Shown here: one piece after another, positions 1 to 64,000 of the stretch
How the letters are laid out: every line of letters starts with the position of its first letter
Numbering within the stretch: position 1 is the stretch's first letter
Assembly: GCF_943169845.1 (NCBI RefSeq)
Contig: NZ_CALPBW010000005.1
Location: forward strand, 1 to 64,000
Reading direction: 5' to 3'
DNA from: Peptoniphilus rachelemmaiella
GTDB lineage: Bacteria; Bacillota; Clostridia; Tissierellales; Peptoniphilaceae
Length of the DNA: 64,000 nt
The notes under the pieces: model-generated
Told to the model about the DNA's origin: nothing
Databases searched by the model: none
Seen by the model: the letters and a program-made list of their open reading frames with translations, nothing else
Made by a program: the position numbers and the translations under genes

Positions 1-229
1 CGCTCGTTTCGTAGCGTGTGATGGCTTCTAACTTAAACTCTACACTGTACGCACGATTATTTCTAGAGCGCATTAAGCCTTCATCGCCAAATTGTTTGTA
101 ATTGTTCACCCAGCGTCTGATCAACGAGGAGCTAATTTGGTATTCCTTAGCCAGGATTCTATAACCTGCTTTTTCGTCCAAGTATTCCTCAACAATTTTT
201 CTCTTCAATTCATAACTATATTTTGCCAT
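1..229 (-). CDS. IS3-family transposase OrfA, N-terminal part (truncated by window edge)
   Basis: The minus-strand frame starts at ATG 229 and stays open to the edge. It encodes a protein beginning MAKYSYELKRKIVEEYL, followed by a helix-turn-helix (LAKEYQISSSLIRRWVNNY) and a further EFKLEAI segment that begins a second HTH. This is the InsJ/OrfA-type N-terminal DNA-binding half of an IS150-group transposase. The catalytic DDE part would be made from OrfB by frameshifting and is not in the window. Family placement is firm; whether the copy is intact is unknown. Confidence 0.8.
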   Translation of the reverse strand, partial: MAKYSYELKRKIVEEYLDEKAGYRILAKEYQISSSLIRRWVNNYKQFGDEGLMRSRNNRAYSVEFKLEAITRYETS

Positions 230-236
230 TAAAAGG

Positions 237-274
237 CCCCCAAAGGTTGGATTTCTTGGTCCAACTTTTGGGGG
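237..274 (-). terminator. Subterminal IS hairpin upstream of the transposase
   Basis: Arms 237-251 and 260-274 pair over 15 bp with one wobble and an 8-base loop. On the minus strand the hairpin is followed by CCTTTT just before the transposase ATG. It can work as a rho-independent terminator that stops guaB transcription from entering the transposase, a known insulation feature of IS elements. It also serves as the end of the guaB transcript. The function is inferred from structure. Confidence 0.6.
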
Positions 275-308
275 TCAGTGCATTCCACGGGAGCGGCAAT
301 TTTTGTGT

Positions 309-1766
309 CTATTTTCGAGAACTGATGTAGTTCGGACTTTCTCTTGTAATGGTAATGTTGTGCGGGTGGTTTTCTTGCAAGGTAGCGGGGGTGATTTTCA
401 TGTACTCCGTATTGTTCTTGAGCTCGTGAATGTTTTTCGCCCCGACGTAGCCCATACCGGATTTTAAGCCGCCGATAAGTTGGTAAATGACGTCGCCGAC
501 TTTTCCCTTGTAGGGTACACGACCTTCCACACCTTCGGGAACGTATTTCTTCGTTTCCGATTGGAAATAGCGGTCGCTGGATCCGCTGCTCATGGCGCCT
601 AAGGAGCCCATGCCGCGGTAGGTTTTGAAGCGACGGCCTTCGACATAGATTTCTTCTCCGGGACTTTCATCGGTACCGGCAAACATGGAGCCCATCATAA
701 CCACGTCGGCGCCAGCCGCAATGGCTTTGGTCACATCGCCGGAATACTTGATCCCGCCGTCGCCGATAATGGGGATGCCTTTTTTCTTGCCTGCTTCCGA
801 ACAATTTAAGATCGCCGTCACTTGGGGCACGCCGATACCGGTGACCACGCGGGTGGTACAAATGGAACCGGGACCGATACCGACTTTGACGCAGTCGGCG
901 CCGGCTTCGATTAAGTCGATAGTGCCTTGATAGGTGGCCACGTTCCCGGCAACCAATTGAATGTCGGGGAAGGCTTTTTTAATTTCGCGAATCGTGGTCA
1001 AGACGCCTTTCGATTGTCCGTGGGCCGTGTCGATGACGAACAAGTCCGTGCCCGCGGCGCGAAGGGCTTCCACCCGTTCGTAGACGTCGTGGGTAACGCC
1101 GATGGCGGCTCCGGCGAGGAGGCGGCCGCCTGCATCTCTGGCGGAATTCGGGTATTGAATGGCTTTTTCAATGTCCTTAATGGTAATCAAGCCCATGAGA
1201 TGATGGCTGTCGTCGATGAGAGGCAGTTTTTCGATTTTGTATTGCTTCATCACCTTCAGCGCGTCGTCCATGGAAATGCCTTGCTTGCCCGTGACCAAAT
1301 TATCGCTGGTCATGACGCTGGCGATTTTTTTATTTAAATCGTCTTCGAAGCGAATGTCGCGATTGGTGATAATGCCTTCTAAAACATTATTTTCGTCCAC
1401 AATGGGCACGCCGCTGATGCGGTAGTGGCTCATTAATTCCATGGCATCTTTGATTTCATGATCTTTGGATAAAGAGAAGGGATCGGTGATGACGCCGTGT
1501 TCCGAGCGTTTAACGCGGTCCACTTCCTTGACCTGTTCTTCCAAGGGCATGCTCTTGTGAATAATGCCGATGCCCCCTTCGCGTGCCATGGCAATGGCCA
1601 TTTGCGATTCCGTTACCGTGTCCATGCCGGCACTCATTAAGGGAATGTTCAGCTCAATGGCGTGGGTGATTTTTGTCTTTAATTCCACTTCATTGGGCAA
1701 CACTTCCGAAAACCCCGGCATGAGCAAAATGTCGTCAAATGTTAAACCGTCTCCTAAAAATTTCAT
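309..1766 (-). CDS. guaB: Inosine-5'-monophosphate dehydrogenase
   Basis: GuaB oxidises IMP to XMP with NAD+, the first committed step of GMP synthesis. The protein is a TIM barrel interrupted near residues 90-210 by two CBS domains. The active-site loop [13 protein letters not shown] holds the catalytic cysteine. The flap region near [17 protein letters not shown] and the DGGIKYSGD phosphate site are intact. I start it at ATG 1766 (485 aa), preceded by GAGGAGG seven bases away. An in-frame ATG at 1802 would lie almost on the -10 element and has no ribosome binding site. It is transcribed alone from its own promoter. Confidence 0.96.
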
Positions 1767-1804
1767 CAAAGCCTCCTCACTTTCCTCTACTATGATAGAC
1801 ATTT

Positions 1805-1833
1805 ATTTTAGCAAAAGATAAGCCGTCATTCAA
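1805..1833 (-). promoter_or_regulatory. Sigma-A promoter of guaB
   Basis: On the minus strand TTGAAT (1833-1828) and TAAAAT (1810-1805) are separated by 17 bp. Transcription would start near 1798, about 32 bases before the guaB ATG at 1766, leaving a short leader with GAGGAGG. I see no riboswitch-like fold in this leader. Confidence 0.6.
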
Positions 1834-3023
1834 GACGAGGATGTGAGACGCTTCGGCTTGATGCGAATAATCTCCAGATCCTTCGGCCCCTTGGCGATTA
1901 CCTTGCCTTCTCGGTCGACGGTCAATTGAATGTCCGACGCTCGCAGCACATCGACTAAAGAGGCGTCGCCGTAAATTTCCACGTCGATTTTCTTCGGTAC
2001 ATTGAAATCGCTTAAATTCACGCCTTTTAGAGACGTCATGTGCTCCGTGGATACTTCCAAGGTGCGCCGCGCCGATTCTTTTTTCATGTAACGCAAAATA
2101 ACGGATTCATCGGGATTGACCAAATGGATCCCTTCGGGCACGATGAGACGCACGGGCACGGCGTTGGTGCTCATAAGCTCCTTCGCATTCACGGGGCGCG
2201 TCGTAATGCTCTCGATGCCGTCGATGGCACCGGAATCCCCGGTGATGGTGACGGTGGCAGGCGTCAGAATGGCTCGGTCCCGATTAAACTCGCCGCCCTC
2301 ATCCTGTTCATAGTTTACCTCGATGGGCACGCTCTTTGCCTTGGATATGGCGGCCTGTACCCCCACCGTGTTCGGCGTCACTTCAAGGCCTTCGATAACA
2401 TGCTTGTTTTGATCCAGCGGCGTTAATTCGACAGAAGAGACCACCGTTTCTTTTGCGTCGGTAATAAGGATGTGGCCCGCCACGGAATGCACTTTGTCCA
2501 CCGATTTTTTCGGCCCTTTTACCGTGACTTCATCTTGATTCACAATAATCCTGTCCAGAACCATGCCGTCGGCCGGATTGCCCTTGGCCGTCACCGTGAC
2601 CGGTTTTTTCATAGAGACCATTTCGTCCACAGAGATGGTGATGGCGGAAGGATTGGATTTTTTAATTTTCAGATTCTCGTCGGAAAGGCGGAAATGGATG
2701 GGAAGCCGTTGAGAGCCCGGTTGCACTTCCCCGAGATCCACATAGGCTGAAATATCCTCTTCTTTTAATCCGATGATGGCGCTGCGATTGCCGGAGACCA
2801 CGATATTGGTGGTGTAATCGTCACTTTTTAAGAGCTCCATCCCCGCTTCACGCATGGTGGATTGATTTCTGAGTTCCACTTCCACATTGGTGAAATCCTT
2901 GGTGATTACCGGATCGATTTCCGTAATTATAAAGAACCAAAGTAGAATAGACAAAATCAGGGAGAAAATTTTCTTAATCGTGTCTTGATTATTCGCAACT
3001 AAATTTAAATATTTATCGCGCAT
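1830..3023 (-). CDS. cdaR: YbbR-domain protein CdaR, regulator of diadenylate cyclase
   Basis: CdaR is the membrane-anchored extracytoplasmic partner that modulates CdaA. Residues 18-36 (IFSLILSILLWFFIITEI) form the single membrane anchor. The rest, 397 aa in all, is a series of about four YbbR beta-rich repeats (for example around KKPVTVTAKGNPADG and AKSVPIEVNYEQ). It lies directly behind cdaA with overlapping stop and start, the conserved cdaA-cdaR order of Bacillota. The downstream glmM often found in this operon is absent; guaB follows instead. Confidence 0.9.
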   Translation of the reverse strand: MRDKYLNLVANNQDTIKKIFSLILSILLWFFIITEIDPVITKDFTNVEVELRNQSTMREAGMELLKSDDYTTNIVVSGNRSAIIGLKEEDISAYVDLGEVQPGSQRLPIHFRLSDENLKIKKSNPSAITISVDEMVSMKKPVTVTAKGNPADGMVLDRIIVNQDEVTVKGPKKSVDKVHSVAGHILITDAKETVVSSVELTPLDQNKHVIEGLEVTPNTVGVQAAISKAKSVPIEVNYEQDEGGEFNRDRAILTPATVTITGDSGAIDGIESITTRPVNAKELMSTNAVPVRLIVPEGIHLVNPDESVILRYMKKESARRTLEVSTEHMTSLKGVNLSDFNVPKKIDVEIYGDASLVDVLRASDIQLTVDREGKVIAKGPKDLEIIRIKPKRLTSSS

Positions 3024-3814
3024 TACATTTCCTCCTCGTCACTCTTCGGAAAATAGATGGCCCTAAGCATCTGCTCTAAAGTGGACAGATCCAGGTGGCG
3101 GTTAATGTTTCCATATTCGGCGACGGAGATCGAGCCCGTTTCCTCGCTGACCACGATGGCAAAGGCGTCGCTTTTTTCACTAATTCCAATGGCCGCACGG
3201 TGGCGCGTGCCCAATTCCTTGGACAGGCCCTTTTCCTCTGTTAAGGGAAGAAAACAGGCGGCGGAGATGATTTTATCCCCGTTAATAATCACGGCACCGT
3301 CGTGGAGCGGCGTGTTGGGAATGAAAATATTGATTAACAGGCCCGAGGACAGGTCGCCGTAAATAGGTGTCCCCGTTTCGATAATCTCATTTAGCCCGGT
3401 TTTCCGTTCGATCACCATTAATGCGCCGATTTTCTGGCGAGACAAAGAGGCCACGGCGCCGATAATTTCATTAATGGTGGATTCATCCCGCGTTCCCGAC
3501 AGGACAAAACCCTTTCGAATGGAGCTGTTGCGGCCAATAAATTCAAGACCTCGCCGGATTTCCGGTTGAAAGACGATGAACAGGCCCAAAAATCCCCAGG
3601 TCAACATGCTTTTCAACAGGTAGTTAAGCATATAAATTTGTAAAATTTCGCTGAGCTTCGTCAGAATCAAGACCACGACGATCCCTTTGCTTAATTGCTC
3701 GGCGCGGGTGCCCTTGATTAATTTGAAGAGCCAATAGATAATCACCGCCACGATGGCGATGTCGATGACGTCTTGAATCCGCAGCATCGATAAGGTTTCA
3801 CTTATCCATTGCAT
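3023..3814 (-). CDS. cdaA: Diadenylate cyclase CdaA
   Basis: CdaA condenses two ATP into the second messenger c-di-AMP, which controls potassium and osmolyte balance. Three N-terminal membrane helices precede the DisA_N (DAC) domain with the DGA motif (PLHDGAVII) and the RHR motif (GTRHRAAIG), both needed for catalysis. I start at ATG 3814 (263 aa, MQWISETLS) because AAAGGCGG lies upstream; an in-frame start 12 codons earlier has no comparable site. It overlaps the end of the upstream membrane protein by 17 bases and is coupled to cdaR. Confidence 0.93.
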   Translation of the reverse strand: MQWISETLSMLRIQDVIDIAIVAVIIYWLFKLIKGTRAEQLSKGIVVVLILTKLSEILQIYMLNYLLKSMLTWGFLGLFIVFQPEIRRGLEFIGRNSSIRKGFVLSGTRDESTINEIIGAVASLSRQKIGALMVIERKTGLNEIIETGTPIYGDLSSGLLINIFIPNTPLHDGAVIINGDKIISAACFLPLTEEKGLSKELGTRHRAAIGISEKSDAFAIVVSEETGSISVAEYGNINRHLDLSTLEQMLRAIYFPKSDEEEM

Positions 3815-4370
3815 GGCGATCCGCCTTTCCAAATAAATACGATGTAGCACTGGCTACAAATAAAAATAATCCCATGGCGATCAAACCGTCGCCGAGACTC
3901 ATGACCTTCGCCGAAGAGATGGCCGAAGCGTAACAGAAGCGGTCGCATAAAAAGCGAAGGCGCGTCGCCTCATTGGCCAAGCCGTGGGTCAAGACCCGGC
4001 CCTCTGTAATTAAAGTGAGGGCACGGACATCGCCGATCTTTAACAGCGCCTCCGCCTCCACAGGCATGACGCCGTTTAAAGCAACTACGACGCCGTTTAG
4101 GGCAAGTCCTACGCCGGATAGAATATAACCTAAATGGCGCCCCATCAGGCAGCCTACAGCCATGATAAAAAGTGCGAGGGCATGAACGGCCGAAAAGTGT
4201 GCCGCAAGAAAAGGCACTGAAGGCGCCGCCTTTAGTGCAATAATAAAGAGTGCGGCGCCGGTACCTGCGACGATTAAATTTTTAAAGCGAGGCTCCTGTA
4301 AAAAAAACTTGTTTTTCCACGCCAGAATGAGGCCCAGCCATACGCCCAAGATAATCCCTTCAGTTGTCAT
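3798..4370 (-). CDS. Membrane protein of unknown function upstream of cdaA
   Basis: A 190-aa hydrophobic protein with about five predicted membrane segments, for example TEGIILGVWLGLILAW, LIVAGTGAALFIIAL and VHALALFIMAVGCL. I do not recognise a family. A moderate ribosome binding site (TAGGTGA) precedes ATG 4370. It is the first gene of the cdaA-cdaR transcript, overlapping cdaA by 17 bases, so a link to c-di-AMP signalling at the membrane is possible but inferred only from position. Confidence 0.75.
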   Translation of the reverse strand: MTTEGIILGVWLGLILAWKNKFFLQEPRFKNLIVAGTGAALFIIALKAAPSVPFLAAHFSAVHALALFIMAVGCLMGRHLGYILSGVGLALNGVVVALNGVMPVEAEALLKIGDVRALTLITEGRVLTHGLANEATRLRFLCDRFCYASAISSAKVMSLGDGLIAMGLFLFVASATSYLFGKADRHAMDK

Positions 4371-4380
4371 TCTTCACCTA

Positions 4381-4412
4381 CAAAAAATGCGCTCTCCTCA
4401 GAAAGCGCATTT
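4381..4412 (-). terminator. Rho-independent terminator after ispH-S1
   Basis: Arms 4385-4393 and 4404-4412 (AAATGCGCT and its complement) form a 9-bp stem, followed on the minus strand by a T-rich stretch. It lies just past the ispH-S1 stop codon and before the membrane-protein gene, ending the long upstream operon. Confidence 0.75.
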
Positions 4413-4418
4413 GTTTTA

Positions 4419-6497
4419 TTATTCTTCGTCTTGGGGTTCTTCCGCTTCGACGGTTTCAAGTTGATCGAAGTTGATCAAATCGCCGATTGCCATGGAGAAG
4501 CTTTCCTCTTCAGGTTTTGCTTCGACTTGCGGTTGTTCTCTGCGACGAGGTTTTTGCTCTTTCTTTCTTTCGCGAGGCGCTTGTTCGTCTTCGCCGCCCG
4601 GTTGAAGGGCCTTCATGGAAAGAGAAATCTTCTTGTCTTCGAAGTTAATATCGGTGACGCGAACGTCGATTTCTTGACCGATTTCTAAGACATCAGACGG
4701 TTTTTCGACGTGTTGTCTGGAAATTTGAGAAACGTGGAGCAAGCCGTCTACACCGGATTCCAGGCGAACGAATGCGCCGAAGTCCAAGATGTTTACGACC
4801 GTACCCTTGACGTCGTCGCCGACTTGTACAGTTTCAACGAAAGTATCCCAGGGTTTTTGGGTGGTTTGTTTTAAACCGAGGGCGATGCGGTTCTTTTCTT
4901 CGTCGATCTTCAGAACCAATACTTTTACCTTTTCGCCGGGGCTTACGACATCGCTGGGATGTTTAACGCGGTTCCAGGAAAGTTCGGAGATGTGAATCAA
5001 TCCGTCTACGCCGCCGACATCGACAAATGCGCCGAAGTTGGTTAAGCGTTGAACCGTACCTTCGATGAATTCGCCTTCTTGAAGGGTACCGTATACTTCT
5101 TTGCGTTTTTCTTCGATTTCCTTGGATTCGATGTTTTTGCGAGAGAGGACAAATTTTCTTCTGCCCTTATCGAAATCGATGATTTCGCATTCTAAATCTT
5201 CATCGACGTATTTGCTTAAATCTCTTTGGAAACGTACGGAAACGTGAGATGCGGGAATAAATCCGTTTAAGCCGTCGACATCACAGGTCAAGCCGCCTTT
5301 GACGACATTGGTGACATGAGCCATAACCGTTTCGCCGTTTTCAAATTTTTCTTCCATTTCATCCCAAACCTTCATGTTTTCCACGCGTTTAAAGGATAAA
5401 ACGACATTACCGTCTCCATCGTCCATTTTCATAACGTAAACCTGAATTTGATCTCCTTGGTTGAAGATTTCATTCGGTTTTACATTGGGGTCGTTGGACA
5501 ATTCATCTCTGGAGATGATACCGTCTGCGCGGTAGCCGATATTAACCATAACCTCGTCGTCGGTTACGTATAATACCTCGCCATCGACAATTTCACCGCG
5601 ACGTACACGCGTGAAAGAGTTTTCAATGGCCTCCATCATTTCATTGTTCATTTCGTCCCTGTTCATATTATCCATTCTACTAACAGCCTCCTTGATTACC
5701 GAGTCCGGAGTGGATGCTCCGGCGGTAATACCAATTTTATTGAATTTTTTAAATGGACGTAGATCGAGTTGATATATGGTTTGAATATGATAGACATGTT
5801 CGCAATGTTCTGACGCAATCTTTACGAGTTTCTTCGTATTTGCACTATTCTTACCACCTATAACGAGCATACAATCCACATGAGTAGCCAACATGCGACA
5901 GGCATCCTGACGGTCGTTTGTGGCTTTACATATGGTATTATACCTTAAAATCTCTCCCGTGAAAATACCTTTTAGCCTTTCTTCTACAGAATCAACCAAT
6001 TTCTTGGGATTCGTCGTCTGGGAAACAAGGGCAATTTGATTTTTCTCACTTAAGGGCAGTGCGTCCACTTCATCGGCCTCACCGACAATATATACATCGT
6101 CGCCATAAGAAGCGATGCCCTTTACTTCCGGGTGGTCTTTGTCGCCGACGATGACCACGGGGATTCCCTTGGCATTGTTTTCCTCCACCATGGTGTAAAT
6201 TCTCGAGACAAAGGGGCAGGTGGTGTCCACGACGCGATTGCCCTTTGCGTTCAGTTCTTTCTTTAAAGCCTTTGTCGTGCCGTGGCTTCTCGTAATCACC
6301 GTGGCATTGCTCGGCAAATGGCCTTCGTCGATGAGCTCGACGCCCTTTGCCCGCAAGTCGTCGTTTACTTGTGCATTATGCACCAGCTCGCCCAATATCT
6401 TGACGTCGTCGTAGGCCTGTGCTGTCTGAAAGGCGCTTTCTACGGCCCGCTTCACGCCGCCGCAAAAGCCGTAGCATTCACTCAAAAGTATTTCCAA
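4419..6497 (-). CDS. ispH: Fused 4-hydroxy-3-methylbut-2-enyl diphosphate reductase / 30S ribosomal protein S1
   Basis: Residues 1-280 are IspH (LytB), the 4Fe-4S enzyme making IPP and DMAPP in the last step of the MEP isoprenoid pathway. The cluster cysteines C12 (GFCGGVKRAVE), C94 (DTTCPFV) and C190 (ICKATNDRQ) and the proton-relay E124 (HPEVKG) are present. Residues about 300-640 hold four S1 RNA-binding domains, the third and fourth most typical (TNFGAFVDVGGVDGLIHISELS). The tail is acidic and charged. The 692-aa fusion is a known arrangement in Clostridia-type bacteria. It follows plsC with a 20-base overlap. Confidence 0.95.
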   Translation of the reverse strand: MEILLSECYGFCGGVKRAVESAFQTAQAYDDVKILGELVHNAQVNDDLRAKGVELIDEGHLPSNATVITRSHGTTKALKKELNAKGNRVVDTTCPFVSRIYTMVEENNAKGIPVVIVGDKDHPEVKGIASYGDDVYIVGEADEVDALPLSEKNQIALVSQTTNPKKLVDSVEERLKGIFTGEILRYNTICKATNDRQDACRMLATHVDCMLVIGGKNSANTKKLVKIASEHCEHVYHIQTIYQLDLRPFKKFNKIGITAGASTPDSVIKEAVSRMDNMNRDEMNNEMMEAIENSFTRVRRGEIVDGEVLYVTDDEVMVNIGYRADGIISRDELSNDPNVKPNEIFNQGDQIQVYVMKMDDGDGNVVLSFKRVENMKVWDEMEEKFENGETVMAHVTNVVKGGLTCDVDGLNGFIPASHVSVRFQRDLSKYVDEDLECEIIDFDKGRRKFVLSRKNIESKEIEEKRKEVYGTLQEGEFIEGTVQRLTNFGAFVDVGGVDGLIHISELSWNRVKHPSDVVSPGEKVKVLVLKIDEEKNRIALGLKQTTQKPWDTFVETVQVGDDVKGTVVNILDFGAFVRLESGVDGLLHVSQISRQHVEKPSDVLEIGQEIDVRVTDINFEDKKISLSMKALQPGGEDEQAPRERKKEQKPRRREQPQVEAKPEEESFSMAIGDLINFDQLETVEAEEPQDEE

Positions 6498-7065
6498 GGT
6501 AGTCTCTCCCTTCGTAAATCGTGGCCATTAAAGCGTGCATCCGCTTTTGGTACACCTCTTCCGTGAGCTTTTCTTTTTCGAAGGGAATGGGCGTTCGGAA
6601 TATGTAACGCCGCTTGCGAAAGAGTTTGTAGTCCCCTTCAATGTACACCGGCAAAACTTCAGTGCCCGTGCGGGCGGCCAAAAGAATGGTGCCGGGCTTG
6701 CCTTGATCGTAGTCCACGGTCTTTACCCGCGTTCCTTCCGGAAAAATGCCGATAATTTCTTTGTTTTTCAACGCGCGCATGGCGATGATGGTGCTTTTCG
6801 CATCGCCGTGGTTCCGGTCCACGGAAATGGCGCCGACGCCCTGAAGGATTTGTTTCAGTATCGGTATCTCAAAAAGCTCCCGCTTCGCCATCCAACGCAC
6901 TTGCTTGGGAAACAAGATCGATAGGAAAAGAGGATCCCAATTGCTCTTGTGATTGGCCACTAAGAGGTAGGCCTTCTCTTCCAGCGCAGGCATATTCACA
7001 ACCTCGTAGGGATAGAGGATTTTTAACAGCCACCCGGTAATCGCCTTAATGACATTATAGAACAT
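6478..7065 (-). CDS. plsC: 1-acyl-sn-glycerol-3-phosphate acyltransferase
   Basis: PlsC adds the second acyl chain to lysophosphatidic acid, giving phosphatidic acid at the membrane. The HX4D catalytic motif (NHKSNWDP) and the substrate-binding FPEGTR motif are clear. I start at ATG 7065 (195 aa), with GGAG seven bases upstream; the longer frame from 7113 would overlap cmk by 59 bases and begins with cmk-shadow residues. The cmk-plsC-ispH/S1 order is the usual cmk-plsC-lytB-rpsA cluster of clostridia. Confidence 0.92.
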   Translation of the reverse strand: MFYNVIKAITGWLLKILYPYEVVNMPALEEKAYLLVANHKSNWDPLFLSILFPKQVRWMAKRELFEIPILKQILQGVGAISVDRNHGDAKSTIIAMRALKNKEIIGIFPEGTRVKTVDYDQGKPGTILLAARTGTEVLPVYIEGDYKLFRKRRYIFRTPIPFEKEKLTEEVYQKRMHALMATIYEGRDYLGNTFE

Positions 7066-7708
7066 GGTCGTTCTCCACATAGCTCGCCATGGTATCCAAG
7101 ACTTCGTCTTCACTCATATCGGTAGAATCTACGAGTATGGCATCCGCCGCCTGTTTTAACGGGGCCACTTCTCGGTTTTTATCGCGCTCATCTCGGGCGT
7201 GGATGTCGGCTTTGATCGTTTCCAGATCGACGGACTCGCCAAAGGCCTGGCGCTGTTCGTAGCGTCTGCGCGCCCGCTCTTCTTCTGATGCTGTGAGGAA
7301 AAATTTTACATCTGCCGCGGGCAGGACCACGGTGCCGATGTCGCGGCCTTCCATAACCACGCCGCCGCCTTCAGCGAGGCGCCGCTGAAGAGACAGAAGG
7401 TAATCCCGCACCGCCGGCTCTTTCGAAAGCTGCGACGTCTTCTGGGAGATGGCCTCCGTGCGAATGACATCGCCCAGTGCCACGCCGTTTAATAAGACGG
7501 CGCCGTCTTTATAGTCGATGGACTGATCGTCCACCCGCGATAAAAGTTCCTCTGTCGTAAGGTCTTCGCCTTCGTTTACGGCGATGTAGGCGATGGTGCG
7601 ATAGAGGGCACCGGTGTCGATGTATTCGTAGCCCAAGCGCTTCGCTAAAGCGCCGGCTATGGCGCTTTTCCCCGCGCCGGAAGGGCCGTCAATGGCGATG
7701 GTTTTCAT
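7055..7708 (-). CDS. cmk: Cytidylate kinase
   Basis: Cmk phosphorylates CMP and dCMP to the diphosphates. The 217-aa protein begins with a P-loop (DGPSGAGKSAIAGAL) and has the DTGALYR nucleotide-binding motif, the EGRDIGTVVLP motif and a lid rich in arginine (ARRRYEQRQ). Length and motif order match the family. It starts inside the end of the flavoprotein gene (20-base overlap) and overlaps plsC by 11 bases, so the three are translationally coupled. Confidence 0.95.
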   Translation of the reverse strand: MKTIAIDGPSGAGKSAIAGALAKRLGYEYIDTGALYRTIAYIAVNEGEDLTTEELLSRVDDQSIDYKDGAVLLNGVALGDVIRTEAISQKTSQLSKEPAVRDYLLSLQRRLAEGGGVVMEGRDIGTVVLPAADVKFFLTASEEERARRRYEQRQAFGESVDLETIKADIHARDERDKNREVAPLKQAADAILVDSTDMSEDEVLDTMASYVENDHVL

Positions 7709-8921
7709 TTGATTCCTCCTCCCCGGAACACAGTCCGGCTAAGTAGCCGGTTGAAAATGCGATCTGTAGATTAAAGCCCCCGGTGGGTCCGTCCACGTCT
7801 AAAACTTCGCCGCAAAAGTAAAGGCCTTCGGCTTTTTTGCTTTCCATGGTCGACGGATCCACGTCCTTCACATCCACGCCGCCGGTGGTAATAATCCCGG
7901 TGTTTTCGTTAAACAGGCTGTCGTAGTGGAGGCGGAAATTTTTCAGCGTGTGAATCAGTTCGCGGCGCATTTCTTGGGACAATTGATGGGCAGGCAAATC
8001 CTGCGGCACTTGCGCCTGATCCAATACCGGTGCGATTAAAGACTTGGGCAAAAGATGCTTCATCAAATTATGCATGGCCCGATTGGAATTGTCCTTCACT
8101 TCACGCAAAAGCCGCTTATCAAGCACCTCTTCTGTAAGTGCGGGCTTGAAGTCAAGGGAAAGATCCACTTTATCGGAGCGATTAATTTTCGAAGAGAGGC
8201 TCAGAACGATGGGCCCGCTGATGCCGAAGTGGGTAAAGAGCATTTCACCGAAATCGGAAAAGCGTCCCTCTTTCGTCGTCGCCGTCAGGGCCACGTTTTT
8301 TAAGGACAGGCCGGACAATGCCTCTAAGTAGTCTTCTTTTAGCTTTAAGCCCACGAGTCCCGCCACGGGTCTCACCACGCCCATGCCGAAAGCTTCGGCA
8401 AAACCATAACCGTCCCCGGTGGAGCCGGTGAGGCGATAGGTCATCCCCCCTGTGGCGACGATGACTTTGTCTGTGCGGAAAGTGTCTCTATTTGTCCTTA
8501 CGACATAGCCGCCCTTCTCTCTTTCAATGGATTCCGCCGTCGTGTTTAGGCGAATGGCTACCTTTCTCTTCTCAAGCTCCCGTTCCAAGGTTTTAATGAT
8601 GTCCGAGGACTTGTCGCTTTTCGGAAAGACTCGATCGCCTCGCTCCACCTTTAGTGGGGTGCCTCGGCTTTCGAAGAAATCTTTCAGCATGACGGCGGTC
8701 AAGCTGTAATAGGACGAGTACATGAAGCTTGCATTTCGATTCAATGCCTCAAAGAAAAAGGGATCGTCGCAGTCGTTACAGAGATTGCACCGTCCCTTGC
8801 CTGTAATAAACAGCTTCTTTCCCAATTTCTCATTTTTTTCGATTAAGGTGACCTCTGCCTTCTCCGCCGCTTTGATGGCGGCCATCATGCCGGCGGGTCC
8901 GCCTCCTATGACCAATATCAT
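7689..8921 (-). CDS. HI0933-family NAD(P)/FAD-dependent oxidoreductase
   Basis: A 410-aa flavoprotein of the HI0933/YhiN/BaiN-like family. The N-terminal dinucleotide motif GGGPAGMMAAIKAAE binds FAD, followed by the family signature GKKLFITGKGRCNLCN, a GGMTYRLTGSTGDGYGFAE motif and the C-terminal FCGEVLDVDGPTGGFNLQ. The physiological substrate in most bacteria is unknown; BaiN in some gut clostridia reduces bile-acid intermediates, but that role should not be assumed here. It sits between the methyltransferase and cmk with start-stop contact on both sides. Confidence 0.88.
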   Translation of the reverse strand: MILVIGGGPAGMMAAIKAAEKAEVTLIEKNEKLGKKLFITGKGRCNLCNDCDDPFFFEALNRNASFMYSSYYSLTAVMLKDFFESRGTPLKVERGDRVFPKSDKSSDIIKTLERELEKRKVAIRLNTTAESIEREKGGYVVRTNRDTFRTDKVIVATGGMTYRLTGSTGDGYGFAEAFGMGVVRPVAGLVGLKLKEDYLEALSGLSLKNVALTATTKEGRFSDFGEMLFTHFGISGPIVLSLSSKINRSDKVDLSLDFKPALTEEVLDKRLLREVKDNSNRAMHNLMKHLLPKSLIAPVLDQAQVPQDLPAHQLSQEMRRELIHTLKNFRLHYDSLFNENTGIITTGGVDVKDVDPSTMESKKAEGLYFCGEVLDVDGPTGGFNLQIAFSTGYLAGLCSGEEESNENHRH

Positions 8922-9479
8922 CTAACACCTCGCAATGCCGACCCAGTAGGGCGGGCAATGATTTTGATTGGGAAAGGTGATTTTCACCACCTTGTACACT
9001 TTCTGATCCAATGCGCCGATCATCTCTTCGATGCCCTCGCTCTCCACCTTGCCTTCCTCGTGGCCCGGATAGATGGCGAGACTCAAGAGGGCGCCGGGTT
9101 TCATGGCGGCGAGGATTTCATTTAATGTGTGCATCGTGGTAGGCCATGTGGTGGTGATTTTTTTGTCACCGCCGGGCAAATAGCCCAGGTTCATGACAAA
9201 AACATCCACCGCTTGAAGATCCACGTAGCGGGATACATTTTCGTGGCTGTCGCGAATCAGCGCCACATTCTTTACATGCTTTTCCTTTAAAAAGGCCTCT
9301 GTCTTCTCGATGGCGGCCTGTTGTATGTCCATGGCCAAAACGCGACTTGCCCGCTCGGCAAGAAACAAGGTATCTTTTCCGTTGCCCGCCGTGAGATCCA
9401 CGGCCACATGGTCCTTCGTTAAGAAATTTTCCAGCACGGTGTGGGACCAGGCCACCGCCGATGTCGGGATTACTTCCAT
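8922..9479 (-). CDS. mnmM: MnmM/YtqB-like SAM-dependent tRNA methyltransferase
   Basis: A 185-aa class I methyltransferase (rRNA_methylase/YtqB family). The SAM-binding motif is VDLTAGNGKDTLFLA, followed by the acidic residue of VLAMDIQ and the conserved NLGYLPGGDK segment. B. subtilis YtqB has been identified as MnmM, which methylates nm5s2U at tRNA position 34; the same role is likely here from family membership. It overlaps rluB by 10 bases. Confidence 0.8.
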   Translation of the reverse strand: MEVIPTSAVAWSHTVLENFLTKDHVAVDLTAGNGKDTLFLAERASRVLAMDIQQAAIEKTEAFLKEKHVKNVALIRDSHENVSRYVDLQAVDVFVMNLGYLPGGDKKITTTWPTTMHTLNEILAAMKPGALLSLAIYPGHEEGKVESEGIEEMIGALDQKVYKVVKITFPNQNHCPPYWVGIARC

Positions 9480-10180
9480 GACTTCAACACCCGAATTTCT
9501 TTTTCCCGAAGGGGGCGGTATTCCCCTTTGCCTAACATGCCAAGCTTTAATGGGCCCATTTGAATCCGCTCAAGCTCCACCACTTCCGCACCCACGGCTT
9601 CAAACATGCGGCGAATTTGGCGATTGCGTCCTTCGTGGATCACAACTTCCATACGGGTCTTTGCGTTTCTATGTTCTAAAATTTTAAAATTTGCCGGCGC
9701 CGTCATGCCGTCGTTCAGTTCAATGCCCGAGGAAAGTTTGTGCGCCGTTTCTTCATCGACGATGCCCTTTACCGTCACGCGATAGGTTTTTTCCAGCTCG
9801 TATTTCGGATGGAGTAAGCGCTGAGTCAATTCGCCGTCGTCCGTTAAAAGCAAGAGCCCCGAGGAATCCATGTCCAACCGACCCACGGGATACAGGCGCT
9901 GGCCTTTTCTTAAGGGAACCAGATCGAGGACGGTCTTGCGCCCCTTGTTGTCGTCTGCAGTGGAGACGACGCCGCGTGGTTTATTTAATAAAATATAGTG
10001 ATTGGTCTTCGGCAGGCGAAGAAGCTTTCCGTCGACGGTGACCCGAACATCTTCCTCTACTTTCATGCCCTGTTCCGTTACGGTCACACCGTTTATTTTA
10101 ACGCGGCCGGCATCGATAATTTCTTCGCATTTTCTGCGGCTGGCAACACCGGCATGAGCCATGTATTTCTGAAGTCTCAT
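9470..10180 (-). CDS. rluB: 23S rRNA pseudouridine synthase, RluB type
   Basis: An RsuA/RluB-family enzyme isomerising uridine in 23S rRNA. Residues 1-60 are an S4 RNA-binding domain (MRLQKYMAHAGVASRRKCEE). The catalytic aspartate lies in GRLDMDSSGLLLLTDDGEL, and the GRNRQIRRMFEAVG motif follows. The 236-aa length is normal. Its start overlaps scpB by four bases; the scpA-scpB-rluB order is widely conserved in Bacillota. Confidence 0.93.
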   Translation of the reverse strand: MRLQKYMAHAGVASRRKCEEIIDAGRVKINGVTVTEQGMKVEEDVRVTVDGKLLRLPKTNHYILLNKPRGVVSTADDNKGRKTVLDLVPLRKGQRLYPVGRLDMDSSGLLLLTDDGELTQRLLHPKYELEKTYRVTVKGIVDEETAHKLSSGIELNDGMTAPANFKILEHRNAKTRMEVVIHEGRNRQIRRMFEAVGAEVVELERIQMGPLKLGMLGKGEYRPLREKEIRVLKSWK

Positions 10181-10698
10181 GATTCCTCCATCTCTACCAT
10201 TGCTTCTTCTTTCGGCAAGTCTTCCAAGCCGGACAGGCCGAATTTTCGTAAAAAGGTCTCCGTGGTGCCGTAAACTTTCGGGCGACCGGGAATTTCCATG
10301 CGGCCGAGGACGGCGATTAAATCGATGCGCTCAAGGCTTTTCAGCACCTGATCGCAGCGCACGCCCCGAATCTCTTCAATTTCGGATTTTAATACCGGCT
10401 GCTTGTAGGCGACGATGGAAAGGGTCTCCAGGGCGGCATTGGATAAGCTTTTCGTCCGCGTTTTTTTCGCGAAATCGCTAATGGCCTCAAAAAGCTCCGG
10501 CTTTGTGGAGAGCTGATAGCTGTCGTTGACACAAACCAGGCGCAGGCCTCGCTCCTCGCCGGATAAATCCGCCTTTAATTCACCGATGGCAGCCTGAAGC
10601 TCAATGGCTGTTACCTGCAAGGCTTCTGCCATTTCTTTTTCCGTAATGGGTTCGCCCCAGGCAAATAAAAGGGCTTCAACTTTGGCTTTCAGTTCCAT
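10177..10698 (-). CDS. scpB: Segregation and condensation protein B
   Basis: ScpB is a dimeric winged-helix partner of SMC-ScpA in chromosome condensation. The 173-aa protein shows the usual ALLFAWGEPI start, the SNAALETLSIVAYKQPV helix-turn-helix and the IRGVRCDQVLKSL motif of the second winged-helix domain. It overlaps scpA by 23 bases and rluB by 4 bases. Confidence 0.94.
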   Translation of the reverse strand: MELKAKVEALLFAWGEPITEKEMAEALQVTAIELQAAIGELKADLSGEERGLRLVCVNDSYQLSTKPELFEAISDFAKKTRTKSLSNAALETLSIVAYKQPVLKSEIEEIRGVRCDQVLKSLERIDLIAVLGRMEIPGRPKVYGTTETFLRKFGLSGLEDLPKEEAMVEMEES

Positions 10699-11419
10699 GG
10701 ATCATTCCTTTTTTTATCAGTACGATGTCTTTTCCTTCTTGACGGCAGCTGATCTTTTCAAGCTTCATCAGCTCCAAGAGGGTGAGAAATACCGTCACGA
10801 TTTCGATTCGGCTCTGTGCATCTTCCATCATTTGAAAAAATCGCGGCTTCTCCCACTTTCTGAAGGCGGCGTCAATTTTCTCCGCAGCCTGCTTGAAGCT
10901 AAATTCCGCGGCGGGAATTTTCTCCAAGGATTGCCGCGCCGCTTCGTGAATTTCAAAGCGCACCATGACGTCGCGAAAGGCTTTCGCCAAACGGGATGCG
11001 TCGCCTTCGGCCAAGAGCTCCTCCTCGGAAAAATCCGAGAAGTCTTCCTGCTTTTTATAAATGGCGCCGTCTTCATAGGCGGCCATTTCATCCAACAATA
11101 AACTCGCCGCCTTCATGCGCTTGTATTCTAAAATCCGCTCCACGAGGCTATCCCGAGGATCCTCTTCTTCCTCTTCCTCCTCCGTCACGGGCTTGGGCAA
11201 AAGCATGCGGCTTTTAATGGCGAGAAGGTAGCTGGCCATGGCGAGAAAATCAACCATGGCATCCAATACTGGGCCCGTCATCCCGTCTAAATAGGCGAGA
11301 AAATCTTCTACGAGGACGTGGATTTGAATGTCGTAAATATCCATCTCCCGCTTTTTAATCAAATCCAACAGCACATCCATGGGCCCGGAAAAGGAGCCGT
11401 AAACGAATTCGTAGCTCAT
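10676..11419 (-). CDS. scpA: Segregation and condensation protein A
   Basis: ScpA is the kleisin subunit bridging the heads of the SMC dimer. The 247-aa protein begins with the conserved FSGPMDVLLDLIKKREMDIYDI segment, has the MASYLLAIKSRMLLP helix and an acidic linker (EEEEEEDPRDSLVERILEYKRMK), then a C-terminal winged helix (EIVTVFLTLLELMKL). Partner ScpB is encoded directly downstream; smc itself is not in the window. Confidence 0.94.
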   Translation of the reverse strand: MSYEFVYGSFSGPMDVLLDLIKKREMDIYDIQIHVLVEDFLAYLDGMTGPVLDAMVDFLAMASYLLAIKSRMLLPKPVTEEEEEEEDPRDSLVERILEYKRMKAASLLLDEMAAYEDGAIYKKQEDFSDFSEEELLAEGDASRLAKAFRDVMVRFEIHEAARQSLEKIPAAEFSFKQAAEKIDAAFRKWEKPRFFQMMEDAQSRIEIVTVFLTLLELMKLEKISCRQEGKDIVLIKKGMIHGTESQS

Positions 11420-12024
11420 GAGACAAGGATCATGGCGAGGCCCACGCAGACTTGGATGAAGCCTTCAACCACCGGCCCGATGATACGGGGGATCGCACCG
11501 GTGACCACGCCGAGAAATAAAATCCAATAGAAGTATTTTTCATATTGGTAGAAGGCGAATTCCGTCTTCGGCGGCAAGAGGGACGCCAACACTTTCGAGC
11601 CGTCTAAAGGCGGCAGAGGCACGAGATTAAAGACGCCGAGCATGGCATTGTACCAAAGAAAGTGCAGAAAGAAATTGCTGATGACAAATTGATGTTTCGA
11701 CGTCCACACGAAGAAAAAGGCGCCGAGAAGGGCAAAGATAAAGTTCACCGTCACCCCCGCCAAAGACACGAGGATCGTGCCGGTTTTGCGGTTTTTGTAA
11801 TAGGCCGGATTAATGGGCACGGCTTTCGCCCAGCCGAAGCGAAAGACGATCATAAATAGAAGTCCGACAGGATCGATGTGATCCAGGGGATTTAAACTTA
11901 ATCGGCCGTCTCGCTTCGCCGTGTCGTCGCCTAGAAAGTAGGAGACGTAGCCGTGGCCGATTTCGTGGCCGACGATGGCGATGATCAGTGCCGGTATCGA
12001 CCAGATGTAGTTACTTATGTCCAT
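11416..12024 (-). CDS. Site-2 protease-type M50 metallopeptidase, YwhC/YdbX-like
   Basis: A 202-aa integral membrane zinc protease. The HExxH motif lies in the first helix (IIAIVGHEIGHGYVSYFLGD), and the third ligand motif is NLVPLPPLDGSKVLA. About five membrane segments are visible. Small M50B proteins of this type sit beside scpA in many Bacillota; their substrate is unknown. It overlaps pdp by 14 bases and scpA by four. Confidence 0.85.
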   Translation of the reverse strand: MDISNYIWSIPALIIAIVGHEIGHGYVSYFLGDDTAKRDGRLSLNPLDHIDPVGLLFMIVFRFGWAKAVPINPAYYKNRKTGTILVSLAGVTVNFIFALLGAFFFVWTSKHQFVISNFFLHFLWYNAMLGVFNLVPLPPLDGSKVLASLLPPKTEFAFYQYEKYFYWILFLGVVTGAIPRIIGPVVEGFIQVCVGLAMILVS

Positions 12025-13324
12025 AATAAACCTCGTCTATTATTAAAGGCTCCACGGAAACCGACTCGTCGGAAAAACGGGCAATGGATAAAAAGCGCTC
12101 CGCCAGCTCTTCGAAGAGGCGGTTCTTTCCGCCGTAAAAGGTGGCCAGCACCTCGCCCTTCTTCACGTAGTCCCCGCGCTTCTTGTGCAGGTACACGCCG
12201 GCGGCCATGTCCAGTTCATCGTCCATTCTCACGCGCCCGGCACCTAAATCTCTGGATATAATGCCGACTTCGTGGGCAGGCAAATGACTTAAATAGCCTT
12301 CGGTTTCACTGATCACGTCGTAGGTCTTTTCAGCTTGCGGGAAAAGATCAAAATCGTCGATGACATTCTCGTCGCCACCTTGATTTTTTATAAATACTCT
12401 GAGCTTATCCAGGGCCTTGCCGCTTTGGATTAAGTCTTTCACCTTTTGTTCAATTGCCTTTTCGTCGCCGCCTTCGGCCAGGTGAATCAGCTTCGTGGAT
12501 AAGGTGATGCAAAGGGCTGTTAAATCCTCGGGACCTTCGCCCTTTAATGTGGCGATGGCTTCTTCCACTTCCAGTGCATTGCCTACGGCGCGTCCCAAGG
12601 GCTCTTCCATGGCCGTTAAAATGGCCAGGGTCTTTCTGCCGAAGGTCTCGCCGATGTGCACCATGGTTTCCGCCAATTCCCGAGCCGATTCTTTATTCTT
12701 CATAAAGGCGCCGTCGCCTACCTTTACATCAAGGAGCAAGCAATCGCCGTGAATGGCGAGCTTCTTGCTCATAATGCTCGATGCGATGAGGGGAATGGAA
12801 TCCACCGTGGCCGTGGCGTCTCTCAAGGCGTAAAGCTTTTTGTCCGCCGGCGTAATATTGGCCGTCTGTCCTGCAATGGCCATACCGATGGCATTGGTAG
12901 AGGAGACGATTTCATCCATACTTAAATCCACCCGAAGGCCGGGAATGGATTCCAGCTTATCCAAAGTGCCGCCGGTGTGGCCCAGGCCGCGGCCGCTCAT
13001 TTTGCCGAAGGGCAAACCGTAGGCAGAGAGAATGGGCCCGATAATAAGGGTGGTCGTATCGCCTACGCCGCCGGTGGAGTGCTTGTCCACCACCGTGCCC
13101 TTAATGGAGGAAAGGTCCACGGTTTCGCCGGAGTCGATGATGGTGCGGGTTAAATGGGCGATTTCATCCCCTTCCATGCCGGAAAAGTAAATGGCCATTA
13201 AGAGGGCACTCATTTGGTAATCTTTAACGGCGCCGGAAAGGTAGCCGGCAATGGTGGTTTCGATTTCTTCTTTCGACAGAATTTCGCCGTGTTTTTTCTT
13301 TTCGATGACTTCTAATACGCTCAT
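12011..13324 (-). CDS. pdp: Pyrimidine-nucleoside phosphorylase
   Basis: The enzyme splits uridine, thymidine and deoxyuridine with phosphate to base and (deoxy)ribose-1-phosphate. The thymidine phosphorylase family signature KMSGRGLGHTGGTLDKLE and the phosphate site VDKHSTGGVGDTTTL are intact, as is the C-terminal biotinyl-like domain (YLHKKRGDYVKKGEVLA). The 437-aa length is typical. It follows punA by one base, making a nucleoside salvage pair. Confidence 0.94.
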   Translation of the reverse strand: MSVLEVIEKKKHGEILSKEEIETTIAGYLSGAVKDYQMSALLMAIYFSGMEGDEIAHLTRTIIDSGETVDLSSIKGTVVDKHSTGGVGDTTTLIIGPILSAYGLPFGKMSGRGLGHTGGTLDKLESIPGLRVDLSMDEIVSSTNAIGMAIAGQTANITPADKKLYALRDATATVDSIPLIASSIMSKKLAIHGDCLLLDVKVGDGAFMKNKESARELAETMVHIGETFGRKTLAILTAMEEPLGRAVGNALEVEEAIATLKGEGPEDLTALCITLSTKLIHLAEGGDEKAIEQKVKDLIQSGKALDKLRVFIKNQGGDENVIDDFDLFPQAEKTYDVISETEGYLSHLPAHEVGIISRDLGAGRVRMDDELDMAAGVYLHKKRGDYVKKGEVLATFYGGKNRLFEELAERFLSIARFSDESVSVEPLIIDEVYYGHK

Positions 13325-13325
13325 G

Positions 13326-14123
13326 TTAAATCGCCTCGATGGTTTTCGTGACCAATGCTTTAAAATCGTCGGCGACGCGGGCGGAAATCTCGATCACTTC
13401 CTCGTGTTCCAAAGGTTGATCCAAAATGCCCGCCGCCATATTGGTAATGCAGGAAATGCCGATGACCTTCACGCCTCGGTGATTGGCAATAATCACTTCA
13501 GGCACTGTGCTCATGCCCACGGCATCGGCGCCTAAAATGCGGGCCATGCGCACTTCCGCCGGCGTTTCGTAACTGGGGCCGGTCATGTACATATACACGC
13601 CGCTTTGATGCTTGATCTTTAATTCTTCGGCTACGGATTTCACCAGGGCCGCAAGCTTCGGTTCGTAGGCATAAGACATATCCGGGAAACGCTCGCCCTT
13701 GCCGTCGTTGGGGCCGATTAAGGGATTCTTCCCGTTGAAATTAATATGATCGGTGATAATCATTAAGTCGCCGGGTTCGAAGGATTCATTTACCCCGCCG
13801 GCGGCGTTGGTTACGATCAAGGTTTGAATGCCCATTTCGCAGAGAATCTTCGCCGGGAAGACCACATCAGCCATATCCACGCCTTCGTAGAAATGGATGC
13901 GGCCTTTCATGGCGACGATGTTTTTTCCCGCCAAGGTGCCGAAAATCAGCTCGCCGCTATGGCCCTCAACCGTGGATTGTTTAAATCCGGGAATGTCTTT
14001 GTAGGGAATGGCCACGGCATCTTCGATGGATTCGGCGAAGTCACCTAAGCCGCTTCCTAAAATAATGCCGATCTCCGGCCGCAAGTCGGTTTGTTTTCTT
14101 AAGTATTCAATGGTTTTGTTCAT
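13326..14123 (-). CDS. punA: Purine-nucleoside phosphorylase (trimeric, PNP-I type)
   Basis: Phosphorolysis of inosine and guanosine in purine salvage. Motifs include the phosphate-binding GIILGSGLGDFAE, the central VTNAAGGVNESFEPGDLMIITDHINF and the MTGPSYETPAEVRMARILGADAVGMSTVPE segment of the trimeric class. The track offers a start two codons earlier, but ATG 14123 has the better spacing to GAGAG. It overlaps the Nudix gene by 17 bases. Confidence 0.94.
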   Translation of the reverse strand: MNKTIEYLRKQTDLRPEIGIILGSGLGDFAESIEDAVAIPYKDIPGFKQSTVEGHSGELIFGTLAGKNIVAMKGRIHFYEGVDMADVVFPAKILCEMGIQTLIVTNAAGGVNESFEPGDLMIITDHINFNGKNPLIGPNDGKGERFPDMSYAYEPKLAALVKSVAEELKIKHQSGVYMYMTGPSYETPAEVRMARILGADAVGMSTVPEVIIANHRGVKVIGISCITNMAAGILDQPLEHEEVIEISARVADDFKALVTKTIEAI

Positions 14124-14658
14124 TAGCATCTCTCATTTCTTTTACGGCATAGAGGCCGATCATGGTTTTCGCGTCAATAATTTCGCCTAATTTAATCATG
14201 TGCAAGGCTTCGTCCAGGTCCATATAGACCACTTCCAAGTCTTCCGTGTCGTCTAAGTGCATTTCACCGGGCGTGGGATTTTCACAATAGAAAATATGGA
14301 TTTTTTCGTTGGTAAAGCCCGGGGATGTGTAAGCTTCCAAGAGAAACTCGGCAGATTCTGCCACAAGCCCCGTTTCCTCGGCCAGTTCGCGAATGGCGGC
14401 CTTCATGGGGTTTTCGTTGTGTTCGATGAGTCCGGCGGGAAGTTCCAGGAGACTTTTTTTCGTGGCGATACGGTATTGCTTCACAAAGGGAATTTTGCCG
14501 TCTTCACAGAGAGCCACCATGCAGCAACCGCCGGCGTGCTCTACCACTTCCCGCTTGCCGTAACGTTGGCCGTCCAGCTCCACGGTATGACAACTTAAGG
14601 AGACGATCTTTCCTTCATAAATTTTTTCGCTGCGTATAATGCGCTCTTCAGAAATCAT
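14107..14658 (-). CDS. nudF: Nudix hydrolase, ADP-ribose pyrophosphatase type
   Basis: A 183-aa Nudix protein, probably hydrolysing ADP-ribose to AMP and ribose-5-phosphate. The Nudix box runs from GLIEHNEN to RELAEETGL with the required G, E and REUxEE residues. The N-terminal beta-rich part (KIYEGKIVSLSCHTVEL) and the EAYTSPGFTNEKIHIF segment are those of the NudF group. It leads the nudF-punA-pdp salvage genes, nine bases after recN. Confidence 0.88.
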   Translation of the reverse strand: MISEERIIRSEKIYEGKIVSLSCHTVELDGQRYGKREVVEHAGGCCMVALCEDGKIPFVKQYRIATKKSLLELPAGLIEHNENPMKAAIRELAEETGLVAESAEFLLEAYTSPGFTNEKIHIFYCENPTPGEMHLDDTEDLEVVYMDLDEALHMIKLGEIIDAKTMIGLYAVKEMRDANEQNH

Positions 14659-14666
14659 AAAACCTC

Positions 14667-16322
14667 CTAAATTCGGTTTCGTAACATTTCGCGTGCCGTT
14701 TCTCTCGTCTTTTCCGTGTCTTCGCCGCTAATCATAGTGGCCAGCATGGCGATGCGTTCCTCGTCGCTTAATTTTTGAACGAAGGAGACGGTGCGACCTG
14801 CCTCCAACCGCTTTTGAATGCGGTATTGGCGATCGGCCCGCGCCACCACCTGAGGCAGATGGCTCACGACGATGAGTTGCCGGTCTTGGGAGAGGCGTTT
14901 CATTTTCTCTGCCACCACTTTTGCCGTCTTGCCACTCATGCCTGTGTCCACTTCGTCGAGAATGAGAATTTCCCGCTCATCCAAATCGGAGAATATGCTG
15001 ATAAACGCTAGAAAGATGCGGCTGATCTCGCCGCCCGATGCGATGTCCGCCATGGGGAGGAGATCTTCGCCTCTGTTTGTGGCGACGAGAAAGCGCACGC
15101 TGTCCATGCCTTCTGCCGCCAGGGCACTTTCGGAAAATTCCACCTGAAAGGCCGCGCCCTGAATGTCCAACTCTTCCATTTCACGGGCCATGCGCCCTTC
15201 AAGTACTTGCGACGCATCCATCCGCCGCTTTCTCATGCGAAGGGCGAGGGATGTGGCCGCTTCCCTCTTCTCCTCACAGGCCTGCTTCATGGATTCCACG
15301 ACGTGCTCGTAATCGCCGATGAAGGCCAGCCGCTCCTTACTTTGTTCTAAAAAAGCCTGAATCTTTTCGTAGCTGTCGCCGTATTTCCTCTTCATGGAAT
15401 GAATGGCGTCCAGCCGATCCGTAACTTCCTGCAAACGCTCGGGATCGTCGTCGAAATTCTCGCCCTTGTCCCGAATGCTTTGAGCCAGATCCTGAAAGCC
15501 GTAGCGAATGTCTTCAAAGGATTCGAAGAGATCGGCGAAGTGATTGTCGTTATTCGCCACCTTCTCCAGTGCTGTGCCGTAGCGATCCAAAAGCGAGCGA
15601 ATGCCCCCTTCTTCATAAGCCAGCTGATTCATTTCCTGAAGAAGTTCCAAGGTTTCCGTGTGGCTGTTTCTCGCGCGAAATTCTTCGGCCAAGGCCTCGT
15701 CTTCCCCTTCTTGAAGGGCCAGGGTTTCGATCTCATCGATTTGATACCGCAAGAGATCCCCTTCTCTGGCCAAGGCCTCGGGATCTTTCACCTCGCTTTT
15801 CAGGCGATTTGTCAGTTGGCGGTATTCGCCGTAAATGGTCTTTAGCTCGGCGAGATCCTTTTTTTGTTCTTCGCCGCAGAAGCGATCCAATAGCTCCAGC
15901 TGAAAATCCGGCTTCATGAGAAAGCTGTTTTCGCCTTGCACTTCCGACAGAGCGAGAATGGAGCCGAAATCTTTTAAAACCCCGTTGGTCACGATTTTTC
16001 CGTTGATCTCCGACAAGGACGGCCGTTCCCGTTCGATGCTTCGCTCCACAATAATCACATCTTCAAAGGGAATGTTGTGCTCTTTGAGAAAGTCCAGAGC
16101 CTTTTTATTCTTCGTGATAAAAACGCCCTGAATCGACGCCCGCTCCGCGCCTTTTCGAATCATATTTTTTTGAGCCCGCCCGCCGAGAATCAATCCGATG
16201 GCATCCATAATAATGGATTTTCCTGCGCCGGTCTCCCCGGTCAATACGGAAAAGCCGTCGTGAAATTCCATGGACGAGTGATCGATAATGGCGAAGTCAT
16301 CGATTTGAAGGCGTAAAAACAT
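14667..16322 (-). CDS. recN: DNA repair protein RecN
   Basis: RecN is an SMC-like ATPase that gathers DNA ends at double-strand breaks. Walker A is GETGAGKSIIMDAIGL, a long coiled coil fills residues about 150-370, the ABC signature is in ASGGEISRIFLA and Walker B in ILILDEVDTGMSG. The 551-aa length is normal. It ends the tlyA-recN pair, two bases from tlyA. Confidence 0.95.
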   Translation of the reverse strand: MFLRLQIDDFAIIDHSSMEFHDGFSVLTGETGAGKSIIMDAIGLILGGRAQKNMIRKGAERASIQGVFITKNKKALDFLKEHNIPFEDVIIVERSIERERPSLSEINGKIVTNGVLKDFGSILALSEVQGENSFLMKPDFQLELLDRFCGEEQKKDLAELKTIYGEYRQLTNRLKSEVKDPEALAREGDLLRYQIDEIETLALQEGEDEALAEEFRARNSHTETLELLQEMNQLAYEEGGIRSLLDRYGTALEKVANNDNHFADLFESFEDIRYGFQDLAQSIRDKGENFDDDPERLQEVTDRLDAIHSMKRKYGDSYEKIQAFLEQSKERLAFIGDYEHVVESMKQACEEKREAATSLALRMRKRRMDASQVLEGRMAREMEELDIQGAAFQVEFSESALAAEGMDSVRFLVATNRGEDLLPMADIASGGEISRIFLAFISIFSDLDEREILILDEVDTGMSGKTAKVVAEKMKRLSQDRQLIVVSHLPQVVARADRQYRIQKRLEAGRTVSFVQKLSDEERIAMLATMISGEDTEKTRETAREMLRNRI

Positions 16323-16323
16323 A

Positions 16324-17118
16324 TTAGCGAAACTCCTCCCCGGACGCCCGCACTACCTCGTCGATGTCGATGGGTTTCGATGCGGCGCCGTCCTTCGTCA
16401 TAAGCATTAAAAATTCCGTGTTCCCCGTCGCGCCCTGAATCGGCGAGAAAGTAAGTACCTCGGGATACATACCCAAGTCTTGAACGAGATCATGTATTTT
16501 ATTTAAAACCTCTCGGTGGACTTCGGGGTCGGAGACGATGCCACCTTTGCCTACCTTGTTTTTGCCCGCTTCAAATTGGGGCTTGATTAACGCGGCGATC
16601 TTCCCTGTGTCGGACAAATAGCTCACGGCCTTGGGAAGCACCAATTCAAGGGAGATAAAGGACACGTCGATGGAAATAAAATCCATTGCATCGTCCAGAT
16701 CCTCCGCATCCAAATAGCGCACATTGGTCCGCTCCATGACCACGACCCGGGGATCCACCCGCAAAGAATAGGCCAGTTGATTGTATCCCACATCCACGGC
16801 GTAGACCTTTCTCGCGCCGTGGGCCAGCATGCAATCGGTAAAGCCGCCGGTGGAGGAGCCGATGTCCATGCACACTTTGTCCGTTAAATCGATCCCGCAG
16901 TTTTCGATGATTTTTTCCAGCTTAAATCCCCCGCGGGAAACGTATTTTAAACTATGGCCCTTGACGCTGATTTCCGCTTCTACATCGATCATTTGACCGG
17001 CCTTGGCGATGCGCTCCGTGCCGATAAAGGCTTCTCCGGCCATAATCATGGTCTTGGCTTTTTCTCTGGACGGCGCTAAATTCTTCTTCACTAAAAGGAC
17101 ATCTGCACGCTCTTTCAC
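16324..17118 (-). CDS. tlyA: TlyA-family rRNA (cytidine-2'-O-)-methyltransferase
   Basis: TlyA methylates ribose 2'-O positions in rRNA, a target of capreomycin-type susceptibility in other bacteria. An N-terminal S4 domain (ADVLLVKKNLAPSREKAKTMIMAG) is followed by an FtsJ-like methyltransferase fold (DIGSSTGGFTDCMLAHGARKVYAVDVGYNQL). The older hemolysin annotation derives from the family name only. It is four bases from ispA, in the common xse-ispA-tlyA-recN string. Confidence 0.92.
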   Translation of the reverse strand: MKERADVLLVKKNLAPSREKAKTMIMAGEAFIGTERIAKAGQMIDVEAEISVKGHSLKYVSRGGFKLEKIIENCGIDLTDKVCMDIGSSTGGFTDCMLAHGARKVYAVDVGYNQLAYSLRVDPRVVVMERTNVRYLDAEDLDDAMDFISIDVSFISLELVLPKAVSYLSDTGKIAALIKPQFEAGKNKVGKGGIVSDPEVHREVLNKIHDLVQDLGMYPEVLTFSPIQGATGNTEFLMLMTKDGAASKPIDIDEVVRASGEEFR

Positions 17119-17122
17119 GCCA

Positions 17123-17899
17123 TCACCTGTCTCGTTTTAAAATCTTATCGATCAGCGCTTCCGTTTCTTTGAATTGTCCGACAGAGGCGAGAAGGCTTAA
17201 ACATTCTTCCGTGTATTCACGGGCCTTCAACAGGTAGTCGTCGGGATTCACTTCCGCGCCGTCTTCTTCCAAATCGAAGTAGTCGTCTTGGAATTGATAG
17301 CTCAGGCCCAAGGTTTCGCCGACGCGGTACAAGGTGTCGTTAACCTCTTTGGATTTTCCCGCCAAGGCACCGGCCATGGCGAAGCAGGCGCCCAACAAAG
17401 CACCGGTTTTTCGCTTGTAGATCACTTCGTCGCCTGAGGATGCACCGGCGCGAATGTCAAGCACCTGACCGTCCACCATGCCCGTGGTACCTGCGGCTTT
17501 AAATAAGTATTTCATGGCGTCGATGCCGCCTTCGGGATCCAAAGACGCCCCTTCCGCGGCAAGCTCTGCCGCCTGCGACAAAAGCCCGTCGCCGGCGAGA
17601 ATGGCCAAAGCTTCGCCGTAGGCCTTGTGGCAGGAGGGCTTTCCCCGCCGGAAATCGTCGTCGTCCATGGCGGGCAAATCGTCGTGAATCAAGCTGTAGG
17701 TGTGGATGGATTCCATGGCGGCGGCAAAGTAAAAGGCCGCGTCGCCTTCGTAGCCGAAATCCTTTAATACGGTGTAAAACAGCGTGGGACGCACCCGCTT
17801 GCCTCCCGTAAACAGGGAGTAGATCATGGCTTCTTTTAGTTCGTCGGCCGCCGAGGGAATGGCCTCGTAATATGCCTTTAAACGCGCATCAAAGTTCAT
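17123..17899 (-). CDS. ispA: Polyprenyl (farnesyl/geranylgeranyl) diphosphate synthase
   Basis: Condenses IPP units onto allylic diphosphates, supplying precursors for undecaprenol and quinones. The first aspartate-rich motif is DDLPAMDDDDFRRGKPSCH and the second is QFQDDYFDLEED. I start at ATG 17899 (258 aa) behind a strong GAGGAGGG; the longer frame from 17935 covers xseB shadow sequence. It overlaps xseB by 11 bases. Product chain length cannot be told from sequence by eye. Confidence 0.93.
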   Translation of the reverse strand: MNFDARLKAYYEAIPSAADELKEAMIYSLFTGGKRVRPTLFYTVLKDFGYEGDAAFYFAAAMESIHTYSLIHDDLPAMDDDDFRRGKPSCHKAYGEALAILAGDGLLSQAAELAAEGASLDPEGGIDAMKYLFKAAGTTGMVDGQVLDIRAGASSGDEVIYKRKTGALLGACFAMAGALAGKSKEVNDTLYRVGETLGLSYQFQDDYFDLEEDGAEVNPDDYLLKAREYTEECLSLLASVGQFKETEALIDKILKRDR

Positions 17900-18092
17900 T
17901 GTCGCCCTCCTCTTCCATGCCTTCAGTGAGCACACGCACCTTTTGTTCCAAGCCCTTTAAGTCTTTTTCCAGTTCCCGGTAAAGAGATGTGGCCACTTCG
18001 TAGAGCTTTACCATCTCTTCCAGAGAAAGGTCTTCATTTTCCATGCGCTCCACGATTTTTTCCAGCTGTTCCGACTTTTCTTTATAATTCAT
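17889..18092 (-). CDS. xseB: Exodeoxyribonuclease VII small subunit
   Basis: A 67-aa helical protein that binds XseA in several copies to form exonuclease VII, which degrades single-stranded DNA from both ends. The sequence (YKEKSEQLEKIVERMENEDL, then SLEEMVKLYEVA) is the standard XseB pattern. It overlaps xseA by 11 bases and ispA by 11 bases. Confidence 0.93.
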   Translation of the reverse strand: MNYKEKSEQLEKIVERMENEDLSLEEMVKLYEVATSLYRELEKDLKGLEQKVRVLTEGMEEEGDNEL

Positions 18093-19413
18093 GACCGTTC
18101 CTTTCTATGGAAAGCACCCGAGCTGCAATGGATCCGTCTAAAAGATCCACCTTTAACACATCCCCCACGTCGACCTCAGTTGCCGATCGTATGTAGCGAT
18201 TCTGAACGCGCACCCGCGGCTTTACCCGCTCCTTGCCCATGGTCTTCATGCGATTATCCAGCTCCGCCAAATCACGCCGGGCATTTTTTACCGCCAATGC
18301 GGATTGTCGCACCATACGCTGTTTCATTAGCGCGAGACTTTCTGCATCCCGCGCCGCCCGTGCCGGTAGATTCACGGCCTTTATGCGTATGCCGTAGCGA
18401 TTTAGGGATTGTACGTGGCGATTCACGGCCTCTTTCATGCGAAAGTCCATCCGTTCTTTTACGGCCTTTTGAGCCAGACGCTTATTTAAAATGGCCTCCA
18501 TGGACACGGTTTGATGCAGGCGATGGCCCAGCACGTCGTTTCGCCGTCTCGCCTCGTGTAGGGATAGGGCAATGGCGTGTTCCATCACCTGAAGGCGGCC
18601 CCTTGAGGTGGATAAAATCTCTTCCCTCGGGCTGACGATAATCTCCGCACCGTGGGTCGGCGTCGCCGCACGCACATCGGCCACGTAATCGCAAAGGGTG
18701 GTGTCCACCTCGTGGCCCACGGCGGAAACAACCGGATGACGCCTTTCGGCCAAGGTACGAATCAAGGTTTCGTCGTTAAAGCAAAACAAATCCTCCATGC
18801 TGCCGCCGCCGCGGGTAATGAGGATCACGTCCACATCATCCCGTGCATCCAGCCGCTTAAAAGCACGAGCGATGGAGGCGCCGGCGCCTTCGCCCTGTAC
18901 GAGGGTAGGCGAGACGATGACGGAGACGGCGGGGTTTCTGTTGGCCGCCACTTGCAGAAAATCGTGAAGGGCCGCCCCGGCCGTACTGGTAACCACGCCT
19001 ACGGTCTTGGGCATCTCGGGCAAAGCCACCTTTTTGTCCATATCAAATAGACCTTCTTTGCTTAGAAGGTCTTTTAATTTTAGAAAAAGTTTGTAAAGGG
19101 CGCCTTCCCCGGTGAGTTCCATGGTTTTCGCCACAAATTGCAGCCGCCCGGAGGGGGCGTAAATGGCCACGGAGCCGTTCATTTCCACTTCCATGCCCAC
19201 TTGAAAATCCATGTCCGACGCTTCGGCGTCGTCTCTGTACATGATGCAGTCCATGCGGGCCTTGTCGTCTTTGATCGTGAAATACATGTGGCCGCTGGAC
19301 GCTGTTTTGATTTCGGAAAGCTCCCCTTTAATCAAGACGTGGTTCAACATGTAATCCGTCTTGAGCACTTTTTTCGTATAGGCGAGAAGCTCCGATACAC
19401 TAATTGGATTCAT
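18082..19413 (-). CDS. xseA: Exodeoxyribonuclease VII large subunit
   Basis: Catalytic subunit of exonuclease VII. The N-terminal OB fold (ISVSELLAYTKKVLKTDYML) is followed by the nuclease core with VGVVTSTAGAALHDFLQ, TRGGGSMEDLFCFNDE and VSAVGHEVDTTLCDYVAD, then a long coiled coil. I start at ATG 19413 (443 aa) with AAGGCGG just upstream. The longer frame to 19563 lies wholly over nusB and has no family-like residues. It overlaps nusB by 14 bases. Confidence 0.94.
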   Translation of the reverse strand: MNPISVSELLAYTKKVLKTDYMLNHVLIKGELSEIKTASSGHMYFTIKDDKARMDCIMYRDDAEASDMDFQVGMEVEMNGSVAIYAPSGRLQFVAKTMELTGEGALYKLFLKLKDLLSKEGLFDMDKKVALPEMPKTVGVVTSTAGAALHDFLQVAANRNPAVSVIVSPTLVQGEGAGASIARAFKRLDARDDVDVILITRGGGSMEDLFCFNDETLIRTLAERRHPVVSAVGHEVDTTLCDYVADVRAATPTHGAEIIVSPREEILSTSRGRLQVMEHAIALSLHEARRRNDVLGHRLHQTVSMEAILNKRLAQKAVKERMDFRMKEAVNRHVQSLNRYGIRIKAVNLPARAARDAESLALMKQRMVRQSALAVKNARRDLAELDNRMKTMGKERVKPRVRVQNRYIRSATEVDVGDVLKVDLLDGSIAARVLSIERNGHEL

Positions 19414-19915
19414 GGCCGCCTTCTCGAACAATGTGACCCAGCACGCCGTTAATAAAGCGGGCGCTGTCGGATGTGCTGTACATTTTCGCCAAATCAACGG
19501 CTTCGTTAATGGAAACCGGCGGCGCAATGTCTTCGTGATACATAATTTCCGCCACAGCCACACGCAAAATCGACAGATCTACAGTGGAAATGCGACGAAT
19601 GGATCCGTCATTTAAGTGATCGTCAATGATTTTGTCGATGGCCTCTTTGTTGTTAACAATGATTTCGACGCTTTGGATAATGTAGGCCTTTTCATCGGGG
19701 GAAAATGGACCATCCGATGCGGATTCTAAACGAAAAGCCGCTTTCTTCTCGGTAAAGACGTGGCGATACATCTCCTCTACTTCGTGTTCGTCCCAGACGC
19801 TTTCGAAAAAAGATTCCGCCACATCCATGGCAAATTCGCCTCTGTGCTCCATGGCAAAAAGAATTTGCATGGTGCCGATTCTGGACAGTTTTCTGCTCAA
19901 CTTATTGCTTAACAA
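19400..19915 (-). CDS. nusB: Transcription antitermination factor NusB
   Basis: NusB binds boxA RNA with S10 in rRNA antitermination. The 171-aa all-helical protein has the start RKLSRIGTMQILFAMEH and the C-terminal signature STVDLSILRVAVAEIMY followed by PPVSINEAVDLAKMY. It lies 12 bases after asp23 and ahead of xseA, the common asp23-nusB-xseA order. Confidence 0.94.
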   Translation of the reverse strand: MLSNKLSRKLSRIGTMQILFAMEHRGEFAMDVAESFFESVWDEHEVEEMYRHVFTEKKAAFRLESASDGPFSPDEKAYIIQSVEIIVNNKEAIDKIIDDHLNDGSIRRISTVDLSILRVAVAEIMYHEDIAPPVSINEAVDLAKMYSTSDSARFINGVLGHIVREGGHESN

Positions 19916-19927
19916 AATTCTTACCCT

Positions 19928-20296
19928 TTACACGGATTCTTTTTCTTGGGCGCGTACGCCGTTGACGTGAACATTAACCGCCGTAATATCTAAATCCGTC
20001 ATATTTTCAAGACTGACCTTTACGGCATCTTGTACTTCTTCCGCCACTGCAACGATGTTGCGTCCGTATTCTACGACGATGGAAATATCCACCACGCTTT
20101 TTTCTTCGTCGGCGGTGACTTTAGTCTTCCCTTGGCCCCGTCCGGGCAAGAAATCGCCGATTTCTCTCTTTGTGGTGTAGCTATTATAAACGCCTTCGAC
20201 GCGCGTGGCCGCTTCTTGAGCGATGCGCGTAATGACGTCGTCGGCAATTTTTACATTGGAATTCCCCGAAGGGTCAACAAAATATTTTTCAACCAT
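19928..20296 (-). CDS. Asp23/Gls24 family envelope-stress protein
   Basis: A 122-aa Asp23 (DUF322) protein. These small proteins sit at the inner membrane face and are linked to cell-envelope homeostasis. Typical features are the IADDVITRIAQEAATRVEGVYN start and the ISIVVEYGRNIVAVAEEVQDAVK core. A GC-poor interval of 75 bases (20297-20371), with a TATAAT-like string on the minus strand, separates it from rnhB and probably contains the promoter of the nusB-xse operon. Confidence 0.9.
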   Translation of the reverse strand: MVEKYFVDPSGNSNVKIADDVITRIAQEAATRVEGVYNSYTTKREIGDFLPGRGQGKTKVTADEEKSVVDISIVVEYGRNIVAVAEEVQDAVKVSLENMTDLDITAVNVHVNGVRAQEKESV

Positions 20297-20371
20297 TTCT
20301 GCCTCCTATTTTAACCTATTATACCATAAACCGCAGGCCGACAAACACAGGCCTCCTACCTCCGAAGTCCT

Positions 20372-20983
20372 CTATTTGTTTAGGATTTTCGTTAAAAAAC
20401 TCATTCGATGGCCCGCCGACGGCCCGAGGGCGAGTATGGCTTCTCGATGCTGTTTCGTGCCGTAGCCCTTGTGTTTTTTAATGCCGTAGCCGGGGTATTT
20501 TTCATCCCACTGAATACAGAGCCTGTCTCGGTATTCTTTGGCCAAAATAGAGGCGCAGGCAATGGCGTAAGACAAATCGTCGCCGTGGATGATCGCCCCT
20601 TGATGACAATCCAGGTCGATGGTTTCCGCATCGATTAAGAACAAGATCTTCTTGTCCGGGAAATGGGTCAATGTCGCCTCCGCCGCCCTCTTCATGGCCC
20701 GTCGGGTGGCCTGTTTAATGTTGATGGCATCGATGACTTCTGCACTTTCATTGGCGTAGGTGTAAAAAAGCGCCTGCTCTTTTATGGTCCCTTCCAAAAG
20801 GCCCCGTTTTTTGGGCGAAAGCTTTTTTGAATCCGTCACACCTTCGATGGACTCATTCAAAGGCATGACGACGCAAGCCGCCACCACGTCGCCGAAGAGG
20901 CAACCGCGGCCCACTTCATCGATGCCCGCGATGTAATCGTAGCCTTCGTTCAGCCGCTGTAGATCAAAATTCAGATCGGTCAT
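20372..20983 (-). CDS. rnhB: Ribonuclease HII
   Basis: RNase HII removes ribonucleotides from DNA:RNA duplexes. The catalytic acidic residues lie in GIDEVGRGCLFGDVVAA, the central FLIDAETIDLD and the GDDLSYAIACASILAKEYRD segment; the C-terminal YPGYGIKKHKGYGTKQH motif is typical. I place the start at ATG 20983, preceded by TTGGAGCG. It overlaps rbgA by 20 bases; rbgA-rnhB is a common pair. Confidence 0.94.
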   Translation of the reverse strand: MTDLNFDLQRLNEGYDYIAGIDEVGRGCLFGDVVAACVVMPLNESIEGVTDSKKLSPKKRGLLEGTIKEQALFYTYANESAEVIDAINIKQATRRAMKRAAEATLTHFPDKKILFLIDAETIDLDCHQGAIIHGDDLSYAIACASILAKEYRDRLCIQWDEKYPGYGIKKHKGYGTKQHREAILALGPSAGHRMSFLTKILNK

Positions 20984-21827
20984 CAACACGCTCCAAGCTA
21001 ATCGCGCCCCAATTGCCGGCGCGAAACTCGTCTAAGATTAAGTGAGACACTTTTGTGTAGTCGATTTCGCCGCCGCGAATTAAGCAGCCTCGCCGCTTGC
21101 CAATGGCATCCATAACCGCCACGGGATCATCGTAGGTTTCTTTAAGGTCGTAGCGGGCCATCATGGGGGCTTCGAACTTTTTCATGGCTTCTTTCACCAG
21201 CTCAAAGGCCAGGGTCTCCACGTCCATGATCTCGTCTTTAATGGAGCCCGTGTAAGCCAAATGGCGGCCGCGAATGGGCGGATCCAACTTGGGCCACAGA
21301 ACCCCCGGCGTGTCCAAGAGATCGAAGGCTTTGTGGTGGCGAATCCACTGATTGGTCTTGGTAATGCCCGGCCGATTGCCGATGGCGGCGGATTTTTTTC
21401 CCGCCAGTTGATTAATAAAGGTGGACTTGCCCACATTGGGAATCCCCGCCACCATAACGCGCAGCTTTCGCTTTTCCATGCCTTTATTCGCTTCTCTTTC
21501 CCGCAAATCAGTGACGGCATTTTCTAACGCTTCTGTCAGCCGCTTTTCATTGAGCTTCGATGTGGCAGACCAGGCAATGGCCGAGGTGCGCGTCTGTCCG
21601 TTAAAATAATCGATCCAGCGCTGTGTTTCCTTCGGATCCGCCAAATCCGATTTATTTAAGAGCATGAGCACGGGAATGGAGGTGAGCACCTCGTCGAGAA
21701 GCGGATTGTAGCTGCTTACGGGAATGCGGGCATCTAATAAAACCACCGCCACATCGCACTGGGCCTTCATGTTTCTTAAAGACTCGATGGTCTTTTTCAT
21801 GTGCCCCGGGTACCAATTAATGTTCAT
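20964..21827 (-). CDS. rbgA: Ribosome biogenesis GTPase RbgA (YlqF)
   Basis: RbgA is a circularly permuted GTPase needed in late 50S assembly. The motif order is permuted: G4 (LLNKSDLAD) comes before G1 (GIPNVGKSTFINQL) and G3 (DTPGVLWPK). The start MNINWYPGHMKKT is diagnostic and the C-terminal helical ANTAR-like domain is present. The 287-aa length is normal. It overlaps the Cof gene by 11 bases. Confidence 0.95.
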   Translation of the reverse strand: MNINWYPGHMKKTIESLRNMKAQCDVAVVLLDARIPVSSYNPLLDEVLTSIPVLMLLNKSDLADPKETQRWIDYFNGQTRTSAIAWSATSKLNEKRLTEALENAVTDLREREANKGMEKRKLRVMVAGIPNVGKSTFINQLAGKKSAAIGNRPGITKTNQWIRHHKAFDLLDTPGVLWPKLDPPIRGRHLAYTGSIKDEIMDVETLAFELVKEAMKKFEAPMMARYDLKETYDDPVAVMDAIGKRRGCLIRGGEIDYTKVSHLILDEFRAGNWGAISLERVDDRSEF

Positions 21828-22659
21828 TGTCCACCTCTTTTCTCACAATACCGTCGACACAGCGAAAGGCGCCGTAATTTTCAGGCTTCTCTTCGCAAAT
21901 GATATCCGCCACTTTTTTTACATCCTCCGGTGCCGAAGCCATGGCGATGCCGATCCCACCATGGGTAATCATGGCACCGTCGTTTCGATCGTCACCGACG
22001 ACGACCATCTCTTCCGGGGCGATGTTTTTCATTTTGCCGTAGGTGCTCAGCCCCCGCCACTTGTCGCTTCCCTTGCCGATGATTTCAAAAAGAGAGAGCT
22101 TCGGGTCTCTGCTTTTCAGCAAATGGGCCGTGAGACCCCCTTCTTTAATCACCGGCTCCTGAATTAAACCTTCGAAGACATCGGCGGTGGTATAGCCGGC
22201 GACGGCGAGAACATCTTCTTTTAAGACATCGTCGATGGTCATTTCTCTATACATGTTTTCGTAAAAAACAATGTAGGAGGCTTCTCGCTCCGTTTGTTCG
22301 TGGAGGGTGACCAAATCGTAGCCTTTGTCGTAACTGTCCACGTGAAAAATCGGATGCAGCCCCCTGGCTTCGATGGCCGCCGTTAGGGGACGGATGGCCG
22401 CCTTGTCGAAAACAAAGCGGTCTAGGGTCTCTTCCGAATTTTTATAGCGAATCAAATTGCCGTTGTTGCTGATGACGACCATTTCATCCTTGTACGGGGA
22501 AAGCTCTCTTTTAAGCGAACGAAAGGGACGGCCGCTAGCCACCACGGTTTCGATGCCCATGTCCTTCCATCGTTGCACGTATTGGATCATAGTTTCATCG
22601 AAAGGTTGTTTTCTTGCGGCAATGGTGCCGTCGAAATCTAATGCAATTAATCGAATCAT
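21817..22659 (-). CDS. Cof-type HAD-superfamily phosphatase
   Basis: A 280-aa HAD hydrolase of the Cof/IIB group, probably dephosphorylating sugar phosphates or flavin nucleotides. Motif I is ALDFDGTIAAR, motif II is VVASGRPF, the motif III lysine lies near GSDKWRGLSTYG and motif IV is VVVGDDRNDGAMI. The substrate is unknown. Its start is 46 bases past the ABC permease stop. Confidence 0.87.
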   Translation of the reverse strand: MIRLIALDFDGTIAARKQPFDETMIQYVQRWKDMGIETVVASGRPFRSLKRELSPYKDEMVVISNNGNLIRYKNSEETLDRFVFDKAAIRPLTAAIEARGLHPIFHVDSYDKGYDLVTLHEQTEREASYIVFYENMYREMTIDDVLKEDVLAVAGYTTADVFEGLIQEPVIKEGGLTAHLLKSRDPKLSLFEIIGKGSDKWRGLSTYGKMKNIAPEEMVVVGDDRNDGAMITHGGIGIAMASAPEDVKKVADIICEEKPENYGAFRCVDGIVRKEVDNEH

Positions 22660-22705
22660 AATCCCTCCGAATAAAAGAGCGACTCATAGAGCCGCTCGTC
22701 TTTGT

Positions 22706-23521
22706 TTAAAATTTTAGTTCTTTTCCCTTGTAGATAATACAGCCCAGTCCCCAGAAGACCAGTCCGAGCACGATGTTGATCACCATGCCGATCCATTGGA
22801 AATCGCCGCTTCCAGCCATGCTCAGCGGATTCAACGCCGTGAAGGGGAAGAAATCCGCAATGGCTTGTGTTGCACTTCCCATCAATTGCAACGCAGCCCA
22901 AACCAGGGCGATGGCAATAAATAAGAGAAGGCTTCCTCCTTCCGCGTGAGAAGCACGGGAAGAAATCGACGAGTAGAAAAAGCCGATGCAAAGAAATTCA
23001 AAGCCCAGCAACAGCAGGCAAATGAATACCTGTAAAAGCACCAAGGCCAGATTGCGAATATCGTGAACCCCGAAGACATAGAGAGAAGCAAACGCCACGA
23101 CCAAGACGAAAATCAAGACGAGGCCGTAATGCAACATATTGGCGGAAAATTTGCCGCTGTAAATCTCCGTACGGGTAATGGGGTTGGCATAGAGATACTC
23201 AATGGTACCTGCGCTTTGCTCACGAGACAAGCTCTTTGCCCCTAATTGAATGGCAAAAATAGCAAATAGAACGCCCAAATATTGGAAAATAAAGGGAACG
23301 TAGTCTGTAAATTGATCGAAGGAAATTTCGCGACCAAAGCCCAAAATCGGCTGCATGTTTTCGGAAAAACCGTCGCGGAAACCATTGGCCAAAGATAGAA
23401 GATTGTCGTCTTGCAAAAGCGGGAAAAAGGCCATTAACAAGCCGGTTAAAATTCCGACAACCAAGAACCAAGCAAAGGCCTTGCCTCGATTATTTTTCAT
23501 TTCGAGATTAAAAACCATCAC
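22706..23521 (-). CDS. ABC-2 type transporter permease
   Basis: A 271-aa membrane protein with six hydrophobic segments, beginning LEMKNNRGKAFAWFLVVGILTG. The SREQSAGTIEYLYANPITRTEIYSGKF stretch is the usual cytosolic motif of ABC-2 permeases of the YhaP/NatB sort. It is coupled to the ATP-binding gene by a four-base overlap, so the two form one exporter. The substrate is not evident. Confidence 0.85.
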   Translation of the reverse strand: MMVFNLEMKNNRGKAFAWFLVVGILTGLLMAFFPLLQDDNLLSLANGFRDGFSENMQPILGFGREISFDQFTDYVPFIFQYLGVLFAIFAIQLGAKSLSREQSAGTIEYLYANPITRTEIYSGKFSANMLHYGLVLIFVLVVAFASLYVFGVHDIRNLALVLLQVFICLLLLGFEFLCIGFFYSSISSRASHAEGGSLLLFIAIALVWAALQLMGSATQAIADFFPFTALNPLSMAGSGDFQWIGMVINIVLGLVFWGLGCIIYKGKELKF

Positions 23522-24738
23522 GCATCCCCCTTTTTCGGTTTAAAGGAATATTTTTCCTCGAGTACATCGTCGGTATCCACCGGTTCGATGGACTGGGTCT
23601 TGCGGCTGTCCAAAATCATCAAATCGTCGTCATAGGCCACCTTTTCTTCGGCAGGCGCATCCGACACTTCAGGTTTATCGACACCTTCAGGCACTTCAGC
23701 CGAAGGCGTCTCATCCTTTACCGGCGGCTCACTTAAAACCACCGTGTCCGCTTCTTTTGCTTGCGGTTGTTCGCTTGATTCGGCCTCAAAGGCCTTGTCG
23801 TCGGAAACCACAATGGTGTCATCGGACAGAGCTTCCGCCGGTTTCGCCGGACGCTTATTCACGACGCCGGATTTAAAGATTTCCACCTTGTTTTCCAAGA
23901 CCGCATCTTCCAAGACGTAATTTTTCACTTTTTGTTGATGCAATACCGTGGTCAGGGTAGGCAAATACCCGTCGTAGAAAAATTCCACGTCGCCGGATTC
24001 ATCTTTTAACAGCGTCGCGCCGATTTCTTCAAAGGCACCGACACTGATCAGTTCATCGAAAATACGAAGCACCTTGTCGTTGTTCTTTTTATCCTTCAAA
24101 TACTCAATGCCGGTCAAACGGCCGCCGGATAAATAAGCCCCCCGGTCGCCGTAACGTTGACCGATGGATAAATCGTCTGTCAAAAGCAATGCGGAAAGGC
24201 CTTCCGAACTTTGGAGCCGCTTAATGTGAGTAAAAAGCTTATCCAACATGGCTCGAGACAAAGCCTTGGACGGATTGTCCAAAATCAATAATTTCGGCTT
24301 TGCTATGAGGGCATTAATAATTGCCACGCGCTTGCGTTCGGAATCCGTTAAATCGGAAAACTTATGCCGATTATCCAGTTCAAAATATTCCATTAAAGAT
24401 TGAATGTCGTCCGTATTCTTTAATCCATGAAATCCCAAGGTATGATTAAAAATAGCCATGGGTTTTAAATTATCGTAAATCCAAACATCTTCGGGAACAT
24501 AACCGGTAAACTCCTTCACGGATTTAGACTCCTTTTGGCCGTCCATATCGAAAATGCGGATCGTCCCCTTATTCGGTTTTAAGAAATGGAACAAAATTCG
24601 GGCCAAGGTTGTCTTGCCGCTACCTTCCGTTCCCATAATCGAAAAAATCTCACCGTCGAATACTTCCAAATTAAAATCATTGAAAACTAAATTCCGACGA
24701 AATTTTTTTGTCAATTCATTTACTACTATCGCACTCAT
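23518..24738 (-). CDS. ABC transporter ATP-binding protein with degenerate catalytic motifs and acidic tail
   Basis: The 406-aa protein starts as an ordinary ABC ATPase with Walker A intact at residues 36-44 (GTEGSGKTT). The signature is LTDSE (130-134) instead of LSGGQ. Walker B ends LLILDN, with N155 where the catalytic glutamate is expected. The H-loop reads LLLTDDLS, without the histidine. Residues about 305-406 are a low-complexity acidic Pro/Ser/Glu tail of a kind not normal for the family. It is paired with the permease downstream. It may bind ATP without efficient hydrolysis. Confidence 0.82.
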   Translation of the reverse strand: MSAIVVNELTKKFRRNLVFNDFNLEVFDGEIFSIMGTEGSGKTTLARILFHFLKPNKGTIRIFDMDGQKESKSVKEFTGYVPEDVWIYDNLKPMAIFNHTLGFHGLKNTDDIQSLMEYFELDNRHKFSDLTDSERKRVAIINALIAKPKLLILDNPSKALSRAMLDKLFTHIKRLQSSEGLSALLLTDDLSIGQRYGDRGAYLSGGRLTGIEYLKDKKNNDKVLRIFDELISVGAFEEIGATLLKDESGDVEFFYDGYLPTLTTVLHQQKVKNYVLEDAVLENKVEIFKSGVVNKRPAKPAEALSDDTIVVSDDKAFEAESSEQPQAKEADTVVLSEPPVKDETPSAEVPEGVDKPEVSDAPAEEKVAYDDDLMILDSRKTQSIEPVDTDDVLEEKYSFKPKKGDA

Positions 24739-24761
24739 GTGTCACCTCGCTTTACTTTCAT

Positions 24762-24791
24762 ATTATACATGAATGCCTCGTAAAATGTAAT
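24762..24791 (-). promoter_or_regulatory. Promoter of the ABC transporter operon
   Basis: On the minus strand ATTACA (24791-24786) and TATAAT (24767-24762) are spaced by 18 bp. Transcription would begin about 17 bases before ATG 24738, so the leader is short with AGGTGA as ribosome binding site. It is back to back with the ychF promoter. Confidence 0.6.
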
Positions 24792-24820
24792 CCTATCCCA
24801 TAAAAGAGGGGCAAAAACTA

Positions 24821-24829
24821 TGATATAAT
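24821..24829 (+). promoter_or_regulatory. Extended -10 promoter of ychF
   Basis: The sequence TGATATAAT gives an extended -10 (TG at 24821-24822, TATAAT at 24824-24829). No good -35 hexamer is seen 17 bp upstream, which an extended -10 can tolerate. The ychF ribosome binding site (GAGGGGGAA) and ATG follow 31 bases downstream. Confidence 0.6.
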
Positions 24830-24859
24830 GGGCTGGATTAGTATGAGGGGGAAGTATTT

Positions 24860-25945
24860 ATGAAATTAGGAATTATCGGCTTGCCCAATGTAGGCAAGTC
24901 CACATTATTTAACGCCATTACTCAAGCCGGTGCCGAAGCGGCCAATTATCCCTTCGCCACCATCGAGCCCAATGTAGGCATGGTAGAGGTAAAAGACCGT
25001 CGCCTGGACACGCTGAGCGATATGAGCCATTCAAAACAAATCATCTACGCCACCATCGAGTTTGCCGACATCGCCGGCTTGGTGAAAGGTGCCAGCAAAG
25101 GCGAAGGCCTGGGCAATCAATTCTTGTCACATATCCGCGAAGTAGACGCCCTGGTGCACGTGGTGCGCTGTTTCGACGACGGCAACATCATTCACGTGGA
25201 AGGCAGCGTCGATCCCGTGCGGGACATCGACACCATTAATCTCGAGCTGATCTTCTCCGACTTGGAACTTTTGGAAAAACGTCTGGAACGGGTGAAAAAA
25301 CAAATGAAGGGCGACAAAAGTCTGCAAGCGGAGCACGATTTAATCGTAAAAATCATCGCCGCTTTGGAAGCGGAAAATCCGGCCCGCTCTTTAGACTACA
25401 CGGAAGAAGACAGGAAGCTTTTATCCTCCTTCAGTCTTTTAACCATGAAGCCCGTGATTTATGCGGCCAATGTCAGTGAAGACGATATTATTTCAGGAAA
25501 CGCCTATGTGGATCAAGTGCGAGCCTTTGCCGATAAAAGGGGCGACGAAACCATTATTATCTCCGCCGCCATCGAGGAAGAAATTTCCGGCTTAGACGAC
25601 GAAAGCAAGGGCGAATTTCTCGAAGCCATGGGCCTCGCCGACTCGGGTCTGGACCGCTTAGTAAAAGCATCCTATTCCCTCCTCGGCTTAATCAGCTACA
25701 TTACCACAGGGGAAATGGAAACACGGGCCTGGACGATTAAAAAAGGCACCAAGGCGCCGGAAGCTGCAGGAAAAATTCACACCGACATCGAGCGCGGATT
25801 CATTAAAGCCGACACCATCGCATACAAAAAACTTGTTGAAGCCGGCTCCATCGCGCAGGCGAGAGAAAAAGGCTGGGTACGAAGCGAAGGAAAAGACTAT
25901 GTCATGGAAGACGGCGATGTCGTCAATTTCAAGTTCAATGTGTAA
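24860..25945 (+). CDS. ychF: Redox-regulated ATPase/GTPase YchF (OLA1 family)
   Basis: A 361-aa Obg-family P-loop protein that binds ribosomes and prefers ATP. G1 is GLPNVGKSTLFNAIT, G3 is DIAGLVKGASKGEGLGNQFL, and the family-specific NVSE replaces the usual G4 NKxD. The C-terminal TGS-like domain (AWTIKKGTKAPEAAGKIHTDIERGF) is complete. It stands alone between a promoter and a terminator and marks the last host gene before the prophage. Confidence 0.96.
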   Translation: MKLGIIGLPNVGKSTLFNAITQAGAEAANYPFATIEPNVGMVEVKDRRLDTLSDMSHSKQIIYATIEFADIAGLVKGASKGEGLGNQFLSHIREVDALVHVVRCFDDGNIIHVEGSVDPVRDIDTINLELIFSDLELLEKRLERVKKQMKGDKSLQAEHDLIVKIIAALEAENPARSLDYTEEDRKLLSSFSLLTMKPVIYAANVSEDDIISGNAYVDQVRAFADKRGDETIIISAAIEEEISGLDDESKGEFLEAMGLADSGLDRLVKASYSLLGLISYITTGEMETRAWTIKKGTKAPEAAGKIHTDIERGFIKADTIAYKKLVEAGSIAQAREKGWVRSEGKDYVMEDGDVVNFKFNV

Positions 25946-25952
25946 ATTTTTT

Positions 25953-25998
25953 AGAATGGCTTAGTTGCTGCAATGCGCACTACTAAGCCATTCTTTTT
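25953..25998 (+). terminator. Terminator of ychF
   Basis: Thirteen-base arms beginning AGAATGGCTTAGT near 25953 pair with ACTAAGCCATTCT near 25982, then TTTTTA follows. The loop is about 16 bases. This closes the ychF transcript immediately before the prophage boundary. Confidence 0.8.
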
Positions 25999-26045
25999 AT
26001 CCGTTCTATTCTAAATAGTCCATCTTTTCCACCTATTCCTAATTA

Positions 26046-26078
26046 AATGGCGCATGAATGGCGTACAAATGGCGCACA
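26046..26078. repeat. Three tandem 11-bp repeats at the prophage left edge, possible integrase arm sites
   Basis: Units AATGGCGCATG (26046-26056), AATGGCGTACA (26057-26067) and AATGGCGCACA (26068-26078) follow each other without gap. Tyrosine integrases bind clustered short direct repeats as arm-type sites beside the att core, and this cluster lies exactly where such sites would be in attL. The role is inferred from position and spacing. Confidence 0.55.
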
Positions 26079-26116
26079 CGAAATAGATTTAACGTCTTTT
26101 TATCTTGAGCATCTAA

Positions 26117-26158
26117 ATAAAAAAGGCTTCTAAGGATCCGCTCCCTAGACGCCTTTTA
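26117..26158 (-). terminator. Terminator at the end of the prophage late operon
   Basis: Arms near 26121-26132 and 26145-26155 (AAGGCTTCTA against TAGACGCCTT, one mismatch) are flanked by A-runs on the left and T-runs on the right. The stem therefore ends minus-strand late transcription and could also stop plus-strand transcription from ychF. Confidence 0.7.
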
Positions 26159-26398
26159 TCACTCCTCATATTCAATTCTTTCTCCCATCCGCGTTCCACT
26201 CTCATATAAACCAACAGCAGAAAGACCAATCACAATTCCTGTAATCGCATTCTCCGCGGATAGTCCTGCTAAAGCTAATTGCATAATCATTCCTATTATA
26301 ACAGCAAGGGTCGGACAATACTTGCTTGGAATTCCTGCAATTTTAAAGGCCTGTGTCAATCCGACTACTGCCGACGTCAGAACAATTGCATGTTGCAT
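26159..26398 (-). CDS. Small phage membrane protein, holin-like
   Basis: A 79-aa protein with two hydrophobic segments (AIVLTSAVVGLTQAF and TLAVIIGMIMQLALAGL) and a short charged tail. Size and position at the end of the lysis cassette suggest a holin or holin partner, resembling small phage holins that start with a membrane helix followed by an AGIP-type turn. I use ATG 26398, preceded by AAGGAGG. It overlaps the endolysin gene by 56 bases in another frame. Confidence 0.65.
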   Translation of the reverse strand: MQHAIVLTSAVVGLTQAFKIAGIPSKYCPTLAVIIGMIMQLALAGLSAENAITGIVIGLSAVGLYESGTRMGERIEYEE

Positions 26399-27617
26399 TT
26401 TTGCCTCCTTTTTGATCATAGCGATAGAGCATTGTTACCATTTCTTCGCGTGTCATTTCAGCACCAGGGCGAGCGCCGTCTGTGATTCCTTTTTCTTTCC
26501 CCCACTCCCAGGCGTCTTTAGCCCAATCGGAAATTTTGTTAACATCCATAATTACTCCTTTATCATATCTTTGCAAACCAAGTCGTTCGATTAAAGTGAT
26601 TAACTTTTGAGCATAATTAAGATCTGTTGCATACCCACACTCTTGAAGTGCTTTGCATTGATCCTTATAATTTTTAGCATTTAGCACCCGAGTATAATTC
26701 AACCTTCTCCAATCAGTGGAAACAAAAAAATTGTCGTGGTCAATAATACTATCCTTAATAGTAGGATATTTTCTAAATGCGGCATTGATATGATATTTTT
26801 CTCCCGACGGTTTTTGCTCCCATGTGGATTTCGTATAGGTTTCTCCGTGCCAATCTAAAGAATTTTTAATCCCAAATAGATTGTTTGCATTTTTTGCAAG
26901 ATCGCTTCTTCCCCAATCACTTTCTAAAATTGCTTGAGCAATGGCCACAGATGGCAAAAGTCTTAATTTCGTGCCTTTTAAATTCTCTAACACTATTTCC
27001 GTAAAGTCTTTGTCTGGAGAATTCGTCGGTGACGGAGCGCTTTTTTTAATTCCATAATAATTTGCTAGAACTTTGGCGGTAGCTTCTGCACATGCCCTAA
27101 GGTTCGTTACAAATTTTCGAGCGTCCTCGTGGTTGTCGTGGAAAGCATGTTCAATAATAATATTTTTCTTTGCTAGACCGTGCCTGAGAATCCCGTAGTA
27201 ATTCGAGCCGTTGCGGTTTCTCCTATATTTCGTGCCGCGATTGTTTGTTCCAATCGCGGTGGCAATGGCGCTGCACAATTGATCACATAAAGATTTACAA
27301 GATTCTTTTGGATTTGTGCTGTCATAAATTTCCACGCCCGTTGCTCTTCCGTTTGCTGCGTTAGAGTGAACAGAAATCAAAAGGTCAAACCCCTTGGCTT
27401 TTGCACCTCGTGCTTTTAAGGACGGATCAGGGCCGATCGTTGATTTTGTCATTTCAACATAAAAGCCGACACGTTCCAGTGCCGGCTTTAAAAAATCTCT
27501 TGAATAAATAAAGTTATTGTCCCCTTCATTGCAATAGGACCAACCAACGACAGGAACAAAACCGCGATTATAGGCGCGCCCTCCCCCATGACCTGGATCA
27601 AGCATTATCTTTGTCAT
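26343..27617 (-). CDS. Bifunctional endolysin: amidase, glucosaminidase and one SLH domain
   Basis: The phage lysin cuts host peptidoglycan. Residues 1-190 are an Amidase_3 N-acetylmuramoyl-L-alanine amidase with LDPGHGG, the SVHSNA zinc ligand and the IIEHAFHDN glutamate. Residues about 205-350 are a FlgJ/LytG-like glucosaminidase (SVAIAQAILESDWGRSDLA, then NNLFGIK). Residues about 355-405 hold one S-layer homology domain (ISDWAKDAWEWGKEKGITDG, TREEMVTMLYRYD), probably for wall anchoring. ATG 27617 has AAGGAGGG upstream. It overlaps holin genes on both sides. Confidence 0.88.
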   Translation of the reverse strand: MTKIMLDPGHGGGRAYNRGFVPVVGWSYCNEGDNNFIYSRDFLKPALERVGFYVEMTKSTIGPDPSLKARGAKAKGFDLLISVHSNAANGRATGVEIYDSTNPKESCKSLCDQLCSAIATAIGTNNRGTKYRRNRNGSNYYGILRHGLAKKNIIIEHAFHDNHEDARKFVTNLRACAEATAKVLANYYGIKKSAPSPTNSPDKDFTEIVLENLKGTKLRLLPSVAIAQAILESDWGRSDLAKNANNLFGIKNSLDWHGETYTKSTWEQKPSGEKYHINAAFRKYPTIKDSIIDHDNFFVSTDWRRLNYTRVLNAKNYKDQCKALQECGYATDLNYAQKLITLIERLGLQRYDKGVIMDVNKISDWAKDAWEWGKEKGITDGARPGAEMTREEMVTMLYRYDQKGGKNATCNCSDVGSSRIDTGL

Positions 27618-28044
27618 TCTCACCCTCCTTAATATGATGTTTTAATTTTAGAGATTCGATTTCGTCTAAACTTACCTCGTTGATTTCTGATTGTATTCTT
27701 CTAAAAAATTGAGCAAACCACTTTGGAAGCGGCATCCCCATGTCCGAATAATTTTCAACGATGGACACGCCATAAGTGGCTCCCATAGAATAAATAAGGA
27801 ATTTAGCTAACCAACCAAAACCCAGCAGCCACAAATAGGGGCAGGTTAAAAAGATCAGTAGTATGACCGCCAGATGCTTTGCAATGCCGGCGGCGCCCAC
27901 TTTACTGTCTAAGTCTTTGTTCACAATTGCTTTCGCCCATCCGCTAACTACATCAAGAATCACCAAGATTGTAAATAGATGGTATAGATTTATCTTTGTA
28001 ATTCTTGAATAAGCGGCAATTACCATGTCCGGTGTTACTTCCAT
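27598..28044 (-). CDS. Phage holin, TcdE/phi29-like (holin family 4)
   Basis: A 148-aa membrane protein with the typical segment LFTILVILDVVSGWAKAIVNKDLDSKVGAAGIAKH and two further hydrophobic helices. This family permeabilises the membrane to release the endolysin. It lies directly ahead of the endolysin, with a 20-base overlap, and behind the tail-fibre gene. The charged tail (KLKHHIKEGENDKD) is usual. Confidence 0.85.
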   Translation of the reverse strand: MEVTPDMVIAAYSRITKINLYHLFTILVILDVVSGWAKAIVNKDLDSKVGAAGIAKHLAVILLIFLTCPYLWLLGFGWLAKFLIYSMGATYGVSIVENYSDMGMPLPKWFAQFFRRIQSEINEVSLDEIESLKLKHHIKEGENDKDNA

Positions 28045-28058
28045 AATTCACCACCTTT

Positions 28059-29372
28059 CTAACTTTTTGTAACAAATGCGAAGTTCAATGATAACCTCTC
28101 ATTTACACTTTTTTGGCCGATATATTTAATCTCACTATCGATAACTTTTAAATAGAACGGAATGGGATCATCACTTGGATACGCCGCCACAGTCATTTCT
28201 TCCTTAGCGGCATAAGGCATAGCTGAAACGAGTTGACCGTTTGAATAACTTCCTTGCACGTAACCTGTCACAGTTACAAGATTGTCAATTTTTGTGAAGG
28301 TTAGATTGTCAATCGTAGCTACTTTGGGTAATTTTGACTTAATGTTATTAATGTCAAACCCTGAAGCCACTTTATACCAATATAATTCGTCGTTACTAGT
28401 CGAAGCGCACATGTAAATAAAAGGGTAATGTGCAGGGGGAATATATTCCACACCAACAAAAAGACTTCCTGTTATTTGAGGCAAAAGGTACAGTGAATTG
28501 ACAAATACGCTTGTTGCTAGAGTCTTACCGTCACTGATAATGTCTATATTATTAACATTATAAAAGCCGGGCTTCAGGTTCTTTAATGTGCTATATTTTA
28601 AATCTGAAATCTCTCCTTTTGTTTTAAATCGCGATACGTCCTTGATCGCTGATTTATCAGCTTTTCTTTCGTTCAGTTTTGTAGTACGCAAAAACAATTC
28701 ATTCAGAGCACCACTAAGAAGTATTCCTTGTAGTTCGCTATCTTGGATTGGTTCTCTATCTTGAATTGAAATTTTTGGAACGATCTTATCTGGATCTATA
28801 AATCCACCTGGTGCAATTTGACTTAATCTACCCCACAAAAAAACTCCTTGCTGTGCGCTAAATGGAATGTTGCTAAGTTCTTCCTCATTTCCATTGTATG
28901 TTAGACGGTCAAAAACATCGCTCTTTTTAACATACCCACTTAAATCTTGAATAGTATCGGTATACTTAGGATCTGCTGGAATAGCGTCTACTTTAGCTTT
29001 AGCTTCGGTTGTATAATCATTCGTTGACAGTTGTTTTCCATTTTCTTTACTGACTTTATTCTCGTCTAAAGATTTAATGTTCTCTTGAACCGCATCTAAA
29101 TCCGCCTCAGTAAAATTTCTTGCAATAGGTGTATTCACATCCCAAGTTTTAGCTTCTCCTTGATAGCCGCGAGTGCATCCGACCAGAATGTCATTATTCA
29201 CAGAACTATACAATATAGTTTCAGCACTCTTGTCTGTTCCTATTACCGCAAGATTCGGTCCTTTAGGAAATGCTAATCCATCTTTTACGTAAATATCAGT
29301 ATCTGCAGAATTAATCGCTTTCGACAATTTTGTTTGTGGAGAATTAACCATGCCCTTATACATTTCTTTCAT
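28059..29372 (-). CDS. Phage tail fibre or baseplate protein, possible receptor binding
   Basis: A 437-aa protein without a family I can name. The N-terminal ~90 residues (SADTDIYVKDGLAFPKGPNLAVIGTDKSAETILYS) look like a structural adaptor, then helical linkers (ADLDAVQENIKSLDENKV) and a beta-rich C-terminal domain (DNLTFTKIDNLVTVTGYVQG). Between the tail-tip gene and the lysis genes, this is the place of a receptor-binding protein. Its start overlaps the upstream gene by four bases. Confidence 0.7.
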   Translation of the reverse strand: MKEMYKGMVNSPQTKLSKAINSADTDIYVKDGLAFPKGPNLAVIGTDKSAETILYSSVNNDILVGCTRGYQGEAKTWDVNTPIARNFTEADLDAVQENIKSLDENKVSKENGKQLSTNDYTTEAKAKVDAIPADPKYTDTIQDLSGYVKKSDVFDRLTYNGNEEELSNIPFSAQQGVFLWGRLSQIAPGGFIDPDKIVPKISIQDREPIQDSELQGILLSGALNELFLRTTKLNERKADKSAIKDVSRFKTKGEISDLKYSTLKNLKPGFYNVNNIDIISDGKTLATSVFVNSLYLLPQITGSLFVGVEYIPPAHYPFIYMCASTSNDELYWYKVASGFDINNIKSKLPKVATIDNLTFTKIDNLVTVTGYVQGSYSNGQLVSAMPYAAKEEMTVAAYPSDDPIPFYLKVIDSEIKYIGQKSVNERLSLNFAFVTKS

Positions 29373-31129
29373 ACTGTGTAATCACCTCTACTTTGTACGA
29401 ATCCTTGGAAAAATAAGTCAATTGTTACATAAGCTAAATCGCTCGGCACAATTTCGATAGAATGCCACGATCCTCTGGAAATAACATTCTTGTTATTTAG
29501 CAAGTACGTCGTCAGATCGATTTCTCCCGACGTGTCATAAATTGTATCTTTCACTTTGCCATTTACTTTCACTGTAAAATATCGCACGTTTCCGTGGCTT
29601 CGAAAAATACCAAATTCAATGTCATGGGTATGATCTCTTACTTCGAAGCGATGAGTGTGGGATGGAATATTTATGCGGAAATCATGCGTGTGATTTTTTA
29701 ACGTTATAAAATGTGTGTGGTTACCGGACTGAAGAAATTTTTCTCTATACCACGGATTTCCGTCGCGATTATAAAGCTGAATCCATCCAGACGGAATCCC
29801 GTGATTGTGACCGCCAATGGTGCCGTAAATAAGTTGATCAATATCTGAAGTGGCTGTTTGATAGCCGCCGCCTTCTGTGGAAGAACCATTGTAATAACCA
29901 CCACCTGATTCTGTGGAATCGGTGGATCCGCCGCCGCCTTTGATCGCTTTAGAATAAGCTCGGAATGAATCAATCTTTACTTTGGCAATCACCTTATTTA
30001 TAACGCGCATTTCCTGCGGTACATAAAAATTCAACTCCGCTCCATAACGGTCATCGGCGTTTACTTGAATGGACTGTGCGTAAAGTTGTGTGGCTCCTTG
30101 CGCATAAGTCATTTCAATTCGCTGCCTGTCGGCTAAATCTGCGACTGTACCAGCAATTGACGTGGAATCATTAGCGATGGTGACTTTGCTGGTCATAATA
30201 TCGGAATAATTGTATTGGATGCCGATAATGGTGTCTCTGTATTTATCACTGACGACAACAGTATCACCAAGAGTAAAATCATCATCTTTAAATAAAGCGA
30301 AATCAACTTCAAATTCCATAATCGGCTCTTTTAACCGATCCAGCATAACTTGCGCAGCATCTTTCAAACTATCTACTTTTTCATAACGGCGATCAACCCA
30401 CACTCGCTCTTGCAGACCATACTTATCAATATATTTTTGTTCAGCCTGTAAATAAGGGATCCCATTATTAATTGATTTAATTGTCAGTTGATTCACGCCC
30501 TCACCATAACCGAGCGGATAGATTCGCGTGCAAATATCTCTCGGATTCGACGTGGCTTTTAGGCTGATCTGATTTTTCTTCGGGCGAATGTGCAGCTTTG
30601 CTTCGTCCTTCGTCAGCTTCTTCAGACTCAATTTCCACGGGTATTGATCCGTATTAAATTTCCAAATATATTCCGCTTCCAGCGGTTTTGGAATACTAAA
30701 AAGAGCCCCAGCCAAGTTTTCATTTTCCCAGCAATATTCAAATTGCCTGGAAAAATCACACTCGTCCAGAACCCAATTTTTTACTTTTTGTTTATTCAGA
30801 ACATATTGAATAACGTTTTTAGTATAGATGCCTAAATTCCCATATACAACAGTGCCGAAGATCACGTGATCCAATAGCGTTGCGATAACGTGCTCCGCCT
30901 CGTACTCATAAGAATTTTCATCTTCAGTCACCTTTAATATGCGGTACAACCCGTGAGGTGTTTTTACATAGTTGAACATTTTTAAATGCTCATTCTTAAG
31001 ATCATTTTTTGGCATGGAAAAATTGACAAAATTAATTGAATTGATTTTTAATTCTTCAGTAATACCAAAGGCATTTTCCAAATAGGCGATTTTCTTTCGA
31101 TTAGCATCTTGTACTTCCAATAGCATCAT
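29369..31129 (-). CDS. Phage tail-tip protein (prophage endopeptidase-tail family), His-rich
   Basis: A 586-aa tail protein of the Tal/prophage-tail endopeptidase type, forming the tail tip hub. The N-terminal 350 residues fit that family (AYLENAFGITEELKINSINF, RDICTRIYPLGYGEGVNQL). Residues about 440-530 carry repeated HxH motifs (GGHNHGIPSG, GNHTHFITL, NHTHDFRI, SHTHRFEV, DHTHDIEFG), a pattern that binds metal ions in trimeric phage needles. A Gly/Ser-rich linker precedes it. It overlaps both neighbours by four bases. Confidence 0.8.
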   Translation of the reverse strand: MMLLEVQDANRKKIAYLENAFGITEELKINSINFVNFSMPKNDLKNEHLKMFNYVKTPHGLYRILKVTEDENSYEYEAEHVIATLLDHVIFGTVVYGNLGIYTKNVIQYVLNKQKVKNWVLDECDFSRQFEYCWENENLAGALFSIPKPLEAEYIWKFNTDQYPWKLSLKKLTKDEAKLHIRPKKNQISLKATSNPRDICTRIYPLGYGEGVNQLTIKSINNGIPYLQAEQKYIDKYGLQERVWVDRRYEKVDSLKDAAQVMLDRLKEPIMEFEVDFALFKDDDFTLGDTVVVSDKYRDTIIGIQYNYSDIMTSKVTIANDSTSIAGTVADLADRQRIEMTYAQGATQLYAQSIQVNADDRYGAELNFYVPQEMRVINKVIAKVKIDSFRAYSKAIKGGGGSTDSTESGGGYYNGSSTEGGGYQTATSDIDQLIYGTIGGHNHGIPSGWIQLYNRDGNPWYREKFLQSGNHTHFITLKNHTHDFRINIPSHTHRFEVRDHTHDIEFGIFRSHGNVRYFTVKVNGKVKDTIYDTSGEIDLTTYLLNNKNVISRGSWHSIEIVPSDLAYVTIDLFFQGFVQSRGDYTV

Positions 31130-31821
31130 AAGAATCGCTCCTTATAAATCAACCGACCCTTAACAGGCATGCCGCCGTTGGAATAGACGCTGATTTTTTT
31201 GGTGCCGCGCCCGATTTCGATCCATTCGTTGCTGTCATAACTATCCAGAATATTTTTCCCGTCATGATAAACCGTATAATTTTCAGAGTTCACAGTCACA
31301 CGTTGGCCATTGGAAGTTCTTTGGTAAACAGGAATAATCGTCACATCTAAGAAGGCGCTCTGCGTATTTATTCCAAGGTTTTCCCTTAGTTCCATCATGA
31401 CCATGTCGATAAATTTATCTAGTATGACGGCCGAATCAAAGGTTTCAATAAAATCATTACCAATTGCAATGTCTTCTGAGATATGCGTATTGCAATATAT
31501 TTCTTCTTCGAATGGATCGTCAATCATAATGTCTTCGGAAGATCGACCTTTCACGTTCAACTTTTCATCCAGCTGAAATTGCATGATGCATGTCGAAGTC
31601 ACGATGCCACTTGACGTGATTTCTTCGCCAAAGCTAAATTCGACGAGTGTGCCGCCAGACAGCAAAGCGCCCATGCCCACTTGATTCGTCCCCGTCATGG
31701 ACAGTGAAATATCTGCATAAGAATTGACACTTAGTTCCACAGTCGCCGAACAATGCATCGTAATTATCGGCTCTTGCGTATCAACTCCTGAAATATTAAA
31801 TGGGGTTAAGTTGTACTTCAT
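31126..31821 (-). CDS. Phage tail-associated protein of unknown function
   Basis: A 231-aa mostly beta-strand protein between the distal-tail genes and the tail-tip gene. It begins with a hydrophilic beta-rich stretch (TVELSVNSYADISLSMTG) and ends in a short basic segment. No family recognised. Operon position suggests a baseplate or tail-tip component. It shares four bases with the downstream gene. Confidence 0.65.
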   Translation of the reverse strand: MKYNLTPFNISGVDTQEPIITMHCSATVELSVNSYADISLSMTGTNQVGMGALLSGGTLVEFSFGEEITSSGIVTSTCIMQFQLDEKLNVKGRSSEDIMIDDPFEEEIYCNTHISEDIAIGNDFIETFDSAVILDKFIDMVMMELRENLGINTQSAFLDVTIIPVYQRTSNGQRVTVNSENYTVYHDGKNILDSYDSNEWIEIGRGTKKISVYSNGGMPVKGRLIYKERFL

Positions 31822-31823
31822 GA

Positions 31824-32600
31824 TTAGTTAATAGCGAATTTTAATGCGCCGATATTTGCGATGGGCATATAGCCTTTTTTGAGTTCCTTGGCTGCACCGC
31901 GATCGTAAATCCAAATCGCTTCACCTAATTTTAAACTGTCCATTACAACAGTATGATCCCACGTTCCCCAATCTGTTGTGGGTCGATTAAAGTTCAGCTT
32001 GTTGGCATTTTTAATGACCGACTGCCCTGTTTCGTTTTCTTCGGGGGCTGAAAACTCAATCGGGACTCGGGCATAATTGTCGCCGATTAGCTCGCTTCCG
32101 CCTTTATCGGGGGAATTATTAAATAATGCCAAATGAGGCGATACCCCGTTCATGCTTCTACCGTTGAAAATATTCAAAAGCTTCTTCTTGTACGCCGTCG
32201 ATAAATTGCCTGTGGAATAGATCTTAATTTCTTCGGGCATAAACACAGGCGCCTCTTGTGCCCTGATTTCCAGATCTTCTGTTAGCTTCCCATAGGCCAG
32301 CATATTTCCACCCAATTTCGAATCGCTGATCCCTATATAGGTGACTGTGCCCGCCGGCGACTCCGTTTGCGGGAAGTTGATTTGTTCTTCATTGGAAATA
32401 CTAATGACGCCATCTTTTTCTGCGGGCGAATTAAAACGAACAAGTTGTCGCTCATAACCGTTATAACTAACTTCTACTCCCGCGCCGGTTTCGTTGGGGC
32501 TTGTAATATAAAGCCCAACATAAACCACTGCGGGCGCGGTAAACTGAATGCCTTTTAATGTGTTTAAAAATGCTCTTTCTAAATAATTTGTCGCATACAT
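31824..32600 (-). CDS. Phage tail fibre protein with two related halves (Gp80-like)
   Basis: A 258-aa protein resembling the phage tail fibre Gp80-type domain: a helical start (NYLERAFLNTLKGIQFTAP) followed by VYVGLYITSPNETGAGVEVS. A second, diverged copy begins near residue 145 (AYKKKLLNIFNGRSMNGVSP, then LALFNNSPDKGGSELIGDNYAR). Both halves share the pattern helix, short strand, N/T-S-P, G-x-E, Y-x-R and a W/Y-x-G ending. It sits between Dit and the tail-tip genes. Confidence 0.7.
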   Translation of the reverse strand: MYATNYLERAFLNTLKGIQFTAPAVVYVGLYITSPNETGAGVEVSYNGYERQLVRFNSPAEKDGVISISNEEQINFPQTESPAGTVTYIGISDSKLGGNMLAYGKLTEDLEIRAQEAPVFMPEEIKIYSTGNLSTAYKKKLLNIFNGRSMNGVSPHLALFNNSPDKGGSELIGDNYARVPIEFSAPEENETGQSVIKNANKLNFNRPTTDWGTWDHTVVMDSLKLGEAIWIYDRGAAKELKKGYMPIANIGALKFAIN

Positions 32601-32602
32601 AA

Positions 32603-33133
32603 TTATCTCCTTTTTAAGTGTGTAATCAAAAAGCCGCTTGATCCTTTTGATGGGTTTTCCAATTCAAGAATACACGGTGTGTCCATCGTTCCTCGATAAT
32701 CGATTTGTAATTCACCTTCAAATTCAATGGTTTTAGATTCCCGATAAGCGAAAGGTTCACAAATAAATTCAAGGGTAAATGTCCGCATATTTTGTTTCGG
32801 GAAATCCATGATCTCACCGCCGTGGTAAATTTCACCGATATAGTATTTGTCCGGCTCGTCCCACAGATACAACTTGCCTTTTTTACCTAAGATATAAGAA
32901 ATTTCTCTCAAATCGGCCCGCGACAACTTTTCAACGACGTCGCATTCCAGTCGAATTGTTCTTTCCTCCCAGCATTCGGCGCCATAGTCATATTGACCAT
33001 GACGCCCTGGTATGGCGATTTTTCTTTCGCGCTTCGGGGGCAAAATAAAATCGGTTTTTACAACTTTGATATTAAACCGATCTCTAAAATTGACGCCGCG
33101 AAACTCAAAAGAATCGCTTATGGTTCCTTGCAT
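32603..33133 (-). CDS. Distal tail protein (Dit-like)
   Basis: A 176-aa protein starting DSFEFRGVNFRDRFNIKVVK and containing IPGRHGQYDYGAECWEERTIRLECDV, the pattern of Dit/phage tail component N-terminal domains, which form the hexameric hub between tail tube and tail tip. Length suggests the core domain only, with no carbohydrate-binding extension. It starts where the tape measure stops, sharing one base. Confidence 0.8.
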   Translation of the reverse strand: MQGTISDSFEFRGVNFRDRFNIKVVKTDFILPPKRERKIAIPGRHGQYDYGAECWEERTIRLECDVVEKLSRADLREISYILGKKGKLYLWDEPDKYYIGEIYHGGEIMDFPKQNMRTFTLEFICEPFAYRESKTIEFEGELQIDYRGTMDTPCILELENPSKGSSGFLITHLKRR

Positions 33134-36100
33134 TAAATCCCCCTTCGTCTTAATTCTCGGTCGATTCCCCGTCCCATTTGCGTGCCGGCTTGGTACGGAG
33201 ACGGTCCTGCCGCTTGCGGATATACATTGATATTATTGACTGCGCCTTGTGCATTGGAAATCTGCGTTTTCAAGTTGTTGAGCTTGTGCTGCGATTGTTG
33301 AATCGTCGCATTGACTTCCATCTCAGCCATTTGACGCATTTGATTTAAAACATCCTTGACCGACTTAATGAAACTGTCTTTATTTTTGTCGAAGCCTTTC
33401 GTTAGCTTGTCCGCGGACTTTTTCCCAACTTCGCCTGCCGTCTTCACAATCTCTTCAAGATTTGTGACGAGTTTATCGGTGTATTGACCTTTCAAGTTTT
33501 TCAATTCTCGATCGTAATACTTTTTCGCGATGCTTTCTGCAAGATTACGCTTGCGTTTAAGAAGATCCATGTGACGATCCCATCCTTCTTGTGACTGATT
33601 CAACAAGAATTCACCGTATTTCACAGCTTTATCAATGTCCAGGGTCAGCATCCGCCCAATGGCGTCGGCGTCGGCTCCTTTTTCGCTTATTCGATCAAGG
33701 AGACTTCCATAATGTGCAACTTGTTGTACCTGAGGTTCTAAGTCCGTCAATTTCAACATGTCTTCGCCAAATTCATTTTTCACGACTTTACCTTCGGCGT
33801 CTCTGACCACCTCAAGTACATCGCCATAATCAATAAGTTTTTGTTTCAGACTTTCCGCTTTATTTTTAATGGATTCAGCGGCTTTTTCATAAGACGATAC
33901 AATACCGCCGTACGTTTCATCGAACGCCTTGGCATAGTCTTCTAAGTTTTTCTTCTTTTCTTCAAGTGCTTTTTTATCGGCTTCAAGGTCTTTTTTTCTG
34001 GCTTCAGATTTCTTTCCGCTTTTTCTTTTTTCAGCCTGATTTTCCAATGCTTCAATCTCAGATTCAACCTGTTGGATTTTTTCCTTATGAAGCGCTTGGA
34101 AAGATTCATACATCTTCCCGATGTTCAGAATACCAAGGCTGGTTAACTTTCGATGACGTTCTTCAACTTCTCGCCGCTCAAATAATGCCATGTTCATGTG
34201 TTGGTCGGTCATGCTTTTAATCATGCCGTCACTAATAATCTGCATGGATTGTTCGATTGCAGGCATTGAATCTTCAAGCCCGACAGCGATCCCTTGACCA
34301 GCCGGCAAACCGACTTCAGCTGCCATTTTCTTCGATGGCGAATGGATGTCTAGCGATCGTCGTGCAGCTTTTAATGCCGAGGACGCAACTGAAATTGCCG
34401 CAGATATTACGCCGCTACGACCGGCGCGAATCCCACTTGCCATACCTGCTGACATGTTACGACCAACTGAAACAAATCGCCCACGGTAGGAATTAGCCGC
34501 ACTTACTGCCGCATTTAATATCGCTCTAATTGCCGATACAACTTGCCCTTGAGATGCTCTAATTCCGTTCGTTGTCGACGTCATCAGCTGGCAGCCTTCA
34601 TTTTGGAAACGGCTTTTACTTGTCGAAATTGCTTGAATCAAGCCATTTATGATCGACGTCATCGCCGATTGCATTTGACCTCTGGCAGCATTCACGCCAC
34701 TGACCATAGAAGTCATTGCAGAAGATACGGCAGAAGAAATGGCGCCGACTTGTGATTTAAACCCTGCTGCGAACGCTTGACCCGCTTGAGAGCCCGCTGC
34801 TTGCATTTGAGACTTAGATGTTTGTGCACCTTTAACCGCAGCATCAGTTAAAGATTTACTTGCTGCCTGTACTTCTCCTCGCGTACCCTCAAAGCCTGTA
34901 GCATAACTCTTGCCCCCGTCGGTGCCTGCCGATTTTGTTTTGGGGGGCGCTGTCTTTAATTTATTAACCGCAGCATCGGACAAAGCTAAAGCCGCAGAAC
35001 CGCTGTCTCCAGCTTTACTCTTGATTTGTGAATTATATGCGTTTGCAAATGCGTCCCCTTGTCCTGAGGCTTCTGCTGTTCCGTTAAGGTTAGCCACCGC
35101 CGCATCTTTCATGCTGGCAGCACTCGCTCCCGCTTCACCAGCTCCGCCGGCCAGCGGATCGACAAAATTACGGAAAAGTTGATCTCCCAGCGCTGCAGAC
35201 TGACCCCCATCGTCAAGACCACTCACTGCCGACTGCATTACGGCCGAAGTTGCAGAAGACGCTTCGCCCGAACCAGACAATAATTCTTGTAAAAAATTAT
35301 CGATCATAGATCGGCCTTTTTCTGCCGATTGACCGCCATCATCTAAATTAGATGTGGCAGCATCGCCGACGGATCGACTTGCAGATTCAACTTCGCCTTT
35401 TCCACCCAATAATCCTGATGCAAACGACTTAATAAGATTTCCGCCAGCAGATATTAATTGACTGCCAGCACTAACGATGCCTGTGCCGATTGCTGCAATA
35501 ATGCCTGGAACCGCAGCTAATACAGTAGGAATGCCTTGAATAATGCCGACGGCCAAATGTGTTAACAAATCGGCGCCTTTTGCAAGCAATGCCGGTCCTT
35601 GTGTGCCGATTCCAGCAATAAATCGGCCAATTAGTTGTACACCTGTGCTGAGTAATTGAGCGCCATTCGTGGCAATGCCGCCGATAAAAGTTTGAATCAG
35701 TTTAACTGCAGAATTTAACATAGCGCCTGGATCAGACAAAAGACCAGTCTTTAATCTTTCAATAAGATACATGGCATTAAGATAAATTGTTTCAGCACCA
35801 CTTTTAATTCCTGCACCTAGCGATTTAATTAAACCTTTACCAACGCTTGCGAGATTAGCCAAACTAAATACATTAATGATCGCCAAAATAATTTGGGGTA
35901 TATTAGCAATTAACGTCGGAATCGCTTGGATCAAGCCTTTTGCAATGGTACCAATGATTTGAATCCCAATCATTAGGACTTGAGGGATCGCACTATAAAC
36001 CGCAGATGCAAATTTATTGATTAGTCTCGGGGCTTCCTGAATGACCAGAGGTAAATTTTGAGCGATACCCTGAGCTAAACCCTTAAGGATTTCACCCCCA

Positions 36101-38136
36101 GCTTGAATCAACGTCGGAATCGCACCAATAACTGAATCGGCAATATTGACTACCATTTGTAAAATGGTCGTCATGACTTGAGGAATGTTTTGCCCGATTC
36201 CTTGGGCCAATCCCAAAATCATCTGGGCGCCTGATTGTATAAATTGCGGAACGGCGGTGCCTAGCACACTTGCAACCTGGCCAATCGCGGCCATAATTGA
36301 TGTTCCGATTTGCGGTGCATTTTGTGCCAACCCTTGAACAAGACTAACAATTAATTGAGCGCCTAATGCTAAAAATTGTGGAAGTAGTGTCGTAACACCT
36401 TCGATCAACGTTGTTGCAATTTGCGAGACACTTTCGCCGATTTGACCGATATTTTGAGAAACACCGTTAATCAGTTGTTGAATAATGTCAATGCCGAGTT
36501 GCATGAATTGAGGCGCAACGCCCGAAATATCAGCGATAACACTCGCCATGGTTTCGCCGATAACTTTACCGATTAACTCCATCCGACTACCAGAGTTCTC
36601 CATGCTTGCGGCGAGTTGATCGAATAGGGTGCTTGCCTGTTCAGAACTTAATCCGAATTGCTGCATTGCCCAGTCGACAAATTCTGCTTTTGTGGCGAAT
36701 TGTTCCATCTTGAAGCTGGCTTGTACGAGGTTAATCCCGAGTTCATCGACGCTAATTCCTGCGTCTTCCAGGTTCGACTTAAGTTCTCCCATGTCTAATC
36801 CGCGGAACGCCATGGAAAGGGCGTCAATATAGCCTGTGGCTGTCGAAACCGAGGTTCTCAAATCACCTTGGAAAGTTTGGTAAAATGCAATACCCAATTC
36901 TTCCAATGCCGATTTCATGATGACCAGATCGCCTTTTAGGTTGTCGATCATAACCTTGGCCATCTCTTCAGCCGCGCCAGCAGAATTCCTGATGTTTTGT
37001 TCAAGCTGGTTCCATTCGCCACCCTCAATGGACGACTTCAAACCTTCATACAAAATGCTGGCTTGTTCTGCGGATAGCCCAAAGGCCTCCATTGCATGAT
37101 TGACGAAATCTTGCTTGTCGGCAAATTGGTCAAATTCTTTTCCGAGGGCGGCGATGTTTTCTTTAAATTCTTCGCCAGGGCCGCCGGCGGCTTCCAAGGC
37201 CATGGAAATATCGTCGATATTGGTCGCGTTGGCAGCTAACAGTGCCGAAACGGCAGCTAAGTCTTGCTTATTAAAGACGGTATTCAGCCACTCTTTCCTC
37301 TCGGCGGTGGTCATATTGGCCATCTCAAGGGAAATATCACGGAACACGTCTTTCAACGGTCGCATGTTGCCTTCAGCGTCGAATGCCGAAATCCCCAAGG
37401 ATTCCATCGCTTTCCGCGCTTTGTCTGTTGGAGCAGTTAAACTCATAATGACGTTTCGAAGTTTCGTGCCGCCTTCAGCACCTTTTATCCCGTTATTTGC
37501 TAAAATCCCTAATGCGGTATTTAATTCAACTGTGCCGCCTGCCAAATCTTTCGCGGTACCACCTACAGTTAAGATGGCTTCACCAAGTTGAGCAATGTTT
37601 GTATTCGACTTTTGAGATGTTTTTGCCATCTGGTCGATGAACGAGTCGGCATCTTCGATCGATAAACCCAATGCACTCATTGCATCCGTTACAATGTCGG
37701 TTGCATAACCCAGATCTAAACCGCCTGCTGCAGCTAGATTCAAGGTTTTCGGTAACAACTTAATAGCGTCGTCTGCATCATAACCTGCGAGGGCAATATA
37801 GTTTAATGCTTCAGAGGCTTGAGTGGCTGAGAATTGCGTCGTTGCACCCATTTCACGGGCTGCAGCTTCCAACTGTTTGAATTCTTTAGATCCACCTCGA
37901 ATTTGTTCTTGCGTGAATCCCATGGTTGCCGCCACTTGACTCATGCCCGATTCGAAATCAGATCCAACCTTAACCGCCGCCAGACCGACGCCGCCAATTG
38001 CGGTTGATACAGCGGCAATAGCTTTTACAGTTCCTTTTGCGAATTTGCCCGTTACTTTCCCGAGCTTACTCATGCCCTTTTTAAACCCAGAATCATTTAA
38101 CTCTGTGTCAAATATTAGTTTTCCATCACTTGCCAT
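33133..38136 (-). CDS. Phage tail tape measure protein
   Basis: The longest gene in the window (1667 aa). The N-terminal TP901-type core (SDFESGMSQVAATMGFTQEQI) is followed by a membrane-rich centre of about ten repeats near IxxLIxGIxxNxPxI (for example LAQGIGQNIPQVMTTILQM), an Ala/Ser-rich stretch and a C-terminal coiled coil. Tape measure length sets tail length; at about 1.5 Å per residue this implies a tail near 250 nm. RBS GAGGTGA precedes ATG 38136. Confidence 0.92.
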   Translation of the reverse strand: MASDGKLIFDTELNDSGFKKGMSKLGKVTGKFAKGTVKAIAAVSTAIGGVGLAAVKVGSDFESGMSQVAATMGFTQEQIRGGSKEFKQLEAAAREMGATTQFSATQASEALNYIALAGYDADDAIKLLPKTLNLAAAGGLDLGYATDIVTDAMSALGLSIEDADSFIDQMAKTSQKSNTNIAQLGEAILTVGGTAKDLAGGTVELNTALGILANNGIKGAEGGTKLRNVIMSLTAPTDKARKAMESLGISAFDAEGNMRPLKDVFRDISLEMANMTTAERKEWLNTVFNKQDLAAVSALLAANATNIDDISMALEAAGGPGEEFKENIAALGKEFDQFADKQDFVNHAMEAFGLSAEQASILYEGLKSSIEGGEWNQLEQNIRNSAGAAEEMAKVMIDNLKGDLVIMKSALEELGIAFYQTFQGDLRTSVSTATGYIDALSMAFRGLDMGELKSNLEDAGISVDELGINLVQASFKMEQFATKAEFVDWAMQQFGLSSEQASTLFDQLAASMENSGSRMELIGKVIGETMASVIADISGVAPQFMQLGIDIIQQLINGVSQNIGQIGESVSQIATTLIEGVTTLLPQFLALGAQLIVSLVQGLAQNAPQIGTSIMAAIGQVASVLGTAVPQFIQSGAQMILGLAQGIGQNIPQVMTTILQMVVNIADSVIGAIPTLIQAGGEILKGLAQGIAQNLPLVIQEAPRLINKFASAVYSAIPQVLMIGIQIIGTIAKGLIQAIPTLIANIPQIILAIINVFSLANLASVGKGLIKSLGAGIKSGAETIYLNAMYLIERLKTGLLSDPGAMLNSAVKLIQTFIGGIATNGAQLLSTGVQLIGRFIAGIGTQGPALLAKGADLLTHLAVGIIQGIPTVLAAVPGIIAAIGTGIVSAGSQLISAGGNLIKSFASGLLGGKGEVESASRSVGDAATSNLDDGGQSAEKGRSMIDNFLQELLSGSGEASSATSAVMQSAVSGLDDGGQSAALGDQLFRNFVDPLAGGAGEAGASAASMKDAAVANLNGTAEASGQGDAFANAYNSQIKSKAGDSGSAALALSDAAVNKLKTAPPKTKSAGTDGGKSYATGFEGTRGEVQAASKSLTDAAVKGAQTSKSQMQAAGSQAGQAFAAGFKSQVGAISSAVSSAMTSMVSGVNAARGQMQSAMTSIINGLIQAISTSKSRFQNEGCQLMTSTTNGIRASQGQVVSAIRAILNAAVSAANSYRGRFVSVGRNMSAGMASGIRAGRSGVISAAISVASSALKAARRSLDIHSPSKKMAAEVGLPAGQGIAVGLEDSMPAIEQSMQIISDGMIKSMTDQHMNMALFERREVEERHRKLTSLGILNIGKMYESFQALHKEKIQQVESEIEALENQAEKRKSGKKSEARKKDLEADKKALEEKKKNLEDYAKAFDETYGGIVSSYEKAAESIKNKAESLKQKLIDYGDVLEVVRDAEGKVVKNEFGEDMLKLTDLEPQVQQVAHYGSLLDRISEKGADADAIGRMLTLDIDKAVKYGEFLLNQSQEGWDRHMDLLKRKRNLAESIAKKYYDRELKNLKGQYTDKLVTNLEEIVKTAGEVGKKSADKLTKGFDKNKDSFIKSVKDVLNQMRQMAEMEVNATIQQSQHKLNNLKTQISNAQGAVNNINVYPQAAGPSPYQAGTQMGRGIDRELRRRGI

Positions 38137-38170
38137 TTCTCACCTCGCTTTCTATATAAAAAAATAGAGC

Positions 38171-38728
38171 CTAACCCCACAGAGAATCTGCGAAGTCTTG
38201 CTCTTTTTCAGATGCCGTCTTGTTTTGTTTCAGTGCATACAGCTTTTTCATGTTTTTATAAAACTTAATTTCATCCCGCGACATAGTGGTTGTAATTTTC
38301 TTCGCCCGATAACCCATGACTTTTGCCATGATTGTTGTTTCTGGGAGATTGTAAAATAAGGCTTTGAATTTCCACCAATGCATCTTTGATTCGGTTAAGT
38401 CAATCCCATACGCGTCTACAAAACTAACATAAATCAAATCGCCGTCTTCCGAAAATGAATAAACGGGATCAACTTTTTCAGTTGATTTTTCGATAGTGTC
38501 TCCTACATAAATGTCAAGAATCCGAGTGATCGCCTCGGATTCATTGACAATAAATTGGTCACCATAAAACATTTCCAATGCGATTTTTATTTTTAATTCA
38601 TCGTCAATTTCTTTGTCTTCCATCAAGATTTCGAATCGCATAAACGTTTTAAAATCGGCTTTAAATTGGTATTCTAGACCTTCGATTTTTACCGAGTAGG
38701 GTAAATCATCTAAGATAACATTACTCAT
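38171..38728 (-). CDS. Bacteriophage Gp15-family protein (tail chaperone position)
   Basis: A 185-aa protein of the Gp15 family (ILDDLPYSVKIEGLEYQFKADFKTFMRFE, then MHWWKFKALFYNLPETTIMAKVMGYR). It lies just ahead of the tape measure gene, the slot of the second tail-assembly chaperone. It overlaps the preceding gene by eight bases, so translation is coupled. Confidence 0.8.
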   Translation of the reverse strand: MSNVILDDLPYSVKIEGLEYQFKADFKTFMRFEILMEDKEIDDELKIKIALEMFYGDQFIVNESEAITRILDIYVGDTIEKSTEKVDPVYSFSEDGDLIYVSFVDAYGIDLTESKMHWWKFKALFYNLPETTIMAKVMGYRAKKITTTMSRDEIKFYKNMKKLYALKQNKTASEKEQDFADSLWG

Positions 38729-39059
38729 TTTTTACATAGATGGATTTAAAAATTTCTTCTCTCTGTACATTCATCTCATCGGTCAAATAATAGGCAAGTT
38801 GAATGATGTGCATCATTTTCGGTTTTTTATCACCGAAGATGGTTTTAATCGCACCTTCTCCGAGAATCTTATCGAAGATGGGAATCATTTTGGCAATTAA
38901 ATCATCATAAGATCCATAGCTCCCGCTTTTCATTTCGTCTGCAAGGGCAATGATTTCTTTAAATCCTTCATTTGCTACATCATCGAAAATGTCGATATAA
39001 AAAATGTTGTCTTCAATGTCGACTTTAATTTCATTGTTCGTGAATTTTAATTTTGCCAT
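38721..39059 (-). CDS. Putative tail-assembly chaperone
   Basis: A 112-aa acidic protein (KLKFTNNEIKVDIEDNIFYIDIFDD, AKMIPIFDKILGEGAIKTIFGDKKP) in the position of a gpG-type chaperone between the tail tube and Gp15 genes. An AAAAAAT heptamer lies at its end in slippery phase, but a -1 shift there would hit TGA at once. AAGGAGA precedes ATG 39059. Confidence 0.65.
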   Translation of the reverse strand: MAKLKFTNNEIKVDIEDNIFYIDIFDDVANEGFKEIIALADEMKSGSYGSYDDLIAKMIPIFDKILGEGAIKTIFGDKKPKMMHIIQLAYYLTDEMNVQREEIFKSIYVKNE

Positions 39060-39081
39060 GTTAATGGTCTCCTTTCTTTAA

Positions 39082-39573
39082 TTACTGTTGCGGTGCAGCC
39101 GAGGCGTCGATGGTTGCCGTTTGCCATTCGTCTTTAGACGTAACAGTCACTTTCTTGAAGTCGCCGTTTACTCTAAAAGTACCTTCATACGTGTACGCGT
39201 CCATAGAGCCGCCGTCAGTGTTAGGAATAACAGAATATTTTCGTTCTCTTGCTTCATAGCCTTTTCCTTTACTCTTTGTAAAGTCGACGACTAAAATTTC
39301 TACAACAGCATCGGTGCCGATAATTTCGTCGTCGATGAGTTGTGCCAATTTATCATGAACAGGATCGCCAAGTAGTTGGTCGAAGCCCCATTCAATGGAT
39401 GCCGAAATACCAACAACGTCAGTGGTTTCGAACATTTCATCGACGTATTGACGAGTATATTCTTTCGGATTCTTAGAATTCGATAGGCCTGTAAAGCCTT
39501 TCATTCTGTGGTAGGTGTCGTCTACCTTCATAAAAGCGACCTTGTCTGCTCTTTGTACTAATTTTGTAGTCAT
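39082..39573 (-). CDS. Phage major tail tube protein
   Basis: A 163-aa protein typical in size and position of the tail tube subunit. The pattern YTRQYVDEMFETTDVVGISASIEWGFDQLLGDPVHDKL and the C-terminal YEGTFRVNGDFKKVTVTSKDEW resemble major tail proteins of low-GC siphoviruses. It is encoded between the completion proteins and the chaperones. Confidence 0.82.
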   Translation of the reverse strand: MTTKLVQRADKVAFMKVDDTYHRMKGFTGLSNSKNPKEYTRQYVDEMFETTDVVGISASIEWGFDQLLGDPVHDKLAQLIDDEIIGTDAVVEILVVDFTKSKGKGYEARERKYSVIPNTDGGSMDAYTYEGTFRVNGDFKKVTVTSKDEWQTATIDASAAPQQ

Positions 39574-39574
39574 T

Positions 39575-39985
39575 TTAAACCTCCAAATATAAAAGTTTTA
39601 ATTGTATCTGATATTGTCCTCTGTCGGCTTCCGCATTGAGCAAATAGCCGTTGGTCAATACTTCTATTCGTTGTGCGCCGTCCACTTCGGGAAGCACACC
39701 TTTTTCATTATTCTCTTCAATCCAGCGCGAAAAATCTTCATAAAAGCCTGAATTTTCTAATTGTTGAATCACTTCTGAAGAATGGTAATTCAGTGTGGCG
39801 AAAGTAAATCCATATTGTTTAATGACGCCGCCATCAGAATATTTCTTATAAATCGGATCCATGGGATCTGAATAAATAATATATTCCAGTGGCTCAACGC
39901 CAATGTAATTTACATTGATTCTGGCTTCTGCATCTAATAAGGGGCAATCCATAAAATATTGTCTAATCGCTTCAATTGCCGTCAT
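39575..39985 (-). CDS. Head-tail joining protein, minor capsid 3 type
   Basis: A 136-aa protein similar to the Minor_capsid_3 family (IRQYFMDCPLLDAEARINVNYIG, then YQIQLKLLYLEV). Such proteins act as tail terminator or completion factors. Its start overlaps the previous gene by four bases and it stops one base before the tail tube start signal region. Confidence 0.72.
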   Translation of the reverse strand: MTAIEAIRQYFMDCPLLDAEARINVNYIGVEPLEYIIYSDPMDPIYKKYSDGGVIKQYGFTFATLNYHSSEVIQQLENSGFYEDFSRWIEENNEKGVLPEVDGAQRIEVLTNGYLLNAEADRGQYQIQLKLLYLEV

Positions 39986-40332
39986 GATCTAGCTCCTGCA
40001 ATAGCTGCTGCACCTTTTAAAATAGATTGTTTGTGCGATTGCTTCATCCGCTCAAACCACTTATTCCCACGCATTGGGGCACCTGAAAAGTTTGCGGGCT
40101 CATAATACCAGCGCTTTGCATAAGGCGTTTGTTGAATGATCTTTCCAGAACCGATATTGGTTCCGTTACTTGCGGCACCAATCAACATCCCTTGCCGAAA
40201 TGGTGTATAAGGATTCATTAAACGCATACATTCAGAATCAATAAATCGCTGCACTTCCTGGCCTTTTCCAAGCTTTCGTTTCCTGTAGGCCGCACCTTGA
40301 TCGAAATCAAATTTCTTCAGTAAAATTTTCAT
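39982..40332 (-). CDS. Minor capsid protein 2-type / head-tail connector
   Basis: A 116-aa basic protein resembling minor capsid 2 proteins (RFIDSECMRLMNPYTPFRQGMLIGAAS, YAKRWYYEPANFSGAPMRGNKWFERM). I start at ATG 40332, which overlaps the upstream stop in TAATG and has AGGTG upstream, rather than seven codons earlier. Probable head-closure or neck role. Confidence 0.72.
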   Translation of the reverse strand: MKILLKKFDFDQGAAYRKRKLGKGQEVQRFIDSECMRLMNPYTPFRQGMLIGAASNGTNIGSGKIIQQTPYAKRWYYEPANFSGAPMRGNKWFERMKQSHKQSILKGAAAIAGARS

Positions 40333-40724
40333 TACTTCGCACCTACTTCCCAATGACGCATTCTCTGGGACCCATAGTCTCTCGTATCAACGGTCGTCAC
40401 CATGCGCACAAAATCATATTTCTTTTCGAAATCTTTTACCGTGGTAAATTCATCGTCGATGATGCCTTTAACAATTACATCTTCCGGTTGAAAAGTAATT
40501 TTTCCATGATGATTTGTTTTGAATTCGGAAGGTGGAACATAATCTTTGCAAGAATCGAAAGGGATATAAATCGTCGATCGATCGGCGCTTACAAGCCCAG
40601 ATTGCAAGATGTTTGCGCCTTGATTGTCTTCCCAATGAACATTGTAAACGTAGGATTTTTGATATTTTGTTTCCCTGTTTTCAATGTATCGATTGAAAAT
40701 TGTTAAATCTGCATTTGTCAGCAT
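40332..40724 (-). CDS. Minor capsid protein 1-type / head completion protein
   Basis: A 130-aa protein resembling the minor capsid (Minor_capsid_1) family with a beta-rich fold (TKYQKSYVYNVHWEDNQGANILQSGL, STIYIPFDSCKDYVPPSEFK). It is in the usual block of three small connector genes after the major capsid gene. It starts 1 base before the stop of its upstream neighbour's region. Confidence 0.7.
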   Translation of the reverse strand: MLTNADLTIFNRYIENRETKYQKSYVYNVHWEDNQGANILQSGLVSADRSTIYIPFDSCKDYVPPSEFKTNHHGKITFQPEDVIVKGIIDDEFTTVKDFEKKYDFVRMVTTVDTRDYGSQRMRHWEVGAK

Positions 40725-41105
40725 TCAACCACCTCGATACATTAAACCAGTCAATCCAAAATACTTTTTTACAATCCCAACATATTTGTTTTGCTTCATT
40801 GCATCTAGCTTGTTAATGTCATCAACGGTAGCGGTCAAATAATCGACGCGTTGAGATCCGACAGCTTCAGACTTTATGCCGTCCGAACGATGACCTTTTA
40901 AAAAGTCTTTGTTCTGGTCGAATTCATAAGTGATCAACTCCATAACGCAATTATTGAATTGTTCTACCAATTGAGGATTAGTATAATCAATTCGTCCAAA
41001 GGTCAAATAATCGATCAGAGCTTTCGCCTGTTTAAACTTTAAGGAAAACTCAGACAGAGTCATATCTCTGCCCGAGCCTGTAAATTCCTTATATAAGTTT
41101 TCCAT
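40725..41105 (-). CDS. Head-tail connector protein
   Basis: A 126-aa mainly helical protein (SLKFKQAKALIDYLTFGRIDY, QLVEQFNNCVMELITYEFDQN) in the adaptor position directly after the major capsid protein. Size and helical content match gp6-like adaptor proteins; I do not recognise a specific family. It is two bases from the capsid gene. Confidence 0.65.
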   Translation of the reverse strand: MENLYKEFTGSGRDMTLSEFSLKFKQAKALIDYLTFGRIDYTNPQLVEQFNNCVMELITYEFDQNKDFLKGHRSDGIKSEAVGSQRVDYLTATVDDINKLDAMKQNKYVGIVKKYFGLTGLMYRGG

Positions 41106-41107
41106 GA

Positions 41108-42163
41108 TTAACCCAAAGAAATAACTCTGGCGATGGGCACGGCTTTATGATCGATGTATTGTTTTCCGCTGGATGCATTGGTGTTGACTAATTCCCAGTT
41201 CGTTCCGTTTTCCAATTCTTGATTGGTCGGAGATAAGGTCTTCATAGATTTATTGGTGAAGTTAATTCCATAGGGGGCGAAGCAGTGACGTTGACGAGAG
41301 TACAGAGTATCTTGACCGCCATTCACTTTAGGATTGCGATCCATTTCGAAGGGAACCTTTACGCCTGCATCAGTAAATTCGAACGCACCTTCGCCTAAAA
41401 TATAAGTGGTGTACTTAACCACATCGCCGCCGGAAGTCGTTTCAACTTCAGTAGGCATGGAATCGTCGATAATAACAGAGCGACCATTTAGCGTTGCCAA
41501 GGTCAAGTCGCGTTGAACGCCTGTCGCATCAGTGTATTTCAGATGCTCAAGCAAGTTGAGATTTTCTAAGTTCGTGGCAACTTGAGAATGCATGATCGCC
41601 AAACTAAAGTTAACTTTGTTTTCTCCCACGGCTGCTTGAAGTGCGTTATTCAGCGTTACTTCATTAAATTTGCCGCTATCAACTTTCGTAATATCGGAAG
41701 TGTGGCCGTCGACAAACTTTTTGTTTTCGGCGCCGGTCATACCGAAGATGCCTTGTAAGATAGAAAGAATCGTATCTTGATCGATTTCATCCCAATATTC
41801 GGAGACTTGTTTTGCCACGTTGTCCATAAAGTCGACGCCACCTGTAATATCATAAGCGAAATCTTTTTCAACCCATGCATTCGCACGACCGACGACAACC
41901 CGAGTGTGGGTAAAAGTCGGGGTGTCATTTTCTACGATGTCCGTTTGGCCGTCGTAGTTCGAAACAGTACCGCCAATGCGACCGAACAAGGGAACAGTAA
42001 CAATGTTTCCGCCTGTTTGTTCAGCCATGGTCGGTTTAATGCGGTCATTCATCACGATCGCTTTCGACTTAACTAATTCATTTCTTTTCAGTTTCGGGAT
42101 TGTGTCGTAATACTTGCCGAACACTTCGGCATTAAAGTTTTTGCTGTCAAATAATCCTGCCAT
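41108..42163 (-). CDS. Major capsid protein
   Basis: A 351-aa capsid protein of the HK97-like fold by context. It starts SKNFNAEVFGKYYDTIPKLKRNELVKS, includes VPLFGRIGGTVSNYDGQTDI and AFEFTDAGVKVPFEMDRNP, and follows the scaffold gene by 12 bases. Head genes upstream are those of SPP1/PBSX-like portals. RBS AGGAGGAAA precedes the ATG. Confidence 0.85.
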   Translation of the reverse strand: MAGLFDSKNFNAEVFGKYYDTIPKLKRNELVKSKAIVMNDRIKPTMAEQTGGNIVTVPLFGRIGGTVSNYDGQTDIVENDTPTFTHTRVVVGRANAWVEKDFAYDITGGVDFMDNVAKQVSEYWDEIDQDTILSILQGIFGMTGAENKKFVDGHTSDITKVDSGKFNEVTLNNALQAAVGENKVNFSLAIMHSQVATNLENLNLLEHLKYTDATGVQRDLTLATLNGRSVIIDDSMPTEVETTSGGDVVKYTTYILGEGAFEFTDAGVKVPFEMDRNPKVNGGQDTLYSRQRHCFAPYGINFTNKSMKTLSPTNQELENGTNWELVNTNASSGKQYIDHKAVPIARVISLG

Positions 42164-42175
42164 TTCTTTTCCTCC

Positions 42176-42742
42176 TTAAATTTCAGCACCTGGATGTGTC
42201 GATAAATAATCCATCATCTCAGAATAAGTCATGTTTTCTTTCGGCTTTTCAGGATTTGCAGTTCCTCCGACCGAGCCGCTTCCTTGCTGCGGTTGGAATA
42301 AATAAGCATCTGTTTCGCGAATGCCTTTGATCTGTGCTTCAAGTGCCTTATTAAAATCTTCTGCCGTTGTTAACGCGTCCATATCCAGCAACGCTTTTGC
42401 GGCTTTCGTATTCTTTACCTTGGCACCCATTAAAGCCGATTCAATATTAAAATCACGTTTTAATCGATCAATGTCCGATTGGTGACTCACTGTCGATTCT
42501 TCGTATTTTTGCTTATAGTCTTCGGCTTCCTTCTTGATTGCATCCACGTCTAAATCTTTAAATTCTTCAATTTTCTCGTTCGCATTTTTTAATTGCAATT
42601 CTAAGTTTTCTTTTTCCGAATTTAAGATTTTATTTTCGTTTTCTAAGTCTTTAAATTCGCTTACGACTAATCCATGCAGCCTAAAAACTTCCTTAATCTG
42701 CGTTTCATCTAACCCTAGTGCTTTCAGTTCTTCTGTTGTCAT
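42176..42742 (-). CDS. Phage scaffolding protein (Gp20-like)
   Basis: A 188-aa protein with a long coiled coil in residues 20-95 (LENENKILNSEKENLELQLK, then NANEKIEEFKDLDVDAIKKEA), followed by a helical core (ALMGAKVKNTKAAKALLDMD) and a short C-terminal capsid-binding tail. This is the usual plan of minor structural protein Gp20 scaffolds. RBS AGGAGGAA precedes ATG 42742. It lies between the tRNA and the capsid gene. Confidence 0.88.
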   Translation of the reverse strand: MTTEELKALGLDETQIKEVFRLHGLVVSEFKDLENENKILNSEKENLELQLKNANEKIEEFKDLDVDAIKKEAEDYKQKYEESTVSHQSDIDRLKRDFNIESALMGAKVKNTKAAKALLDMDALTTAEDFNKALEAQIKGIRETDAYLFQPQQGSGSVGGTANPEKPKENMTYSEMMDYLSTHPGAEI

Positions 42743-42811
42743 GTGTTCCTCCTACACTTAGCTTTTTGAGACGTCGCTCTGTCTTGTGTTTGCGTTTTAG
42801 ATTCGCCAATC

Positions 42812-42888
42812 TGGCAGAAGCGGAAGGATTTGAACCTTCGATCTTCGGTTTTGGAGACCGATGCTTTACCTAACTAAGCTACACTTCT
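42812..42888 (-). tRNA. tRNA-Trp (CCA anticodon), CCA end encoded
   Basis: The minus strand gives a full 77-nt cloverleaf. The acceptor stem AGAAGTG pairs with CGCTTCT (one wobble), D-stem GCTT/AAGC, anticodon stem TCGGT/ACCGA with loop CTCCAAA, and T-stem GAAGG/CCTTC with loop TTCAAAT. Discriminator G and CCA follow. The anticodon CCA reads UGG. It is embedded in the phage late operon between the scaffold gene and a small-gene block, in the same direction. Confidence 0.93.
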
Positions 42889-42890
42889 AT

Positions 42891-42911
42891 AGAGGCGGCT
42901 TTTCGCCGCCT
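42891..42911. other. Perfect GC hairpin next to the tRNA
   Basis: GGCGGC (from about 42893) and GCCGCC (to about 42910) form a strong 6-bp stem with a 5-base loop. No T-run follows on either strand, so it is not a clear terminator. It lies just 5' of the tRNA on the minus strand and may act in tRNA processing or as a transcription pause. Confidence 0.5.
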
Positions 42912-42953
42912 TGATCGAAAGGAGACCAAACATGGAGCAGTTTAACGTCTTAC

Positions 42954-43214
42954 TCAGGACCAACGGACTCCTTTTTGACTATTAAAATAGCGTTGCTTCT
43001 TACGCAACGCTTTAAATTCTTCTTCTGATAAAAGTCGCTTCATGGCGATTTTATATTTTTTCTCATAGGGATAACGACCTTGGTCGATCAATCGACGGCA
43101 ACATTTTGCTTCTTTCTCGGTATAAAAATGAGCATGTTGATCGTAATCTCCATACTCTCTTTTTAATAACCAAGGCCGCTCTAACTTTGGATAATGTTTT
43201 ATTGTCAGCTTCAT
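42954..43214 (-). CDS. Hypothetical phage protein, basic, 86 aa
   Basis: A basic 86-aa protein (KLTIKHYPKLERPWLLKREYGDYDQ, ending KKQRYFNSQKGVRWS). No family recognised. It follows a terminator and precedes the tRNA, so it may belong to a separate small transcription unit. The ribosome binding site is weak. A 17-codon plus-strand frame overlaps its end antisense. Confidence 0.5.
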   Translation of the reverse strand: MKLTIKHYPKLERPWLLKREYGDYDQHAHFYTEKEAKCCRRLIDQGRYPYEKKYKIAMKRLLSEEEFKALRKKQRYFNSQKGVRWS

Positions 43215-43225
43215 ATTCTTGCATT

Positions 43226-43257
43226 AAAAAAGCTCCTATTTACTCAGAATAAGAGCT
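43226..43257 (-). terminator. Terminator inside the late operon
   Basis: Arms 43231-43240 and 43248-43257 (AGCTCCTATT against AATAAGAGCT, one wobble) form a 10-bp stem; on the minus strand it is followed by TTTTTTAATG. It follows the YjcQ gene immediately. Late transcription toward capsid and tail genes must pass it, so antitermination, leakiness or a second promoter would be needed. Confidence 0.7.
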
Positions 43258-43262
43258 CTGCT

Positions 43263-43586
43263 TTATAACCCGGGAATTGTTTCTTTGATTCCCTTTAACT
43301 CACGTTGAACTCGCCTTAGAATAGAGTTTTCCTCTAAGTACTCTAAGCCTTTCAGGGTAATTTGAACATCATTCAACATTAAAAGATAGCTTCCGTCTTC
43401 GTAGCGCCGGACCTGGACTCCTTTAATATATCCTGCATCTATGAGCATTTCTAATAGATGATCGCGCCGATGCTTGTTGATTTCCAAATGTTCTGCACTT
43501 AAGCGTTCGACATCAACCTTCGGATAATCTAGAGAGGTTTGAAGCGTTGATAGAATGCTGTAAATTATCTTGAAATCTTCAATCAT
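43263..43586 (-). CDS. YjcQ-family phage protein
   Basis: A 107-aa winged-helix-like protein matching the YjcQ family (IIYSILSTLQTSLDYPKVDVERL, RRDHLLEMLIDAGYIKGVQV, ITLKGLEYLEENSILRRV). Members occur in Gram-positive phages; the fold is of the DNA-binding type but the role is unknown. It starts directly at the stop of the next small gene and ends before the internal terminator. Confidence 0.75.
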   Translation of the reverse strand: MIEDFKIIYSILSTLQTSLDYPKVDVERLSAEHLEINKHRRDHLLEMLIDAGYIKGVQVRRYEDGSYLLMLNDVQITLKGLEYLEENSILRRVQRELKGIKETIPGL

Positions 43587-43835
43587 CTAATACCACATCA
43601 CTACGCAGTCTTTTATCTCGCGCTCACCTTCTACCATATCTCTAAGGGCATTTAATGCGTTAATTGCATACGGATAGCCACTATATTCCCTTTTATCCTT
43701 CGGGCTAAGATTGACTTCATAATCATCTAAGTCGTTACAATTGACAGAAACGGTGCCAAACTCACCCCAATCTTCAGGGTAATAATCCGCAGAAATGACA
43801 TTATTTTCTTTTCTTACGTTTCTTAAGTTTAGCAT
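43587..43835 (-). CDS. Hypothetical phage protein, 82 aa
   Basis: A small acidic protein (SADYYPEDWGEFGTVSVNCNDLDDYEVNLSPKDKREYSG) seen in a block of accessory genes between minor capsid and scaffold genes. The best start is ATG 43835 with AGGTG upstream, inside the end of the minor capsid gene. No function can be given. Confidence 0.6.
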   Translation of the reverse strand: MLNLRNVRKENNVISADYYPEDWGEFGTVSVNCNDLDDYEVNLSPKDKREYSGYPYAINALNALRDMVEGEREIKDCVVMWY

Positions 43836-45324
43836 AATACTCACCTGCCTCTTTCTTATAGTTGTATAACTTCGATGTTTCTTTGTGCGCTTCGTCTTGC
43901 GTCATTCCTCTAGCTATCAGCCTTCGTTCATGGACTTCGTGCTTTAACAATGTTAAATCATGTTTCTTAATGTCATTTTGAGCTAATCGTTGCCAGCTTT
44001 GAGCAATGGCAAAGTCCGGATCGAATCTACGATAACCGTCAATCAAATGGTGTTTATCGATGAAAAGATACTCTTTTATCTCTTTTATAATAGATTCTTC
44101 ATAACCAGTGCTCGCTGCGATTCTTGCTACGTCAGTAGTTTGGCTCCGAATCTCATTGTAATAGAGCTTCGCATGCTTTCTTGCCTCTTGAGAGTGCTCA
44201 TCCGATATTGCGCCGGAAATGTTTCTATCACTCCTATTATACCCATCTTTTTTTGTCCTGTACACCTTCGCATGATTGCTGAATTTATCCCGTTCATGGC
44301 GCAACCGCTGTGCTCGCACTTTGTGCGTCGTTACACTCTCTTCGTAGCCAAGCTCGTCATACATAGTAATCTTTCGTTTTTCTTTCTTGATGGAATTTTC
44401 CAGATGCCGTATGCGTTGACCTGCTTCGTACGCAGTGTATTTTTTCCCTTTATACTCAAACGGTCGCGGTTCTTCGAAATCACTATATGCAGGTTCAGAG
44501 ATTCCCTCAAAGAAGGGGTACCAGCTGTGCCTACAATTAACGCCACTAAAACCGTCAGCAGAGCCATAACCAATATCATTCAACGACAAATAATCAGGTT
44601 TCCCACTTAATGAAACAATCTGCCCCTGCCATTCTTGGTGCGTGGGTCTTGCGCCGGCATGCGCGGATATTTCCATTAAATCTTGGCCGACAAGTTCCGC
44701 GTTCATGAGACCCATTTGCGTCGTTAACTGTCTAAATCCTGTGTTTACGCACATTCGCACGGCAGATTCTATTCGTATCGTTCTTCCCGAGGCATAGTCT
44801 ATGCTTACCAAGCCGCGGTCGGCGCATTTATTGACCATTTGTCGAATAATTTGATCGGAAGAAAAGGCGCCGGATCTTAAATTTAAAACTGCCTGAGATA
44901 GTTCTGTCCGGTAAAACTGCGTCAACCCCTTGCCGGCGAAACCGGTAGTTTTGGTGATATTCTTTAAATCATTTCCACTTTGTCTTTTAATTGCCTCAAC
45001 GAACTTCATGACCGATAAATTGTCTTGGTAATCCGGAAGATGCTTTTTCCCTTTTGCATATAGCTTTTTGTCATAGGCATATGATTTTACACCTGCCGCT
45101 TCCATGATCTTTTCAATTTCGGAGACCGATTGATTTGAAAACTTTGCAACCTTCTTCGTCATGTCATTAAGGCTGTAATCTACATCAATCATTGCTTCCA
45201 TTTGATTTCTCCCGGTCGCGGTTCTTAAATGTCTCGCTACATCCCGAAGCACATCGTCTTCAAGTTGTTCTAAATACTTCTGAATCTGTTTATCAGCTCC
45301 GACAAAATAATCTGGGCTAAGCAT
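43801..45324 (-). CDS. Phage minor capsid protein with C-terminal toxin-like domain
   Basis: Residues about 1-330 are a phage minor capsid (Phage_min_cap2) head-morphogenesis protein (RLAEVAR-type helices, FAGKGLTQFYRTELSQAVLNLRSG, HAGARPTHQEWQGQIVSLSG and CRHSWYPFFEG). Residues about 365-507 are extra: a helical domain with KEYLFIDKHHLIDGYRRFDPDF, IAQSWQRL and LLKHEVHERRLIARGMTQ, then a lysine-rich end. From memory this tail resembles C-terminal domains of polymorphic toxins, but I cannot name the family. The minor capsid protein is normally injected or lines the portal. Confidence 0.8.
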   Translation of the reverse strand: MLSPDYFVGADKQIQKYLEQLEDDVLRDVARHLRTATGRNQMEAMIDVDYSLNDMTKKVAKFSNQSVSEIEKIMEAAGVKSYAYDKKLYAKGKKHLPDYQDNLSVMKFVEAIKRQSGNDLKNITKTTGFAGKGLTQFYRTELSQAVLNLRSGAFSSDQIIRQMVNKCADRGLVSIDYASGRTIRIESAVRMCVNTGFRQLTTQMGLMNAELVGQDLMEISAHAGARPTHQEWQGQIVSLSGKPDYLSLNDIGYGSADGFSGVNCRHSWYPFFEGISEPAYSDFEEPRPFEYKGKKYTAYEAGQRIRHLENSIKKEKRKITMYDELGYEESVTTHKVRAQRLRHERDKFSNHAKVYRTKKDGYNRSDRNISGAISDEHSQEARKHAKLYYNEIRSQTTDVARIAASTGYEESIIKEIKEYLFIDKHHLIDGYRRFDPDFAIAQSWQRLAQNDIKKHDLTLLKHEVHERRLIARGMTQDEAHKETSKLYNYKKEAGEYYAKLKKRKKRK

Positions 45325-45327
45325 AGG

Positions 45328-46623
45328 CTACTCCACCGTTTCGTCATCTTCATCATCCGTTTCTTCGACACCAGGTAGCATGTTTTTTGCTTCTTCTTCA
45401 GAAATTCCATAGCGCCACATCAAATAATTTTCAGGCTTCATCAAACCGACTGCCACTTCTTGCATTCGAATCTTCTGTTCCGTTTCGCTATCCACGATCA
45501 AGGAATCATCAAAACTAAAACTAATGTCGGGTTCTTGTTTGTTTAGCCAGAAGCAAATCAGCTCAGCTGTTGCGACCAACGCTTTTTGAATTTCTTTTTG
45601 AATGTCAACGATTGTGGCATAAGATCGTTGCTTACTCGCCTTCACTTCAGTTGCCGTCTTGTCCACTTGATCTACTTCAGACAGTGTTCCATAAGCAAGC
45701 CCAACAGTGAATTCAATTCGGCGAAGGATTTTATTTAGACCATTGAACAAAGAAGAATCTCGAATCGCGGGGCTAAATACTTCATAAAATCCCGACTCTT
45801 GATCAATCCCGAGATTTCGGAATAATCTTTCTTTACCATGAGGAAGCTCTCCTCTTTGTGTTAAGACAGTTACGTCGGCATCAATGGCAAGTTCAGAACC
45901 TCTAAATTCCCATAAGGTGCGTTGGTATTGTTCGTCTGCATCTTGAATCAAGCTCAATGCTCTTGCAAAACACGAAACTACTTCTTTATTTTGCCAATCC
46001 AGGTTATTCGCTTGAGGATTCTTCAAATAGGCGAATAACGGTCGATCATAATCAATCACAGATTCAGGAACAATTCCTTCCCACTCGGCAATACTATCTT
46101 GAGTACATAATTCGCCCAATGTTGAATAGTTTTCAGAGCGATAGAATGAATTCGTCACGATCCAATGGTCATCTCTCACATGCTCTTCAAGCCGCGTGTA
46201 ATAAACATTTTTATCATCTTCAAACTTGATTGTTCGATCGATGAAAACCACGTGACTGTTAATATCTTTAATAACATAACGATCGGGTGTGGCAAAATCA
46301 AACTTAATCTCATCGCCCGCTGGGTACGGCTTTATAATCAAACCGCCAAATGCCATGGCGTACTCTGTAAAGTTCCTACAATGATCGATCACTTCTTGAT
46401 AGATTTGATTTAGTTCTTCGTCGTTTACAATTTCACTTTCCAATTCAATGGTCGCAAGTCTTGCAAACTCGGACGAAATGCTCGCAGCTAAACCTAGACT
46501 TTCTAAATTGTCACCACCGAGCCAGGGGTATTCGCCATGGTAGCAATCCATCCACAACATAAAATCATTTTGATTGCTTGATTTATTGATTCCAAGCCGT
46601 TGTCTAATCTCATCTTGTAACAC
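45328..46623 (-). CDS. Phage portal protein (SPP1 Gp6-like)
   Basis: A 431-aa portal protein forming the dodecameric DNA channel at the capsid vertex. Family-like segments include WMDCYHGEYPWLGGDNLESLGLA, AMAFGGLIIKPYPAG, RRIEFTVGLAYGTLSEVDQ with TATEVKASKQRSYATI, and an acidic C-terminus. It lies in the invariant order terS-terL-portal-minor capsid. The ORF begins 12 bases after terL stops. Confidence 0.9.
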   Translation of the reverse strand: MLQDEIRQRLGINKSSNQNDFMLWMDCYHGEYPWLGGDNLESLGLAASISSEFARLATIELESEIVNDEELNQIYQEVIDHCRNFTEYAMAFGGLIIKPYPAGDEIKFDFATPDRYVIKDINSHVVFIDRTIKFEDDKNVYYTRLEEHVRDDHWIVTNSFYRSENYSTLGELCTQDSIAEWEGIVPESVIDYDRPLFAYLKNPQANNLDWQNKEVVSCFARALSLIQDADEQYQRTLWEFRGSELAIDADVTVLTQRGELPHGKERLFRNLGIDQESGFYEVFSPAIRDSSLFNGLNKILRRIEFTVGLAYGTLSEVDQVDKTATEVKASKQRSYATIVDIQKEIQKALVATAELICFWLNKQEPDISFSFDDSLIVDSETEQKIRMQEVAVGLMKPENYLMWRYGISEEEAKNMLPGVEETDDEDDETVE

Positions 46624-46634
46624 GCTTTCACCTC

Positions 46635-47921
46635 CTACAGTACATTTAATGCTTTAATATATCTTTCCCACGAATATTCGAACGCGTCCAACGTATCTAT
46701 GTCGGATGTTCCGTCATCTAACCTTATAAAATCAGTTGGTTTATCCGGATCCCAAACAGCCATAGACAATGCTTCGGACAAACTCTCACAATCTTTTGTC
46801 ATATAAAAACGACCTGAATTCATAAGTTGGTCAGTCACTCTAATTCGGTCGTTGATTTCATTCTTTATTGAATTTTTTATCGGCGTAACAGTTTTTGTTT
46901 GAATGCCTCGTTTTAAAACTTGTTCAGCGGAATCTACGTGGCATGCTGCGACCGGTCCATATTTCATCGAAACAAACCGCTCAAACTCTAAATAATCTCT
47001 ATAAAGCGTTTCAGGATCTTCAGGTTCTGTTCTTCTGCTTGCCAGTGCGTACAATCGTTTCAAGTCTCGACTTATTCCACTTGCGACGAACGCATGCTTT
47101 GAACCAGATCCACCAAAGTCTAAGCCGATTTGAATGATCAACGGTTCTGAGATTTTCTCTAAGATATATTTCTTCGGATTGTTGGCAAAGTTCCGATAGA
47201 TCAGACCTTCTGCCACCATACGGCGACCTAAAATATCTCGATGGTACCAGACCGTATTAGGATCATATTGACTTTTGATTTCTAAAATACGTTCTTTCGG
47301 AAGATTAATGTTGTCGTCAATGGTGAAATGCTCGTAGTTATATCCGCCGATCAATTCGTCGCCCATATCTCGGTACCGGTCAATGTATTCGACATAAATT
47401 TTATGTTTCGGATGTGACGGGTTTAAATCCCAGAAGAACTTTCTTACTTTCGCAGCCGCTGTTCGGTTGAATGCTTCTTTGATCGTATTATCGTGATGCA
47501 AGTTGATCTCTGTTGCGATCCACATTCCGTACGAGTTACCGCGTATCTTCTTATAACTGTCAACTTTCGCACCGCCCGCAAATATAACAATTTTCTCTTT
47601 AAAATTAGTATGAGGCCCTTTTATAATCAAGGCCTCATTGTCTTTATATTTGCTCCAGCGGCATTGTCCTCGAAAAATAAATTCAAGACCGAAGCCGTTA
47701 GCATCTCCGATATTTAATTTTGCATTGGCTACCGTTGATCCAGTTGCGAGATGGATTCTGTCGGGTACCATCATCAATTCCATAGCGAAAGCGAATATGT
47801 TATCCACCGTTTTACCGGCACGAACCGCACCTTCTGCCACGTTGTACATGTTTTCTTTACATCCGCGAATATAGTTGATATGCTTATCGCTAAAATTAAA
47901 TGGAATCGTCTTTTTTTTCAT
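46635..47921 (-). CDS. terL: Terminase large subunit (PBSX family)
   Basis: The packaging motor ATPase and nuclease. Walker A is GAVRAGKT (residues 31-38), Walker B lies near YGMWIATEINLHHD, and the RNase H-like nuclease domain begins IQIGLDFGGSGSKHAF with a second acidic site at CHVDSAEQ. The 428-aa length matches PBSX-type terminases, which are often headful (pac) or cos users. It starts within the terS gene (26-base overlap). Confidence 0.92.
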   Translation of the reverse strand: MKKKTIPFNFSDKHINYIRGCKENMYNVAEGAVRAGKTVDNIFAFAMELMMVPDRIHLATGSTVANAKLNIGDANGFGLEFIFRGQCRWSKYKDNEALIIKGPHTNFKEKIVIFAGGAKVDSYKKIRGNSYGMWIATEINLHHDNTIKEAFNRTAAAKVRKFFWDLNPSHPKHKIYVEYIDRYRDMGDELIGGYNYEHFTIDDNINLPKERILEIKSQYDPNTVWYHRDILGRRMVAEGLIYRNFANNPKKYILEKISEPLIIQIGLDFGGSGSKHAFVASGISRDLKRLYALASRRTEPEDPETLYRDYLEFERFVSMKYGPVAACHVDSAEQVLKRGIQTKTVTPIKNSIKNEINDRIRVTDQLMNSGRFYMTKDCESLSEALSMAVWDPDKPTDFIRLDDGTSDIDTLDAFEYSWERYIKALNVL

Positions 47922-48534
47922 AAACTAATTCCTTGATTTCATCTAAGTCTTCAATTTCTTCTGAAATTCCTTTCAGCTTATCGATTTCAGTCTTGAGTTT
48001 ATCGATCCGAAGCTTCTGTTCTTCTGTAGCAAGTCCTTGATTACATTGTGCTTCGTACTTCACAATCATATTTGTTAGATTTGTCATCGCTCTCGCTTGC
48101 GATGTTAAGAAGCGTTCGTAGCGATCCCAAGCCGTGTGATATTCGTACTCGACGACATCACCGAATTCACCCTCACTTTTCTTTTTCTCTAGTCGCACTA
48201 GGTCTTCACGATTTTTTACCTCCATGATCGTCTGTGCCCGAATAATGGCCGCATACTGAATTTTGATGTTCTCCCATAGGATATCCAGCGGACTTAATGA
48301 TTCGATGGCATCTAAAAGTGCCTGTGTTTCTTCCGGCAAGTATTTACTGAACAGACCGTGCTTCTCTGCATTCTTGTTGCCGCGCATGTTTTCCGGTTTT
48401 GGCCCGGTGCTCTTTCCGCCATGTAATTTACATCGGCCGGTTCCCACATGATCCGTCCCCCATCCGGCTGTTTTCTTGCACGCTGTCCCTGCGCGCGTCT
48501 TTGCGCCACAATAATTCAACTTACGGCTCGACAT
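47896..48534 (-). CDS. terS: Terminase small subunit
   Basis: A 212-aa protein that recognises phage DNA for packaging. The N-terminus has cysteine/histidine pairs (NYCGAKTRAGTACKKTAGWG, GRCKLHGGKSTGPKPENMRGN) typical of HGG-type small terminases, then helices and a coiled coil for oligomerisation. ATG 48534 has GAGGTGG upstream. The G-rich hairpin element lies about 55 bases upstream and may be part of its packaging site. Confidence 0.87.
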   Translation of the reverse strand: MSSRKLNYCGAKTRAGTACKKTAGWGTDHVGTGRCKLHGGKSTGPKPENMRGNKNAEKHGLFSKYLPEETQALLDAIESLSPLDILWENIKIQYAAIIRAQTIMEVKNREDLVRLEKKKSEGEFGDVVEYEYHTAWDRYERFLTSQARAMTNLTNMIVKYEAQCNQGLATEEQKLRIDKLKTEIDKLKGISEEIEDLDEIKELVYEKKDDSI

Positions 48535-48586
48535 CACCCCACCTCTTTAAAAACTTATTCATAGATTATTCTCTATATATTCTGTC

Positions 48587-48650
48587 TTATGTATCACGGC
48601 TGAAACCCACCCCGCGCAACTGAAATGCCGTGCTTTGCGCCCCGCTCGGT
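48587..48650. repeat. Conserved hairpin element, copy A (near terS)
   Basis: On the plus strand TTATGTATC is followed by CACGGC (48595-48600), five bases, CCCACCCCGCGC, nine bases and GCCGTG (48627-48632). Copy B near 50034 has the same blocks with CGCGGC and GCCGCG, so the stem pair changes on both sides. The homology continues into a GCGC-x-CCGC tail. It lies between terS and the hicAB terminator. Confidence 0.7.
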
Positions 48651-48743
48651 TCGAGGAAATAGGAGATCAAAATGTACCATCCGTTCGAAACAGTCCATGC
48701 TTACGATTCATTTAAGAAGGCCCCTCCGAGCTACCTCAGGACA

Positions 48744-48775
48744 TAAAAAAAGAAACCTCCCGCGGGAGATCTCTC
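48744..48775 (-). terminator. Terminator of the hicAB cassette
   Basis: The palindrome CTCCCGCGGGAG (48757-48768), extended by flanking pairs, is followed on the minus strand by GTTTC and seven Ts. It lies 70 bases beyond the hicB stop and closes that cassette. The 48538-48847 interval otherwise holds the hairpin element copy A and a tiny plus-strand frame. Confidence 0.75.
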
Positions 48776-48847
48776 TACTTATCCATACTACCATTATGCC
48801 ACGGCAAAATCGGACAAAACGGACAAAAATAAAAGAGGCGGCCTGCG

Positions 48848-49258
48848 CTACCTCTTTGTATCAATTCCAATATAATTTTTAATGGCCGTTTGCAACAACT
48901 GAGAAAAATTGATGTTATATTCTTGAGCCGCATCGTTAAGCCATTTAGGTATAGTCAGTGTCTTTTTTACCGATTTATTTTGAAACTTATCCCTTACTAA
49001 GGGCATCCACACTTCCACTAAAACAACGGATAGTCCTTTGTTCAATAAACTCGAAAAACTCGTTGGTGAAGGGATTTCATTCCCATTTTCTTCAAGATCA
49101 TATAAACAGAGCTCTAAAACTTCTTTAGCCGACTCCATGATTTCGTCTTCACTCTCTGCAAAAGTAAATCCATTACTTATGTCAGGAAATATTATATCGT
49201 ATATCCCTTCATCTTCACTAAATGAAATGATGGCAGGAAAAATATAGCGATCCTTCAT
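48848..49258 (-). CDS. hicB: HicB antitoxin
   Basis: HicB neutralises HicA and represses the operon. The N-terminal degraded RNase H-like fold (YIFPAIISFSEDEGIYDIIFPDISNGFTFAES) is followed by a C-terminal ribbon-helix-helix-type DNA-binding segment (KKTLTIPKWLNDAAQEYNINFSQLLQTAI). I start at ATG 49258 (136 aa), behind a perfect AAGGAGG. The gene order hicA-hicB is standard. Confidence 0.88.
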   Translation of the reverse strand: MKDRYIFPAIISFSEDEGIYDIIFPDISNGFTFAESEDEIMESAKEVLELCLYDLEENGNEIPSPTSFSSLLNKGLSVVLVEVWMPLVRDKFQNKSVKKTLTIPKWLNDAAQEYNINFSQLLQTAIKNYIGIDTKR

Positions 49259-49319
49259 AAGTTCCTCCTTCTCATTTACATTTAATATTGTCACATAAGA
49301 AGGTGTTTGGATAACAGGG

Positions 49320-49514
49320 TTAAAACTTGAGCCCTGTTATCCGTTGAATGCTACTCACAGTACCGGCCGGAATCTCCTTAGAGGTGCATTTTATAGGTAC
49401 ACTTACACCGGTTTTTTTATTTCGGTAAATTTCATGTGAACCGTTAGTCCTTACATGTTCCCAACCATTTGCGAGTAGTTTCTCAACAACTTCTTTGTAT
49501 TTTTTTCTTGGCAT
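49320..49514 (-). CDS. hicA: HicA mRNA interferase toxin
   Basis: A 64-aa toxin with a double-stranded-RNA-binding-like fold that cuts mRNA. The sequence YKEVVEKLLANGWEHVRTNGSHEIY contains the catalytic histidine H27 in GSH, and the C-terminal SVPIKCTSKEIPAGTVSSIQR is typical. It is first in the cassette, 61 bases before hicB, with its own promoter. All key residues are present, so the toxin should be active. Confidence 0.9.
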   Translation of the reverse strand: MPRKKYKEVVEKLLANGWEHVRTNGSHEIYRNKKTGVSVPIKCTSKEIPAGTVSSIQRITGLKF

Positions 49515-49575
49515 ATTCCATCCTTTCTGCAGAAAGATTTTTTAAGATAAGAATATGGGCGATTGGGACATTATT

Positions 49576-49604
49576 AGTATATACGTGTTTTCAATACGTG
49601 TCAA
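49576..49604 (-). promoter_or_regulatory. Promoter and likely operator of hicAB
   Basis: On the minus strand TTGACA (49604-49599), a 17-bp spacer and TATACT (49581-49576) form a near-consensus promoter. The spacer holds two direct copies of ACACGTAT with 13-bp spacing, a plausible HicB operator. The -35 box overlaps the last codons of the upstream regulator gene. Confidence 0.75.
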
Positions 49605-49993
49605 TGGTTTTTGAGAAATCTATTTTGTATTTTTCTGGCATGGCTTTCATCCATGCTTCCCATGCTGCGCGATATCTTCTGCCAGCTCCACCCGTCGACA
49701 TAACGCCTTTGAAAGACCATCCTCGTCCTGCTGTCCTCGATCGACGAAATGAAATCTTCGATGCGAATCGTCTCATCTAGGCAAGCTGCAAGGCGCTTCC
49801 GCAGAATCTCTTCGAGGGCTTGCTTCTTTATGTCTACGCCTTCAATCCGCACATGTATCGGCTGATATGGAAACTCCGCGTTCGATGCCGTCACCCGATC
49901 AGATAAAGGGGCATGGAGCCGGCTAATGCGTCGTTCCAACTGTCGAATCTCTTTCTTAATGTATCTGTAGTTTTCCAGCGTTTCTTTGTCCAT
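49601..49993 (-). CDS. Sigma-70 region 4-like phage late regulator (ArpU/RinA type)
   Basis: A 130-aa protein. The N-terminal half is helical (ENYRYIKKEIRQLERRISRL) and the C-terminal half has a sigma region 4-like helix-turn-helix (SRTRMVFQRRYVDGWSWQKISRSM followed by DESHARKIQNRFLKN). Such proteins activate late gene transcription and lie just upstream of terS. Here the hicAB cassette has been placed between it and terS. Confidence 0.78.
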   Translation of the reverse strand: MDKETLENYRYIKKEIRQLERRISRLHAPLSDRVTASNAEFPYQPIHVRIEGVDIKKQALEEILRKRLAACLDETIRIEDFISSIEDSRTRMVFQRRYVDGWSWQKISRSMGSMDESHARKIQNRFLKNH

Positions 49994-50033
49994 GCTGCCC
50001 CCTTATGCTTGCGCCTTTTCCCTGCGCCTTATG

Positions 50034-50096
50034 TTATGTATCGCGGCAAGGTCCCACCCCGCGCTCATTGTGCCGCGTAGCGCTCCGCGACGGCTT
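50034..50096. repeat. Conserved hairpin element, copy B (upstream of the late regulator)
   Basis: On the plus strand TTATGTATC precedes CGCGGCA (50042-50048), then CCCACCCCGCGC, and TGCCGCG (50071-50077). The blocks match copy A at 48587 except for compensatory changes in the stem. The element is about 1.45 kb from copy A and together they flank hicB, hicA and the late regulator. The region 49994-50174 otherwise has no gene. Confidence 0.7.
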
Positions 50097-50174
50097 GCTT
50101 GGGCTCTCGCCCACTAAACGTAAAAAGTCGAAAAAGATGTTGTGTTTGCTTTCTGCCGTCGCCACCATATTTTT

Positions 50175-50405
50175 TCACCGGTCCGATAAATGCTCGGAAA
50201 GACCGCGCCATGCTTTCGCGTCGCAATCCATCCCCAGATTTTTGCACTCGGCGATCTCTTTTATAATTAGGTCTTTGCTCTTTTCCGTCAATTCGTCGCT
50301 GTTATCTTTTAGAATCCGCGCGATAATATCCACGATATACGTGCTTCGCCCCAGCGCGTATCTAAACGCTGCTATATATAATACTTGTTTTTCTGCTGTG
50401 TTCAT
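50175..50405 (-). CDS. Hypothetical phage early protein, 76 aa
   Basis: A helical protein (NTAEKQVLYIAAFRYALGRSTYIVDIIARILKDN, ending CDAKAWRGLSEHLSDR). Its start ATG 50405 overlaps the stop of the 50-aa gene in ATGA and has GGAGGG upstream. It resembles small phage proteins next to replication genes; no function assigned. Confidence 0.6.
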   Translation of the reverse strand: MNTAEKQVLYIAAFRYALGRSTYIVDIIARILKDNSDELTEKSKDLIIKEIAECKNLGMDCDAKAWRGLSEHLSDR

Positions 50406-50554
50406 TTTTCCCTCCACGTAAATTCCAGGCCGATCTCCTCTTCCAGGGCACGCCCCACCGTTTCGGCCGCTGCCTCGGCTTTTGCGTCTTTCTTGATCTG
50501 CTCGATCTGCGCCCAGGTGAGGTTATAGGTCGGCGTTTTATTTTTATTCTTCAT
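50402..50554 (-). CDS. Small hypothetical phage protein, 50 aa
   Basis: A frame too short for usual cut-offs but fully packed between neighbours. It encodes MKNKNKTPTYNLTWAQIEQI followed by KKDAKAEAAAETVGRAL and EEEIGLEF. It overlaps the upstream gene by 11 bases and the downstream ATG by four (ATGA). The charged helix suggests a small regulatory or adaptor protein; nothing more can be said. Confidence 0.65.
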   Translation of the reverse strand: MKNKNKTPTYNLTWAQIEQIKKDAKAEAAAETVGRALEEEIGLEFTWREK

Positions 50555-50789
50555 CGGCAATGATGCTCATTTCTTTTTCATCGCCAATGATTCTTATTTC
50601 TTTGATTTCGTCGCCATTTATTACGCGATAGCCGCCGCTTTCGGGGATGCACACGAATCCGGTATCCTCGATTTGTTCCATCAAGGTCCCTGATACGTTC
50701 ATCATTATCCTTTCTTCGCTTTTGTGTTTTTGGGTTTCGATCCTTGTTTTCACGACTTCGCTGTCGCTTAAATGAATTTCAATTCTCAT
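50544..50789 (-). CDS. Hypothetical phage protein, 81 aa
   Basis: An acidic 81-aa beta-rich protein (RIEIHLSDSEVVKTRIETQKHK, FVCIPESGGYRVINGDEIKEIRII). RBS GGGGGAGAAA precedes ATG 50789, nine bases after ssb ends. No family recognised. Confidence 0.6.
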   Translation of the reverse strand: MRIEIHLSDSEVVKTRIETQKHKSEERIMMNVSGTLMEQIEDTGFVCIPESGGYRVINGDEIKEIRIIGDEKEMSIIADEE

Positions 50790-50798
50790 TTTCTCCCC

Positions 50799-51251
50799 CT
50801 AAAAAGGCACGTCCGCGTTGTCTATCGGATAATATCCCACGTCACCGCCATTGCTTCCGCCCTGCGGGCCGAACGTTTGTCCGCCATTGCTGCTGCCATT
50901 GCTGCCGCCGTTTTCTGCTGCGGTCTCGATAAAGTGGACGCGGTTAATAATGACATCCGTGGTATACACCCGTTCGCCGTTCTTCTCGTAACTTCCCGTC
51001 TGTATCCGTCCTTCAAAGGCCACTCTATTGCCCTTACGAAAGTAATTGGCCAACAGCTCGGCGGTCTTCCCAAAGGCCTTGATGCCGATGAAATCGGCGG
51101 TAGGCCGCCCCGCTGCTTCCGCTTCTTGGCGCTTTTCGCGACTCATTCCCCGATCCACGGCAACCGTGGCGAAACAGTTCGCGGTGCCGCCTTGGCTGTA
51201 TTTTAATTCCGGGTCGCGTGTAAGGCGCCCGTATAGTGCGACTAGATTCAT
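50799..51251 (-). CDS. ssb: Phage single-stranded DNA-binding protein
   Basis: A 150-aa SSB protecting single-stranded DNA in phage replication and annealing. The OB fold starts MNLVALYGRLTRDPELKYSQ, with the usual ADFIGIKAFGKTAELLANYFRKGNRVAFEGRIQTGSYE. A Gly/Asn/Ser linker leads to the acidic protein-binding tip DNADVPF. It overlaps the 71-aa gene upstream by four bases. Confidence 0.92.
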   Translation of the reverse strand: MNLVALYGRLTRDPELKYSQGGTANCFATVAVDRGMSREKRQEAEAAGRPTADFIGIKAFGKTAELLANYFRKGNRVAFEGRIQTGSYEKNGERVYTTDVIINRVHFIETAAENGGSNGSSNGGQTFGPQGGSNGGDVGYYPIDNADVPF

Positions 51252-51463
51252 TCTTCCACCACTCTAACTTTTAAGTTCTCAACCCATGCGTATTCATCGA
51301 ACGTAAATTCTTTTTTTATCGCCTCTTTTATATCTTCCATATGTTTTTTGTAAAACTTTTCTTTATCGCTTTTATATTTGGATATAAGTTCCGGTTTTAT
51401 CCCAAAATCTTTTTCCTGCTTTTCTACATCTTCCACTAAATCAAATTCAATCTTTAACCTCAT
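51248..51463 (-). CDS. Hypothetical phage protein, 71 aa
   Basis: A small charged protein (LKIEFDLVEDVEKQEKDFGIKPELI, KKEFTFDEYAWVENLKVRVVEE). A strong TAGGAGGCGG precedes its ATG, immediately behind three 11-bp tandem repeats. It overlaps ssb by four bases. No family recognised. Confidence 0.6.
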   Translation of the reverse strand: MRLKIEFDLVEDVEKQEKDFGIKPELISKYKSDKEKFYKKHMEDIKEAIKKEFTFDEYAWVENLKVRVVEE

Positions 51464-51473
51464 TTTCCGCCTC

Positions 51474-51506
51474 CTACTAGAAGGTTACTAGAAAGTTACT
51501 AGAAAC
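51474..51506. repeat. Three tandem 11-bp repeats before the ssb pair
   Basis: Units CTACTAGAAGG (51474-51484), TTACTAGAAAG (51485-51495) and TTACTAGAAAC (51496-51506) are contiguous in the short gap between the DUF3310 gene and the 71-aa gene. The 11-bp step is close to one helical turn, which fits a protein binding repeatedly to one DNA face. Confidence 0.6.
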
Positions 51507-51515
51507 TACTCTTAA

Positions 51516-51809
51516 CTACTCTTCCCCGTTTTTCTTAACGTAACAATGCGCCGGAATGTTTATACCGTGGGAATGGCTTCCCGATTCTTTTTCTTCGGCC
51601 TCGACTTTTGCCGCAAGTCTCGCGACATAATCCTCTGCCTTGTATAAGTCTTCCAGCCCACCTTTAAGGGCATAGCGAATTAGGTACTTGAAGGCATTGC
51701 CACGAAGAAAGCCGACGTACTGTTCTTCCCCGAGGAGCTTCGCCAGAATCGCCATACTGTCCGACCCGTCTTCCAGAACATAGTGCGCCGGCGTATTGAA
51801 GTCTGTCAC
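51516..51809 (-). CDS. DUF3310 phage protein
   Basis: A 97-aa protein of the DUF3310 family (AILAKLLGEEQYVGFLRGNAFKYLIRYALKGGLEDLYKAEDY). Family members, sometimes called nucleotide-kinase-like, are widespread in siphoviruses and act near nucleotide metabolism or replication. It overlaps the upstream 72-aa gene by four bases. Confidence 0.8.
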   Translation of the reverse strand: MTDFNTPAHYVLEDGSDSMAILAKLLGEEQYVGFLRGNAFKYLIRYALKGGLEDLYKAEDYVARLAAKVEAEEKESGSHSHGINIPAHCYVKKNGEE

Positions 51810-52024
51810 TCCTCATCATCCTCCCCGTTGTACAAATCGAGGGCATCGCCTATTCCCCGTATAGACTGCCCCAAAATCACGCAAAGGGACTGCACCCACG
51901 CAATAGGCCGCCCGGCCATCACCTGGTGCATCTCGTCTTCCGTTAGATCGGAAAAGCAGCGGTTCACCCATTTCCCGTCGCGTTCCACTCTGAAATACAC
52001 GCCGTCTAAGTTTCGTTGAATCAT
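51806..52024 (-). CDS. Hypothetical phage protein, 72 aa
   Basis: A 72-aa protein (NLDGVYFRVERDGKWVNRCFSDLTEDEMHQVMAG, SIRGIGDALDLYNGEDDEE) with an acidic end. Small proteins of this kind are common next to MazG-like genes in phages. Start and stop overlap both neighbours by four bases. Confidence 0.65.
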   Translation of the reverse strand: MIQRNLDGVYFRVERDGKWVNRCFSDLTEDEMHQVMAGRPIAWVQSLCVILGQSIRGIGDALDLYNGEDDEE

Positions 52025-52359
52025 GCCAAATCCTCCTCTTTTACGAAAACGCCGTCGATGGTCTTGCCCTTGCGGTCCTTGATTTTTTCATAGGCCATGG
52101 ATAAACACTCTTCCCAGTCGATCCCTAATTGCTTGGCCAGAATGACCAGAGTCACCAATACATCGCCGAATTCCATCTTCGTGTTGTCGAATTGTATATA
52201 GTATCCTCCGCCGCCAAAATTGATTTCCTCAAGATCCAGCATGGTCTTAAACTCGAAGACCTCTTCCATAAACTTCATGAACTGCTTGTCCGCGTTGGAA
52301 GGATCCACGATCCCCTTTTCTTCGCCCCACGCTTCCACTTTCTTAATCAATTCGTTCAT
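52021..52359 (-). CDS. MazG-like nucleotide pyrophosphohydrolase
   Basis: A 112-aa all-alpha NTP pyrophosphatase. The metal-binding ExxE...ExxD pattern is in FMKFMEEVFEFKTMLDLEE and KMEFGDVLVTLVILAKQLGID. Phage MazG proteins adjust the nucleotide pool or degrade ppGpp-like signals. RBS GGGAG precedes ATG 52359. Confidence 0.82.
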   Translation of the reverse strand: MNELIKKVEAWGEEKGIVDPSNADKQFMKFMEEVFEFKTMLDLEEINFGGGGYYIQFDNTKMEFGDVLVTLVILAKQLGIDWEECLSMAYEKIKDRKGKTIDGVFVKEEDLA

Positions 52360-52414
52360 CTTCGACTCCCTTCAATCTGTCGGGATTTCCGACATGTTTA
52401 TCTAGCCCTGTGTT

Positions 52415-52864
52415 TTATAATTTAGCCACTTCCAAACTTCCCTCGACATAGTCGGCATTGGTCAAGTCCGCACCGGTTAAGTCTGCGTCGGTTAAGTCTG
52501 TATCGCACAAGTCTACACCAGTTAGGTCGGCACCTCTCAAATCTGCGCCTATCATGCTTGCATATGCTAAATTTGTATTTGCCAAACAGGCATCTTTTAA
52601 ATTTGCCCAGCCTAAATTCGCACCGCTTAAATCTGCGCCTTTTAAATTTGCGCCGCTCAAATCTGCCTCTACTAAACAAGCGTCGCATAAGTCTGCATCT
52701 CTCAAGTCTGCACCGCTAAAAATGGCAAGCTCTAAAAAAGCACCTTTGAGGTTCGCTCCTCTTATATCTGCGTTTCTTAGATTCGCGCGGACGCCTTCTT
52801 TTTTGTGACTGCACAACCAATTTTCGTGCTCTCGCAATACTTCTCGCAGTTCATCTTTGTTCAT
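52415..52864 (-). CDS. Pentapeptide repeat protein
   Basis: A 149-aa protein with about 21 consecutive A(D/N)LxX pentapeptides in residues 27-140 (ADLSGANLKGADLSGANLGW). They build a right-handed quadrilateral beta-helix, which in some proteins mimics DNA and shields gyrase. A short helical N-terminus precedes it. In phages such proteins are accessory. The gene stands alone with 55- and 48-base gaps on either side. Confidence 0.88.
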   Translation of the reverse strand: MNKDELREVLREHENWLCSHKKEGVRANLRNADIRGANLKGAFLELAIFSGADLRDADLCDACLVEADLSGANLKGADLSGANLGWANLKDACLANTNLAYASMIGADLRGADLTGVDLCDTDLTDADLTGADLTNADYVEGSLEVAKL

Positions 52865-52912
52865 AATCTGCCCCGTTCTTCCAAGCCCGCATAAATCCTT
52901 AACAAACCTTAA

Positions 52913-53251
52913 CTACAACAGCTTCCCTTGCTCATATCCCAAGATTTCAAAAGCATCATCCACATTCCGCGCGATGCCGTATAGCACCTTCGCCGATACA
53001 TCCGACCGCATAAAATCAATCTGCGGCTGGGAAACCCTGCCCGATGCCGTCTTCACTTCGATGAAAAACATCTTGCCATCCGCTTTTCGGTAGCCGAAGA
53101 GATCCGGAAAACCCTCCGGCAGCGCCCGCACGAAACGCTTCCCGTCCGGACTTTTTAAAAGCCCGCTGGTCGCCACCCAACAGCGGCCCAGCCCGGTGCC
53201 GTTAATGGCATCGGCAATCTCTCGCTGAATCTTCCCTTCCTTGCCTCTCAA
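52913..53251 (-). CDS. VRR-NUC domain nuclease
   Basis: A PD-(D/E)xK-type nuclease of about 112 aa. The fold is clear in EGKIQREIADAINGTGLGRCWVATSG, GFPDLFGYRKADGKMFFIEVKTASGRVSQPQIDFM; the catalytic residues are the PD, E and K of FPDLF and FIEVK. VRR-NUC proteins in phages act on branched DNA. I prefer the TTG at 53251, which overlaps the upstream stop and has GGGAG upstream; a longer frame to 53281 lacks a binding site. Confidence 0.8.
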   Translation of the reverse strand: MRGKEGKIQREIADAINGTGLGRCWVATSGLLKSPDGKRFVRALPEGFPDLFGYRKADGKMFFIEVKTASGRVSQPQIDFMRSDVSAKVLYGIARNVDDAFEILGYEQGKLL

Positions 53252-53391
53252 AACACGCTCCCTTCCACATGCCGAATGCAATACAAATAGCCGCCTTCAA
53301 CCTCCACATAATAGCCTTTGCTGACAAGCGCCTTTACCAGCCTCACCCGCTCCTTAAAGCTGCGGTAAGGGATCATCAGAACTTGAACCAT
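53248..53391 (-). CDS. Small hypothetical phage protein, 47 aa
   Basis: A short frame between the helicase-loader gene and VRR-NUC. It encodes MVQVLMIPYRSFKERVRLVK and ends VEGGYLYCIRHVEGSVF. ATG 53391 is preceded by GGAGGT. Its stop overlaps the VRR-NUC TTG start. No function known; tight packing supports it as a real gene. Confidence 0.65.
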   Translation of the reverse strand: MVQVLMIPYRSFKERVRLVKALVSKGYYVEVEGGYLYCIRHVEGSVF

Positions 53392-53393
53392 CC

Positions 53394-53963
53394 CTACCTC
53401 CATGGACTTTGTTTTGCCACTTCCTCGAGCATATTTTCGATTTTCATTTTTTTACTTTCCAGTTCCTTCCCATGGCTTCGCAGATTCTCTGGCAATTGTG
53501 CCTCCCTACGTTCAATGGCGCTTGTGTTCTGATAGGCCATGCGAAAATTCGCCCGGTCCGCCATCGGATCTTCGCTCAAACAAAAGCTTTGAAAGCCTAA
53601 GCGGCGAATCACCTTCCCGGCGATCGGGTCTCGCTCTTCAATCCAAGCAATGGCCTCTGCTTCCCGATAGCCTCCAAAACGTGATATTGCCCGCTGCACC
53701 AGCCCGTAACCATACGAGAAATCACGAATCGCCACATCCTCTTCAGTGGCGAGTTCCCGAATCTCTGCAATGGTCGGCGCAAACTTGTTGGTCGCGATGT
53801 GCTTTGCCACAGCCTTTGTGAGAACATCAATGGGAATGTCTCCGAGCATCTTGAACCAGAATTCAATGGCCAATCGATTTTCAAAAAGGCCGGACTTCGG
53901 GTAGCTCTCTTTGATGCCCATAAACAAATTCGCATAGGCCTGCGGTATTTTATTCTCGTTCAT
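53394..53963 (-). CDS. Replicative helicase loader/inhibitor-like protein (G39P type)
   Basis: A 189-aa protein resembling phage helicase loaders of the G39P family. The N-terminal half has the pattern YANLFMGIKESYPKSG, AIEFWFKMLGDIPIDVLTKAVAKHIATNKFAPTIAEIREL. Such proteins hand DnaB to the origin bound by the initiator. It overlaps the initiator gene upstream by 14 bases. Confidence 0.78.
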   Translation of the reverse strand: MNENKIPQAYANLFMGIKESYPKSGLFENRLAIEFWFKMLGDIPIDVLTKAVAKHIATNKFAPTIAEIRELATEEDVAIRDFSYGYGLVQRAISRFGGYREAEAIAWIEERDPIAGKVIRRLGFQSFCLSEDPMADRANFRMAYQNTSAIERREAQLPENLRSHGKELESKKMKIENMLEEVAKQSPWR

Positions 53964-54744
53964 CCTGCATCATCTCCTCCAGTACCTGCCTTGTGCGCTC
54001 CGTCCCCGATGCCGGCCGAGGCCCATTCAACGGCGTGATGCTGCTCGCATCTAAAAAATCTTCATAACGCCCGTTAAAAAACGTCGACCCGTTCATAAAC
54101 GCAAGAGACGTAAACCCATTGGCGCGTTGATTCAGCACATCTTGCTTGTAGTTCTCCACTGCGCGCAAAATAGCATCTTCTCCGAGGTCTTGAATCGCCG
54201 CCTTGGCCTTCTTCGTTACGGCACTCTTGCCTTTTTTGTTGGGATAAGCCTGCCACGCGGTCTCGAAAAAAGAAACCGCCGCGGGGTTTGGTTTCGTTTC
54301 GTTTCGTCTCGTTTCGTTTTGTTTTGTTTCGTTTCGTTTAATGCTAGAGCTTTGCTTAGCATTTGCTAAGCATTTGCTAGACAATTGCTTCTTCGCCTTA
54401 CTAAGCCCGCCTTTTCTGCCGGCTTCAGCACGCTTTTTGGAGACGTCATCCTTATAGTCCATGTGTTCCAAAAAGCGGACCGAATAAAAAGATTCGTGAT
54501 CTTCCGTAAACTCAAACAAACCGAAATCTTCGACGATCGATTTTATAAACTCATTGCTCACCCGGAAGTCAAAAGCAATTAAATTGTAATTTGTGGAAAG
54601 CATGTAGTCTGTACTATCTAGGAGTCGCTCGAGGATAGCAAAGAAAACGCCGTAGCCCTCCATCCCATGCTTCATGCGCAATGCAAGGATCTTTTCGTCG
54701 TTCCTGGCATTGGAATAATGCGGGAAATATTGTGTTGTTGCCAT
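53950..54744 (-). CDS. Phage replication initiator with Lin1244/Lin1753 (DnaD-like) N-terminus
   Basis: A 264-aa origin-binding protein. Residues 1-95 match the Lin1244/Lin1753 winged-helix domain (YFPHYSNARNDEKILALRMKHGMEGYGVFFAILERLL). The middle is a charged linker with NET-K/R repeats (residues about 137-152). A C-terminal DnaD-like helical part (FETAWQAYPNKKGKSAVTKKAKAAI, ENYKQDVLNQRANGFTSLAFMNGSTFFNGRYEDFL) follows. Tandem DNA repeats lie inside the gene, as in lambda O. GGAGG precedes ATG 54744. Confidence 0.84.
   Translation of the reverse strand: MATTQYFPHYSNARNDEKILALRMKHGMEGYGVFFAILERLLDSTDYMLSTNYNLIAFDFRVSNEFIKSIVEDFGLFEFTEDHESFYSVRFLEHMDYKDDVSKKRAEAGRKGGLSKAKKQLSSKCLANAKQSSSIKRNETKQNETRRNETKPNPAAVSFFETAWQAYPNKKGKSAVTKKAKAAIQDLGEDAILRAVENYKQDVLNQRANGFTSLAFMNGSTFFNGRYEDFLDASSITPLNGPRPASGTERTRQVLEEMMQDERE
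54286..54394. repeat. Iteron cluster inside the initiator gene, candidate phage replication origin
   Basis: On the plus strand, eleven 5-bp units close to GTTTC fill 54286-54340 without gap. After ten bases come TTTGCTTAGCA (54351-54361), TTTGCTAAGCA (54362-54372) and TTTGCTAGACA (54373-54383), then a partial unit. Neither period is a multiple of three, so protein repetition does not explain them. Tandem iterons within the gene of the initiator are the plan of lambdoid and several Gram-positive phage origins. Confidence 0.65.
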
Positions 54745-54835
54745 ACTACCTCCATCACTGTAGGCATACCAAGAACCGATTCGGCGCTAGATATGCGTAC
54801 AAAAGGCATGGCAAGGGGCCTATGCCCCTCACCGA

Positions 54836-55552
54836 TTATTTATTGGCTGCTTCTGCCTCTACTTCCTGACAAATCTTTTCGTAATCCGTCTTCTTGATCT
54901 CGTCACTGTGGCCATAGCCGTACTTACTCATCACCGACTTACACAACTCAGCATCGCCCTTGGCAATAGCATAGAGCCGCTTCGCCTGCGCTTGGGAAAT
55001 CGTGCCGTCGCGGTCTGTATAGACCTTTTGTTGATTCGTGTACTGATTCCCGGATAAATCCATATCCTCAATGTCTTGTGTAAAGACGTCGCTCAGAGAG
55101 CCTACCAATAATGCTGCATCCACCATGGCACGCTTCTTGGCCATCTTCAGCACCGTGTTGTCCATGGTATAAGGATCCTGCTTAATGTATTTTCGTTCGC
55201 GCGTGTTGCAGCTGCCGAAGCCTTCCGTCATGACCTCGCCGTTCTTTTTCAACCGGCATGCCACCTGATACTGGAAGAAACCCGTATCGAAATCCCGTGT
55301 CGAATCCAGAATTTCAAATTCACTGGTCAGGCCCAAGAGCATAATCAGCTTTTCCGCGCCAGGCTTAAGAAGCGTCGGCTTCCCCGTGCCGGGGATCACG
55401 CCGAAATCGTGATTTTGTGTAAATTGACTTTGCACCAACGTCTGAAACTGCTTGATCTTTTGAATACTGCCTTGGATCGACTGCAAATTCGTCGATTCAA
55501 TCAAAGACAGGGCATTTACCTCTTGCACTTGCATTTCATTCACATTCGACAT
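54836..55552 (-). CDS. Phage recombination/annealing-type protein (function unproven)
   Basis: A 238-aa protein conserved in phages of low-GC hosts, with IKQFQTLVQSQFTQNHDFGVIPGTGKPTLLKPGAEKLIMLLGL and GEVMTEGFGSCNTRERKYIKQDPY. Its place with Gp157 and SSB is that of a single-strand annealing protein (RecT/Erf/Sak slot), but I cannot place it in one of those families with certainty. I start at ATG 55552 behind GAGGAGGT. A 92-base gap (54745-54835) with a GGGGC hairpin at 54813-54828 separates it from the initiator. Confidence 0.65.
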   Translation of the reverse strand: MSNVNEMQVQEVNALSLIESTNLQSIQGSIQKIKQFQTLVQSQFTQNHDFGVIPGTGKPTLLKPGAEKLIMLLGLTSEFEILDSTRDFDTGFFQYQVACRLKKNGEVMTEGFGSCNTRERKYIKQDPYTMDNTVLKMAKKRAMVDAALLVGSLSDVFTQDIEDMDLSGNQYTNQQKVYTDRDGTISQAQAKRLYAIAKGDAELCKSVMSKYGYGHSDEIKKTDYEKICQEVEAEAANK

Positions 55553-55730
55553 AACGAACCTCCTCACTTAAATTTTCCACTTTCCCGGCGATGACCCGGT
55601 CCAAGAGCTCCCAATTGTCGTAGACATAAGCCGCCAATCGACGCGTGAAAAGCTTGCTTAAATCCGTGTCCTCTTCAAAAAATGTCTGCAAAGCGGCGAT
55701 TTTAATCTTCCGGTCTAACTTCAAATCCAT
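55536..55730 (-). CDS. Hypothetical phage early protein, 64 aa
   Basis: A helical 64-aa protein (DLKLDRKIKIAALQTFFEEDTDLSKLFTRRLAAYVYDNWELLD). GGAGG precedes ATG 55730. It overlaps the annealing-type gene by 17 bases. No family recognised. Confidence 0.6.
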   Translation of the reverse strand: MDLKLDRKIKIAALQTFFEEDTDLSKLFTRRLAAYVYDNWELLDRVIAGKVENLSEEVRYVECE

Positions 55731-55739
55731 GTTTGCCTC

Positions 55740-56207
55740 CTATCTAAGCCGCAGCGACTTCGTGCGTACCAGCTCTACGCCTTCCGTCAGCTCCCCGGCC
55801 TCAATGGCCTTCTTGATCTCCGTCTTCATGGGCTTGCGTTCGATCTTCCAGTAAGCATCGGGGATAAGATCTTCATTGAGAATGTTGACGCTCGGCGCGT
55901 TCGCCTGAATGCTCCACTTAAAGATCCCCGAAGTGACCTTGTCCTTGCCCATGGCTTCCAGATTCTGTTGCACATAGCCCTTAATATCCGCGATGCGATT
56001 TTTTACCGCCGTCTTCCGGGCTCTCAGCCGCTTTTCCTCTGCTTCAAGTGCCTCCGCTTCCGCTTCCAGATTGCGAATCACCTTCGCCGTGGATTCCAAC
56101 TTTTCTTCAAGGGCTGCTTCCACACCATCCATGGCTGCCGCAACGGCCACCTCGTCGTCGATGTTCTCGAGATTCTCATAAATCTCAGTAATATCGTAAA
56201 GCCTCAT
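55740..56207 (-). CDS. Siphovirus Gp157-family protein
   Basis: A 155-aa coiled-coil protein of the Gp157 family (RLYDITEIYENLENI; ESTAKVIRNLEAEAEALEAEEKRLRARKTAVKNRIADIKGYVQQNLEAMGKDKV; KFEIIDP-like end ...IEAGELTEGVELVRTKSLRLR). It is a standard marker of the early recombination module; one member was linked to phage resistance when expressed. I start at ATG 56207 with GAGGAGGG. It overlaps the upstream gene by four bases. Confidence 0.85.
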   Translation of the reverse strand: MRLYDITEIYENLENIDDEVAVAAAMDGVEAALEEKLESTAKVIRNLEAEAEALEAEEKRLRARKTAVKNRIADIKGYVQQNLEAMGKDKVTSGIFKWSIQANAPSVNILNEDLIPDAYWKIERKPMKTEIKKAIEAGELTEGVELVRTKSLRLR

Positions 56208-56386
56208 TTCACGCCCTCCTCTTCCATCAACTGCCGGCACAAGTTGTTAATCTCGACTAAAAGCACCGGCTTCTTTTCTTTCGCCGCCTCACCGATGCGA
56301 ATATTGATTTCGCATCGATTTAATTCCTCCAATTTTCCTTCCAACATTTCCCCGATTGTCGAGGGTTCAACGTCTTCGTAATACAT
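56204..56386 (-). CDS. Hypothetical phage early protein, 60 aa
   Basis: A small acidic helical protein (GEMLEGKLEELNRCEINIRIGEAAKEKKPVLLVEINNLCRQL). AAAGGAGATC precedes ATG 56386. It overlaps Gp157 by four bases. No function can be given. Confidence 0.6.
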   Translation of the reverse strand: MYYEDVEPSTIGEMLEGKLEELNRCEINIRIGEAAKEKKPVLLVEINNLCRQLMEEEGVK

Positions 56387-56417
56387 TTTGATCTCCTTTG
56401 TGTTATACTAATGGTGG

Positions 56418-57002
56418 TTATTGAATGATCTCGCTTGGACACCTGTCCGGCGAGATTTTTTCATTTACGCGCGTCGTCTCTCGGCACAAATCATTCTTTA
56501 GCACCGAAGACCTCAACCCGCGCTCATCCTCAAACAAATAATAATGGGTGTATTCACCGATGACCTTCCCGGAAACGAAGTTCTTGTTATGTCTAGTTCC
56601 ATTCATTTTGTTGTAGGTCACGAAATACCACTTTCCTATTTCCAACGCCCGCAGCGTTCCGCCTATATTTTTCGGCTTCGGCGCATCCCAATACATGCCC
56701 GTGTCTTCACCTGCAATTAAAGGCCTCATGTCTTCGCTGCATCGTGCCACGATGGGCTGCCGTTGACTACACCGTGCCGCGACAGGTTGCTGTTGACGCC
56801 ACTTGGGCAAAGCATCAAATGCTGCTTCAATCTTTTCTGCCACTGGACCGATTACATACTCCCTTTTCCGCGAGTAAATAAGCTGCACCGTTTCATCGGC
56901 GATGCCGACCACATCGGCCACAACCTCGGTAGGTCCGTGGTGCTTAAGCAGCGCGATCACCTTCGGGCGAATGTCCGCCAGCGACTTCCATTGACTATTC
57001 AT
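56418..57002 (-). CDS. Hypothetical phage protein with helix-turn-helix-like start, 194 aa
   Basis: The N-terminal part (SLADIRPKVIALLKHHGPTEVVADVVGIADETVQLIYSRKREYV) looks like an HTH, followed by a linker with a repeated QPxxARCS unit (QQPVAARCSQRQPIVARCSE). The C-terminal half is beta-rich (GKWYFVTYNKMNGTRHNKNFVSGKVIGEYTHYYLF). A DNA-binding early regulator is possible. TAGGAGGAAGC precedes ATG 57002. Confidence 0.55.
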   Translation of the reverse strand: MNSQWKSLADIRPKVIALLKHHGPTEVVADVVGIADETVQLIYSRKREYVIGPVAEKIEAAFDALPKWRQQQPVAARCSQRQPIVARCSEDMRPLIAGEDTGMYWDAPKPKNIGGTLRALEIGKWYFVTYNKMNGTRHNKNFVSGKVIGEYTHYYLFEDERGLRSSVLKNDLCRETTRVNEKISPDRCPSEIIQ

Positions 57003-57010
57003 GCTTCCTC

Positions 57011-57226
57011 CTAATAGGGGTACTGGCCGCGTTCCTTACTGTAAGCCACCGCCCACGCCGCTTTATTGTTAAGCTGCGTCACACAGGCACTTTCCGCCAA
57101 CTCATCACAAGCAACGGCCAACATAAAGCTCACCAGCGCCACCAAGCCGATAATGGCCAAGAACGCCATGGTCCTGCGCCGTATATACTTCGCGTCGTTA
57201 TACATCACACACGCTCTTCGTTTCAT
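57011..57226 (-). CDS. Small membrane protein in the phage early region, 71 aa
   Basis: A 71-aa protein with one hydrophobic helix (MAFLAIIGLVALVSFMLAVACDELA) after a basic N-terminus. Its ATG overlaps the stop of the upstream excisionase-like gene (ATGA). Possibly a lysogeny or exclusion accessory protein; no family recognised. Confidence 0.55.
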   Translation of the reverse strand: MKRRACVMYNDAKYIRRRTMAFLAIIGLVALVSFMLAVACDELAESACVTQLNNKAAWAVAYSKERGQYPY

Positions 57227-57417
57227 TCCTTCACACGCTCCCTTCCGCGAAACAAATACGCCTCAAACGCACTGCGCTCAACCAAAAACTTGCCACCGCT
57301 TCCACCCGTCAACACTGGGCAATCCGCATTGTGTAAAATGCGATAAGCATCATGCTTCTTCAAATGGTAGTCAGCCATAATCGTCTTCGCATCAATAATT
57401 TCAGGCCGTCGACTCAT
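57223..57417 (-). CDS. Excisionase-like MerR/HTH_17 DNA-binding protein
   Basis: A 64-aa protein with the sequence DAKTIMADYHLKKHDAYRILHNADCPVLTGGSGGKFLVERSAFEAYLFRGRER, the compact winged helix-turn-helix of excisionases and phage DNA-binding adaptors. I start at ATG 57417 with GAGGGGG upstream. It overlaps the membrane-protein gene by four bases. Confidence 0.72.
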   Translation of the reverse strand: MSRRPEIIDAKTIMADYHLKKHDAYRILHNADCPVLTGGSGGKFLVERSAFEAYLFRGRERVKE

Positions 57418-57430
57418 ACAAGCCCCCTCT

Positions 57431-57910
57431 CTAAACATTCTTTTCTATCCATAGCCGAAGCTCCTTGGCCGCCTTAGCAATGGCCTCCAAATGCTCCAAA
57501 ATTTGTTCCAACGCCTCTTCCTCATCTGCACTGACGACACCGTCGGCCACGATCTCGATCAAGGAATCCTTTACCGACTCCACATCCTTCAAGCTCGAAA
57601 GCGTCTGAATCGCGATGCGATCAATCCCATTCAGGGAAAGCTCCGCCACCGTTTCAAGGCCGATTGGGCATTCATTCGAACAGAAGAAATTTAAAAGCTC
57701 CGGCGCACGATACAAATCCGCCATCATAAGCACCAAATCCGGCTGCGGATGGCATCGTGTCCCCAGCTCATAATTTGCAATCGTCGACGGATGTACCCCC
57801 AGCGCCTCAGCCGCACCTTCACGACTTTTTAAGGCATCGTTGTACGCCGCCGCATCCATACGCGCCCTGTAAAACGGGTTTTCCTGCGTACGCTTGTGAC
57901 AACCACCCAT
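57431..57910 (-). CDS. XRE-type phage regulator
   Basis: A 159-aa protein with a Cro/CI-type helix-turn-helix near residues 27-65 (DALKSREGAAEALGVHPSTIANYELGTRCHPQPDLVLMMADLY) and a helical C-terminal half. ATG 57910 has AGGAGG upstream. It is divergent to the DUF2513 gene with a 48-base gap that holds a promoter. A role in early gene control is likely. Confidence 0.72.
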   Translation of the reverse strand: MGGCHKRTQENPFYRARMDAAAYNDALKSREGAAEALGVHPSTIANYELGTRCHPQPDLVLMMADLYRAPELLNFFCSNECPIGLETVAELSLNGIDRIAIQTLSSLKDVESVKDSLIEIVADGVVSADEEEALEQILEHLEAIAKAAKELRLWIEKNV

Positions 57911-57927
57911 CACTCACCTCCTTTATT

Positions 57928-57936
57928 TGCTATAAT
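57928..57936 (+). promoter_or_regulatory. Extended -10 promoter of the DUF2513 gene
   Basis: TGCTATAAT (TG at 57928-57929, TATAAT at 57931-57936) precedes AAAGGAG and a GTG start at 57959. The -35 region is weak. It faces away from the XRE regulator gene. Confidence 0.55.
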
Positions 57937-57958
57937 CACCTCGAAAGGAGATGTTAAC

Positions 57959-58321
57959 GTGAAACTAAATCCCGATAACGTTAGAAACCTACTTCTCCAT
58001 TTAGAGGAGAATCTTGATTTCGACAAAGCCATCCATCTACAAACCGGAGATACCGACCCCGACACCCTTTACACCGCTACAAAACTAATAGAAGCAGGCT
58101 ATCTCAAAGGTTCAGTCAGCCACTTTATCGGCGGAGGGTGCTTAATCATCATTCAGTCAATTACCTGGGACGGCCATCAGTTTTTAGATAATATTCGCCC
58201 CAAAACCAGCTGGGAAAAGACCAAAAGCCTATCAAAACAAATTGGCGGGGCATCTTTAGATATACTTAGCAAGATTGCAGTCAAAGTAACGACAGACCTG
58301 ATCAATGGTCAACTTGAATAG
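57959..58321 (+). CDS. DUF2513 phage protein
   Basis: A 120-aa protein of the DUF2513 family (KLNPDNVRNLLLHLEENLDFDKAIHL, then ATKLIEAGYLKGSV and TWDGHQFLDNIRPKTSWEKTK). Function unknown; members occur in phages and mobile elements. The GTG at 57959 has a strong AAAGGAG nine bases upstream, better than the ATG 21 codons earlier. It is on the plus strand between minus-strand early genes and its 3' end overlaps the 55-aa gene by 20 bases. Confidence 0.85.
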   Translation: MKLNPDNVRNLLLHLEENLDFDKAIHLQTGDTDPDTLYTATKLIEAGYLKGSVSHFIGGGCLIIIQSITWDGHQFLDNIRPKTSWEKTKSLSKQIGGASLDILSKIAVKVTTDLINGQLE

Positions 58322-58469
58322 AAACTTTTGACTTCGGTATTGTTAGCTCTAAACGTAAACGGAGAATATCCGAATCAGACGATAAAGAATAACTTGAAAC
58401 ATTTTCAATTTCTTTGTCGTCTATTTTTATACTGAAAACCTCGCTCGTATCTGTAATTGATAAATTCAT
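58302..58469 (-). CDS. Small hypothetical phage protein, 55 aa
   Basis: A short frame beginning MNLSITDTSEVFSIKIDDK, then EIENVSSYSLSSDSDILRLR and LELTIPKSKVSIQVDH. A very strong GGAAGGAGGAG precedes ATG 58469. It converges on DUF2513 with overlapping 3' ends. It could be the second gene of the Cro-side transcript. Confidence 0.65.
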   Translation of the reverse strand: MNLSITDTSEVFSIKIDDKEIENVSSYSLSSDSDILRLRLELTIPKSKVSIQVDH

Positions 58470-58585
58470 CACTCACTCCTCCTTCCTTGCAACTCCATTC
58501 CGTACATCCGGCCTTCCCTGCAACCACGTGCTATAGAGGAAGCGACGTGATTGACGTAGTATATAGGTAGAACGGAAAGGCGCTA

Positions 58586-58600
58586 TACAAGTTATTTGTA
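58586..58600. promoter_or_regulatory. Distal operator copy (O5)
   Basis: TACAA at 58586-58590 and TTGTA at 58596-58600 with a 5-base centre match the operator consensus of the switch region. It covers the stop codon of the Cro-like gene and lies upstream of the 55-aa gene. Confidence 0.6.
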
Positions 58601-58807
58601 CTCTTCAGGCAAAAAAATTTCATTGATTTCAACATCAAATAGCTTTGAAAGCTTTATCGCCTTCTTTAGGTCAATATTATTTCCATTTCTCTCGAGTTCT
58701 GAATAGCCTGAAACTCCGCTATATCCAAGATAATCGGCCATGAATTGCTGAGTGTATCCTTTTTCTACTCGAAGGTTCTTTAACCGATTTTGTAATTTAA
58801 CTTCCAT
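58592..58807 (-). CDS. Cro-like XRE regulator
   Basis: A 71-aa protein that is almost wholly an XRE helix-turn-helix (RLKNLRVEKGYTQQFMADYLGYSGVSGYSELERNGNNIDLKKAIKLSKLF). It is the first gene from the leftward promoter, divergent from the CI-like repressor. The leader has TTGGAGGTG before ATG 58807. An operator copy covers its stop codon. By position it plays the Cro part in the switch. Confidence 0.82.
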   Translation of the reverse strand: MEVKLQNRLKNLRVEKGYTQQFMADYLGYSGVSGYSELERNGNNIDLKKAIKLSKLFDVEINEIFLPEEYK

Positions 58808-58832
58808 AATTCACCTCCAAGCGCCTTCGAAT

Positions 58833-58902
58833 TACAACTATCTTGTATTTATGGTATTACATGTTACTTGTACTGTCAAGGCATTTTTACAATATTCTTG
58901 TA
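58833..58902. promoter_or_regulatory. Operator cluster O1, O2, O3 of the lysogeny switch
   Basis: Three copies of TACAA-N5-TTGTA: O1 58833-58847 (exact), O2 58858-58872 (TACAT left arm, one change), O3 58888-58902 (exact). Centre spacings are 25 and 30 bp. O2 lies in the spacer of the leftward promoter, O1 downstream of its -10, O3 upstream of its -35. Confidence 0.82.
58851..58879 (-). promoter_or_regulatory. Leftward early promoter (PR-type)
   Basis: On the minus strand TTGACA (58879-58874) and TACCAT (58856-58851) are separated by 17 bp. Operator O2 fills the spacer, so repressor binding would block RNA polymerase. The promoter drives the Cro-like gene and probably the early genes beyond. 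Confidence 0.75.
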
Positions 58903-58917
58903 TTTCTTACAGAATGT

Positions 58918-58955
58918 TTGAAATTCATCCGTCAATCGAATACAATTTATTTGTA
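58918..58955 (+). promoter_or_regulatory. Repressor promoter (PRM-type) with operator O4
   Basis: TTGAAA (58918-58923) and TACAAT (58941-58946) are 17 bp apart on the plus strand. Operator O4 (58941-58955) begins in the -10 hexamer, so bound protein would shut the promoter: autoregulation of the repressor or repression by the Cro-like protein. AGGAGGAG and the repressor ATG follow. Confidence 0.75.
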
Positions 58956-58965
58956 GGAGGAGATT

Positions 58966-59334
58966 ATGAATACTATTGGGGCACGCATTAAAAAACTTCG
59001 ACAGGACAACAACATGACCCAAAAGGAACTTGCTGAGAAAATGTCGGTTAGATTGTCAACTATCTCAAATTATGAGACTGGATACAGCACACCAGACATT
59101 AATACATTGGCCAAGTTAGCAACCATTTTTGACACTTCCATCGATTACCTAGCCGGTAAATCTGAAGTTAGTTCTAATCGCGACCCTCTCCTCGAAGGCT
59201 TTCCGGAAGGCGTGCAAATCTTACGCCGGGCCAACCGCGAACTCACTCCGGAAGCGAAAGCGAAAATGATCGAAATCGCCAACATCTTCATCGATAGCGT
59301 CAACGCGAAAGAAAACGAAGAAAAAAATAAGTAA
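58966..59334 (+). CDS. CI-like XRE repressor
   Basis: A 122-aa XRE-family repressor (GARIKKLRQDNNMTQKELAEKMSVRLSTISNYETGYSTPDINTLAKLATIF) with a short helical tail in place of a LexA-type peptidase domain. Repressors of this sort are inactivated by an ImmA/IrrE protease, and such a gene lies at 63627. It starts behind TAGGAGGAG and the operator-promoter region. Confidence 0.87.
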   Translation: MNTIGARIKKLRQDNNMTQKELAEKMSVRLSTISNYETGYSTPDINTLAKLATIFDTSIDYLAGKSEVSSNRDPLLEGFPEGVQILRRANRELTPEAKAKMIEIANIFIDSVNAKENEEKNK

Positions 59335-59364
59335 TTTTTACTACATATGTGATAGGAGGAATTT

Positions 59365-59760
59365 ATGCCACAAGATCTTGCACCTTTAGCCTGGACTTTC
59401 AGTTCTGAGTGTACCGTCCCTGCTGACATACGTGAGCTCTTAATACCGGGTGAAACAGCTGTTTGTGCCTATTCAACGATTCGTGATTGTGCAATTTTTA
59501 CAAACAAGAGACTTATCGTAAGAGATGCACAAGGATTGACCGGGAAAAAGGTTGAAATTTACTCTCTCCCCTACAGTTCCATCATTATGTATTCTTCCGA
59601 AAACGCAGGTACGCTAGATTGGAATTCGGAGATTGAACTCTGGACAAAAGCCGGTCGTATAAAAATAAAACTTGGCACCAAAGCCGACGTTCGGAAACTT
59701 GACAGAATCATCGCTGCCGCTACTCTAGGTGGCGATTTATCAGACTTTAAAGAAGAATAA
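59365..59760 (+). CDS. Bacterial PH-domain protein
   Basis: A 131-aa protein whose body (ETAVCAYSTIRDCAIFTNKRLIVRDAQGLTGKKVEIYSLPYSSIIMYSSENAG) is the YvbH/YokE-like bacterial PH domain. The role of these proteins is unclear, with suggestions of envelope stress or phage-related function. GGAGGAATTT precedes the ATG, 30 bases past the repressor gene, so the two are probably co-transcribed. A terminator follows directly. Confidence 0.8.
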   Translation: MPQDLAPLAWTFSSECTVPADIRELLIPGETAVCAYSTIRDCAIFTNKRLIVRDAQGLTGKKVEIYSLPYSSIIMYSSENAGTLDWNSEIELWTKAGRIKIKLGTKADVRKLDRIIAAATLGGDLSDFKEE

Positions 59761-59785
59761 AAAAGGGCACTAGCCCTTTTAAAAA
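59759..59785 (+). terminator. Terminator after the PH-domain gene
   Basis: AAAAGGGC (59761-59768) pairs with GCCCTTTT (59773-59780) around a 4-base loop and the T-run is within the arm. It starts one base after the stop codon and closes the repressor transcript; the symmetric A- and T-runs could serve both strands. Confidence 0.7.
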
Positions 59786-59846
59786 TCACTTTGTGTCGAA
59801 CATAGGTTTTATTATTCTCTCTTATTATCGGAAAGGAGCCTCCCTC

Positions 59847-60455
59847 ATGACTGCAGGGTCACATGGTCAACTTTATTCCATCTACTATGAAACCTTCCTA
59901 AAATTCACAAAAGATCGAACGATCTTTAAAACCGGTAACGCATTTTTCGCTCATTATAGAGATAAGCCGAACTTGCCGTTTTACTATTCAGAAATTACGG
60001 ATTTTACCGTTCAATTTCTCGGGTTCCATATTTCAGACCTTCTATTCTTAGGCAATCCCATCCATGAAAATGGAGATACCATAATATGGAACAGGCATCA
60101 CGCTTATAATTCCATGAAGTACGGAGAAACAACAGCCGAAGATGATGAGTTATTCTCCGATCTGACAAAGCAATATGACATAGAATTATTGGAGGCCTTT
60201 GAAAGAGAGTTTACAAATTTTTGTTTATTCAACGAATCATTCTTTTCGAATCCCATGTTCCTCAATTCAGGTAACATTAATCCCTTTAGCCTGGCTTCTA
60301 TCCGATACATTGAAAATCAATTGGATGATACAGACCATGTCAATGTTCTCTTAAAAAGAAACGACGGCGAAGAACTTTCTTTGCTGCTCAACAGACATAA
60401 CCTCGATGCTGTAATCAATTCGTTTGAAGCCATTCGTAACAGATTTGAGGACTGA
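59847..60455 (+). CDS. Unknown prophage protein, 202 aa
   Basis: Starts at ATG 59847 behind GGAAAGGAG. The sequence (SHGQLYSIYYETFLKFTKDRTIFKTGNAFFAHYRDKPNLPFYYSEITDF; DTIIWNRHHAYNSMKYGETT; ELLEAFEREFTNFCLFNESFF) suggests a soluble alpha/beta protein. No family recognised. Position in the lysogeny-side accessory block makes it a candidate lysogenic-conversion or phage-exclusion gene. Confidence 0.6.
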   Translation: MTAGSHGQLYSIYYETFLKFTKDRTIFKTGNAFFAHYRDKPNLPFYYSEITDFTVQFLGFHISDLLFLGNPIHENGDTIIWNRHHAYNSMKYGETTAEDDELFSDLTKQYDIELLEAFEREFTNFCLFNESFFSNPMFLNSGNINPFSLASIRYIENQLDDTDHVNVLLKRNDGEELSLLLNRHNLDAVINSFEAIRNRFED

Positions 60456-60456
60456 T

Positions 60457-60978
60457 ATGCCGAATGAAGCTAAAGTTATAGATTTTCATATAATACAAAA
60501 CTCCTCAAACAACGCATCTCCTTTCTTTACTGAAAAGACCGTCAATTCTAGGTATACTATAGATAATGGATGGAATGATAGCGAAGGGAGAGATGATATG
60601 GACAATAGATCACTGGAAAAATACATTGAAAAAATGGAACTGGATAATAGAGAGTTTAGAAATGAGATGCGCGAACGTGATATGCGTGCCGAAGAAAGAT
60701 TACAACAAATGGAATCGCGCATAGCGGAATCTCAACGGCAATCTGAAGAGAGGTTTAATCAATCAGTCGCTGAAATGAAGACGATTCTATATCAGACACA
60801 AGAGAAGGTACAAGATATAGAAAAACAAAATCGTCACTTTAACATTGCTAACCTCGTTGCGATTATAGGATTAGTCATTGCTTTCCTCGTAGGGCTCACC
60901 CAAATCAACCAAGGCTTCACTTCAATAATTCAATCGATCACATCGGAATCAACCACAACACAAGTACAACAACGATAA
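60457..60978 (+). CDS. Coiled-coil membrane-anchored prophage protein
   Basis: From ATG 60457 a 173-aa protein is read; a second good start is ATG 60598 (126 aa) behind AAGGGAGAG. The core is a long charged coiled coil (KYIEKMELDNREFRNEMRERDMRAEERLQQMESRIAESQRQSEER) followed by one membrane helix (NIANLVAIIGLVIAFLVGLTQI). The shape recalls membrane proteins with a cytosolic coil found beside phage repressors, with no known role. It follows the unknown 202-aa gene by one base. Confidence 0.65.
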   Translation: MPNEAKVIDFHIIQNSSNNASPFFTEKTVNSRYTIDNGWNDSEGRDDMDNRSLEKYIEKMELDNREFRNEMRERDMRAEERLQQMESRIAESQRQSEERFNQSVAEMKTILYQTQEKVQDIEKQNRHFNIANLVAIIGLVIAFLVGLTQINQGFTSIIQSITSESTTTQVQQR

Positions 60979-61093
60979 ACCCCTTGCCTTTACCACACGC
61001 CAACGCAGCAAGACGTTCGCCTTTACTATGTTAAGCCGCCTTCGCCGTTAAATAGACGTAGACTCGTATGTTCGATTACATAAGGAGGATCCC

Positions 61094-61891
61094 ATGAAAA
61101 AAATATTGCTCCCGTTACTCTTATCAATCACCTTGATCACCGCATGTTCAAACCAAGAAGTAGCAAAGAACGATGCTGCTTCGAATGCGCCCGCCAAATC
61201 AGCTGCAGCTCACGAGAAGATTGATGAAAAAAAACTTCAAGAATTTTACGAAGGCTACAATGAAAATAGTTCCATTTCTGCTACTTACGATATAGAAAAG
61301 ATGGCAATCAATCATACCGTGTTTAACATCGACGGAGCTCACCCCACTTTCACTACCAAGTTTTTAGATGCTGCGTTTAATGAGGCAAAGCTATTAAAAG
61401 AAAATGTTTCTCCCAACTTTACGCTGTATTTTTATTTCGAAGACGATTCTGAAACGCCGTTCCTTGTGGTTAAGCAAGACAAAATTATTTCCAAAACCGT
61501 CGATTTTGAAGAGGTTGTCAACTATGAGACGAATTTTGCTTCTTTCGACATGAAAAACTTCGAATTCCTTGATGGAAAATATGGAAAGAAAATCTTGGCC
61601 ATTACCATGGACTACGTAAATAAAACAGACCAGCCGCAAAACCCTTGGTTAAACTTTGCTACTGCCATTAAGGGCGAGCAAGAAACGGATGCTACTGTCG
61701 ACTTACTAAATGGGGCGAATGGCTTATTCCCTGATGATTATAAGCCCGAAGCGGTCAAAATGGGCGAAACTCAAGTAAAGCCTAACACGCCGGTTGAAGT
61801 TGTCGTTGGTTTCCAACTGAACGATCCTTCGGCCAATGTCTATCTAAGGTCCATGTTCGGCAATGACTTTGAAAAGTTGATCGAACAATAG
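61094..61891 (+). CDS. DUF5067-type lipoprotein
   Basis: A 265-aa secreted lipoprotein. The signal peptide KKILLPLLLSITLITAC ends in a lipobox with C18. After an Ala/Ser/Asn-rich linker the domain includes KKILAITMDYVNKTDQPQNPWLNF and GFQLNDPSANVYLRSMFG, matching the DUF5067 pattern. Membrane-anchored lipoproteins in this prophage position can block superinfecting phage DNA entry. AAGGAGGATCCC precedes the ATG. The 60979-61093 gap holds no gene. Confidence 0.78.
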   Translation: MKKILLPLLLSITLITACSNQEVAKNDAASNAPAKSAAAHEKIDEKKLQEFYEGYNENSSISATYDIEKMAINHTVFNIDGAHPTFTTKFLDAAFNEAKLLKENVSPNFTLYFYFEDDSETPFLVVKQDKIISKTVDFEEVVNYETNFASFDMKNFEFLDGKYGKKILAITMDYVNKTDQPQNPWLNFATAIKGEQETDATVDLLNGANGLFPDDYKPEAVKMGETQVKPNTPVEVVVGFQLNDPSANVYLRSMFGNDFEKLIEQ

Positions 61892-61963
61892 CCTGGATTA
61901 GGAAGATAACTAGGCCCTACCTTCGTTCTCAGGGTAAGAACTCGCGATAATTATGAGGCTATC

Positions 61964-61995
61964 TTATTCCAATTTATTTCGATTTATTGGAATAA
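61964..61995. repeat. 10-bp perfect inverted repeat before the ncRNA promoter
   Basis: TTATTCCAAT (61964-61973) and ATTGGAATAA (61986-61995) are perfect complements around a 12-base centre. It ends five bases before TTGACA of the next promoter. No T-run follows, so operator use or a weak hairpin for the lipoprotein transcript is more likely. Confidence 0.55.
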
Positions 61996-61999
61996 AGAA

Positions 62000-62027
62000 T
62001 TGACAACTCGTCAAGGATTGTTACAAT
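62000..62027 (+). promoter_or_regulatory. Promoter of structured RNA 1
   Basis: TTGACA (62000-62005) and TACAAT (62022-62027) with a 16-bp spacer. No gene with a start codon follows; the predicted transcript is the hairpin-rich RNA at 62033-62117. Confidence 0.7.
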
Positions 62028-62032
62028 TATTT

Positions 62033-62117
62033 TAAGAGGGAAACCTCTGAAACTGATATCAATCCTTGGAAGTAGCTCCCCCACCATACGGGGACGGGCA
62101 AAACCAAGGATTTTTTG
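62033..62117 (+). ncRNA. Structured non-coding RNA 1 upstream of abi
   Basis: The transcript would fold into hairpin 1, AGAGG-GAAA-CCTCT (62035-62048), with a GNRA tetraloop, and a 9-bp outer stem AATCCTTGG (62061-62069) with CCAAGGATT (62104-62112). Inside lies a small hairpin TCCCC...GGGGA (62077-62094). Six Ts follow (62111-62116), so the outer stem also works as terminator. No ribosome binding site and frame fit. A conserved RNA motif is known upstream of AbiF-type genes; whether this is it needs a covariance search. Confidence 0.65.
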
Positions 62118-62185
62118 CTTTAAAGAAAAACGAACCCGACAATACCGGTAGATAGAAAAACACATTAATAAATTCGTAAAACTGC

Positions 62186-62214
62186 TTGCAAAAACAAAAC
62201 CTAGAATGTAAAAT
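62186..62214 (+). promoter_or_regulatory. Promoter of the abi leader
   Basis: TTGCAA (62186-62191), 17-bp spacer, TAAAAT (62209-62214). The transcript would start near 62221 and contain the leader hairpins and the abi gene. Confidence 0.65.
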
Positions 62215-62220
62215 GAGGAT

Positions 62221-62298
62221 AGAGATTAGCAGTAAGTATCCCAAGGGAACTTGCTTGCGGAAAAGGCCCTCCATTCTAGTAGTGGAGGACCTTTTTTT
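62221..62298 (+). ncRNA. Abi leader RNA with terminator that hides the ribosome binding site
   Basis: Two hairpins. The first (about 62229-62258) has arms with AAGT-TCC and GGA-ACTT. The second has arms 62265-62273 and 62283-62291 (eight of nine pairs) followed by seven Ts (62292-62298), a complete intrinsic terminator. Its right arm contains GGAGG (62284-62288), the only ribosome binding site for the abi ATG at 62299. The leader therefore yields a short RNA by default, and both transcription and translation of abi depend on opening the stem. Confidence 0.7.
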
Positions 62299-63240
62299 AT
62301 GAAACCTTTTAAAACGTTAAGCGAACAAATTGATATTTTGAGAGAACGTGAACTCATAATCACAGACGAAGAAAAAACCGCCAATTACATTTTGCACAAT
62401 AACTATTACAATCTTATTAACTGCTACAGTAAGTACTTCTTTGAGAAAAAGGACTTCTATCAACAAGGCACGACATTTGATCATATTGTTGCTGTGCACC
62501 ACTTCGATAAGAATCTAAAATCAACACTATTTAAATTCATTATAGATGCGGAAAAAACCTTTAAATCAATATTTGCGTACCGTTATAGCGAATTTTATAG
62601 GGATATTCCATTTCCCTACCTTGACATTAACCACTACGAGGACAAGCAAAAACTGAATGCCTCTAAAAATATCTCGCAACTATCTAATATTATTCTAAAA
62701 CAGTCTAGAAATCGTGATAACTCAATTTCCCACTATGTAAGCGAACACCATGATGTCCCTATGTGGGTTCTGGTTAACAATCTAACCTTTGGCCAGACTT
62801 CAAAACTCTATTCAATTATGACTATGTCTCTTCGAAATACGATATCCAAAGATCACAGCTATTTTTTGAAAGAAAACTGCAAAAATCAGGCCGCTATTCT
62901 CCAGGCCGATCAGCTTGAATCTTATTTAATAAACATTGTAGAATTGAGGAACATCATTGCCCATAATAACAAAGTAATTGACTACAAATGCATTAAGAAC
63001 AATAGATTCAACCGTTATTTGCATGCCCCCTATAACATTGATCAACGTGCACCTAGAAACGATGTTTATAATGCCTTTCTCACTATGCAATGTTTTTTAA
63101 CCCCAAATGAATTTACGCAATTAAATAATGCGATCGTGAAGCGTTTTAATAAACTCAGACGCCACATCGATCTCAACGCCTACAAAAGAATCTGTGACGA
63201 CTTAGGCTTCCCCGAGCAGTTAGAGAAATTACAACAGTAG
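62299..63240 (+). CDS. Abi_2 (AbiD/AbiF) abortive-infection protein with HEPN motif
   Basis: A 313-aa Abi_2 family protein. Family marks are KTLSEQIDILRERELIITDEEKTANYILHNNYYNLI, DAEKTFKSIFAYRYSEFY and PMWVLVNNLTFGQTSKLYSIM. A HEPN-type RNase motif R217-x4-H222 lies in VELRNIIAHNN. AbiF proteins stop phage growth by killing or arresting the infected cell and work with a structured RNA; they share the HEPN fold of Cas13. I start at ATG 62299, right after the leader terminator. The earlier in-frame codons belong to the RNA. Confidence 0.88.
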   Translation: MKPFKTLSEQIDILRERELIITDEEKTANYILHNNYYNLINCYSKYFFEKKDFYQQGTTFDHIVAVHHFDKNLKSTLFKFIIDAEKTFKSIFAYRYSEFYRDIPFPYLDINHYEDKQKLNASKNISQLSNIILKQSRNRDNSISHYVSEHHDVPMWVLVNNLTFGQTSKLYSIMTMSLRNTISKDHSYFLKENCKNQAAILQADQLESYLINIVELRNIIAHNNKVIDYKCIKNNRFNRYLHAPYNIDQRAPRNDVYNAFLTMQCFLTPNEFTQLNNAIVKRFNKLRRHIDLNAYKRICDDLGFPEQLEKLQQ

Positions 63241-63255
63241 CAGTTAACTAGAAAT

Positions 63256-63290
63256 AAAAAAGCCCCTACCCTGCTGCAACAGGGTATAGC
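63256..63290 (-). terminator. Terminator-like hairpin after abi
   Basis: TACCCTG (63267-63273) pairs with CAGGGTA (63280-63286), and flanking AGC/GCT pairs extend it. The A-run is on the left, so it would end minus-strand transcription entering abi; for the plus strand it is only a hairpin. It shields abi from antisense reading. Confidence 0.55.
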
Positions 63291-63351
63291 TGCATCGGCA
63301 ATTATCAAACCGCGATATTCAATTTGAATGAATGTACTCTCCATTTTCGTG

Positions 63352-63379
63352 TTTACAAATCGAAGTCTCATGGTACAAT
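63352..63379 (+). promoter_or_regulatory. Promoter of structured RNA 3
   Basis: TTTACA (63352-63357) and TACAAT (63374-63379) with a 16-bp spacer. The predicted start is near 63386, in front of two hairpins and no open reading frame with a ribosome binding site. Confidence 0.6.
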
Positions 63380-63385
63380 CATATT

Positions 63386-63448
63386 AACAATGTGACTGGA
63401 CAGGGTTTCTGTCCGACCATGAAGGCTTCCGGTGCGGAAGCCTTTTTG
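63386..63448 (+). ncRNA. Short structured RNA downstream of abi
   Basis: A roughly 60-nt transcript with hairpin GGACAG-N5-CTGTCC (63398-63414) and a perfect 10-bp terminator stem (63422-63431 with 63435-63444, 3-base loop) followed by Ts. It lies between abi and the ImmA-type gene and has its own promoter. No coding capacity beyond a few codons. Function unknown; candidate regulatory RNA or leader of the downstream gene. Confidence 0.55.
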
Positions 63449-63533
63449 TGTTACGTAGAGAAACAGACGTCTAACTGAAAATGCCTTTTCAGTGATTTAA
63501 CATGAGCCTAGTTAACGTCAAATAGCCATATTA

Positions 63534-63590
63534 AGGATAGAGTCACCTCTTCCCTGTTTTAACAGGTGAGGTGCTATCCTATTATTTTTC
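63534..63590 (+). terminator. Long three-part hairpin before the ImmA gene
   Basis: AGGATAG (63534-63540) pairs with CTATCCT (63574-63580); inside, CACCTC pairs with GAGGTG and CTGTT with AACAG, giving 18 pairs in a nearly continuous stem. ATTATTTTT follows, so it can act as terminator or attenuator for the ImmA transcript, 36 bases before its ribosome binding site. Confidence 0.6.
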
Positions 63591-63626
63591 ACGTCTTTAA
63601 GAACAAACGTTTTGAAAGGTGACCTT

Positions 63627-64000
63627 ATGACGCAAGAAACCATCGAGCAGCTGGCAGCCAATCTGCTACTTTCAACAGAACACCCCCTGCACTTCCCCAC
63701 CGACTTGAAAAAAGTCGCAAAAAAACTGAATGCCTCCATCGTTAAAAGCAATCTTCGCGGTGAAAGTGGCTACATTCTTCAATACAAAAATCACTTCCTC
63801 ATCTGCATCGACACGGAAAACCACCGCGTAACCCACAATCGCTTCACAATTGCACACGAACTGTCCCACATAGCATTGGGCCACCTCGACAAACGGAAGC
63901 ACATCCCTTATGCGCAAAAAGAGCAAGAAGCCAATGATATGGCCGGGGCCCTACTCATGCCCTTTCATTTCATGGTCGCTTACAGAGACTATGAAACCCG
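63627..64000 (+). CDS. ImmA/IrrE-family metallopeptidase, truncated by window edge
   Basis: From ATG 63627 (GAAAGGTGACC upstream) 124 codons are open to the edge. The zinc site is the HExxH of RFTIAHELSHIALGH, with the further ligand expected in KEQEANDMAGALLMP. ImmA cleaves the XRE repressor of its element and thereby triggers induction. Its partner here is most likely the CI-like repressor at 58966, which lacks a self-cleavage domain. The C-terminal part is outside the window. Confidence 0.9.
   Translation, partial: MTQETIEQLAANLLLSTEHPLHFPTDLKKVAKKLNASIVKSNLRGESGYILQYKNHFLICIDTENHRVTHNRFTIAHELSHIALGHLDKRKHIPYAQKEQEANDMAGALLMPFHFMVAYRDYET

Follow-up and report, generated by a model that had tools for sequence, protein, structure and literature searches.

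The window, by which we mean the whole stretch of 64,000 nucleotides that was analyzed, carries near its end a gene for an Abi_2 (AbiD/AbiF) HEPN protein (62299..63240, with an ATG at 62299 and a stop codon ending at 63240; 313 aa). Two structured RNAs, RNA1 and RNA2, lie upstream of it, and downstream lies a third promoter-RNA-terminator unit (63352-63449), absent from the first-pass annotation of this DNA, whose transcript we call RNA3; all features described here read on the forward strand. RNA3 is followed by a strong hairpin (63534..63590; fold z=-5.6 on 63532-63592), which is kept after the Abi_2 gene of a sister prophage in the genome G678, and by an ImmA/IrrE-like M78 peptidase gene (63627..64000, continuing beyond the window end; PF06114, 1.2e-11). 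An integrase-like gene is found 3' of the peptidase gene, past the window end, in the ORF list of the extended locus (L095). Within a prophage-like region, the AbiF unit sits at the lysogeny-integrase end, in agreement with the prophage setting proposed earlier, and Abi genes are also located immediately 5' of the integrase in the listed Streptococcus prophages IPP16, IPP38, Javan64, and Javan333. On the 5' side of RNA1, a gene with a lipoprotein-like signal and a DUF5067 domain (PF16729, E=6e-9) occupies 61094-61891; a putative lipoprotein likewise precedes the Abi gene of Javan333.

The AbiF protein and its leader RNA

The 313-residue protein matches the Pfam Abi_2 profile PF07751 with E=6e-35 and 121.7 bits (cut-off, 25.6) and the PADLOC AbiD profile with 5.3e-49 and 165.4 bits; an NCBIfam search returned nothing at E<=0.01. 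Its HEPN dyad reads R217-N218-I-I-A-H222 (RNIIAH), which has the RX4-6H form, and the R, N, and H of the motif are invariant in all 57 aligned Abi_2 homologues (64 proteins minus 7 shorter than 240 aa). The assignment of an Abi_2 protein with an RX4H motif at R217-H222 was thus correct. The best solved relative is PDB 8vz6 (phmmer 3e-12, residues 2-184), the PbAbiF-ncRNA complex (PMC12737573); PbAbiF is a sequence homologue with the same HEPN dyad, there R210/H215 (PMC12373285), whereas its RNA differs in sequence and the window protein is known from sequence. Among the matches listed for the protein are 38 plasmid records and 62 phage records, the latter mainly from Streptococcus prophages and satellites; identity in these listed matches does not exceed 42%, the value reached by the Javan333 protein. 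A protein-similarity search of genome contigs and viral contigs gave no close relative, and blastn of 58000-64000 against phages gave no match. Two further Abi_2 genes are present in the same genome on other contigs. The terminator region behind AbiF (63254-63286) has a 97% copy near an Abi_2 gene on contig C11 of this genome and two copies (92-94%) in genome G675.

Two promoter-driven structured RNAs had been described 5' of the Abi_2 gene, and this description holds. RNA1 is preceded by a promoter-like site at 62000..62027 (TTGACA-16-TACAAT with a TG; 11/12 in a consensus scan) and its folding was equaled by none of 200 shuffles (z=-3.4 on 62029-62117), while RNA2 is preceded by TTGCAA-17-TAAAAT at 62186..62214 (9/12) and was equaled in folding by 1 of 200 (z=-4.3 on 62222-62298); both end in terminators. 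The promoter-like site of RNA2 is weak by itself, since the consensus scan found 9 sites against 5.9 (sd 2.7) in shuffles, and the 5' starts of both RNAs were placed from the promoter positions.

RNA2 (62221..62298) is the probable AbiF-type leader. It consists of a hairpin (62229-62258) and then a terminator hairpin (62268-62288) followed by T7, which the terminator scan listed. GGAGG (62284-62288) lies in the 3' arm of this terminator, and the T7 tract runs directly up to the ATG. Of 63 Abi loci, 47, that of the window among them, have a promoter followed by a hairpin and a T tract in the 180 nt before the gene, compared to 30 of 1260 shuffles, which bears out the claim that a leader RNA with a terminator stands directly 5' of the protein; the 63-locus count omits L069, which is without upstream DNA, and L041 is without a start. 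A Shine-Dalgarno-like box plus at least five T directly before the start was seen at 10 of the 63 loci, the window among them, and 9 of those 10, again including the window, have a complementary-looking pyrimidine box upstream. A buried Shine-Dalgarno sequence with a T tract against the start is hence a trait of the near relatives of this AbiF. RNA2 and the Javan333 leader also have a 12-mer in common, TCCCAAGGGAAC, a likeness reached by 2 of 5000 shuffles.

The covariance check proposed in the first-pass annotation gave an outcome listed there among the refuting ones: the Rfam abiF model (RF03085) had no match on 61900-62330 up to E=10, which places RNA2 outside RF03085. That family matched 2 of 20 other Abi_2 loci scanned, namely L063, on another contig of the same genome, and L078, in phage phiC2, and so covers little of the diversity of AbiF leaders. 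Our own model R2, for which the leaders of five related Abi genes were used, scored RNA2 at 5.9 bits (E=0.51), and RNAalifold on an alignment of 11 leaders (A1) gave 3 supported pairs only; because of these two results we claim no covariation for RNA2. Single-sequence folds inspected by eye do show a separate structured domain 5' of the terminator, both in RNA2 and in related leaders. From its place, its design, and the shared 12-mer, RNA2 is likely the partner RNA of AbiF, and the AbiF unit is an additional, diverged member of the already known RNA-HEPN defense kind.

The closest described counterpart is AbiF-RCd22 of the C. difficile prophages phi027 and phiC2 (PMC12373285), in which a prophage Abi_2 protein with a HEPN RNxxxH motif is likewise preceded directly by a promoter-driven RNA and a terminator in a read-through design. 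As that source describes it, RCd22 contains two RF03085 motifs and leaves a separate ribosome-binding site, whereas RNA2 does not match RF03085 and holds its Shine-Dalgarno sequence inside the terminator. The C. difficile unit is part of the lysis module, in contrast to the unit studied here, which lies near the integrase with two extra RNAs alongside.

RNA1, the TEG147 family, and NYN-domain RNase genes

RNA1 (62034..62117) is composed of a 5' hairpin (about 62035-62049) and a domain at 62057-62117 that matches Rfam RF03535, TEG147, with 58.1 bits (gathering threshold, 56.1; E=2.4e-9 over the whole window). Model R3, built without the window, scores it at 61.9 bits (E=6e-12). Judged by these sequence models, RNA1 is a TEG147 RNA and no abiF RNA; the latter identity is ruled out by the lack of an RF03085 match up to E=10, the TEG147 match taking its place. 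The predicted terminator is the outer 9-bp stem of the TEG147 fold together with the six T behind it; it is absent from the terminator-scan list because the loop enclosed by the stem is too large for the scan. The 5' hairpin occurs in the window and in some leaders of the NYN genes described below and is absent or weak in others, so that we do not claim it as conserved.

By covariance score, RNA1 joins the family of the TEG147 sRNA (RF03535; PMC7779021, PMC5826253, PMC3053349). Teg147, which we know from the literature and the Rfam family, is among the expressed sRNAs of Staphylococcus aureus (PMC5826253) and is given as derived from a genomic island (PMC3053349). The parts of these sources available to us name no partner for this genomic-island sRNA, whereas the family is tied here to genes for NYN-domain RNases. 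When viral and genome contigs were scanned for the pattern of the TEG147 core, nine stretches were obtained; three of these (L003, L007, and L008) fall within reading frames, do not show the fold, and were discounted as chance matches. An NYN-domain gene stands directly downstream of the core in L005, L006, L009, and L011; the L006 protein, P0001, matches Pfam NYN (2.5e-10) and belongs to phrog_5783, of unknown function. In S. schweitzeri (L010) the start of an NYN gene survives behind the RNA as a clear remnant (score 48 versus a shuffle mean of 15.9, 0/2000), and the viral stretch L004 has a TEG147-type RNA without an NYN gene. The L002 match scored 33.9 bits.

Model R3 was built from L005, L006, L009, L010, and L011 only, with the window and the loci found by protein excluded, and 15 further NYN loci were gathered by protein similarity alone. 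At 7 of these 15, R3 found a match with E<0.01 just upstream of the NYN gene. Of the 8 that it missed at this threshold, 3 had sub-threshold matches at the right place (L089, L094, and L092; E 0.2-0.57), and the remaining 5 gave no match at the expected place; by eye, a comparable stem with an inner hairpin and T tract is present in some of these five leaders, for example those of coliphage ev099 and a Proteus phage. Alignment A2 comprises 15 rows, including the window and L010, and omits six of the 19 NYN loci (L088-L093), whose cores were not alignable by eye. In it, all 12 pairs (8 in the outer stem and 4 in the inner stem) change on both sides, and pairing holds in 92.2% of cells. The score for covariation reaches 0.676, compared to 0.300 in shuffles (0/500) and at most 0.198 when slid; the hand-trimmed stem ends and the use of the alignment's own consensus structure bias these values in favor of covariation.

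An RNA-led search gave a similar picture. Across 291 genomes of the class, model R1 had matches at E<=0.01 in 17, one of them the genome of the window, and contexts were counted for the nine other matches of at least 39 bits, with 7 weaker ones (L106-L112) outside the count. An NYN gene adjoins five of the nine (L097, L098, L100, L103, and, with a broken frame, L101). This is far above background, since NYN genes of the TEG147-linked kind occur in 3 of 398 genomes of the phylum. The other four (L099, L102, L104, and L105) are without an NYN gene, which means that orphan TEG147-type RNAs recur. In L099, from the window's family, the RNA lies beside a HicB-like gene, in L104 beside an integrase-like ORF, and in L105 beside an NlpC/P60 gene. 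In L102 (1501-2018) it is found 63 nt upstream of a gene for a PBECR3 nuclease-like protein, followed by an integrase-like ORF, and this protein may possibly represent a third kind of RNase partner.

Taken at the level of sequence, TEG147-type RNAs recurrently stand just upstream of NYN-RNase genes in phages, plasmids, and bacteria, and they may neutralize the proteins encoded there. Our search of the open-licence literature, preprints excluded, found no publication linking TEG147 RNA to NYN genes, on their pairing, or on the orphan RNAs, which is weak evidence of absence; the Rfam type label "Cis-reg" on TEG147 suggests that the curators were aware of some downstream gene.

Coliphage ev099 carries its RNA-NYN unit (L091, 880-1870) between the phage repressor and an annotated antitermination protein N. 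Of 5426 E. coli genomes, 274 have a match to this unit, but only 73 over at least 80% of the query; many of the listed remaining matches cover the first ~470 bases only, as would be seen if the NYN gene had a different second half there.

At the locus itself, the next ORF 3' of RNA1 encodes Abi_2 and not NYN. The 41 contigs of the genome contain no match to PF01936 (NYN), for which the control search gave matches in 8 of 14 genomes, and none to P0001; with no NYN gene found in the genome, we regard RNA1 as an orphan. An NYN remnant behind RNA1 (62137-62165) was considered and rejected: its best score against nine NYN starts was 18 compared to a shuffle mean of 22.1 (p=0.98), and against L006 alone 755 of 2000 shuffles were as good. 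A blastn search of RNA1 against phages found no match. Conversely, all 64 Abi_2 loci other than the window lack a TEG147-type RNA at E<=0.01, the nearest match being one at L019 (E=0.019), far from the gene. The proposal that both RNAs belong to the AbiF unit is therefore not supported, since RNA1 is of a type that adjoins NYN-RNase genes and is found at none of the 64 other Abi_2 loci.

RNA3 and the sister prophage

RNA3 (63386..63449), a hairpin plus terminator, follows a promoter-like site at 63352..63379 (TTTACA-16-TACAAT; 10/12) and folds with z=-5.0 on 63379-63449. Among 101 relatives its sole match besides the own genome is in G678, of the same genus, at 90% over 121 bp. There it stands directly before a different, second Abi_2 gene (339 aa; Abi_2 1.6e-31 on the first 323 residues; RNRSAH), which is followed by the same M78 peptidase and integrase genes. 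The simplest view of RNA3 is hence that of an abiF-type leader that lacks its gene at this locus. The two copies have 8 differences in 71 nt, none of which disrupts the main hairpins: the hairpin of RNA3 is unchanged, and one terminator pair is altered on both sides with pairing kept.

The window prophage and that of G678 are collinear around two exchanges. In blastn blocks, the segment with RNA1, RNA2, and AbiF (61995..63321, 1327 bp) is replaced by 25 bp in G678, and among 8 genomes of the genus no other contained more of it than 31-38 bp of the segment end. In the second exchange, 46 nt (63466..63511) stand in the blastn alignment in place of the 1030 bp of G678 that hold the second Abi_2 gene; a search of these 46 nt for traces of that gene was negative, 962 of 1000 shuffles scoring as well. 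Gain or loss is assigned to each exchange by inference. The RNA1-AbiF segment is bordered on its left by an inverted repeat of 29 bp (61966-61994), which is identical in G678 and may mark an exchange point.

Probable orphan RNAs in a possible exchange slot

The unit had been said to look complete. This is true of the RNA2-AbiF module, which is intact, but not of the ensemble, in which RNA1 is a TEG147-type orphan and RNA3 follows with its own Abi_2 gene missing. We consider it the best reading, with a probability of roughly two in three, that the slot holds one intact RNA-HEPN module between two orphan RNAs and that modules come and go. The anatomy, the family assignments, the TEG147-NYN pairing, and the sister-prophage comparison can be read directly from the DNA. 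In this scenario, the slot beside the prophage integrase would gain and lose RNA-RNase modules; RNA1 would be the RNA of a module of the other type, a TEG147 RNA plus an NYN-domain RNase, and RNA3 that of another Abi_2 gene, in both cases with the protein lost and the promoter, fold, and terminator left.

The working of the intact module may be pictured after its homologues. In C. difficile, AbiF is toxic and requires R202/H207, and the RCd22 RNA, with its promoter and terminator upstream of abiF, represses in cis and binds in trans: premature termination yields the short RNA and read-through the mRNA, the RNA binds the HEPN dimer, and free AbiF arrests growth (PMC12373285). By analogy, transcription from the RNA2 promoter would mostly end at the terminator to give a free structured RNA, with occasional read-through producing AbiF mRNA, and the terminator hairpin probably restrains translation as well because the Shine-Dalgarno sequence lies in its 3' arm. 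Such a combination of terminator and Shine-Dalgarno sequence in one hairpin would be a control differing from the published C. difficile case. RNA2 would bind the HEPN dimer and block the RNase, and phage attack or loss of RNA2 would free it and halt the cell. Toxicity, RNA binding, neutralization, and phage defense are thus predicted for the AbiF unit from its homologues; for AbiF-RCd22 itself, PMC12373285 states that anti-phage activity was not demonstrated. The earlier proposal of an RNA-protein defense or toxin-antitoxin candidate is sustained in so far as the homologous systems are RNA-antitoxin modules (PMC12373285), but RNA1 probably falls outside the unit. The link of AbiF-type proteins to Cas13, also raised in the first-pass annotation, comes from PMC12373285 and PMC12737573.

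Several other explanations must be weighed against this reading. RNA1 might resemble TEG147 only through a chance likeness of its terminator hairpin, and its Rfam score is indeed just 2 bits above gathering; yet the score given by the independently built R3 and the 8 outer-stem and 4 inner-stem pairs that covary in the family make this highly improbable. More plausible, though still unlikely, is that RNA1 and RNA2 both belong to the AbiF system, a TEG147-type RNA having been recruited to control AbiF. The two RNAs and AbiF do share one 1327-bp segment that is absent from the sister prophage, and C. difficile RCd22 has two RNA motifs before abiF (PMC12373285), but RNA1 has its own promoter and ends before that of RNA2, and RNAs of its type, often found at NYN genes, occur at 0 of 64 other Abi_2 loci. 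A somewhat better, if still poor, chance is given to RNA2 being an attenuator leader of AbiF only, with no antitoxin role: its clearest features, the terminator and the buried Shine-Dalgarno sequence, are cis-acting, and it matches neither RF03085 nor R2. Against this, homologous AbiF RNAs bind the protein in trans (PMC12373285), and RNA2, like related leaders, has the separate domain 5' of the terminator seen by eye in single-sequence folds.

The one intact module between two orphans leaves the role of the orphans themselves to be judged, and here we see an even chance that they are neutral left-overs. A decaying module passes through an RNA-only stage because the toxin gene can go before its RNA and not after, and for the same reason, that the toxin must go before the antidote RNA, a neutral left-over is at least as likely as a function for RNA1 and RNA3. 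The NYN-start remnant behind the TEG147-type RNA of S. schweitzeri illustrates such decay, and RNA3 and the neighboring stretch differ from G678 to about the same degree (90% and 89%), as expected of a recent loss. On the other hand, RNA1 still has its promoter, its complete fold, and its U tract, and no trace of an NYN gene could be detected behind it, the hairpin of RNA3 is unchanged and its one changed terminator pair changed on both sides, and orphan TEG147-type RNAs recur, in four of the nine strong matches and in the viral L004. A more tentative proposal we hold to be possible but clearly short of even odds. TEG147-type RNA plus NYN RNase may form an undescribed prophage RNA-antitoxin system, an analogue of AbiF with its RNA, whose distribution reaches from Bacillota-type phages to coliphage-like, Thermus, and Campylobacter elements. 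Prophages might keep orphan RNAs of both types as antidotes against the RNases of rival prophages, and the window would then be an antidote-toxin-antidote array made up of an orphan NYN-type RNA, the intact RNA-AbiF unit, and an orphan abiF-type RNA.

As in the type III toxin-antitoxin system ToxIN, an RNA precedes an RNase gene and a terminator separates the two. ToxI RNA forms pseudoknots, and neither HEPN nor NYN is known to be related to the ToxN fold. ToxI is a tandem-repeat RNA, and phage PhiTE carries a pseudo-ToxI, an antitoxin-like RNA without a toxin that allows escape from the toxin (PMC3475682). Pseudo-ToxI is a precedent for a working orphan RNA; it is not homologous to RNA1 or RNA3, and the likeness is confined to being a toxin-less RNA.

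The interesting part of the locus, in our view, is the TEG147-NYN pairing together with the orphan RNAs. RNA1 ties a named, unexplained staphylococcal sRNA family, with strong covariation, to NYN-RNase genes in mobile elements, and if the proposal is true, the S. aureus sRNA Teg147 gains a first testable origin. Should orphan RNAs guard against the toxins of rival prophages, they would constitute a cheap immunity that genome annotation overlooks. In Streptococcus phage Javan85 (L083), an NYN gene is located between repressor and integrase, where IPP38 has its AbiF gene; this suggests a slot in which RNA-RNase modules are exchanged.
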